From positions 1 through 38,510 of the forward strand of contig JAFSXN010000006.1 of assembly GCA_017444015.1 (NCBI GenBank): 38,510 bases of DNA, given 5' to 3'. Below the pieces are notes generated by a model, which worked only from the letters and a program-made list of their open reading frames with translations, searched no databases and was not told where the DNA came from. This document shows, piece by piece, positions 1 through 38,510 of the stretch (positions within the stretch are counted from its first letter, which is position 1; every line of letters begins with the position of its first letter). Made by a program: the position numbers and the translations under genes. The DNA comes from Lachnospiraceae bacterium (lineage in GTDB: Bacteria; Bacillota; Clostridia; Lachnospirales; Lachnospiraceae).

Positions 1-72
1 TCAGGCACCGGATCGAGATATTTTAACGATCAAAGTTTCAATAATCCTCCTAACATAAGATAGCATACTTCC

Positions 73-101
73 TTGAAAAATAAAAGAGATACTGCTACAA
101 T
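73..101 (+). promoter_or_regulatory. Predicted sigma-A promoter of the GlgX-like gene
   Basis: TTGAAA (73-78) and TACAAT (96-101) are separated by exactly 17 bases, each one mismatch from consensus. Transcription would begin near 108. This argues against the in-frame ATG at 100, which lies inside the -10 box, and supports the ATG at 184 as the start. Seen by eye; not tested experimentally. Confidence 0.6.
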
Positions 102-115
102 GTATACAAAATATG

Positions 116-146
116 GTCTGTCGGAGGTTTGGAAAAAACGACAGAC
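116..146 (+). promoter_or_regulatory. Leader hairpin with a GGAGG motif at the loop
   Basis: Positions 116-123 (GTCTGTCG) and 139-146 (CGACAGAC) are perfectly complementary, giving an 8-bp stem with a 15-base loop. A GGAGG sequence (123-127) starts at the last base of the 5' arm and runs into the loop, but no start codon sits at a useful distance behind it. The hairpin lies between the predicted transcription start and the ATG at 184. It could be a mRNA stability or translational control element; that role is inference. Confidence 0.4.
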
Positions 147-183
147 TCTGGGAAAGTGCGGAGAGCATTTTCGGGGATGGTGG

Positions 184-2040
184 ATGAAATATAAGATACA
201 AAAGGGTGTATCATACGAATTCGGCGCATTGGCGGTCAAGGAAGGCGGGATCAATTTCTGTATAGCCGCTTCCGGGTGTCGAACGCTTTTTTTGTGTATT
301 TATGATGAGAAGGGCAGTCTGCTTGTCCGGGCGGATCTGTTAAAATACCACGCTTTTGGCAACGTCTACAGCGTACTCGTCGGGATCGACGCTTCCCGGG
401 AGCTTTATTATACGGTGGAAAAGGACGGGAAGATCTTTATCGATCCGTATCTGAAGAATGTAAAGAGGATCCGGAAATGGGGCGAGGTACGAAGAAAAGG
501 GCATATCGATCCTGCGACCCTTCTGCCTCTCGGCTACGACTGGGAGGATGACAGGCCGCTGAAGCTTGATTTTTCTGAGGTCATCGCCTATGAGCTCCAC
601 GTCCGCGGCTTTACAAAGGATGCGTCCTCGAAGGTGGCGCACAGGGGGACTTTCCTCGGACTTGTAGAGAAGTTAGACTATATAAAGGACCTTGGAATCA
701 CGCAGCTTGTTCTTCTGCCGGCGTATTTCTTCTATGAGTTTGATGCCGAGTACAGTCTGCGCTATCAGGACGTGATCTATAATTCCGACTCCTCTGAGAA
801 GGAAAGCGCGAGGATGAACTTCTGGGGCTTTAAGAACGCGAATTATTTTATGCCCAAGCCGGAATATTCAAGCTCCAATGATTTTGTGACAGAGTTTAAG
901 GATATGGTCAAGACCTTTCATAAGGCCGGGATCGAGATCGTGATGCGGTTCTATTTCCCGGACAGCGTGAACCGGAATGTCGTGGTTTCGTGCCTCGAGT
1001 ACTGGGTGAAGGAGTACCATATCGACGGCTTTTTCCTGATGGGCGAGAATCTTCCCATGCGGTTGATTGCTTCCAACGATGTTCTGTTTGATACCAAGAT
1101 CTATTATTCGTATTTTAATGAGGGAGAGCTTCCGAGGGATAATCTGAATCCGCGTCTTGCGGTCTGCGGCAGAGATTATATGAATGTGGCGCGGAGATAC
1201 TTAAAGAGCGACGAGGATATGTTGAATGCCTTTCTGAAGGCGCAGAACGAGAATCCCGCCCTGATCCATAGGATCAATTATATCACAAGCTATGAGGGCT
1301 TTACCTTAAACGACCTGGTCTCCTATGATTATAAGCACAACGAGCCAAACGGCGAGGGGAACCGGGACGGTGAGAACTATAATTACAGCTGGAACTGCGG
1401 AGCGGAGGGTCCCTCCCGGAAGAAGCAGATCCAGAGCCTTCGGATGAAGCAGATGAAGAATATCCTGCTGATGTTACTAAGTGCCAGAGGTGTTCCGATG
1501 CTGCTTGCCGGGGATGAGTTTATGAACTCTCAGTCCGGCAACAATAATCCCTACTGCCAGGACAACCATATCAGCTGGCTGAACTGGAGGGATACAAGCA
1601 GCTCCAGAGAGCTTTATGAGTATGTCAAAGGGCTGATTGCCTTTCGGAAGGCCCATCCCATTGTGCATATGCTCCACGAGCCCAAGATGTTGGATTCTCT
1701 GTCCTGCGGCTATCCGGATCTTTCCTACCATGCGGAACAGGCCTGGTATCCGAAGCTGTATAACCATATTCGTCATATCGGGATGATGTTCTGCGGAAAA
1801 TACGCGAAGCGGCCGGACGGGAAGGACGACGATTTTATCTATATCGCCTACAATATGCACTGGGAGAGCCATGAATTCGCCCTGCCTAAGCTCCCCAAGG
1901 GGTTTAAGTGGGAGGCGGAGCTTTCAAGCGAGGCCGGAGGAGTTCAGGCAGTGAATGCGGGACTTTTCGAAAAACAGGAGAACGTCATCGTCGCGCAGCG
2001 CTCGGTGCTTGTACTAAGGAGCGTGCAGGGGCTGGATTAA
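184..2040 (+). CDS. GlgX/isoamylase-type GH13 protein with lost catalytic residues (pseudoenzyme)
   Basis: The 618-aa product has the layout of a glycogen debranching enzyme: an N-terminal beta-sandwich (about residues 1-110), a (beta/alpha)8 barrel, and a C-terminal beta domain. Family sequence is well kept, for example GFTLNDLVSYD at 372-382 followed by KHNEPNGEGNRDG, and the ARGVPMLLAGDEF segment. The four GH13 active-site regions are changed, however. Region I reads IVMRFYFPD, so the usual Asp is Arg255. Region II reads DGFFLMGE where DGFRFDLA is expected, so the nucleophile is Met286. The acid/base Glu position in region III is Ser309. Region IV has Tyr370-Glu371 in place of His-Asp. Hydrolysis or transfer is therefore unlikely; glucan binding or regulation is possible. 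The frame is intact, which argues against simple decay. The start at 184 is chosen because the upstream ATG at 100 overlaps the predicted -10 box. trpS follows after a structured 115-bp gap. Confidence 0.85.
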   Translation: MKYKIQKGVSYEFGALAVKEGGINFCIAASGCRTLFLCIYDEKGSLLVRADLLKYHAFGNVYSVLVGIDASRELYYTVEKDGKIFIDPYLKNVKRIRKWGEVRRKGHIDPATLLPLGYDWEDDRPLKLDFSEVIAYELHVRGFTKDASSKVAHRGTFLGLVEKLDYIKDLGITQLVLLPAYFFYEFDAEYSLRYQDVIYNSDSSEKESARMNFWGFKNANYFMPKPEYSSSNDFVTEFKDMVKTFHKAGIEIVMRFYFPDSVNRNVVVSCLEYWVKEYHIDGFFLMGENLPMRLIASNDVLFDTKIYYSYFNEGELPRDNLNPRLAVCGRDYMNVARRYLKSDEDMLNAFLKAQNENPALIHRINYITSYEGFTLNDLVSYDYKHNEPNGEGNRDGENYNYSWNCGAEGPSRKKQIQSLRMKQMKNILLMLLSARGVPMLLAGDEFMNSQSGNNNPYCQDNHISWLNWRDTSSSRELYEYVKGLIAFRKAHPIVHMLHEPKMLDSLSCGYPDLSYHAEQAWYPKLYNHIRHIGMMFCGKYAKRPDGKDDDFIYIAYNMHWESHEFALPKLPKGFKWEAELSSEAGGVQAVNAGLFEKQENVIVAQRSVLVLRSVQGLD

Positions 2041-2052
2041 TAGAGATTTGAT

Positions 2053-2101
2053 GCGCACGATTGCGGTAAGGAAGGCGCTTTCAGCGCTCCGCAATCGGCG
2101 C
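2053..2101 (+). promoter_or_regulatory. Long GC-rich stem-loop in the trpS leader
   Basis: GCGCACGATTGCGG (2053-2066) pairs with CCGCAATCGGCGC (2089-2101) over 13 bp with one bulged A. The enclosed sequence forms a second small hairpin (GCGCT-TTC-AGCGC, about 2075-2087). No T-run follows, so it is not a standard intrinsic terminator. It could be a leader structure of trpS or an mRNA 3'-end stabiliser of the preceding gene. No T-box signature was recognised. Confidence 0.5.
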
Positions 2102-2102
2102 A

Positions 2103-2130
2103 ATAGGAAACGAATTAATTCGTTTCCTAT
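2103..2130. repeat. Perfect 28-bp palindrome, copy 1 of a dispersed repeat
   Basis: The 28 bases read ATAGGAAACGAAT-TA-ATTCGTTTCCTAT and are identical to their own reverse complement. The element ends 25 bases before the trpS start codon. A near-copy sits at 27833-27860 in the leader of the DUF1015 gene. As RNA it would fold into a 12-13-bp hairpin followed by an A/T-rich stretch, so it could act as a bidirectional terminator, a protein-binding site, or a small mobile palindrome. Confidence 0.6.
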
Positions 2131-2155
2131 ATTTAAAAATAAATGGAGGTTTGGG

Positions 2156-3160
2156 ATGATAGGAGACAGAAGGATATTGTTTTCGGGGATGCAGGCGACG
2201 GGAAATCTGACGCTTGGAAACTACCTCGGGGCGCTGAAAAACTGGGTTACGCTTTCGGATGAATACGAGTGTTATTATTCGGTGGTGGATATGCATTCGA
2301 TCACGATCCGCCAGGATCCGGCAGAGCTCAGAAAGCGGGCAAGGGCTTTGCTTACGCTCTATATCGCGGCGGGGATCGATCCCGAAAAGAGTATCATTTA
2401 CTATCAGTCGCATGTTTCGGCTCACGCGGAGCTTGCCTGGATCTTAAACTGTTTTACCTATATGGGCGAGCTGAACCGGATGACCCAGTTCAAGGATAAA
2501 TCAGCTAAGCACGCGGACAATATTAACGCCGGACTCTTTACCTATCCGGTACTGATGGCGGCGGATATCCTGTTGTATCAGGCGGATGTCGTTCCTGTAG
2601 GGGTCGATCAGATGCAGCATCTGGAGCTGACCAGGGATCTGGCGCAGCGCTTTAACGCGCTCTACGGAGATGTATTTACGGTGCCGGAGGCTTATATCGG
2701 AAAGGTCGGAGCAAAGATTATGAGCCTTCAGGATCCATCGAAAAAGATGTCCAAGTCCGACGAGAATCCCAATGCCAGCATCTACCTGATGGACGATCCC
2801 GATACGATCCGAAGAAAATGCAAACGGGCGGTCACGGATTCCGAGGCGCAGATCCGCTATCGGGACGAGCAGCCCGGGGTCAAAAATCTGATCGATATTT
2901 ACTCCGCCTGTACCGGGAAAACGCCTGCAGAGACGGAAAAAGAGTTTGAAGGAAAGGGCTACGGAGAGTTTAAGGAGGCCGTGGGAGAAGCCGTGGTCTC
3001 TGTCCTTTCGCCGTTACAGGCCCGGGTGAAGGAGCTTGAGAAGGATAAGGAATATATCGACAGAGTGATCAGGAACAATGCCGAGCGGGCAGGCGCGACA
3101 GCGGTGAAGACTCTCCGCAAGGTGCAGAAGAAGGTAGGGTTTCCGGAAAGACCGAGGTAG
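2156..3160 (+). CDS. trpS: Tryptophanyl-tRNA synthetase
   Basis: This cytoplasmic class I aminoacyl-tRNA synthetase charges tRNA-Trp with tryptophan. The 334-aa length matches bacterial TrpS. The N-terminal ATP-binding signature is TGNLTLGNYLG (from Thr15, the HIGH-equivalent), followed by VVDMHSIT and the GVDQMQHLELTRDLAQRFN segment typical of TrpS. The second signature KMSKS is at residues 197-201. The reading frame is open upstream to 2048, but the ATG at 2156 is preceded by TGGAGG and gives the family N-terminus (MIGDRRILFSG), while the upstream part covers the palindromic leader. The lactonase-like gene begins 3 bases after the stop, so the two are probably co-transcribed. Confidence 0.97.
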   Translation: MIGDRRILFSGMQATGNLTLGNYLGALKNWVTLSDEYECYYSVVDMHSITIRQDPAELRKRARALLTLYIAAGIDPEKSIIYYQSHVSAHAELAWILNCFTYMGELNRMTQFKDKSAKHADNINAGLFTYPVLMAADILLYQADVVPVGVDQMQHLELTRDLAQRFNALYGDVFTVPEAYIGKVGAKIMSLQDPSKKMSKSDENPNASIYLMDDPDTIRRKCKRAVTDSEAQIRYRDEQPGVKNLIDIYSACTGKTPAETEKEFEGKGYGEFKEAVGEAVVSVLSPLQARVKELEKDKEYIDRVIRNNAERAGATAVKTLRKVQKKVGFPERPR

Positions 3161-3163
3161 GCT

Positions 3164-4219
3164 ATGGAAAAATATGTTGCGTACTTATCAACCTATACGG
3201 ATGAAAAGGATGATCATGGGATCCGGATCTATGATGTGGACGTCGAGAAGGGGCGGATGACAGAAAGAAAGCGGATCAAGATCACCAATGCTTCCTATGT
3301 GACCATTGCTCATAACGGGGAGCATCTCTATTCCATTACGGACACCGGGGTGGTTGCATACAGGATTGAGAAGGACGGAGAGCTGACGAAGCTGGATCGC
3401 GCCTCCATCAATGGGATGAGGGGATGCTACCTGTCAACCGACTATACAGACAGCTTCCTGTTTGTTGCTGGCTATCACGACGGCAAGATCACGGTATTGA
3501 AGCTGAAAGAGGATGGCTCGATCGAAAAAATAGCAGATGAAATTTATTTAAAGGGCGGCGGCAGTATTGCCGAGCGGAATTTCCGGCCCCATGTCAGCTG
3601 TGTCAAGATGACAAGAGATAATAAGTTCCTCTGTGCCGTGGCTACCGGAAACGATCACGTCATGGTGTATTCGCTGAATCCGGCCACCGGAAAGCTGAAG
3701 CTTGCGGATATCGTCCGCTCCGAGCAGGACAGCGGTCCGAAATATATCAAGTTCCGAAGAGACGGGAAATTCGCGTATGTGATCCATGAGATCTCTGATA
3801 CGATCGATGTATACAGCTACTCGGTCGACGATCGGGGGAATCCTGTGTTCAATAAGGTCCAGAAGATCCAGACAGTGAATGATTATCATGCGGGAGGCTC
3901 CGCTGCCTGCGCTATGGATTTTTCGCCGGATCATAAATATTTATTCTGCTCCAATGCCGGGGACAATTCCATCGGAGCCTTTGCCATCGACGACGAGACA
4001 GGGGAGCTTACGAAGAAATTTGTGCTTCCGATCAGCGGGGACTATCCGAAGGATATCTGCTGCTTCCCGGATCTGAAGCATATCCTGAGCGTCAATAACG
4101 AATCCGATTCGCTTACCTTCTTTACAATGGATCTTAAGAAAAATACCATCGTGATGAACGGTCCGCAGATCAATGCTCCCAAGGGGAACAGTATCGTGAT
4201 GAAAAGGTTAGAGGATTAG
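3164..4219 (+). CDS. Lactonase-family seven-bladed beta-propeller (6-phosphogluconolactonase-like)
   Basis: The 351-aa product starts with YVAYLSTYTDE and runs through repeated propeller blades with motifs such as FRPHVSCVKMTRDNKFLCAV, PKYIKFRRDGKFAYVIHE and AMDFSPDHKYLFCSN. These match the Pgl/YkgB lactonase family. Known members hydrolyse 6-phosphogluconolactone or other sugar lactones, but many clostridial homologues have no proven substrate. No signal peptide is seen, so the protein is probably cytoplasmic. It lies 3 bases after trpS and 4 bases before the VanY-like gene, suggesting one transcript. No pentose-phosphate gene is near to confirm the substrate, so only the family is certain. 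Confidence 0.85.
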   Translation: MEKYVAYLSTYTDEKDDHGIRIYDVDVEKGRMTERKRIKITNASYVTIAHNGEHLYSITDTGVVAYRIEKDGELTKLDRASINGMRGCYLSTDYTDSFLFVAGYHDGKITVLKLKEDGSIEKIADEIYLKGGGSIAERNFRPHVSCVKMTRDNKFLCAVATGNDHVMVYSLNPATGKLKLADIVRSEQDSGPKYIKFRRDGKFAYVIHEISDTIDVYSYSVDDRGNPVFNKVQKIQTVNDYHAGGSAACAMDFSPDHKYLFCSNAGDNSIGAFAIDDETGELTKKFVLPISGDYPKDICCFPDLKHILSVNNESDSLTFFTMDLKKNTIVMNGPQINAPKGNSIVMKRLED

Positions 4220-4223
4220 AGGG

Positions 4224-4916
4224 ATGCGGCATTTAGAACACAGGAAAAGACGGTTCGATTCTGTCAGGACAGCTGTTTTGCTGCTTGCCCTGGCAGGTTT
4301 TTTGGGCATCTCGATTTTTTCTTTCGATACGGTTCAGGCAGGAGAAACAGAGGAATGGGCGCTGATCCTTGCGAATAAACAGACACCGATCCCGAAGGAC
4401 TATGAAGCCGAGCTTACCTTCTGCGACAGCGCACATGAGGTCGATGAACGGATCGCGAAACCGCTTTCTCAGATGATTGCGGCAGCGGGGAAGGACGGCG
4501 TGATCTTAGAGGTCTGTTCCGCCCACCGCAGCTATGAGAGGCAGGTCGAGCTGTTTCGGAATAAGATCGATGGTCTGATGCGTTCAGGCCTTTCTTACTA
4601 TGAGGCGTATAAAACGGCTTCCTACTCGGTGACGGTTCCCGGAACGAGCGAGCATCAGCTGGGGCTGGCGCTGGATATCGTGACTCCGGGCTATACCGAT
4701 CTGGACGCGGGCTTCGGAGAGACCGAGGCCGGGAAGTGGTTAGCCGAAAACTCAGCGGATCACGGTTTTATTCTTCGCTATCCCCTGGGGAAAGAACACA
4801 TCACCGGGATCATTTATGAGCCATGGCATTTTCGCTACGTCGGGGTAAAAGCGGCGAAGGAGATCACAAAGCGGGGGATTACACTGGAAGAATATTTAGA
4901 GGATATAATTCAGTAG
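4224..4916 (+). CDS. VanY-like D-alanyl-D-alanine carboxypeptidase (peptidase M15B)
   Basis: The 230-aa product has a basic N-terminus and a hydrophobic segment (about residues 15-33, AVLLLALAGFLGISIF) that acts as a signal peptide or membrane anchor, so the enzyme works outside the membrane on peptidoglycan. The M15B zinc peptidase motifs are all present: AHRSYERQ, SEHQLGLALDI (zinc His and Asp) and EPWHFRYVG (catalytic Glu and zinc His). Family members remove the terminal D-Ala from peptidoglycan stem peptides. The ATG follows a GAGG at 4211-4214. The gene is 4 bases downstream of the lactonase-like gene. Whether it serves wall maturation or glycopeptide tolerance cannot be told; no vancomycin-resistance cluster is present. 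Confidence 0.9.
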   Translation: MRHLEHRKRRFDSVRTAVLLLALAGFLGISIFSFDTVQAGETEEWALILANKQTPIPKDYEAELTFCDSAHEVDERIAKPLSQMIAAAGKDGVILEVCSAHRSYERQVELFRNKIDGLMRSGLSYYEAYKTASYSVTVPGTSEHQLGLALDIVTPGYTDLDAGFGETEAGKWLAENSADHGFILRYPLGKEHITGIIYEPWHFRYVGVKAAKEITKRGITLEEYLEDIIQ

Positions 4917-4935
4917 TAGAAATAAGAATAAGAAC

Positions 4936-6235
<1,300 letters not shown>

Positions 6236-6279
6236 AAATCGGTAATATGTCGGTAATCGCGGGAAGGGAGATTGCAAAG

Positions 6280-9200
6280 ATGAAAATGTACAATAACTTA
6301 ATTAAATTCATTATGCTTATGACAGGAGCATGCTTGCTTTCTATGATGCTTCCCGGCACTGCTAGGGCTGAAGAATCATATAATGATGTGTCAGCCTCCG
6401 AAGTAATTGTTATCGACGGCGGGTCCTGTGGAGATAATCTGACCTGGACCTTCGACAGTTCAAATACGCTTATCATCAGCGGAAGCGGAGCCATGACGGA
6501 TTTTTCGGCGACATATTCGGAGGGTTATGATGATGTAACCTGGAATTGTCCGTGGTACAGGTATTATACTCCTTATGGAGGAGGACAATACAATTCCTAT
6601 ATTGAAAATATTGTCCTTGAGGATGGTATTACCCATATTGGAGTAAGAGCCTTTATGGGCGCGCAGAATGTCAGGGAAATCATAATCCCCGAAGGTGTTG
6701 CATCCATCGGTTCCCGCGCTTTCAGCGAATGCTACCGTCTTGAGCATCTCGTGATTCCCGCTTCCGTTCAAAGCATTATCCCGGAGGGAGAGGAAGGTAT
6801 TTCCAATATAATAAGCGCATCAGGCAACCTGAAAACAGCCGGACCGGAGGGAGGAGACTATGACATCGAGTTCGGCTGGAGAGATTTCATCCCTGCGTTT
6901 GCCTTTGCTGCCGGGACTGGTTTAGAACGCATTGAGCTTCCTGATGGTCTCGTTTCGATAGGAAATTATGCCTTTTATCAGACGAATATACAGGAGATGG
7001 TATTGCCAATCGGAATAAAGGAAATTGGAGAGGGAGCATTCTCACAATGCTATTCTTTGACCCATCTTGTTATTCCTTCAAGTGTAGAAACAATAGGTTC
7101 GTCATATTCAAGCGATTCCGGTGCGATTAACGCTGAGAATCTGAAAACAGCGGGGCCAACAGGGGGAGATTACAATATCGAATACGGATGGACAGAGAAA
7201 ATTCCGGATGGCGCGTTTGCGTTGAGCTGTATAAAATCTATTGTATTTCCTGAGGATATTCAGGAAATCGGTACAAGAGCTTTTTACGGAAGCAGGCTTT
7301 CTGAGGTTGTTATTCCGGATTCCATCACCAGCGCAGGTGAAGAAGCTTTTTCAAACTGTTATGAATTAAAGCATGTTATAATACCCGGAACAGTATCACT
7401 TCAATACGGAGTCTTTTCCGGATGTGACAGTATACAATCAGCAGGCCCCATAGGCGGAGGATATGATCTGGAATATGGATATACAGGAAAACTTCCATAT
7501 GAGCTTTTCAGTAATATGTACTCACTCACCTATTTAAGGATTCCACAGAATATAACAGAAGTGGATTTTGGAATTCTGCGGAACGCGTATAACTTAAAGA
7601 CGGCAGGTCCCATAGGCGGAGGCTTTCAGATCGAGTTTGGCTGGACTTATGAAATCCCGAGTGGCGCGTTTGCAAGTAGTTATCTGGAGGAGGTTTATCT
7701 TCCGGAAGGACTTTCAGTTATATCACAAAGCGCTTTTGCATATTGCAACAGACTTTCAAGGATAGTGATTCCGGACAGTGTTACCGAGATCAGATCGTCG
7801 GCATTTCAATTTTGTCAGAAGCTGCAGGGGAGCTTTGCGCCTCCTTCCCTTACTGTTCTCGGATCTCAGTCTTTTGAGAATTGTTCTCTGTTAGAGGGGT
7901 TTGATATACCTTCCGGCGTATCTGAGATCGGAAGCAGTGCCTTCGCAGGATGCGTCGCTCTTAAGAGGCTTACCCTGCACGAGGGACTTGAGAAAATAGA
8001 TAATGGCGCGTTTTATGGGTGTTCTTCCCTGTCATCGATCACACTGCCCGAAGGCCTTTCTTATTTTCATCCCTCATCAATTGTCAGAACCGGAATCAAA
8101 GCTCTGACCATTCCCTGGACGGTAACCGGTTACGGGGGGAGTTATTCATCCAGTACAAGCGGCAGTCAGGAGCTTACGGAGCTTACTCTTGAGGACGGGA
8201 TGTCTTATTCGTATGATCTGCTTGGAAGAAGAGAGGTATATGGCTCTACACCAGCAGGGATTTTACGCCCGCAAATCCTTCATATACCGGAATCCATGGA
8301 GGATCTGGTTATTTCAGGTTTGGTGAAGTCGGATGGCAGCGGTCTCCGGGAAATTTATTACGGAGGGAGTCCGAAAAGCTGGGCACAAACCTATAATGAT
8401 TCGAGTAATGATGATCTTTCGGAAGTCGTGATCCATTTTGCCAAGGAGGATGAAGAGGAAGGAGCGGAATATCATCAGGTTACCTTTGAGACAAACGGAG
8501 GAAGTGCTGTCAGGGCTATGCAGATACAGGACGGCAGAACTGTTCCGCTAGGGATCAGTGTTAAAAGCTATAAAGCCGGTTATTATCTGATAGGGTGGTA
8601 TTCTGACAGTGAGCTTACAAGGCAGTGGCTCGCGTCTACCCCGGTGCATTCAGATATTACGTTGTACGCAAGATGGAGTATTTACAACTATAGCCATTCT
8701 TCTCTTGTCAGCAAACGAATATATTATTATTCTCCTTATCTGTCGAATGATCTGTATGGACTTAACAGATCAAATTACGCAGGAAGCTATGAAGATACCA
8801 AAGGGTATTTTGAGACGGTAAAATGGGGAGAAAGCCTGTTTAAGAATGCCTCGGATAAACAAAGTAAAAATATTGCCCTTCTTGCTGCAGTGCTGAGCGC
8901 AGCAGCAGAGGGACGCGATAAGGACGCAGGACAATCCGCGGACGGAAATGATGGGGATTATATCGCTAACGCATATAAGGCGCTTGAAATGGATGATTTT
9001 TATCTCTACAGCTATCCTGGAACGCCCCTTTATAATAGAGGTGAACTGGATTATGCAAAGGACGATCATCTGGCATTCTCCATTGCCTGTAAGAAAATGG
9101 ATCTGGGCGACGATACGGAAAATCTTGTAATAATTACCTGCCGTGGAACTCAAACGGATTGGGAGGCCAGTCAGGACAAGATAACAGGGCATAATAAGGA

Positions 9201-11646
9201 TTATTACGGTTATTCATCTTATGATTTCGTAAATGATTTTTATTCAGATGTTTGGAACGGTCTCAATTACTTCTTTGATCATCATTCAAACCTGCAAAAG
9301 GGAAAGGTTAAATTTCTGGTAACCGGACATAGTCTGGGAGGAGCAGCTGCCAATTTAGTCGGAGCGAAGCTGACATCTTTTGAAAGTGGATGGGCAAAGA
9401 AGGACAATGTTTTTGTCTATACGTTTGGCGCACTGAATTCCATATACAGAAGTAATTCGGTAACAGCCGGTTTTAACAATATACATAATATCTATAACCT
9501 TTATGACACATTCGGACCGTCAAAGTATGGAAATCAAAGTTCAATCGGTATTCCTGTTCTCCATAATGAGATCGGGACCGTGTACGGGAAGTTCGGGCAT
9601 ATGGATTTTTTCAGCTATCCGTTTGTAAAGCCAGATGCGGATGATATTAATCATTGCTATAATCATATTATGCAGGGATATATTCAGGCTATAAAAAAGG
9701 GCTGGGTTGTATGCGGCTATACAAAGCATAAGTTTGCATGTCCTGTTGATGTTGCCGTGTATAAAGGAGATACAGTAGTAGGGAAGATTGAGGAGAATGA
9801 GATCAGGGAGGAGTTGACGATCATACCGGCCTTTATTCTTGGAGATGAAAAATACTTTTTCCTGCCGGATGATGGTACTTATACCATCCGTGTAACTGCG
9901 ACAGGAGAAGGGACCATGACATATACGGTTACGGATGAGGATGCAGAGGATTCTGAAAGTAAGAGCTTCGAGAATATCAGACTGGAGACCGGAAAGGAAA
10001 TGAGCAGCAGTGTGAAGAAGGGAGCTGATGTTCAGGATTCAAGGCTTTTTGTGGAAAATGAATCCGGTTCTCCTGCAAAGGAAATTAAGGAAGATGGATC
10101 GGAGGTGTCTGTCTCACCGGATGATCTTCCGCAGGATGACGGAGAATTTTCCATTAACCTGGTCGAGACAGCGGGGTTTGTCTACACCGGAGAAAAACAT
10201 ACCCCGGGAATCCTTGTACGAAGTAATGGAAGTGTTTTGAAAGAGGGAGTCGGATATTCCCTGACCTGGCAGAATAATCTGAATGCATCGACTGAAATAA
10301 AGAAGGCTGCGGTATTAGTCTCGGGCAGAGGAGACCTAAAAGGGAAAGCCTCTATCAACTTCGATATCCTGCCTAAAAGCATAGCAAAAGGAGATACTCA
10401 GGGAGAGACAACCTCTGTATGGGCGCTGGAGCCTTTGTATATCGCAGTGGGCCAGAAAGCGGTTCCGGTCTTGATCTATAACGGATACAGGCTTACAAAT
10501 AAGGATTACACTTTAGATTTAACGGGGAAGATAAACGGGGATACAGAACTGACCATAACCGGAAAAGGGAACTTTACTGGGAGCCGGACAGTAACTGTAA
10601 AAGCGGTTCAGAAAGCAGAGTTGAAGAAGCTAAAGATTTTTGCCGTTAACGAAAAGCTGACCTATGATGGAACAGAAAAAAAGCTATCCGATATTAAGGT
10701 GACGGACGCGGCTACAAAGAAATCCCTGACAGAGGGTGTAGATTATACTGTTCTGTACTCCGATAATATAATCGACGCAGGTTCAAAAAAGATAGTTGTG
10801 ACAGGGCTCGGGCTGTACAGTGGATGTTCTGCAGTCATAAAATATCAGCTTCTTCCGGCGAAGGTGAAGGCAGATGTGAAAACGACGTCCGTCACATATT
10901 CAAAAAACGGGACAATACCTGAAATAACAGTCACGGTTGGGGAAAAGAATCTTGAAGAGGGGAAGGACTACAGTCTGAAGCTATCCGGAAATACAAAAGC
11001 AGGAAAGGGGAAATATACGATTTCTTTCCTCGGAAACTTTAAGGGGAGCACTGCGGTTAAGGGAGAATATGATGTGGCAAAGGCATCAATTTCAGAGGCA
11101 GCACTCCTTCTTCCTGACATGGTATATAATGGAAAACCTGGTATTTATGCCTCAGTTCCTTTTATTACAGTCGGGGGAGATACTCTGTCGAAAAATGACT
11201 ATACCGTGAAATACTATGATGAGAATCATCGTGAAATCAATGCAGCGAATAAGCTTACGCTTGATGCGATGGAAAGTGAGACAATTACCGCGGCAATAGA
11301 GGGCAAGGGTAATTATCAGGGCAGTATTTCTGGGACCTACAAGGTAATCCAGCTGTCCGGAGAAGAAAAAAGTCTGTCGGGCGCTAAGATTACGGGGGTA
11401 AACGGGAAGACGATATCCGGATATTCCTACAAGGGTTCAGCTATTGTTCCCGCTATCGCAGTAAGCCTTGGCAGCGGTAAAAATGCGGAGACGGTTCCTG
11501 ATTCAGGTTACGATATTACGTGCTTTAATAACGTACATAAGGGGACGGCAACAATCCTAATAAGGGCGAAGGAAGGAAGCGGATATGCCGGAAGCACATC
11601 CGTAACTTTCAAGATTCTTCCAATGAATCTGCAGAAAATAAGCTGA
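6280..11646 (+). CDS. Large secreted protein: BspA-type LRRs, InlB B-repeat, class 3 lipase-like domain, Ig-like repeats
   Basis: The 1788-aa product opens with a signal peptide (MKMYNNLIKF... ending GTARA/EES). The ATG at 6280 is used because AAGGGAG (6264-6270) lies 9 bases upstream. Domains in order: many BspA-like leucine-rich repeats (about 6590-8230; motif IP.SV..IGS.AF..C..L), an InlB/Flg_new B-repeat (about 8467-8690; VTFETNGG...ITLYARW), and an alpha/beta hydrolase of the lipase class 3 type (about 8740-9720). The nucleophile elbow is GHSLGG with Ser1018, preceded by VIITCRGTQTDW. After a beta-rich linker come several Ig-like modules to the end. There is no LPXTG or other evident wall anchor. 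A four-times repeated LKTAGP..GG motif interrupts the LRRs. A secreted lipase/esterase or host/substrate-binding protein is likely; the substrate is unknown. The gene starts 44 bases after tgt. Confidence 0.85.
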   Translation: MKMYNNLIKFIMLMTGACLLSMMLPGTARAEESYNDVSASEVIVIDGGSCGDNLTWTFDSSNTLIISGSGAMTDFSATYSEGYDDVTWNCPWYRYYTPYGGGQYNSYIENIVLEDGITHIGVRAFMGAQNVREIIIPEGVASIGSRAFSECYRLEHLVIPASVQSIIPEGEEGISNIISASGNLKTAGPEGGDYDIEFGWRDFIPAFAFAAGTGLERIELPDGLVSIGNYAFYQTNIQEMVLPIGIKEIGEGAFSQCYSLTHLVIPSSVETIGSSYSSDSGAINAENLKTAGPTGGDYNIEYGWTEKIPDGAFALSCIKSIVFPEDIQEIGTRAFYGSRLSEVVIPDSITSAGEEAFSNCYELKHVIIPGTVSLQYGVFSGCDSIQSAGPIGGGYDLEYGYTGKLPYELFSNMYSLTYLRIPQNITEVDFGILRNAYNLKTAGPIGGGFQIEFGWTYEIPSGAFASSYLEEVYLPEGLSVISQSAFAYCNRLSRIVIPDSVTEIRSSAFQFCQKLQGSFAPPSLTVLGSQSFENCSLLEGFDIPSGVSEIGSSAFAGCVALKRLTLHEGLEKIDNGAFYGCSSLSSITLPEGLSYFHPSSIVRTGIKALTIPWTVTGYGGSYSSSTSGSQELTELTLEDGMSYSYDLLGRREVYGSTPAGILRPQILHIPESMEDLVISGLVKSDGSGLREIYYGGSPKSWAQTYNDSSNDDLSEVVIHFAKEDEEEGAEYHQVTFETNGGSAVRAMQIQDGRTVPLGISVKSYKAGYYLIGWYSDSELTRQWLASTPVHSDITLYARWSIYNYSHSSLVSKRIYYYSPYLSNDLYGLNRSNYAGSYEDTKGYFETVKWGESLFKNASDKQSKNIALLAAVLSAAAEGRDKDAGQSADGNDGDYIANAYKALEMDDFYLYSYPGTPLYNRGELDYAKDDHLAFSIACKKMDLGDDTENLVIITCRGTQTDWEASQDKITGHNKDYYGYSSYDFVNDFYSDVWNGLNYFFDHHSNLQKGKVKFLVTGHSLGGAAANLVGAKLTSFESGWAKKDNVFVYTFGALNSIYRSNSVTAGFNNIHNIYNLYDTFGPSKYGNQSSIGIPVLHNEIGTVYGKFGHMDFFSYPFVKPDADDINHCYNHIMQGYIQAIKKGWVVCGYTKHKFACPVDVAVYKGDTVVGKIEENEIREELTIIPAFILGDEKYFFLPDDGTYTIRVTATGEGTMTYTVTDEDAEDSESKSFENIRLETGKEMSSSVKKGADVQDSRLFVENESGSPAKEIKEDGSEVSVSPDDLPQDDGEFSINLVETAGFVYTGEKHTPGILVRSNGSVLKEGVGYSLTWQNNLNASTEIKKAAVLVSGRGDLKGKASINFDILPKSIAKGDTQGETTSVWALEPLYIAVGQKAVPVLIYNGYRLTNKDYTLDLTGKINGDTELTITGKGNFTGSRTVTVKAVQKAELKKLKIFAVNEKLTYDGTEKKLSDIKVTDAATKKSLTEGVDYTVLYSDNIIDAGSKKIVVTGLGLYSGCSAVIKYQLLPAKVKADVKTTSVTYSKNGTIPEITVTVGEKNLEEGKDYSLKLSGNTKAGKGKYTISFLGNFKGSTAVKGEYDVAKASISEAALLLPDMVYNGKPGIYASVPFITVGGDTLSKNDYTVKYYDENHREINAANKLTLDAMESETITAAIEGKGNYQGSISGTYKVIQLSGEEKSLSGAKITGVNGKTISGYSYKGSAIVPAIAVSLGSGKNAETVPDSGYDITCFNNVHKGTATILIRAKEGSGYAGSTSVTFKILPMNLQKIS
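6826..7674 (+). repeat. Four copies of an about 28-codon module within the LRR domain
   Basis: A module of the form (N/S)(L/I)(K/Q)(T/S)AGPxGGxYxIEYGW..xIPxxAFA begins at 6826, 7138, 7429 and 7591. Each copy interrupts the normal run of BspA leucine-rich repeats and joins one LRR block to the next. The four copies differ in DNA and protein sequence, so this is an old structural repeat, not a recent duplication. Confidence 0.7.
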
Positions 11647-11780
11647 ACAGATGTTCTTATTTTTCAATCCTGAAATGGAGCGAATACCAGATGAGATGCG
11701 AAGCGGTGATATGGATTACCTGGGTTAGCTTGTATTGCGGAATGACCGGGATCCGGGAATAGAAACGATCGAGGTGTATT

Positions 11781-13046
11781 ATGAAGTTAAGGGAATTGGT
11801 CATAACCGACTTTAGAGGTTTTTCAAAAGCGAAAATTGCTCTTGATGAGAAGACCTCCATTTTCTTTGGCGTGAATGGAGTCGGAAAAACCTCTGTACTC
11901 AGGAGCATTAACCTGCTGTATGCCAGTATACTTAATAAAACGGTAAATCGTAGAGAACTACGGCAGCAGTATAATATTGAACTGGATGATATTCGCTATG
12001 GAAAGCCTTTAACAACCATACAGGGGACTTTTATGATGGGTACGGAAGACGGAGAACCGATCATTTATGAAAGAGGAATGGAACGTAAGTCCGGTAAACG
12101 TACACATTCTAAGACATCCTTAGACGAGATCGTTTTATCCATTCAGGAATCTTACTTGAGCGATGAAGCCCAGAATAATATCCCGGTATTTGTAAACTAT
12201 GGTACAAACAGATTGGTTCTTGATATTCCGCTGCGTATCCGAACTCACCATGAGTTTGATATTTATTCAGCGTATGAGAAAGCGATAGAAAATAAGATTG
12301 ACTTTCGTACTTTTTTTGAATGGTATCGGAATCAGGAGGATGTGGAGAATGCGGCAAAGGTTGAGAAAAAGGATTTTGAATATAAAGATCGTTTATTGAA
12401 TGCGGTCAGAAGGGCGATTGTGGCGATGCTTCCGGAATTCGAAAATATTCATATCAGCAGAAAGCCAAGACTGGAAATGGTAGTGGAGAAGAAAGGCCTG
12501 CGGTTAAATGTGTCACAGCTTTCGGATGGTGAGAAATGTATATTGGCGATGTTTGGAGATCTGGCAAAAAGACTTTCACTGGCAAATCCAAATCTTCCGG
12601 ACCCCTTGATGGGAGAGGGTGTTGTTTTGATCGATGAGATAGAGCTGCATATGCATCCGTCATGGCAGAGGATGATCTTAAGCGTACTGAGGAATACCTT
12701 TCCGAATATTCAGTTCATTATCACAACCCACTCTCCGGTTGTGTTAAGTGAAGTGAATGATTCATATCGTGTTTTCTTTATGGCAAATGATGGACAGGAA
12801 ACTACGATTACAGATTTTAGCAGGCTGGACGGGTTTGATATTAACTACATCCTGGAAGAGTTTATGGGAACCAAATCCAGAAATGGGCAGACAGAGAATC
12901 TGGTCCGTGCCCTTTACGAGGCAATTCAGGCGCGAAATATAAAAAGTGCAGAGAAGAGCCTTATAATGTTAAGAGAGCTTACAAATGAGGGAAATGAGGA
13001 TGTGATTATGGCTGAAATGCTGATGAGGAAGGAGGGAATGATCTGA
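11781..13046 (+). CDS. ptuA: PtuA-like AAA ATPase of a Septu anti-phage system
   Basis: The 421-aa protein is an SMC/RecF-like ABC-type ATPase. It begins MKLRELVITDFRGF, has Walker A GVNGVGKTS at residues 30-38, the ABC signature LSDGEKCILAMFGDLAKRLS, Walker B GVVLIDEIELHMHPSWQ, and the H-loop FIITTHSPVVLSEV. The gene for a TIGR02646-type HNH nuclease overlaps its stop codon by one base. This ATPase-HNH pairing is the hallmark of Septu (PtuA-PtuB), in which the ATPase is thought to control a nuclease that acts during phage infection. No reverse transcriptase gene is adjacent, so this is not the retron version. A GAGGTG (11771-11776) sits just before the ATG. The gene looks more AT-rich than the metabolic genes, fitting horizontal acquisition. 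A general OLD-like ATPase is the alternative. Confidence 0.8.
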   Translation: MKLRELVITDFRGFSKAKIALDEKTSIFFGVNGVGKTSVLRSINLLYASILNKTVNRRELRQQYNIELDDIRYGKPLTTIQGTFMMGTEDGEPIIYERGMERKSGKRTHSKTSLDEIVLSIQESYLSDEAQNNIPVFVNYGTNRLVLDIPLRIRTHHEFDIYSAYEKAIENKIDFRTFFEWYRNQEDVENAAKVEKKDFEYKDRLLNAVRRAIVAMLPEFENIHISRKPRLEMVVEKKGLRLNVSQLSDGEKCILAMFGDLAKRLSLANPNLPDPLMGEGVVLIDEIELHMHPSWQRMILSVLRNTFPNIQFIITTHSPVVLSEVNDSYRVFFMANDGQETTITDFSRLDGFDINYILEEFMGTKSRNGQTENLVRALYEAIQARNIKSAEKSLIMLRELTNEGNEDVIMAEMLMRKEGMI

Positions 13047-13624
13047 TGCTCTTTATTCAGAAGCTTGAAGAACCGACGTTTCTGACATCGTACATTAAAA
13101 AGCATCCGACTGCCAATTATGAGAGTGAATCTTTTAGGCCATTTTATCATGTTCTTAAATCAACTTTGATAAAGGAGCAGAAAGGGCTTTGTGCTTATTG
13201 CTGTGGGCCGATATCAATGGATAATTCCCATAACGAACATATTGAACCACAGCATCAAAAAGATGGTACGTATAGCAGACGTAGTCTGGATTATGATAAC
13301 ATTGTAGCTTCGTGTAATTCTGCTTCTACTTGTGGAAGCCGGAAGGGCAATAACTATGATGAACAACGCTTTGTTTCACCGCTGCAGAAGGGTTGCGAAC
13401 AGCGGTTTTCCTACGATCCTGATGGATATATAAGAGGAGATGAATATACGATATCTTTACTAAATCTGAATTCATATCGTTTGCGACAAGCACGAAAAGC
13501 AGTCTTCAAAATGATAATGAATATGAGAAATGATGATATACGTTCGGCTTTTTGCTGTGATCAGGAACAGTACTGGCCTTATAGCAATGTGATATCCTGG
13601 TATTTAAGAGAAAAATGTGACTGA
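13046..13624 (+). CDS. ptuB: PtuB-like HNH endonuclease (TIGR02646-type) of a Septu system
   Basis: The 192-aa product carries the HNH-fold motif of the PtuB/TIGR02646 group: LCAYC (Cys49, Cys52), NEHIEP (His65-Pro68), LDYDNIVASC and a closing CGSRKGN. The two cysteine pairs would bind a structural zinc and the central His is the catalytic base. Its ATG overlaps the ATPase stop (TGATG), with AGGAGGG about ten bases upstream inside ptuA, so translation is coupled. In Septu the HNH protein is the presumed effector that cleaves nucleic acid on phage infection. All key HNH residues are present, so it is probably functional. The next gene is convergent and only 24 bases away. Confidence 0.82.
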   Translation: MLFIQKLEEPTFLTSYIKKHPTANYESESFRPFYHVLKSTLIKEQKGLCAYCCGPISMDNSHNEHIEPQHQKDGTYSRRSLDYDNIVASCNSASTCGSRKGNNYDEQRFVSPLQKGCEQRFSYDPDGYIRGDEYTISLLNLNSYRLRQARKAVFKMIMNMRNDDIRSAFCCDQEQYWPYSNVISWYLREKCD

Positions 13625-13648
13625 AGAGTTTAATGGTTTACATAAAAT

Positions 13649-14902
13649 CTAATTATCCCACCTTTCAATCCTGCAATGGTGCGGCTTAGTCTTGTCGCCT
13701 TTCTCATATGTGACAGCGATTAAAAGCGGATCGTCTCCCAGTCCCTCGATCGAAGAAGCATAGTTTCTTAAGCGGATCTGTTCTATGGCCCCCTCCGGTG
13801 TTCCGTCGGCCTTCAGCTCGATAATAAGGGGTGGCACCGGGTCATATTTCTTTGGAATATATGCCATATCTGCATATCCTGTGCCGGAGGGCAGCTCCTC
13901 TAACTTGATATAATGGTCGCGATAGGTAAAGAAAGCCAGTTTGATGACCGCTCGCAGTGCCTGTTCATCATTATACCATAACGGGGTGCTTTCTTTCATA
14001 TGTACAAGACGTATATTTTCAGCTACGGCATCGGCATTCCCCGAAATTATATCGGCAAGCAGCTGTTCACTTTCTTTCAGGCGTTTAATGGTTTCCTTGT
14101 GCGATACCTTGTGGATCATTCTTCCGAATTCCTCGATTATTTCATAGTTTGGGATCAGTCCCTCCCGCTTCTCCTGATCATAGGTGATATAGCCAAAATG
14201 TGTCAGAAGTGTCAGTACATCGTCTGCGGTATCAAAGGTCACGAGATCGTTTTGAAACGCCTGTGTATCAAATGAAACCGAAAGCCCTGCCGTAAGCCGT
14301 TCTACCGCATCTCCCAGTCCGTCAAAATCCATATTGATATAACTGAGCGCGCCGTAGACCGCGGAGGTCTGCCCCCAGTAGGATTTGAACAAGCCTCTGT
14401 CTGCGGCTTTCATGACTGAATTCGGGTTATATACCGAGATCGGCTCTCCGGTATCCGTATATAACGTATAGCCATTGTACCATTCGCGCATCATTTCAAA
14501 GGATCTGTCGTATTTCAGGCAGACCTCTTTTACATCAGCCTCTGTAAAGCCGGTATATGGCGCAAATCCATCCGGTTCAAGAATGGAATATTCGCAGAAT
14601 TCGGAGATCGCTGATTGGGTACCGTCCAAGTTTGAATTTTCGTCAGAAAATTCAAACATTGCTTCACGTTCTCGCAGAGAATGTGAAGCTTCCTTAATCA
14701 TAGGGAGGATACCTGTCATATACGCCGCCGCAAAAACCTTTTTCGTTATCTCACTCTTAAAAAGGGAACGAAGAAACTCCAGGTAATTCTTCCGGATCTT
14801 TTCTGTACTGTCGGTATCCCTTACCGGCGCGTCCCACTCGTCGATAATCGCGATGAACTTTTTTCCGGTCAGACCGGTGACAGCTGTCAATGCTTCCTTC
14901 AC
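13649..14902 (-). pseudogene. N-terminally truncated AAA-ATPase-like/PD-(D/E)XK nuclease family protein
   Basis: The remaining 417 aa match the back part of the AAA-ATPase-like plus PD-(D/E)XK proteins (DUF1703 type) common in gut Clostridia and Bacteroidetes. Walker B is present near the start (KKFIAIIDEWDAP), followed by VFAAAYMTGILPM, SEFCEYSILEP and YNGYTLY. The C-terminal nuclease region has LPSGTGYADMAYIPKK and PLIIELKAD (Asp and E-x-K). The usual N-terminal part, with its membrane-of-the-family start and Walker A (SRPRRFGKS-like), is absent. The frame stays open for about another 30 codons upstream of the GTG at 14902 and meets a stop near 15000, where the neighbouring + strand gene begins. 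Full-length relatives have roughly 110-130 more N-terminal residues. Without the P-loop, ATPase function is probably lost, so I treat it as a remnant. Members of this family have no firmly established role. Confidence 0.7.
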
Positions 14903-14921
14903 AGTATTCGTATCCAGCTCC

Positions 14922-14950
14922 TTGACTTTAGCAGATTCTGTTATTACAAT
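14922..14950 (+). promoter_or_regulatory. Predicted promoter of the VSGN-repeat gene
   Basis: TTGACT (14922-14927) and TACAAT (14945-14950) are 17 bases apart, each one mismatch from the sigma-A consensus. The predicted start is about 45 bases before the ATG at 15001, with AAAGGAG as ribosome site. The promoter lies in the region where the truncated - strand gene loses its family sequence. Confidence 0.6.
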
Positions 14951-15000
14951 ATCGGAAGAGATCCGGGTGCTTACAGCCAGGATCAGGAAAGGAGAAATCT

Positions 15001-18000
15001 ATGTTAAAAATATGGAAACGCCTGATGGCTCTGACACTGACTTTTGCAATGCTTCTGCCGGGGACGCCGATCGCGAAGTCCCTGGGTTTTGGCGTGATAG
15101 TGGCGAGAGCGGAAGAGCCGAGTATTACGCTGTCTGTGAAGGAGGATCCGAAGGCAGAGATAATACGCTATGGTCAGACTTTAGTGGCTACACTTTCTGA
15201 CTTTCCGGAGATCGATCCGGAAACCGATATCTTTGAGTGGATCGTTTGGGAAGGGGAGGAGGAACCTTATCCTTATCGATATGGTGATCTCAATGACGAT
15301 ACTGCAACAATGAGAATTACCTGGTCGGATATTGGAAAAAAGTTCTCTGCCAGAGTAACGTATGTTTATGATGAAGAAAGCGAGGAGGAAAAGATCGTAG
15401 AGAGCGATCCGATTGAGGTTGGAAAAGCCCTGCTTACGATTCCGGGAGCGGTAGAACCGAGGGTCTTTAATGGCAGCAGTGACGTGACGGTGACACCCGG
15501 TCATGTATTGAAGAATCTGACGACATCGAATGGTACTGTGAGCGGAAATGAGATACCCGGAACTGTGAGTGGAAATGAGATACCCGGCACTGTGAGTGGA
15601 AATGAGATACCCGGCACTGTGAGTGGAAATGAGATACCCGGTACTGTAAGCGGAAATGAAATGCCCGGTACTGTAAGCGGGAATGAGATAATCGGTACCG
15701 TGAGCGGGAATGAGATATCTGATCCGGTGACTTATACGCCGGAGAGTCTGACGGGTACCATGGAGGATCCGTATGTCGGAGAGAATAAAAAAGTATCTTT
15801 TTCGGACGTGGCTGCTTTTGCGCTTGGTATAATAAGCGAGGAAGATTGGGACGAAGGCTATGGTACAGACGAGGAGTATAACAGGCAGAACTGGGGGATC
15901 TATTACGAGATCGGGACGCAGCTTGTTGATGTAAGAGCTACGATTACGGAGGCACCCCAGACCTTGAGCCTGGTTGACCAGCCTGGGTTGGAAAAGAATC
16001 TGGAGGGAGAGACGGTAACGTTTTCGCTTGAGGAGCTAAAGGCTTCGCTAGCCGAAACTTCCAGTTATTATGCAGAGGCGCTTGTTTTTACATTGAAAGG
16101 AGCCCCCGTTGAAGGAGCTGAGCTTAAAGATGGCACTTTGACGGTCACAAAGAAGGGCGATTATGTTGTTGAAGCGCAGGCTGTTTCTGTAGATCTGAAT
16201 GAAGATGGGCTTGATGAATATGGAGAGTCTGCCACGGTAGAGATACCGGTGAGGGTTACCGGAGCGCCGGAAAAAGAGACGGTAAAGAGCGTTGCGGCAA
16301 ATCCGGCAGGCGGAACCTATAAGATAGCTCAGAACGTAACGCTCTCGACGATGACCGCAGGCGCAGAGATATACTATACCCTGGACGGCACGAACCCGAC
16401 AAGGGAGAGCACGCTGTATACAGGTGTCATTGAGGTATCTGAAAGTCTTACCTTGAAGGCCATTGCCTGTAAGGAGGGGCTGGAGGATAGTCCGGTCGCG
16501 AGCTTTACATATACGATCGACCCGGATACCCAGGAAAAGCCGATCGAGAACATAAAGCTTTCAAACAACGGCCTTGAATTAAAAGAAGGTGATACTGCGG
16601 CCCTAACCGCTGAGATTACGCCGACGGATGCCACAGAGAAAACACTTTTCTGGACCAGCACGGATAAGAGCATTGTAACCGTGAACGATGGGCTTCTGAA
16701 AGGCATAAACGCCGGGACGGCTGTGGTCAGGGTCAGCAACGCAGACGGAAGCGTTACGGCTGCCTGCGAAGTAACTGTTAAGAAAAAAGCTTCTGAGGAA
16801 GAGATTCCCGAGATCGTAAAGGAACTTGACGGTATCGGAGAAACTGTGAGTGGAAATGCGATCACAGAGATCCTCAAGGAGGTCGTCGAAGAAGAAACCG
16901 GAGAAACGAGCATCTGGGTCGCCGGTCTGAGTGATTCCTATACTTATACGGGATCAGCGATCAAGCCGCGTCTTGTTGTCTACGATGGCGTGAAGAAGCT
17001 GGCAGAGAAGACGGACTATACCGTGACCTATGGGGCGAACAAAACGAAGGAGGGGAGCGTTAAGCTAAGCTTTAAGGGCAGCTATGCAAAGCAGGATAAG
17101 GAATATTTATTTGCGATCAACCCCGTTCGACTCGGGAAGGATATCCTGATAGAGGATATAACTGTTGCTGCAAAGAAAAATAATAAGAGCCAGAAACCGG
17201 TACCGGTGTTCCGGGATGGAAGCGGTACGGCTGTGAAGGTATCTTCCAAGGATGTAAGCTATACATATCATAAAAGTGAGGATGCCTCGGATCCTGATCT
17301 TGGCGGCGTGACCGAACCGGGGATCTATTATATTAAGGCATCGGGGAAAGGTGAAAATTACAGTGGTAGTGATATTGTGAAAGTGACCGTTGTCGATGAA
17401 AGCGAGGTCATACCCCTGTCCGGGGTTAAGATCCAAATGGTCAAAAAGAGTCTTGTTTTTACCGGCAGTCCAATCACTCCGGAATACAAGCTGACAGCAG
17501 GGACAACTACGCTTGTCAAAGACACGGATTATACAGTTGAATACCTGAACAATACAGAGCCGGGAACGGCGACTGTGATCTTTTCCGCAAAGAGTAATGC
17601 CTATACAGGTACGGCGAGCGCCACATTTAAGATTGCCAAGGGCTTAGATGTGACAAAGATCGATAAAGATAAGATTTCGGTAGAGTACGAAAAGAGTGTT
17701 CCGTTTGTAAAGACCGGCGCAAAGCCTGCGGTGTATAAGGTGACCGTAGGGGATATGACACTTGTTCCGGGAACGGATTACACGGTAACTTACAAGAACA
17801 ATAAGGCCGTTGCGGATGCTTCCGACGCAAAGGCGCCGCTGGTAACTGTGAGCTTTAAGGGCAGCTACAAAGGCTCTAAGAGCTATCCGTTTTCGATCAC
17901 AAAGCAGCCTCTTTCCGAACTGACGTTATCTATTACGGATAAGGTTTGGACAGACAAAGAGAATAATTATGTAAAGCCCGCCATCACGCTGACCGGGGCG

Positions 18001-18483
18001 GATGGTAAGGCTTTGAGCTCCTCGGATTATACGATCAGCTATTTTAAGAGTAACGGCGTGGAGAAGTTCAGCGGGAAGGCTGTTCTTAACGAGGTGATCG
18101 CGGTTAAGCTTACGGCATCGGAGAAGTCGGGTTACCGGGGAACCATTATGGGAACCTACCGCATGATCGATAAGAGTAAAGATATCTCGAAGACCGCAGC
18201 TAAAAAGCTTGCGGATCAGAGTTATACCGGAAGCGCGATCACGCTCGATAGTTCGGCGTTTACCGGAATCCTGACCGATAAGAGTACAGAAACGCCACTT
18301 GCGTTCGGTACGGACTTCATCGTGGACAGCTATACGAAAAACGTTAATAAAGGAATAGCGAAGGTGAAGCTTACAGGGATCGGCAGCTATGGCGGCTCCA
18401 AGACCCTAAGCTTTAAGATCACGGAGAAGACTGCGACCTATAAAGGACTGCTTGATCCGACGACCGGGAAGCTGAAAAAATAG
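15001..18483 (+). CDS. Secreted surface protein with VSGN tandem repeats, chitobiase-C-like, Big_2 and Ig-like domains
   Basis: The 1160-aa product has a long signal peptide (MLKIWKRLMALTLTFAMLLPG... ending near VARA/EEP). Seven nine-residue GTVSGNEIP repeats occupy residues 178-240. Later parts contain a chitobiase/beta-hexosaminidase C-terminal-like domain (AANPAGGTYK...IYYTLDGTNPT, about 16290-16530), a Big_2 Ig-like domain (IKLSNNGLELKEGDTAAL...LFWTSTDKSIVTV, about 16545-16790), and at least four modules of the form YTGSAI.P...DYTVTY.NN...V.FKGSY.G (about 16920-18450). No enzyme motif and no LPXTG anchor are seen; the end is KLKK. It is probably a cell-surface or matrix adhesin or structural protein. 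The ATG follows AAAGGAG closely. The same Ig-like module type ends the lipase protein upstream of the Septu genes. Confidence 0.8.
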   Translation: MLKIWKRLMALTLTFAMLLPGTPIAKSLGFGVIVARAEEPSITLSVKEDPKAEIIRYGQTLVATLSDFPEIDPETDIFEWIVWEGEEEPYPYRYGDLNDDTATMRITWSDIGKKFSARVTYVYDEESEEEKIVESDPIEVGKALLTIPGAVEPRVFNGSSDVTVTPGHVLKNLTTSNGTVSGNEIPGTVSGNEIPGTVSGNEIPGTVSGNEIPGTVSGNEMPGTVSGNEIIGTVSGNEISDPVTYTPESLTGTMEDPYVGENKKVSFSDVAAFALGIISEEDWDEGYGTDEEYNRQNWGIYYEIGTQLVDVRATITEAPQTLSLVDQPGLEKNLEGETVTFSLEELKASLAETSSYYAEALVFTLKGAPVEGAELKDGTLTVTKKGDYVVEAQAVSVDLNEDGLDEYGESATVEIPVRVTGAPEKETVKSVAANPAGGTYKIAQNVTLSTMTAGAEIYYTLDGTNPTRESTLYTGVIEVSESLTLKAIACKEGLEDSPVASFTYTIDPDTQEKPIENIKLSNNGLELKEGDTAALTAEITPTDATEKTLFWTSTDKSIVTVNDGLLKGINAGTAVVRVSNADGSVTAACEVTVKKKASEEEIPEIVKELDGIGETVSGNAITEILKEVVEEETGETSIWVAGLSDSYTYTGSAIKPRLVVYDGVKKLAEKTDYTVTYGANKTKEGSVKLSFKGSYAKQDKEYLFAINPVRLGKDILIEDITVAAKKNNKSQKPVPVFRDGSGTAVKVSSKDVSYTYHKSEDASDPDLGGVTEPGIYYIKASGKGENYSGSDIVKVTVVDESEVIPLSGVKIQMVKKSLVFTGSPITPEYKLTAGTTTLVKDTDYTVEYLNNTEPGTATVIFSAKSNAYTGTASATFKIAKGLDVTKIDKDKISVEYEKSVPFVKTGAKPAVYKVTVGDMTLVPGTDYTVTYKNNKAVADASDAKAPLVTVSFKGSYKGSKSYPFSITKQPLSELTLSITDKVWTDKENNYVKPAITLTGADGKALSSSDYTISYFKSNGVEKFSGKAVLNEVIAVKLTASEKSGYRGTIMGTYRMIDKSKDISKTAAKKLADQSYTGSAITLDSSAFTGILTDKSTETPLAFGTDFIVDSYTKNVNKGIAKVKLTGIGSYGGSKTLSFKITEKTATYKGLLDPTTGKLKK
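15532..15720 (+). repeat. Seven 27-bp tandem repeats encoding GTVSGNEIP
   Basis: Seven in-frame 27-bp units run without spacers. Units 3 and 4 are identical and units 1-4 differ only at a few bases, whereas units 5-7 have drifted (EMP, EII, EIS endings). This pattern indicates expansion by slippage or unequal recombination. A 16-base identical stretch, ACTGTGAGTGGAAATG, recurs at 16843-16858 in the same gene and encodes TVSGN again. Confidence 0.9.
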
Positions 18484-18580
18484 TTGAACAAAAAAGAACA
18501 TTGAGGAGAATCGTACATAGAAGTAAAGTGACAGAACCGACAGGACAAAGCCCCACAACTGTCGTATGCTTACAAAAGAC

Positions 18581-18609
18581 TTGAAGTATAAAGACAATTT
18601 GTGTATGAT
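18581..18609 (+). promoter_or_regulatory. Predicted promoter of the yajC-leuB operon
   Basis: TTGAAG (18581-18586) and TATGAT (18604-18609) are spaced by 17 bases. The rest of the intergenic stretch 18484-18712 shows no gene. The predicted transcription start falls inside the inverted repeat that begins at 18610. Confidence 0.55.
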
Positions 18610-18649
18610 ATAAAAGTTCAGTTTGGTTTTTGATCGGCTGAACTTTTAT
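18610..18649. promoter_or_regulatory. 12-bp inverted repeat next to the yajC promoter
   Basis: ATAAAAGTTCAG (18610-18621) is the exact reverse complement of CTGAACTTTTAT (18638-18649), with a 16-base spacer. It abuts the -10 box on its downstream side, so it may be an operator or a 5'-UTR hairpin. It is also a weak terminator candidate for the upstream gene, because the 3' arm ends in TTTTAT. Confidence 0.5.
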
Positions 18650-18712
18650 TCATGGGCGCGTGGAACAAGGAATGCGCCCGAACCAGGCGAGTATAACAGA
18701 GGAGAACGGGAT

Positions 18713-19015
18713 ATGAGTATTTTATTGACAGAGGGGGCGTCGGGGTCCTCAAGTATTCTTTTGCTGATCGGTTATATCGTGATCTTCGGCGGTATTATGT
18801 ATTTTATGGTTTTCAGACCGCAGAAGAAGGAGCAGAACCGGGTCGCCGCCATGCTCTCGGAGCTTGAGACGGGGGACAGCGTTTTGACGAGCAGCGGTTT
18901 TTATGGAGTCGTGATCGATATCCAGGACGATACCGTGATCGTGGAGTTCGGAAATAACAAGAATTGCCGGATCCCGATGCAGAAGAGCGCGATCACGCAG
19001 GTAGAGAAGTCCTGA
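18713..19015 (+). CDS. yajC: Preprotein translocase subunit YajC
   Basis: The 100-aa protein has one transmembrane segment (about residues 14-34, [20 protein letters not shown]) followed by the YajC signature [34 protein letters not shown]. It is an accessory membrane subunit of the SecYEG/SecDF complex. The frame is open further upstream, but the ATG at 18713 follows AGAGGAG and gives the normal short N-terminus. secD and secF are not here; leuB follows after 26 bases, an unexpected partner that probably shares the transcript. Confidence 0.92.
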
Positions 19016-19041
19016 CGGACAACGGTATACAGGAGAACAAT

Positions 19042-20130
19042 ATGAGTTTTAGGATAGGTTTAATCCGGGGCGACGGGATCGGTCCGGAGATCGTTACCGA
19101 GGCGAAAAAGGTTTTAGATAAGATCGCGTCGGTTTACGGGCATCAGTTTACGTATCAGGAGCTGCTTCTGGGCGGCGCCTGCATTGACGCGACAGGCGAG
19201 CCGATCACGAAGGAGACTATTGAGGGAGCGAAGGCTTCGGATGCTGTTTTAATGGGCTCGATCGGCGGTGACGCGGCGACCTCGCCATGGTATAAGCTCG
19301 AGCCGGAAAAGCGTCCGGAGGCGGGGCTGCTTGGCATCCGAAAGGCCCTCGGGTTATTTGCGAACTTAAGGCCCGCGGTACTGTATCCGGAGCTTGCCGG
19401 AGCCTGCCCTTTGAAGGAAGAGCTGACCGAGGGCGGATTTGATATGCTGATTATGCGGGAGCTGACCGGAGGCCTCTATTTCGGAGAACGGCATACGGGC
19501 GTGGAGAACGGGCTTCGGACGGCAGTGGATACTCTGACCTATAATGAGGAAGAGATTCGCAGGATTGCGGTCAAGGGCTTTGAAATCGCAAGGAAGCGAA
19601 GAAACCATGTGACGAGCGTTGACAAGGCAAACGTCTTGGATTCCTCAAGGCTTTGGCGGAGCGTTGTCGAGGAGGTCCATAAAGACTATCCTGACGTGGA
19701 GCTTTCCCATATGCTGGTGGATAACTGCGCAATGCAGTTGGTGAGGGATCCGAAGCAGTTTGACGTGATCTTAACGGAGAATATGTTCGGGGATATCCTT
19801 TCGGACGAGGCAAGCATGGTAACGGGTTCCATCGGGATGCTTGCGTCGGCAAGTCTTAACGATACGAGCTTCGGACTCTATGAGCCCTCCCATGGCTCGG
19901 CACCGGATATCGCGGGGCAGGATAAGGCCAATCCCATCGCGACGATTTTGTCGGCGGCGATGTTGCTTCGGTATTCGCTGAATCTTCAGAAGGAGGCGGA
20001 TGCTGTTGAGGAGGCGGTGCAGAAGGTTCTGACGGAAGGGTATCGGACGGGGGATATTATGTCAACCGGATGTACACTGGTCGGAACGAAGGAGATGGGA
20101 GATATTATTACAGAGCGAATCAATCTTTGA
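19042..20130 (+). CDS. leuB: 3-isopropylmalate dehydrogenase
   Basis: LeuB oxidises and decarboxylates 3-isopropylmalate to 2-oxoisocaproate with NAD+, the third step of leucine synthesis. The 362-aa product has GDGIGPEIV at the N-terminus, the [12 protein letters not shown] segment typical of IPMDH, the catalytic region [16 protein letters not shown], and the signature [32 protein letters not shown] lies seven bases before the ATG at 19042; the longer upstream frame only overlaps the end of yajC. leuA and leuCD are not in the window. ilvD follows by 24 bases. Confidence 0.96.
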
Positions 20131-20154
20131 TAGAGAATAAGAAAGGAATCAGAT

Positions 20155-21822
20155 ATGAAAAGTGACGCAGTAAAGAAGGGAGCGGCGCAGGCTCCGCACA
20201 GGTCGCTGTTTAACGCATTGGGCTTTACGAAGGAGGAAATGGAGCGGCCTTTAGTCGGGATCGTAAGCTCCTATAACGAGATTGTTCCAGGGCATATGAA
20301 CCTGGATGAGATCGTTGCCGCGGTCAAGCAGGGAGTCGCTATGGCCGGGGGAACGCCGGTAGTGTTTCCGGCCATCGCGGTCTGTGACGGGATCGCTATG
20401 GGACATATCGGAATGAAGTATTCTCTGGTGACGAGAGATCTGATCGCGGATTCGACGGAGTGTATGGCGCTTGCGCATCAGTTCGATGCCCTGGTTATGA
20501 TTCCGAACTGCGATAAGAACGTCCCGGGGCTTTTGATGGCGGCGGCGAGGATCAATGTACCGACCGTCTTTGTTTCGGGCGGCCCTATGCTTGCCGGCCA
20601 CGTTCACGGAAGAAAGACCTCACTTTCGAGTATGTTTGAGGCGGTAGGAGCCAATGCCGCCGGAAAGATCGACGATGAGGAGCTGAAGTATTTTGAGGAG
20701 AACGCCTGTCCGACCTGCGGCTCGTGCTCGGGAATGTATACAGCGAATTCCATGAACTGCCTGACAGAAGCGCTGGGAATGGGCCTTCGGGGCAACGGAA
20801 CGATCCCCGCGGTATATTCCAACCGTATCCGTCTGGCTAAGGAAGCGGGAATGGCGGTTATGGAGATGTACAGAAGGAATATCCGGCCGCTTGATATAAT
20901 GACAAAGGAAGCGATTTTAAACGCGCTGACCGTAGATATGGCGCTTGGCTGCTCGACGAACTCGATGCTGCATCTGCCCGCGATCGCGCACGAGACCGGC
21001 TTTGATTTTGATATCAGCCTGGCCAACGAGATCAGTGAAAAGACCCCGAATCTCTGCCATCTGGCGCCGGCAGGGCCTACGTATATGGAGGATCTGAACG
21101 AGGCAGGCGGTGTTTACGCTGTGATGAAGCAGCTTGCGGATCTAAATCTTCTGAATCTGGATTGTATGACGGTTACCGGAAAGACGGTGGGCGAGAATAT
21201 CAAGAACGCGGTGAACTTAAATCCTGAGGTGATCCGTCCGAACGACAATCCATACAGTAAGACCGGTGGGCTCGCGGTATTAAAGGGAAATCTCGCGCCG
21301 GACGGAGGCGTTGTAAAACGCTCGGCAGTGGCTGCGGAAATGCTGGTGCATGAGGGCCCCGCCAGAGTCTTTGACTGCGAGGAGGACGCGATCGAAGCGA
21401 TCAAGGGAGGAAAGATCGTAGACGGCGATGTGGTCGTGATTCGTTATGAAGGTCCCAAGGGCGGTCCGGGGATGCGGGAAATGTTAAATCCCACCTCGGC
21501 GATCGCCGGAATGGGTCTCGGAAGCACAGTCGCGCTGATCACCGACGGACGGTTTTCGGGAGCCTCCCGGGGCGCCTCCATCGGCCATGTTTCTCCGGAG
21601 GCCGCTGTAGGCGGACCGATCGCTTTTGTAGAGGAGGGAGATCTGATCAAGATCGATATCCCGAATATGAAGTTAGATTTTGTGATTTCCGATGAGGAGC
21701 TTGCTAAGAGAAAGGCTGCCTGGCAGCCAAGGGCTCCGAAGGTGACGACAGGATATCTGGCAAGATACGAAAAGCTCGTTACAAGCGGGAATCTGGGAGC
21801 GGTGCTTAAGGTGCCGGAGTGA
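20155..21822 (+). CDS. ilvD: Dihydroxy-acid dehydratase
   Basis: IlvD dehydrates 2,3-dihydroxy-isovalerate and -methylvalerate to 2-oxo acids in valine, leucine and isoleucine synthesis. The 555-aa length matches the family. Iron-sulfur ligands are visible in NCDKNVPG and [19 protein letters not shown], and the C-terminal signature region [23 protein letters not shown] is intact. Upstream is AGAAAGGAATC as ribosome site. It lies between leuB and ilvB with gaps of 24 and 15 bases, so the three are almost certainly one operon. Confidence 0.97.
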
Positions 21823-21837
21823 GGAGGAGAGGAAGCT

Positions 21838-23532
21838 ATGCAGTTGACCGGTGCACAGATTGTACTGGAGGTATTAAAGGAGCAGAGCGTAGATACGGTG
21901 TTCGGCTATCCCGGCGGAACGATCTTAAATATTTACGATGCGCTCTATGATTGCAAGGAGATCACGCATTATCTGACCTCGCACGAGCAGGGAGCCGCGC
22001 ACGCCGCAGACGGCTACGCCAGGGCGACCGGGAAGGTCGGAGTCTGCTTTGCGACCTCGGGACCGGGGGCGACGAACCTTGTTACAGGGATCGCCACCGC
22101 CTATATGGATTCCGTTCCGCTTGTGGCGATCACGGCGAACGTTAATCTCCCGCTTTTGGGAAAGGATACCTTCCAGGAAGTGGATATCGCCGGTGTCACG
22201 ATGCCGATCACAAAGCACGGCTATATCGTTAAGGATGTAAACGTCCTGGCGGATACTCTGCGAAAGGCCTTTAAGATCGCAAAGAGTGGAAGACCGGGGC
22301 CGGTATTGGTTGACATAACTAAGGATGTTACGGCAAATACGGCGGAATTCAAGTCTCCGAAAAAGACACCGGAGGCTGACGCGACAGCGAAGAAAAACTA
22401 TAACCGCTTTACGGAGGAGGAGCTTGCAAAGGCGGTAAAGCTGATACAGAGGGCGGAACGGCCCTTCATCTATACAGGCGGCGGCGTTGTCCTTTCGGGC
22501 GCGTCCGAGGAGCTTGCGGAGTTCGCGCATAAGATCGATTCTCCCGTCTGTGATACCTTAATGGGGAAGGGCGGCTTTGACGGGCGCGATCCGCTCTATA
22601 CCGGTATGATCGGGATGCACGGGACTAAAGCGAGTAATTTCGGTGTCAGCCAGTGCGACCTGCTGATAGCGGTCGGTGCCCGTTTTTCGGATCGGGTCGT
22701 CGGAAACGCGAAGAAATTTGCCGCGGGCGCGAAGATCATCCATATCGACATCGATCCCGCGGAGATCAATAAAAATATCAAGTGCAGTATCAGTCTGGTC
22801 GGCGACGCGAAGGCGATCCTTTCAAGGCTCAACGCTGCCGTTACCGAGGTCAAGCATCACGAGTGGCTCGCTGCGATCGAGGGCTATAAGAAAAAATATC
22901 CGCTGGCCTATGACGAGAAGACGCTGACCTGCCCGTATGTGATCGAGGAGCTTTATAAGGTAACGAAAGGCGAGGCGATCGTTACGACGGATGTGGGCCA
23001 GCATCAGATGTGGGCGGCACAGTTCTATAAATATAAGGAGCCGAGAACGTTCCTTTCCTCGGGCGGCCTCGGAACCATGGGCTACGGCCTTGGCGCGTCG
23101 ATCGGAGCGAAGGTCGGCCGGCCGGAGAAGACGGTCGTAAATATCGCGGGAGACGGATGCTTTCGGATGAATATGAATGAGTTGGCTACCGCAAGCCGCT
23201 ATAATATCCCGATCGTTCAGATCGTGATCAATAATTCCGTTCTCGGCATGGTCAGACAGTGGCAGACCCTCTTTTATAAGAAGCGCTATTCCGCGACGAT
23301 CCTTTCGGACAAGGTGGATTATGTCAAGGTAGCGGAGGGACTGGGCTGCAAGGCCAGACGTATCACGAAAAAGGAAGAGGTGGACGAGGCGCTCAACTGG
23401 GCGGTAAATCTCGGGGAACCGGTGCTTCTTGAGGTCGTGATCGATGAGGACGATAAGGTATTTCCGATGGTTCCGGCAGGTTCCGCGATTTCAGACGCGT
23501 TTGACGCGGCGGATATGAAGGAGAAAGAATAG
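21838..23532 (+). CDS. ilvB: Acetolactate synthase large (catalytic) subunit
   Basis: This thiamine-diphosphate enzyme joins pyruvate to pyruvate or 2-oxobutyrate, the first common step of branched-chain amino acid synthesis. The 564-aa product has FGYPGGTILNIYDAL, the catalytic Glu in TSHEQGAAHAADGYARA, the central FAD-binding-like domain (VGARFSDRVVG) and the ThDP/Mg motif GDGCFRMNMNELATA...VINNS. AGGAGGAGAGG precedes the start. The regulatory subunit gene ilvN, often adjacent, is not present; serC follows instead. Whether the enzyme is feedback-regulated therefore cannot be judged here. Confidence 0.96.
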   Translation: MQLTGAQIVLEVLKEQSVDTVFGYPGGTILNIYDALYDCKEITHYLTSHEQGAAHAADGYARATGKVGVCFATSGPGATNLVTGIATAYMDSVPLVAITANVNLPLLGKDTFQEVDIAGVTMPITKHGYIVKDVNVLADTLRKAFKIAKSGRPGPVLVDITKDVTANTAEFKSPKKTPEADATAKKNYNRFTEEELAKAVKLIQRAERPFIYTGGGVVLSGASEELAEFAHKIDSPVCDTLMGKGGFDGRDPLYTGMIGMHGTKASNFGVSQCDLLIAVGARFSDRVVGNAKKFAAGAKIIHIDIDPAEINKNIKCSISLVGDAKAILSRLNAAVTEVKHHEWLAAIEGYKKKYPLAYDEKTLTCPYVIEELYKVTKGEAIVTTDVGQHQMWAAQFYKYKEPRTFLSSGGLGTMGYGLGASIGAKVGRPEKTVVNIAGDGCFRMNMNELATASRYNIPIVQIVINNSVLGMVRQWQTLFYKKRYSATILSDKVDYVKVAEGLGCKARRITKKEEVDEALNWAVNLGEPVLLEVVIDEDDKVFPMVPAGSAISDAFDAADMKEKE

Positions 23533-23590
23533 CGCTAATCTATAGCGTACGGGTTTGGCATAGCAGTAAGGAGGCAAGGAGGAGACAAGG

Positions 23591-24670
23591 ATGAGCAGAG
23601 TTTACAATTTTTCAGCGGGGCCCGCGGTTCTGCCGGAGGAGGTCTTACGGGAAGCCGCGGATGAGATGCTCGATTACAGGGGCAGCGGTATGTCCGTGAT
23701 GGAGATGAGCCATCGCAGCAAGACCTATGACAATATTATTAAGGAAGCGGAGAAGGATCTGCGGGACTTAATGGGGATCCCGGACAATTATAAGGTTCTG
23801 TTTTTACAGGGCGGAGCCAGCCAGCAGTTTGCCATGATCCCGATGAATCTGATGAAGAACCGGGTGGCGGATTATATCGTGACCGGTCAGTGGGCAAAGA
23901 AAGCCTGGCAGGAGGCGAAGCTGTTTGGTACGGCAAATAAGATCGCTTCCAGCGAGGACAGGACTTTTTCCTATATTCCGGACTGCTCGGATCTTCCGAT
24001 CTCTGAGAATGCGGATTATGTCTATATTTGTGAGAATAATACGATCTACGGTACGAAGTATAAGACTCTGCCGGATACCAAGGGAAAGACGCTGGTTGCC
24101 GACGTATCCTCCTGCTTCTTATCGGAGCCTGTGGATGTTACGAAATACGGCGTGATCTACGGCGGTGTGCAGAAGAATATCGGACCTGCCGGGGTAGTGA
24201 TCGTGATCATCAGAGAGGATCTGATCACGGAGGACGTTTTGCCGGGAACTCCGACGATGCTTCGGTATAAGACCCATGCGGATGCGGATTCGCTTTACAA
24301 TACGCCTCCGGCCTACGGAATCTATATCTGCGGCAAGGTATTCAAATGGATCCGGTCGATGGGCGGGCTTTCCGCGATGAAGGAGAGAAACGAGAAAAAG
24401 GCCCAAATATTGTACGATTTTCTGGATTCCTCTGCGTTGTTTCAGGGAACCGTTGAGAAGAATTCGCGCTCGCTTATGAACGTGCCGTTTGTAACGGGGA
24501 ATGAGGAGCTGGACGCGAAATTCGTTAAGGAAGCCGCGGAAGCAGGACTTGTGAGCTTAAAGGGTCACCGGACGGTCGGCGGGATGCGGGCTTCGATCTA
24601 TAACGCGATGCCGGTCGAGGGGGTCGAAGCGTTAGTAAAGTTTATGAAGGAATTTGAGGCGAATAACTGA
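23591..24670 (+). CDS. serC: Phosphoserine aminotransferase
   Basis: SerC converts 3-phosphohydroxypyruvate and glutamate to phosphoserine and 2-oxoglutarate. The 359-aa product starts with the family hallmark VYNFSAGPAVLPEEVL, has FLQGGASQQFAMIPMN, and the PLP-binding Lys195 in GGVQKNIGPAG. GGAGGAGA lies just before the ATG, in a 58-bp gap after ilvB. It is directly followed by serA, so the two steps of the phosphorylated serine pathway are linked. Confidence 0.97.
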   Translation: MSRVYNFSAGPAVLPEEVLREAADEMLDYRGSGMSVMEMSHRSKTYDNIIKEAEKDLRDLMGIPDNYKVLFLQGGASQQFAMIPMNLMKNRVADYIVTGQWAKKAWQEAKLFGTANKIASSEDRTFSYIPDCSDLPISENADYVYICENNTIYGTKYKTLPDTKGKTLVADVSSCFLSEPVDVTKYGVIYGGVQKNIGPAGVVIVIIREDLITEDVLPGTPTMLRYKTHADADSLYNTPPAYGIYICGKVFKWIRSMGGLSAMKERNEKKAQILYDFLDSSALFQGTVEKNSRSLMNVPFVTGNEELDAKFVKEAAEAGLVSLKGHRTVGGMRASIYNAMPVEGVEALVKFMKEFEANN

Positions 24671-24751
24671 TCGAGGGACTCTTAGGACATGCGTAGAGCG
24701 CTTCGGTCACTGGAAGATCTGTATATTAAATCTGTAAAAAAGGAGTATCTG

Positions 24752-25915
24752 ATGTTTAAATATAGTTGTCTGAATCCGATCTCAAAGGAGGGACTCGAGA
24801 AGTTTACGCCTGAATTTGAGGAAACAAAGGAGTTATCTGAGGCGCAGGGGGTTTTGGTACGTTCGGCCTCCATGCATGATATGGAGCTGCCGGAGGGTCT
24901 GCTTGCTGTTGCAAGGGCCGGGGCCGGGGTGAACAATATCCCCCTGGAGGACTGCGCGAAAAAGGGGATCGTTGTCTTCAATACGCCCGGTGCCAACGCA
25001 AACGGAGTCAAGGAGCTCGTCTTTGCCGGTATGCTGCTTGCGGCCAGAGATGTTGTCGGCGGGATCAACTGGGTGAACGAGAACAAGGAGGATCCTGAGA
25101 TAGCCAAAGCGGCGGAAAAGGAGAAGAAGAAATTCGCCGGAACGGAGATCTATGACAAGAAGCTGGGCATCATCGGGCTCGGGGCGATCGGCGTACGGGT
25201 CGCTAACGCTGCCAAGCATATGGGGATGGAGGTTTACGGCTACGATCCCTATATCTCCGTTGACGCGGCATGGCATCTTTCAAGAGATATCAAGCACGTT
25301 CTGGATGTGAACGAGATCTATGAGGAGTGCGATATCATAACGATCCACGTTCCTTTACTGGATTCTACAAAGGGTACGATCAGCAGAGAGGCGATCTCCA
25401 AAATGAAGGATGGCGTGATCGTTCTGAACTTCGCAAGGGATCTTTTAGCGGATGAGGAAGCGGTGGTCGAGGCGGTAAAAGCCGGAAAGATCCGGAAATA
25501 TGTTTCGGATTTCCCGAACCCGACGACGGCAGGCGTTCCGGGGTGTATCGTGATCCCGCATCTGGGGGCCTCGACCGAGGAATCCGAGGATAACTGCGCG
25601 AAGATGGCGGTCAAGGAGCTGATGGATTATCTGAAGAACGGAAATATAGCCAATTCCGTGAATTATCCGAACTGTGATATGGGCGTCTGCCAGGGAGCGG
25701 GGAGAGTTGCGATCCACCATGCGAATATCGCGAATATGATCACGAAATTCACCGCGAACTTCGGCGATCTCGGGATCAATATCACGGATATGTTAAATAA
25801 GTCGAAGGGCGAGTACGCTTATACGATGCTTGATGTTGAGTCTCCGGTGACGGAGGAGATCGTCAAGAAGCTCTCTTCGATCGACGGCGTGATTAGGGTA
25901 AGGGTGATTAAATAA
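24752..25915 (+). CDS. serA: D-3-phosphoglycerate dehydrogenase, short ACT-domain type
   Basis: SerA oxidises 3-phosphoglycerate to 3-phosphohydroxypyruvate, the committed step of serine synthesis. The 387-aa product has the 2-hydroxyacid dehydrogenase fold: the NAD motif GIIGLGAIGVRVAN, the active-site Arg in LNFARDLLADEE and the His in IPHLGASTEESEDN. A C-terminal ACT domain (about the last 75 residues, LGINITDMLNKSKGEYAYTMLDVE...) probably mediates feedback. The usual catalytic Glu in DVF..EP is replaced by an SDFPNPTT sequence, which I believe is the norm in this clostridial subfamily. AAGGAG six bases before the ATG at 24752 decides the start over the upstream ATG at 24689. Confidence 0.93.
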   Translation: MFKYSCLNPISKEGLEKFTPEFEETKELSEAQGVLVRSASMHDMELPEGLLAVARAGAGVNNIPLEDCAKKGIVVFNTPGANANGVKELVFAGMLLAARDVVGGINWVNENKEDPEIAKAAEKEKKKFAGTEIYDKKLGIIGLGAIGVRVANAAKHMGMEVYGYDPYISVDAAWHLSRDIKHVLDVNEIYEECDIITIHVPLLDSTKGTISREAISKMKDGVIVLNFARDLLADEEAVVEAVKAGKIRKYVSDFPNPTTAGVPGCIVIPHLGASTEESEDNCAKMAVKELMDYLKNGNIANSVNYPNCDMGVCQGAGRVAIHHANIANMITKFTANFGDLGINITDMLNKSKGEYAYTMLDVESPVTEEIVKKLSSIDGVIRVRVIK

Positions 25916-25930
25916 GGCTGTCTGTTAGAG

Positions 25931-25965
25931 TATACACGCATAACATATGCGCGTTTCCTATACAT
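25931..25965. repeat. Possible degenerate copy of the palindromic repeat / small hairpin
   Basis: CGCATA (25937-25942) and TATGCG (25946-25951) form a 6-bp stem with a 3-base loop, followed by CGTTTCCTATACAT. That tail matches the right arm of the palindromes at 2103 and 27833, but the matching left arm appears to lack GGAAA. The 162-bp gap 25916-26077 holds no other clear gene; a T-run lies at 25983-25989 without a strong stem. Confidence 0.3.
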
Positions 25966-26077
25966 GTTCATAGAATGATATCTTTTTTTGGGACGACTCC
26001 GATTTTTGGAATTTATGCTTCGTATTAATTATTAGAAGCAACAAAGAGAAAGTTCAGTCTGGAAAGGAATCGTGGCT

Positions 26078-26290
26078 ATGAAAAACAAATGGATTTGTGC
26101 AGTGACATTCGCCTTTATTCTCTGCTTATGCGGTGCCAGCATGTTGTATGCTGCCGAGAATCATAATGCTCCGCAGTCTGAGAGCGTACAGACGGTCTGC
26201 GTCGAGGATTCCTTTAACGGCCGTTTCTTCCGGGTCTGCCTGGGAGACAGTGGAGCGATCCCGGGAACGGAGGGGCCTTTCTCCCATTAA
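26078..26290 (+). CDS. Small secreted peptide precursor of unknown function
   Basis: The 70-aa product has a classic signal peptide: a lysine-rich start (MKNKWICAV), a hydrophobic core rich in F, L and C, and a likely cut after SMLYAA or at AA/ENH. The mature part of about 43 residues contains two cysteines twelve residues apart (TVCVEDSFNGRFFRVCLGD), which could form one disulfide, and ends in a Gly/Pro-rich tail. AAAGGA (26063-26068) is well placed for the ATG at 26078; a GTG at 26072 in the same frame is too close to it. A strong terminator follows at 26308. It may be a bacteriocin-like, signalling or surface peptide; I do not recognise the family. Confidence 0.6.
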   Translation: MKNKWICAVTFAFILCLCGASMLYAAENHNAPQSESVQTVCVEDSFNGRFFRVCLGDSGAIPGTEGPFSH

Positions 26291-26307
26291 ACTGAAGCAA
26301 AGCGCAG

Positions 26308-26337
26308 GGCTGCTTTCGTTTGAAGGCAGCCTTTTCT
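26308..26337. terminator. Intrinsic terminator between convergent genes
   Basis: GGCTGCTTTC (26308-26317) pairs with GAAGGCAGCC (26322-26331) over 10 bp with one G-U pair and a GTTT loop, then TTTT on the + strand. It ends the small-peptide transcript. It overlaps the stop codon of the - strand 88-aa gene and may serve both directions. Confidence 0.85.
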
Positions 26338-26602
26338 AATTATCCATTTTAAAATCAAAATCGGGGCCGAGCTCTTCCTTGAATTTCCGGTCGGCCTCAG
26401 CGCTTGCTTCGCTGGCCAGATCCATGTACTGAATAAAAATATCCTCTACGGACGTTTTGTTTTCTCTTGCCAGGGTCTCCATAATCGGCTTTAATTTCTC
26501 AAGCTGCATAGAAACCGGCGTTTTCTGCGGGTCGATATCCCCCAACACGTCCTCGGCATAGGTATTGATCCGGTCTAATAGAGTTTTTTCTGCATCTGTC
26601 AT
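26336..26602 (-). CDS. Small acidic protein of unknown function (88 aa)
   Basis: The product (MTDAEKTLLDRINTYAEDV...) is soluble, rich in Glu, Asp and Lys, and likely all-helical. It has no cysteine, membrane segment or known motif. A GGAGG eight bases before the ATG and a near-consensus promoter upstream (26627-26655) support a real, separately transcribed gene. It is convergent with the small peptide gene, sharing the terminator region. Function is unknown. Confidence 0.75.
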   Translation of the reverse strand: MTDAEKTLLDRINTYAEDVLGDIDPQKTPVSMQLEKLKPIMETLARENKTSVEDIFIQYMDLASEASAEADRKFKEELGPDFDFKMDN

Positions 26603-26626
26603 TGTCTGATCCTCCGTTTCCTGATT

Positions 26627-26655
26627 ATCATAGCGTAAAATGACGGGATTTGCAA
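26627..26655 (-). promoter_or_regulatory. Predicted promoter of the 88-aa gene
   Basis: Read on the - strand, TTGCAA (26650-26655) and TATGAT (26627-26632) are separated by exactly 17 bases, and the start codon at 26602 lies about 25 bases beyond. The spacing and both hexamers fit a sigma-A promoter. Confidence 0.6.
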
Positions 26656-26741
26656 ATTCTCTGTCGTAATGTGACGATATTCACATGAAAGAAAAACAGT
26701 TGCCAATCCCTCCGGAATGCCATATACTGCCAGGGGGCGAT

Positions 26742-27041
26742 ATGATGGAGAAGAACGAAATTGGTCTGAGTACCAGGGAATATCGCAGATTTACCATATG
26801 TATGGCAGCCGGAGCGGTCATATCTGTTATTTTTGTTGTCCTTTTTTCCCAGATCATTACGAGGATCACGGCCAGGATGACCTACGATACGGCGTTGGCT
26901 GTCAAGCAGACCATGCTGCAGGAAAACGTTGAGAACCTGATCGCCTATATCGTTGTCTGCGCGGATGAATATATGAAGGAGCATCCGGAAGCAATAAGAA
27001 TACGCTGTATGGCTCCCATATGCCAAAGAGATATCAGGTAA
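26742..27041 (+). pseudogene. Membrane-anchored N-terminal fragment (frame 1 of a broken region)
   Basis: The frame from ATG 26742 encodes 99 aa with one transmembrane helix (about FTICMAAGAVISVIFVVLFS) followed by a helical stretch (TALAVKQTMLQENVENLIAYIVV...). This resembles the start of an extracytoplasmic sensor domain. It ends abruptly in a basic tail after AIRIRCM. A second frame with plausible coding character takes over near 26998, so a frameshift is likely. An upstream ATG at 26685 exists but lacks a ribosome site. The identity of the intact protein is not clear. Confidence 0.4.
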
Positions 27042-27315
27042 AATACTTCTTGCGGTAAGGATCTACCGTGACAGGCACTCTGAGAAGACAGAGCCCAGGG
27101 AGGAAACCGTAAACATAGAGCTTACGGAGAAAACGGAGTTGCTCCCTTCGCCCGAAAAAGAGGCGGAGGAGGTGAAAGAAGAAGATCTTCTGGCCCAGGG
27201 GATTGATCCTCTGAATCCCCAGGCCCTTCCGATCGTGCAGTTTTTCTTAGATCAGACGGAGCCGGTAGAAAATACGACCTATATACCTATCAGAAGACCT
27301 ACCAGGAGGAGATGA
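26998..27315 (+). pseudogene. Middle fragment in a shifted frame (broken gene)
   Basis: No start codon opens this stretch; it begins directly after a stop at 26995-26997. It encodes a coherent sequence: YAVWLPYAKEISGKILL, then a charged Glu/Lys linker (EETVNIELTEKTELL...), then DPLNPQALPIVQFFLDQ. Near 27265-27285 the neighbouring frame takes over with YDLYTYQKTYQEEM, which leads into the M15 peptidase fragment. Fragments 1 and 3 share one frame, and this one is offset by one base. Two indels, or two sequencing errors, would explain the pattern. Confidence 0.4.
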
Positions 27316-27752
27316 CGGACAACCGGTTCAAGCTGTCGGCGTTTCTTGCCATACAGGTCAGCGCCCATAACCGGGGGATCGCTCTGGATATGACGATGAT
27401 GGATTTCGAAACCGGAGAAGATCTTGCCATGCAGACGAATATGCATGATCCGAGCTTCCATTCGATCCTTGCCGCAAACAATGAAAACGCGGACATTCTG
27501 GCAGGATATATGAAGGAGGCAGGCTTTAACGGTCTGAGCTCGGAATGGTGGCACTTTCAGGATGATATTACAAGAAATGAGATCGGGCTGACCTCTTATC
27601 TGGAGGAGGGAGTATCTCTGGAAGGTTTTACCGCGGATGATATGGGAATCCGGTATCGAAGAAAGGACGGCAGCTTTGTTACCGATACCAGGGAGGCCAT
27701 AGAAGGCACAGACTATGTCTTTGACGCAGAAGGGTACTGCTTCCGGTTTTAA
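27312..27752 (+). pseudogene. VanX-like D-Ala-D-Ala dipeptidase (M15D) C-terminal part
   Basis: The 146-aa frame holds the second half of an M15D zinc peptidase: SAHNRGIALDMTMMDFETGE (zinc His and Asp) and SSEWWHFQDD (catalytic Glu and zinc His). It lacks the N-terminal half, including the conserved Arg region. The in-frame extension upstream runs only to a stop at 27204-27206. Because the zinc and catalytic motifs are kept, the break may be recent or an assembly error. An active enzyme would cleave D-Ala dipeptides or similar wall fragments. Confidence 0.6.
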
Positions 27753-27767
27753 GCCGCCTGAAACACA

Positions 27768-27796
27768 TTGAATTGTACGGCCGTTTGAGGTAAAAT
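27768..27796 (+). promoter_or_regulatory. Predicted promoter of the DUF1015/GlgB-like pair
   Basis: TTGAAT (27768-27773) and TAAAAT (27791-27796) are 17 bases apart. The start site would be near 27803, leaving a leader of about 105 bases that contains the palindromic repeat at 27833-27860. Confidence 0.55.
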
Positions 27797-27832
27797 GACT
27801 TTAATTGCGGGGGCGACCCGGCAGATATTATT

Positions 27833-27860
27833 ATAGGAAACGAATAAATTTGTTTCGTAT
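27833..27860. repeat. Imperfect palindrome, copy 2 of the dispersed repeat
   Basis: The 28 bases match the perfect palindrome at 2103-2130 except at four positions, and keep the ATAGGAAACGAAT left arm exactly. It lies in the leader of the DUF1015 gene, 48 bases before the start. Similar placement in two gene leaders suggests a repeat family, not chance. Confidence 0.6.
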
Positions 27861-27908
27861 ACATTCAAATCGGGAGCGAGAGCTTTCCGATTCCAGGGAG
27901 GAAGAACA

Positions 27909-29147
27909 TTGGCGGATATCAGACCATTTAAGGCCATACGGCCAAAGAGCGGCTTGGAGGAGGCAATCTCGGCTCTGCCGTATGATGTCTATAACAGAGA
28001 AGAGGCAACAAGGCTGGTAGCGGGAGATCAGAATTCATTTCTTCGAATCGACCGGGCGGAGACCCAGTTTTCGGCAGAGGTAGATACCTATGACGACCGG
28101 GTTTATGCTAAAGCTAAGGAGCTTTTTGAGGAGATGCTTGCCGACGGACGGTTTGCAGAGGATGACGAGGAGAGGTATTTTCTTTATGAACTTACGATGA
28201 ACGGCAGGACGCAGACCGGGATCGTAGCGGTTGCCTCCATTGACGATTACCTGAACGGAGTGATCAAAAAACACGAAAATACAAGGGCTGATAAGGAAGC
28301 CGACCGGATCCGGCACGTCGATACGCTGAGCGCTCAGACCGGACCGATCTTTCTGGCATATAAAAATAACTTCGTTATCAATCAGTTGGTGGATCGGGCG
28401 AAGGAGAAGGAACCTTATTTCGATTTCTTTTCCAAGGAGCTGATCCGGCACCGGGGCTTTATGATTTCGGAGCCTGAGGAGATTCGAAAGTTTAAGGGGG
28501 CTCTGGCCGGACTTTCGTCTGTTTATATCGCGGACGGACATCACCGTTGCGCCTCGGCGGTAAAGGTGGGATTGAAGAGAAGGGAAGAGAATCCGGGCTA
28601 TACGGGAGAAGAGGACTTTAACTATTTCCTTTCGGTCCTGTTTCCGGACAGCGAGCTCTTTATTATGGACTATAACCGCGTTGTGAAGGATCTGAACGGT
28701 CATACCAAGGAGGAAATCCTCGATTATTTTGACGGGAAAGGAGCTTTGCTGCCCCAGTCCGGGACGGCTCCCTACCATCCGGAAACGAAGGGAAATATCG
28801 GGATTTTCCTTGAGGACCAGTGGTACAGCTTCTATTTCGGAGAGGATATCAAAAGCGACGACCCGGTGGAGGGACTGGACGTTTCAATCTTACAGCGGGA
28901 ATTTTTAGAGCCGCTTTTTGGGATCGCCGATCCGAAAACGGACGCAAGGATTGATTTTGTCGGTGGGATAAGGGGACTTAAGGAGCTTGAAAACCGCTGC
29001 CATAAGGATGCAAAGATCGCCTTTGCCATGTTCCCGACAGCGATCTGGGAGCTGTTTACGGTAGCGGATGAGGGGCTTCTGATGCCGCCTAAGTCAACAT
29101 GGTTTGAACCAAAGCTGAGAAGCGGACTGTTCATCCACAGGATATAA
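27909..29147 (+). CDS. DUF1015 family protein
   Basis: The 412-aa product is a full-length member of the DUF1015 family (PF06245), recognised by IRPFKAIRP...ALPYDVYNREEA at the N-terminus and the invariant YIADGHHRCASAVKV motif. No biochemical role is firmly established for the family; the His-rich motif suggests metal or nucleotide chemistry. In Clostridia these genes are often near serine-pathway genes, and serC-serA lie about 2 kb upstream here. The start is TTG at 27909, preceded by GGGAGGAAG; it yields the conserved N-terminus MADIRPF. A promoter and a palindromic repeat lie upstream. The GlgB-like gene follows after 47 bases, probably in the same transcript. Confidence 0.9.
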   Translation: MADIRPFKAIRPKSGLEEAISALPYDVYNREEATRLVAGDQNSFLRIDRAETQFSAEVDTYDDRVYAKAKELFEEMLADGRFAEDDEERYFLYELTMNGRTQTGIVAVASIDDYLNGVIKKHENTRADKEADRIRHVDTLSAQTGPIFLAYKNNFVINQLVDRAKEKEPYFDFFSKELIRHRGFMISEPEEIRKFKGALAGLSSVYIADGHHRCASAVKVGLKRREENPGYTGEEDFNYFLSVLFPDSELFIMDYNRVVKDLNGHTKEEILDYFDGKGALLPQSGTAPYHPETKGNIGIFLEDQWYSFYFGEDIKSDDPVEGLDVSILQREFLEPLFGIADPKTDARIDFVGGIRGLKELENRCHKDAKIAFAMFPTAIWELFTVADEGLLMPPKSTWFEPKLRSGLFIHRI

Positions 29148-29194
29148 GAATATAGAACTGGGCAGATACGAAAAAACAGAGGAGAAAAGAGGAA

Positions 29195-31333
29195 ATGGAT
29201 AAAAAGCTGTACAAGATCATGGAATGGGGAAAGGTCGAAGGGATCGTTTACGCCGATGAAGCTAAACCGCATGAGATCCTCGGCGGTCACTATATCAAGG
29301 GAGGGATCCTGATCCAGGCGTTTTATCCCGAAGCGGCTTCCGTCACGGCGGTTGTACAGATATCCCGAAAGATCCAGGAATATCCTCTGGAGCTTGTGGA
29401 TGAAGCCGGATTCTTTGCGGCGCTTGTCCGTACGGAAAAGCAGGTGAAATTCAATTATTGCTTTAAGGTGACAGACAAGGAGGGCAGGGTAACGGAGGTC
29501 TATGATCCCTACAGCTTTGCGCCTACTATTTCCGAAAAGGAAATCGCTGCTTTTGAAGAGGGAAAAGGAGACGGGCTGTATCGGCTCTTTGGAGCGCATG
29601 TAAAGGAGATCGATGGAATTTCCGGGACCAGCTTTGCGGTTTGGGCGCCGAATGCGGTAGGCGCGAGTGTGGTAGGTGATTTTAACAACTGGGACGATCG
29701 TGTTCATCAGATGCGCAAGCTCTACGGAAAGGGAGTTTTTGAGATCTTTGTTCCCGGTGTCAAAGAGGGCGCACTGTATAAATTTGAGCTGCGGCTGAAG
29801 GGCGGCGTCAAGAGGCTGAAAGCGGATCCCTTTACCTTTATTAGAGAGGAGGGAAGCGAGGGGGCTTCGATCGTTGCCGGAAAAGAGGCTGAGCTCAAGG
29901 ATGAAAAATGGCTTTCAAATCGAAAAAAGACAAGCAGGCAGAGGATGCCGTTTTCGATCCTGGAAGCGGACCCCTTTCTTTTCAGGGAGAAGCTGTCCGA
30001 GGAGAAGCGGACGGATCCCGAAGCCTTTGCTGCTCTGTTAGTCGATTACGCAAAGGATATGGGGTATACGCATGTCGAGCTGCCGGCAGAGGGCGGGCTC
30101 TTTGCGCCGTGTGGGGGACAGGGATCGTCTGAGGCTCTTCTTCGCCTGATCGGTCTTTTGCACGCGGAAGGTCTCGGAGTCATTTTAGATCTCGATTTTT
30201 CCGGCTTCCCGAAGGATGCGGAGGGTCTGTATGAATTTGACGGGACCTGTCTGTTTGGACATATGGAGCTGAAAAAAAGATACAACGGTTCGGGAAGTCT
30301 TCGATACAATTATGCCAGAGGAGAGGTTTCCGCGTATCTGATCGCGGCTGCGTTATACCGGCTGGATGTGTTCCATGCCGACGGACTGCGGCTGACCGGT
30401 CTCGATGAAATGATCTATCTGGACTTCGGCAAGAAAAAGGGTGAGTGGATCGCAAACGAGTACGGCGGAAAGGAAGATATCGCGGCGATCGATTTTATCA
30501 AACGGCTGAATTCTGTGATCGAAGAAAGAAAGGACGGCACGGTTACGATCGCCGAGGGCTTAAGTACCTGGGCGAAGGTGACGGCTCCCGTGGAAAAGGA
30601 CGGCCTGGGCTTCTTCTGTAAATGGGATCTGGGCTTTACCTCGGACGTTCTGGACTTCATCGGCTTCGATCCGTTCTTTCGGACGCACCATTACGGAGAG
30701 CTTGCTTACAGCCTGAGCTATTTTGATTCGGAGCGCTTTTTACTGCCCTTCTCCAGAAAGAGTCTCTGGAAAGAGGGAGATCAGACGCCGTTACTTTCAA
30801 AGCTCCCGGGTGGACGGGAAAACAAGCTGGCAAACCTTCGGGCCGCTTTAGGATACCTGTATACGCATCCCGGCCTGAAGCTGAACTGTCTGACAGAAAA
30901 GTTGGCGCTGGATCCGGAAACGGCTGAGACGGAGGCAGGGAAGAAGCTCGCTGCGTATATGAAAGCAATCCTGCATTTTTATACGGAGCATCCGGCGCTC
31001 TATGAGTATGACGGAAGTGAAAAGGGCTTTGAATGGATCAACCATAACTCCGCCAATGAAAATATCATTGCCTTTCTGCGGAAAGGGGAGAAGGAGACGC
31101 TGTTAGTTCTTCTGAATTTCGCGAATGTTGTCTTTACAGACTGGAAGCTGGGAGTTCCCTTTGCCGGAAAATATAAGGAAATCTTTAATTCGGACGCAGA
31201 AAACTTCGGAGGGGCGGGAAACGTAAATCCGAGGGTAAAGACAGCAAAGAAGGAGGAATGCGACGGCAGAGAGCATTCGATCAAGGTGAAGGCTGCTCCG
31301 CTTTCCGTCACGATCTTTCGCTGTGAGAAATAA
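29195..31333 (+). CDS. GlgB-type GH13 protein with lost catalytic residues (pseudoenzyme)
   Basis: The 712-aa product follows the 1,4-alpha-glucan branching enzyme throughout: an N-terminal domain, CBM48 (FAVWAPNAVGASVVGDFNNWD), a barrel and a C-terminal beta domain. Segments such as GEWIANEYGGKEDIAAIDF, VTAPVEKDGLGFFCKWDLGF and EIFNSDAENFGGAGNVN are plainly GlgB. At the active site, DGLRLTGLDEM replaces DGFRVDAVxxM, so the nucleophile Asp is Thr401. The acid/base Glu454 is kept (IAEGLSTW). LPFSRKSLW replaces LPFSHDEVV, so the stabilising His-Asp is Arg521-Lys522. Region I is DLDFSGF in place of DWVPGHF. Branching activity is therefore very unlikely. The long intact frame suggests retained function, perhaps glycogen binding or assembly with an active GlgB. 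An AGGAG-type site (AGAGGAAATG) precedes the ATG. Confidence 0.88.
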   Translation: MDKKLYKIMEWGKVEGIVYADEAKPHEILGGHYIKGGILIQAFYPEAASVTAVVQISRKIQEYPLELVDEAGFFAALVRTEKQVKFNYCFKVTDKEGRVTEVYDPYSFAPTISEKEIAAFEEGKGDGLYRLFGAHVKEIDGISGTSFAVWAPNAVGASVVGDFNNWDDRVHQMRKLYGKGVFEIFVPGVKEGALYKFELRLKGGVKRLKADPFTFIREEGSEGASIVAGKEAELKDEKWLSNRKKTSRQRMPFSILEADPFLFREKLSEEKRTDPEAFAALLVDYAKDMGYTHVELPAEGGLFAPCGGQGSSEALLRLIGLLHAEGLGVILDLDFSGFPKDAEGLYEFDGTCLFGHMELKKRYNGSGSLRYNYARGEVSAYLIAAALYRLDVFHADGLRLTGLDEMIYLDFGKKKGEWIANEYGGKEDIAAIDFIKRLNSVIEERKDGTVTIAEGLSTWAKVTAPVEKDGLGFFCKWDLGFTSDVLDFIGFDPFFRTHHYGELAYSLSYFDSERFLLPFSRKSLWKEGDQTPLLSKLPGGRENKLANLRAALGYLYTHPGLKLNCLTEKLALDPETAETEAGKKLAAYMKAILHFYTEHPALYEYDGSEKGFEWINHNSANENIIAFLRKGEKETLLVLLNFANVVFTDWKLGVPFAGKYKEIFNSDAENFGGAGNVNPRVKTAKKEECDGREHSIKVKAAPLSVTIFRCEK

Positions 31334-31368
31334 TATGGGATAAAAAGGCGCTGTGGGGCTGTGAAAAA

Positions 31369-31402
31369 ACAACTTCTCGGCAGACTTGTTTTGTGATATA
31401 AT
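31369..31402 (+). promoter_or_regulatory. Extended -10 promoter of uppP
   Basis: A perfect TATAAT at 31397-31402 is preceded by TG one base upstream (TGATATAAT), an extended -10 element. The -35 region around 31374-31379 is poor, as is usual for this promoter class. The start site is about 30 bases before the ATG at 31436. Confidence 0.6.
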
Positions 31403-31435
31403 ATTGAGAATATTAATGTAGCGTTAGGAGTCAGA

Positions 31436-32317
31436 ATGTCGATTTTTCAGGCGATCATCATGGGCATCGTACAGGGCGTGACGGAATTTCTGCCTGTCAG
31501 CAGCTCCGGTCATCTTGCTCTGATCAAGAATCTTCTCGGGGTAGATACCGATACGGGGATCCTTTTTGATATTCTGCTTCACGTTGCTACGCTGATTGCG
31601 ATCGTTTTAGTATATCATCGAGATGTGATCAAGCTTCTGACAGAGTTTTTCAAGATCGTACGGGATGTGTTTGTCAATGCGCAGAGAGCCTTTCAGAATC
31701 TCTTCGCGCAGGGAGATCCGCTTCCGTATCGGAGGCTTGCCACTTCCTCCTACCGGAGATTTGTGATCCTTTTACTCATTACAACGATCCCGACGGGGAT
31801 TATTGGGGTAGCCCTAAAGGGAGTCGTAAAGGGAGTCAGTGGGAATCTTCTGGTAACGGGGATCTGTCTGTTAGGAAGCGGCGGTATTTTATTCCTTTCG
31901 GACTATATTCTGGAGCGCCATAAAAAGCCCAAGGATGCCAGCTGGGGCGACGCGGCGGTGATCGGAGTCGCGCAGGGCGCTGCGACGCTGCCGGGACTTA
32001 CGAGATCCGGAAGTACGATCGTTGCGGCGATGCTCTGCGGCTTTGATAAAAAGTTTGCGGTCAAGTATTCGTTTATCGCGTCCATGCCGGCTGTACTCGG
32101 AGCATTGATCCTGGAGCTTACGGATATCGAGGGCGGGATCTCCGGCTCTGAGGTCTTAGCCTATATCATTGGTATGATCTTTGCGCTTATCGTCGGCTTT
32201 ATCGCGTTAAAATTTATGATCCGGCTGGTTCTTAAGGGTTATTTCAGATATTTTGCTTTTTATTGCTTCGGGATCGGGGCAATTTCGATTATCGCGTATA
32301 TCATTATGCTGTTTTAA
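31436..32317 (+). CDS. uppP: Undecaprenyl-diphosphatase
   Basis: UppP (BacA) dephosphorylates undecaprenyl pyrophosphate at the membrane, recycling the lipid carrier for peptidoglycan and other wall polymers; extra copies give bacitracin tolerance. The 293-aa, multi-pass protein has both active-site motifs: [20 protein letters not shown] at the N-terminus and [15 protein letters not shown] in the middle. GTTAGGAG precedes the ATG. It has its own promoter and lies between the GlgB-like gene and ftsK. Confidence 0.96.
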
Positions 32318-32417
32318 GGGAAACAGTTTGAAAATAAAGTCTCGGACGGATAAGAGGGTTATCCGAAGGAGGCGGGGCCGTTTTTGGGCCTTAATTCGTG
32401 GAGGGGAAGAAAAAATA

Positions 32418-35400
32418 ATGGCTACGGGGTCAAACCGCGGCAGATCTTATCGTAAGAGCGGATCTGGCGCTAAGAGAAGCAACGCTTACAGAAAGAGCAG
32501 AAGCACCGGAAGTAAAGCGGGGAGACAGGATAGGGACGACGGAATACTCGATGAGATCATCCTGCTCCTTGTATTTGCGTTTTCGGCGCTTTTATTTTTG
32601 AGCGATCTGAAGCTGATCGGCAGCTTTGGAAAAGCTGTCAGCGGTGTATTGTTCGGAATATTCGGGATCGGGGCGTATCTTGTTCCCTTTGTGATCTTTC
32701 TTGCGACGGCGTTTCTGATCTCCAATAAGGGAAGATCGGTGGGAGGCGCAAAGGCCGGGGCTTACGGAGTACTGCTGCTGATTTTCTGTGCTGTGATGCA
32801 CCTTACAACAATGAAGGACTATACAGACCGAAAGCTCACGGATTTCTATACGATCTGCTCGGAGGACCGGACCGGAGGGGGGTTTTTAGGAGCAGTGTTT
32901 GGCGCTGCGCTCTCCAAGGTCATCGGACGGGTCGGGACCTTTATTGTTCTGATCGTTTTAGCGGTGATCTGCGGCGTGATCATTACGGAAAAATCTTTTA
33001 TACGAGGGCTCAGGAACAGCTCTCAGGCTGTCTACAGCCGTTCCAGAGAGGGCGCGAAGCGCTATAAAGCGCATAGGGTCGAACGAAACGAGGTCCATAA
33101 AACGGAGCGGGAGCTTCGAAGCAGAGAGCGCCTTGCCCGTAAGCAGGAGGAATGGGAGGAGCGTCTGGAAAGCGTCGAGGAGAAGGAAGCTCAGATCGAG
33201 GAACGCAGACTTCGAAGGATCGACAAAAAGGTCTCCGGTGTGATGTTGGATACCCGGATCGTCGATGATTACGCGGAGACTGAGGCTCTCGATATCGAAA
33301 AGGAGCTGAAGGCAAGGAAGGTGCTTGCTTCAAAGGAGGCTCAGGCGCTTAAAGAAGAAAAAACGGAAGAGGAAGCTGTCGTTGCGAACGAGACGGAAGC
33401 GGAAGAAGCTGTAACGGCCTCCGTTTCTACGGAAGGCTCCTCTGCCTTTGATGTCTTTAACCAGATGACGGATGAGATCACGGAGATCACGCTGGAAAGC
33501 CTCGGAGAAAGAAAAAGGGTCAGCCAGATCAACAGTATCGAGGAGGTCAAGGAGAGAAAGGCGGAACGGGAAAGAGAACGGGATTTTGCGGCGGAAGGAC
33601 TGGATGCAGTCAATTTTAAGAGCGCGCATCTGATCAATCCGGGCCCCCTGACATTCTCGGACAATATCGTCCCGATCGCGCGAAGCGGGGAGAGAGAGCA
33701 GCCGGAGCCTGTTCGGGAGGAGAAAACCAGAGAAGCGTTCCGAGAGGATAAAACAGAGCCGGAAGCTAAAAAGTATGAAATAGCAGGTCCGGGAAAAACA
33801 GCGACAGAAACGAAAAAAGCGGAGATAACAGAGCCGGAAAGCATTGAGGAGTATTTTGACGAGGAGGATCTGGGGATCAGCTTAATGGATCTGATCCCGG
33901 ATACAGAGAAAGAAAAAATCCAGGCCGCGGTTGCGGAAAAAGAACCGGAGGTTGTCATCAAGGGAGCGAGCGAACCCGGAAATAAGGACCAAACCATCGG
34001 GAATGAGCCGGCAAAAGCGACAGAAACCGCAGAAAGGGAGAAGGAACCGGAGAAACCGGTATTAGAGTTAACAGAGTCTGCGAAAAAGATTGAGATCGAA
34101 AAGCCGGGCCCGGATTTGCTTGATGCTCCGAAGCGGAAGAATAGCGGCGATACCATGGATGAGCTTCGAAGGACCGCCGAAAAACTCAGAGAGACGCTTG
34201 CGACCTTCGGAGTCCGGGTAACAATGACGGAGATCAGCCAGGGACCTACGGTCACCCGGTTTGAGATGCAGCCGGAGGTCGGCGTCAAGGTCAGCAAGAT
34301 CGTCGGTCTGTCGGATGATATCAAGCTGAATATGGCGGCTACCGATGTCCGGATCGAGGCTCCGATCCCCGGGAAGCCCGCGATCGGTATAGAGATCCCG
34401 AACAAGGAGTCGAGTCCGGTCTATTTCCGGGAACTGATCGAGGATGAGAGTTTCCAGAAGTCTTCCTCCAATATTACCTTTGCCGTTGGGAAGGATATTG
34501 AGGGGAAGGCAGTCGTAACGGATATCGCGAAGATGCCTCATCTTCTGATCGCGGGCGCGACCGGCTCCGGAAAATCGGTCTGTATCAATACGCTGATCAT
34601 GAGTATCCTCTATAAAGCCAGTCCGGAGGATGTCAAGCTGATCATGATCGATCCCAAAGTAGTTGAGTTAAGTGTATACAATGGGATACCGCATCTGATG
34701 ATACCGGTGGTTACGGATCCGAGAAAGGCTTCTGCCGCTTTGCAGTGGGGAGTCTCGGAGATGACCGACCGCTATAACAAATTTGCCCAGTATAAGGTCC
34801 GGGATATGAAAGGCTTTAACAAGCTCGTAGTCTGCGGGACTTTCGACGATGTACCGGAGAATGAGCGTCCGAAGAAGATGCCGCAGATCGTGATCATTGT
34901 CGATGAGCTGGCGGATCTGATGATGGTTGCAGGCAAGGAGGTCGAGGAAAGCATCTGCCGTCTTGCCCAGCTTGCGAGAGCGGCAGGGATCCATCTGGTG
35001 GTGGCGACGCAGAGACCCTCAGTGGATGTCATTACCGGTCTGATCAAGGCCAATATGCCAAGCCGGATCGCCTTCAGCGTTTCCTCCGGCGTGGACTCGA
35101 GGACGATCCTTGATATGAACGGAGCGGAAAAGCTGCTTGGAAAGGGAGATATGCTGTTTTATCCCCAGGGCTATGTCAAGCCGGCCAGACTCCAGGGAGC
35201 CTTTGTATCAGACGATGAGGTAACAAGGGTCGTTTCCTTCCTGAAGGAGCAGGCGGAGGAGGGCTACGATCCGGAGGTGATCAGCAAAATGAACTCTGTA
35301 TCGGAAGCATCCGGCGGGAACGTCTTATCGATTTCCGCGCCGGGAAATGAAGGCTCCGGAAATGACGAGCTGTTTGAAAAGGCTGCAAAGCTGATCATCG

Positions 35401-35582
35401 AGAAGGATAAGGCTTCGATTGGTATGCTTCAGCGGGCTTTTAAGATCGGCTTCAATCGGGCCGCAAGGATCATGGATCAGCTGGCTGAGGCCGGTGTCGT
35501 CGGCGAGGAGGAGGGCACAAAGCCGAGAAAGATCCTGATGAGCGAGGAACAATTTGAGCAGTACGTGGAGGAAGTACTATGA
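32418..35582 (+). CDS. ftsK: DNA translocase FtsK/SpoIIIE
   Basis: This septal ATPase pumps chromosome DNA through the closing division or sporulation septum. The 1054-aa product has an N-terminal basic tail, about four transmembrane helices (residues about 45-195), a long charged Glu/Lys-rich linker (about 200-590), and the motor domain. Walker A is GATGSGKS at 713-720, Walker B is [13 protein letters not shown], and [20 protein letters not shown] is the family signature. A C-terminal winged-helix gamma domain (about the last 65 residues, [25 protein letters not shown]) reads orienting DNA motifs. The ATG at 32418 follows GGAGGGGAAG; the open frame further upstream overlaps uppP. The stop overlaps the fhs start by 4 bases. 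Confidence 0.95.
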
Positions 35583-37249
35583 AAACGGACATAGAAATCG
35601 CAAGGGAGGCAAAGCTCTTACCGATCCGTGAGATCGCCGAAAAGGCAGGTATCCCGGAGGATGCGTTAGAGCCCTACGGCCGGTATAAGGCCAAGCTGTC
35701 AGACAGCTTTTTAAAGAGCCTTTCCGGGAAAAAGGACGGGAAGCTGATCCTTGTTACGGCGACGAATCCGACACCTGCCGGGGAGGGGAAGACCACCGTG
35801 AGCATTGGTCTGACCCAGGGGCTCTGCAAGCTGGGGAAAAAGGCTGTGGTTGCGCTTCGTGAACCATCCCTCGGCCCCTGCTTTGGGATCAAGGGAGGAG
35901 CGGCGGGCGGAGGCTTTTCCCAGGTCCTTCCCATGGAGGAGCTGAATCTTCACTTCACCGGGGATTTTCACGCGGTGACCTCAGCGAATAATCTGTTAGC
36001 GGCGCTTTTAGACAATCATATCAAGCAGGGGAATGAATGCAGGATCGATCTGAAGTCCATCGTCTGGAAGCGGTGTCTGGATATGAACGATCGGGTCCTT
36101 CGAAATATCGTAGTCGGACTCGGAAGCGCTAACGACGGCGTTGTAAGGGAGGATCATTTTGTTATTTCGGTCGCTTCGGAGATCATGGCGATCCTCTGTC
36201 TGTCCTCGGATCTTAAGGATCTGAAGGAAAGGCTCTCAAAGATCATAGTTGCCTACGATATCGAGGGACAGCCTGTCACCGCGAAGGATATCCGGGCGGT
36301 CGGAGCGATGGCGGCGCTTTTGAAGGATGCCGTCAAGCCGAATCTGATCCAGACCATCGAGCAGACCCCGGCTCTTGTCCACGGAGGGCCTTTTGCGAAT
36401 ATCGCTCATGGGTGTAATTCGATCATCGCGACGAGAGCAGCGCTAAAATTGGCCGATTATGTTGTAACGGAGGCGGGCTTCGGAGCGGATCTCGGAGCGG
36501 AAAAATTCTTTGACATCAAATGCAGGACTGCGGGACTGAAGCCGGATGCGGCCGTGATCGTTACTACGGTTCGGACGTTAAAATATAACGGCGGGGTAAC
36601 GAAGGAAGAGCTTTCGAAGGAGGATCTTTCGGCTCTTTCCCGTGGCTTTGCCAATCTCGGAAAGCATATCGAAAATGTCGGGTTCTACGGCGTTCCGGTA
36701 GTCGTAGCCCTGAACCGGTTTTCTTCGGATACGGAGGCGGAGCTTTCGACAGTAAGAGACTACGTGAAGGGACTCGGTGCCGAGTTTGCTGTTTCAGAGG
36801 TCTGGGAAAAGGGCGGAGAAGGCGGAAAAGAGCTGGCAGAACAGGTCCTTTCGGTGATCAAAAAGGGGACTTCGGATTTTAAGCCGCTGTATGAGCTTTC
36901 GCTGCCGCTTCGGGAGAAGATCGAGACCGTCGCGAAGAAAATTTATGGGGCATCGGAGGTTTCTTTCAGTAAGGATGCCTTGCAGCAGTTAAATCGGCTT
37001 GTGGAAAACGGCTTTGACGGACTGCCGGTCTGTATCGCGAAGACGCAGTATTCGCTGTCAGATGATCCGAAGCTCTTGGGAAGACCTGAGGGCTTTACGC
37101 TAAACGTCAGAGAGCTGTATGTTTCCGCCGGAGCAGGCTTTGTCGTCATTCTGACGGGGAATGTTCTTACGATGCCGGGGCTTCCGAAGCATCCCGCGGC
37201 GTATGATATTGATGTGGATGATGAAGGAAATATTACGGGACTGTTTTAA
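35579..37249 (+). CDS. fhs: Formate-tetrahydrofolate ligase
   Basis: This enzyme joins formate to tetrahydrofolate using ATP, giving 10-formyl-THF for purine and formyl-Met synthesis and, in acetogens, the methyl branch of the Wood-Ljungdahl pathway. The 556-aa length and motifs fit: the P-loop [36 protein letters not shown], and [14 protein letters not shown]. It overlaps ftsK by 4 bases (ATGA) and is followed 15 bases later by folD, the next step of the one-carbon pathway. Presence alone does not prove acetogenesis. Confidence 0.97.
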
Positions 37250-37264
37250 ATAAGGAGAAGAAAA

Positions 37265-38098
37265 ATGGCTAAGATAATAGATGGTAAAGCGATCTCTCAG
37301 CAGATCAAGGATGAATTAAAGAGCTATGTTGAGGAGAATGATCTTGGGAAGAAGCTGTGTCTGGCGGTCGTTCAGGCAGGGGAGGATCCTGCTTCCAAGG
37401 TCTATGTCAATAATAAAAAGAAGGCCTGCGAATATATCGGGATCGGCTCGCAGTCCTTTGAACTGCCGGAGGATACGACGCAGGACGAGCTGCTTTCTCT
37501 GATCGATCGGCTGAATGAGGATGAGACGGTGACGGGAATTCTGGTCCAGCTGCCGCTTCCGGGGCAGATCGACGAGGATACTGTAATCCGAAGGATCTCT
37601 CCGAAGAAGGATGTGGACGGCTTCCATCCGATGAATGTCGGGGCTCTCTCCATAGGTGAAAAGGGCTTTGTTTCCTGTACGCCGGCCGGGATCATCGAGC
37701 TTTTGAAGCGGTCGGATATAGAGATCGAAGGAAAGGAATGCGTGGTCGTCGGAAGAAGCAATATCGTAGGCAAGCCGATGTCGATGCTGATGCTTCGGGA
37801 AAACGCGACGGTCACGATCTGCCATTCCCGGACAAGAAAGTTACCGGAGGTCTGCAAACGGGCGGATATTCTGATCGTTGCGATCGGAAAACCGAAATTT
37901 ATCGATCATACCTATATCAAGGACGGGGCTGTGGTCATTGATGTCGGGATCCACCGTATGGAGAACGGAAAACTCTGCGGGGATGTGGACTATGAGGATG
38001 TGGCGCCGCTTTGCAGCGCGATCACGCCGGTTCCGGGAGGCGTCGGACCGATGACCATTGCGATGCTGATGTCAAATTGTGTGCAAGCTGATTGTTAA
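37265..38098 (+). CDS. folD: Bifunctional methylene-THF dehydrogenase/cyclohydrolase
   Basis: FolD interconverts 5,10-methylene-, methenyl- and 10-formyl-tetrahydrofolate. The 277-aa product has the catalytic Lys region KVYVNNKKKACEYIGI, VTGILVQLPLPGQID, the Rossmann motif GRSNIVGKPMSMLML and the closing TPVPGGVGPMTIAML. AAGGAGAAG lies just before the ATG. It pairs with fhs to move formate carbon into the THF pool, and serine made by the serC-serA pathway is the other one-carbon source. Confidence 0.97.
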   Translation: MAKIIDGKAISQQIKDELKSYVEENDLGKKLCLAVVQAGEDPASKVYVNNKKKACEYIGIGSQSFELPEDTTQDELLSLIDRLNEDETVTGILVQLPLPGQIDEDTVIRRISPKKDVDGFHPMNVGALSIGEKGFVSCTPAGIIELLKRSDIEIEGKECVVVGRSNIVGKPMSMLMLRENATVTICHSRTRKLPEVCKRADILIVAIGKPKFIDHTYIKDGAVVIDVGIHRMENGKLCGDVDYEDVAPLCSAITPVPGGVGPMTIAMLMSNCVQADC

Positions 38099-38125
38099 AG
38101 CTGATTTATTATTCGGTATTCTTAT

Positions 38126-38510
38126 ATGAAGTGTCCCAAATGCGGTACGGAAATTAAAGAGGGATATCTGTACTGTCAGAGCTGCGGAGAGGAGATCCGG
38201 ATCGTTCCGGATTATGAGCCGGAGATCTTTGACAGTCTGACGGAGAGCATCGCGGCGATCGGCGATGCTTACGAAGCAAGCGGCGGGATCCCAGCGGAGA
38301 TCGGGGAAAGTCTTCCCGAAGGAGAGGAGCCTGTAAGAGCTGCTGATGTTTTTTCGGAAATAAAGGAGATACCGTCTATACCGGAGGAAGAAGAGGCAGA
38401 AGCCCCGGAAGAGGTCCCTCCTCAGAACGCCCGGGAGCCAAAGCCCGAGGATCGGCTGAAAGACAACAGGTCTTTAAAGGAAAAGAAGGAAAAAGAAAAG
38501 GAAAAAAAGA
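38126..38510 (+). CDS. Zinc-ribbon protein, N-terminal part (runs off the window)
   Basis: The visible 128 residues open with a zinc ribbon (MKCPKCGTEIKEGYLYCQSCGEEI, Cys pairs at residues 3/6 and 17/20). A Glu-rich, low-complexity region follows and turns into a Lys/Glu stretch at the window end, so the rest is missing. No good ribosome site is seen before ATG 38126, so the start is tentative, though the Cys pairs directly follow it. In related genomes such zinc-ribbon genes often follow folD and may carry further domains such as membrane or TPR segments; what follows here cannot be seen. Confidence 0.7.
   Translation, partial: MKCPKCGTEIKEGYLYCQSCGEEIRIVPDYEPEIFDSLTESIAAIGDAYEASGGIPAEIGESLPEGEEPVRAADVFSEIKEIPSIPEEEEAEAPEEVPPQNAREPKPEDRLKDNRSLKEKKEKEKEKK

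Follow-up and report, generated by a model that had tools for sequence, protein, structure and literature searches.

Branching enzymes set the branching pattern of bacterial glycogen (PMC6339891). As members of GH13 they use a catalytic triad Asp/Glu/Asp, in which the residues have the roles of nucleophile, acid/base and stabiliser (PMC11046441). GH13 pseudoenzymes are already known. The plant isoamylase paralogue ISA2 is non-catalytic, has lost catalytic residues including the nucleophile, and is kept by selection; it binds ISA1, and non-catalytic functions are ascribed to the complex, but why ISA2 is retained is not understood (PMC12510319). The branching domain of the chlamydial GlgA-GlgB fusion is described as inactive, and GlgB2 is also encoded (PMC11046441). 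Several glgB homologues occur in Blautia obeum and Dorea longicatena, and the available part of the review reporting them makes no mention of lost catalysis (PMC10395257). No recurrent non-catalytic bacterial GlgB was found among the literature matches listed, in which subscription papers are poorly covered. FdBE2 of Faecalibacterium duncaniae (21jh, 21kg) was considered as a possible solved pseudoenzyme and rejected, as its motifs DGIRMDAI, AEDST and LSHDEVVH form an intact triad, unlike those of the protein described below.

This protein is encoded in a 38,510-nucleotide stretch of DNA (the window) from a gut-type Lachnospiraceae bacterium. It is a relative of GlgB (GH13, EC 2.4.1.18, long type with the GlgB_N domain), but differs from it by the loss of the nucleophile, the stabiliser, the Tyr loop and the region I His, and by an eroded barrel. 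It is similar to ISA2 as a GH13 paralogue of an active glucan enzyme that has lost catalytic residues including the nucleophile. However, ISA2 is a single paralogue that the common ancestor of Chloroplastida already had, and has the partner ISA1 (PMC12510319), whereas here the loss is recurrent (13-18 changes on the trees) within one bacterial family. The similarity to the chlamydial fusion is that of a bacterial GlgB part, described there and predicted here to be inactive, existing beside another branching enzyme; on the other hand, the fusion involved rearrangement and gene fusion (PMC11046441), while the window gene is free, full-length and, judging by gene order, in its ancestral locus.

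The window gene and its active site

The gene is an open frame of 712 amino acids, starting with the ATG at 29195 and ending with a stop at 31333. The sequence AGGAG is present at 29180-29184, 10 bases 5' of the ATG. The features of the gene and its neighbours are as follows.

23591..25915, + strand: serC and serA, belonging to the upstream portion of the conserved locus (profile matches, synteny)
27909..29147, + strand: gene of a DUF1015 protein, directly upstream of glgB (PF06245, 346 bits; synteny)
29195..31333, + strand: GlgB-like GH13 pseudoenzyme, 712 aa (open frame; start agrees with that of intact orthologues, MDKKLYKxMxW)
29225..29512, + strand: GlgB_N domain, residues 11-106 (PF22019, E 1.2e-25, 89.8 bits)
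29588..29833, + strand: CBM48 domain, residues 132-213 (PF02922, E 2.7e-29, 101.8 bits)
29930..31030, + strand: eroded TIM-barrel catalytic domain, about residues 246-612 (start from the phmmer match to 5gr2, end set before the C-terminal domain)
30083..30097, + strand: PAEGG, all that is left of the EHPxDxSWGYQ loop, whose deletion removed a conserved Tyr (alignment to intact relatives)
30188..30205, + strand: region I, DLDFSG, with Asp332 kept and the conserved His replaced by Gly337 (alignment, codons)
30395..30397, + strand: Thr401 (ACC) replacing the nucleophile Asp in region II, DGLRLTGLDEM (alignment, codons)
30554..30556, + strand: Glu454 (GAG), the acid/base, kept (alignment, codons)
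30755..30760, + strand: Arg521-Lys522 (AGA AAG) replacing His-Asp in region IV, LPFSRKSLWK (alignment, codons)
31034..31324, + strand: C-terminal all-beta domain, residues 614-710 (PF02806, E 7.1e-22, 78 bits)
31436..35582, + strand: uppP and ftsK, downstream (same order beside orthologues in the genus)

In the alignment to intact relatives, the columns of the nucleophile, the acid/base and the stabiliser are occupied by Thr401, Glu454 and Lys522, respectively, and thus the protein lacks the Asp/Glu/Asp triad. The eight compared positions are labelled by the E. coli numbers Y300, D335, H340, R403, D405, E458, H525 and D526, for which the literature search listed no match. The codons of Thr401, Arg521 and Lys522 are each more than one base away from the respective Asp or His codon. 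Region I reads ILDLDFSGF, compared to ILDWVPAHF in intact relatives, and has lost its His; the conserved Tyr is deleted with its loop. The protein is a homologue of an enzyme with catalytic residues lost, as are GH13 pseudoenzymes.

The first-pass annotation of this DNA had listed an undamaged 712-codon frame, a remaining CBM48 domain, Thr401 at the nucleophile, Arg521-Lys522 at His-Asp and a retained Glu454; the frame, the profile match, the alignment columns and the codons agree with all of these, and the GlgB_N and C-terminal domains were found as well. It had also described the neighbouring GlgB motifs as close to consensus, which does not hold for all of them, given the deletion of the Tyr loop and the change of the region I His to Gly. 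Its further claim, that the double-displacement mechanism cannot be supported, was well founded: GH13 double displacement is ruled out because both the nucleophile and the stabiliser are lost, and the losses of the Tyr loop and the region I His strengthen this case. We infer that the window protein would be without branching activity.

The CBM48 domain, the barrel and the C-terminal beta domain are all present, the barrel being recognised by structure and phmmer. The Pfam model of the catalytic domain, PF00128, has no match in the window protein at E 0.001; its scores are 57-68 bits in three of three intact relatives and 20-41 bits in three of three other degenerate ones. A structure prediction, proposed in the first-pass annotation, gave a folded AlphaFold model that retains the barrel fold. 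Among models of the whole enzyme, TIGR01515 gives 502 bits with a cut-off of 464, and thus annotation pipelines would call the protein GlgB; automatic annotation counts such degenerate genes as working branching enzymes. The scores are below the cut-offs for PRK05402 (528, cut-off 741; 878-899 in the three intact relatives tested) and PRK12313 (507, cut-off 577).

The closest copy, 58% identical, comes from genome G001 (taken to be the same as UBA3814 contig DFEA01000014.1) and is truncated by the contig end. The two copies form a pair with support 100 in the tree. The G001 copy is also degenerate, in a partly different way: it keeps the nucleophile Asp, the acid/base Glu is changed to Asp, and His-Asp to Val-Lys. 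An error of sequencing or assembly was rejected, since this sister species also has no His-Asp and hence the losses are not an error of one contig; moreover, the single-contig genome G411 also carries a degenerate copy.

Degenerate and intact GlgB copies in the family

The census was compiled from 397 family genomes, the genus set (35 of 37 genomes with a match), two follow-up searches of 30 genomes each, 36 public loci and fetched stretches. The family search used the best match per genome, with at most two candidates scored in each; the two follow-ups added 60 of the genomes ranking below the end of its list, and nine second long-type copies were added on purpose. The census covers best matches down to about 1e-125, genomes with weaker ones (mostly with short-type GlgB only) being outside it. 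There were 255 long (from GlgB_N to the end) and 34 short open frames matching the query, 23 partial ones being left out. These correspond to 244 long and 31 short distinct rows, one of the latter being the cut long copy of the closest relative.

All eight active-site positions are intact in 194 of the 244 long rows. At least one triad residue is lost in 47 of them and, additionally, in the cut copy of the closest relative; the nucleophile is lost in 37 of the 244. The other 30 short rows form a small set, partly from other families, and some of them (L141, L178, L189) are classed as short solely owing to a late start of the match; the triad is kept in all 30, and all eight positions in 29. 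The 48 degenerate rows represent 47 numbered genomes, spread over 40 genus codes, plus a public contig. The acid/base Glu is kept in 26 and lost in 22 of them, and the replacements in the stabiliser column are varied, including E, T, K, A, S and R. No internal stops were listed in degenerate copies among the matches listed; the census is silent on disrupted copies, which would go uncounted, because its rows are frames open from stop to stop. Three further long rows (L284, L170, L159) are altered outside the triad, in the His of region I or region IV, and may represent early steps of the same loss. In G028, a member of the genus, the long-type GlgB is divided between two contig ends (L124, L125), and Asn replaces its nucleophile and Ala its acid/base; this degenerate copy is outside the census.

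The loss is recurrent. On the FastTree tree of 275 rows, constructed from an alignment in which each active-site position had been stripped of its ten flanking columns on both sides, the smallest number of changes between intact and degenerate states was 18, or 15 when branches with support under 95 were collapsed. A quick IQ-TREE tree, for which every degenerate row was combined with a sample of 60 intact long rows and some 12 short ones, yielded 13 changes at every threshold. Tree error can shift these counts, but they are far from a single origin of the loss.

The genome containing the window (contig C22) is 3.77 Mb in 201 contigs, 94% complete and 5.5% contaminated. A search for a second, catalytically intact glgB, also suggested in the first-pass annotation, was successful: contig C99 encodes a short-type GlgB of 653 amino acids with all eight positions intact. 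A second species of the genus (G017) has a copy 82% identical to it, and thus contamination from outside the genus is unlikely. GlgA and GlgC were found in the same genome, both above curated cut-offs. With intact short GlgB, GlgA and GlgC present, the strain could in principle make branched glycogen without the window protein. The short GlgB gene is outside any glg operon and, in the stretch L070 832-15925, adjoins very large frames, of 1527 amino acids with BspA-type leucine-rich repeats, 1238 and then 1583 amino acids.

An intact second GlgB is also typical for the other genomes with degenerate copies. The intact short GlgB was used to search 50 genomes. Of these, 47 carry a copy with a degenerate triad, seen as a full or cut row in 46 cases and as the fragment in G028, and three have other changes. 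Another GlgB, with the triad intact at all readable positions, was found in 46 of the 47; the one in G001 ends before region IV, and the one in G046 is in two frames with one position unreadable. In G161 and G268 a stop is listed inside the match, yet the frame read covers all eight positions. The exception is G397, a metagenome-assembled genome (93% complete, about 370 contigs), where the sole GlgB found is degenerate, with Ala at both the nucleophile and the stabiliser, while GlgA and two GlgC are above the cut-offs.

Conversely, the 30 genomes of the family search whose single match was as strong as a long-type GlgB were searched again with the short GlgB at E 1e-60 and had one match each; this set covers single copies of the long type. 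Among the 31 single-match genomes, 30 have all eight positions intact, and the remaining one is G397, which also had one match in this search. At the level of rows, 0 of 28 single-copy long rows and 48 of 217 others are degenerate (Fisher's test, p 0.002, relatedness ignored, multi-copy status confirmed for part of the 217); when G397 is counted as single-copy, p is 0.02. The reverse of the usual direction was seen in G031, where the long-type GlgB (L027) is intact and the short-type one (L130 4980-6849) is apparently broken, in two pieces with internal stops.

Constraint on the degenerate copies and possible explanations

Only one pair of degenerate copies, L156 and L188 (84% identical), has unsaturated dS (0.72); its dN/dS is 0.134, compared to 0.106 for the intact short GlgBs of the same genomes. 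Two other genus pairs hint at some relaxation: the degenerate copies have dN/dS 0.162 (L145-L177) and 0.129 (L212-L267) versus 0.091 and 0.050, respectively, for the short GlgBs of the same genomes, although at dS 1.4-2.4 these ratios are unreliable. For the window gene, dS is saturated in the comparison with its only near relative, and thus its own constraint is read from codon positions 1, 2 and 3, of which 30, 27 and 58% are changed; from this pattern we infer selection on the window gene itself.

The loss of constraint is uneven along the protein. All 48 degenerate and 60 of 197 intact rows were compared in pairs matched on the identity of CBM48 plus the C-terminal domain; pairs with short domains were dropped, and the pairs are not independent. 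At matched identity 0.5-0.6, intact pairs have a barrel identity of 0.66 and degenerate pairs one of 0.43, whereas for GlgB_N the values are 0.42 and 0.41, respectively. The bins 0.4-0.5 and 0.6-0.7, the others with more than ten pairs of each kind, agree, although there are individual pairs, such as L265-L175, in which another domain is lower than the barrel. The fraction of positions matching the intact consensus falls most strongly in the barrel (0.51 in degenerate versus 0.75 in intact rows), the other values being 0.67 versus 0.75 for CBM48, 0.55 versus 0.61 for the C-terminal domain and 0.48 versus 0.53 for GlgB_N. The window protein matches this consensus at 47% of positions in GlgB_N, 62% in CBM48, 44% in the barrel and 69% in the C-terminal domain. 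Thus the loss of constraint is by far the greatest in the barrel, and slight in the other domains.

Since only the active site is gone from an otherwise retained protein, and its loss has occurred repeatedly and separately among relatives, these copies seem to have a job other than branching. We consider it fairly probable that the window gene encodes a pseudoenzyme kept for a non-catalytic role, likely the binding of glucan or of a partner. The second GlgB would take over branching activity, leaving the catalytic barrel of the long GlgB free to erode. Some non-catalytic property of the long GlgB would stay under selection, with the fold, GlgB_N, CBM48 and the C-terminal domain retained. By analogy with plant ISA2, the protein would most likely serve as a scaffold or regulator that binds alpha-glucan, the active GlgB or some other enzyme of glycogen metabolism. 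A pure backup model would disallow the case of G397 with its degenerate GlgB alone.

Another explanation is slow decay, with the second GlgB redundant after duplication and on its way to a pseudogene. It would account for the association of the losses with a backup GlgB (46 of 47 searched genomes, versus one of 31 single-match genomes), for the low consensus match of the window barrel and for the two pairs hinting at relaxation. It would also account for the divergence between the window and sister long copies, which are 58% identical, compared to 83.5% (over 358 codons) for the short GlgBs of these two genomes. However, we regard it as unlikely, as the frames are full-length and have no internal stops listed despite deep divergence, the ratio in the L156-L188 pair is low, and GlgB_N is as conserved as in intact pairs at equal distance of CBM48 and the C-terminal domain.

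Retention for a new activity, with the barrel acting on another, perhaps phosphorylated, substrate via Glu454 and the new Arg-Lys pair, agrees with the folded AlphaFold model and with the acid/base Glu being kept here and in over half of the degenerate rows. The diversity of replacements in the stabiliser column, the loss of the acid/base in the other 22 rows and the concentration of constraint loss in the barrel itself make it rather improbable. Continued branching of glucan through some unusual mechanism is scarcely credible: the protein does pass the TIGR01515 cut-off, but it lacks the nucleophile, the stabiliser, the Tyr loop and the region I His, and its PRK05402 score is far from those of the intact relatives.

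The repeated loss of catalysis in full-length GlgB copies within one family provides natural replicates for the question of why non-catalytic glucan enzymes persist.

Genomic context

The gene order ilvD-ilvB-serC-serA-DUF1015-glgB-uppP-ftsK-FTHFS is common to the window and the loci of intact orthologues in the genus. The shorter block serC-serA-DUF1015-glgB extends further through the family, and across much of it the DUF1015 gene separates glgB from the genes for serine biosynthesis. As the order is shared with intact orthologues, the decay of the window glgB took place at its ancestral position. A foreign origin is unsupported, given the same gene order and the GC content (51.3%, GC3 59%), which is similar to that of the neighbouring genes.

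A DUF1015 gene accompanies 24 of 43 degenerate, 52 of 76 other intact long and 2 of 16 single-copy rows. The linkage was left unjudged in 110 rows with less than 900 bases upstream (5 degenerate, 93 intact long, 12 single-copy), and many judged rows had only about 1.5 kb upstream, where a more distant DUF1015 gene would be missed. A special tie of the degenerate copies to DUF1015 is therefore unsupported, the linkage being no stronger than for intact copies. A sequence search at E 0.01 found no relative of the DUF1015 protein with a solved structure, and among the literature matches listed at least two papers name it, none together with serine.

A more tentative possibility is that in Lachnospiraceae a second GlgB has time and again become a non-catalytic protein with its glucan-binding shell retained, a recurrent bacterial counterpart of ISA2, that would shape glycogen or steer active enzymes; the frequent placement beside DUF1015, behind serC-serA, could then tie it to the control of carbon between storage and serine. 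Upstream of the DUF1015 gene, at 27312-27752, there is a frame of 146 amino acids matching only positions 110-183 of the 199 in the profile of M15 D-Ala-D-Ala dipeptidases, perhaps a gene remnant.
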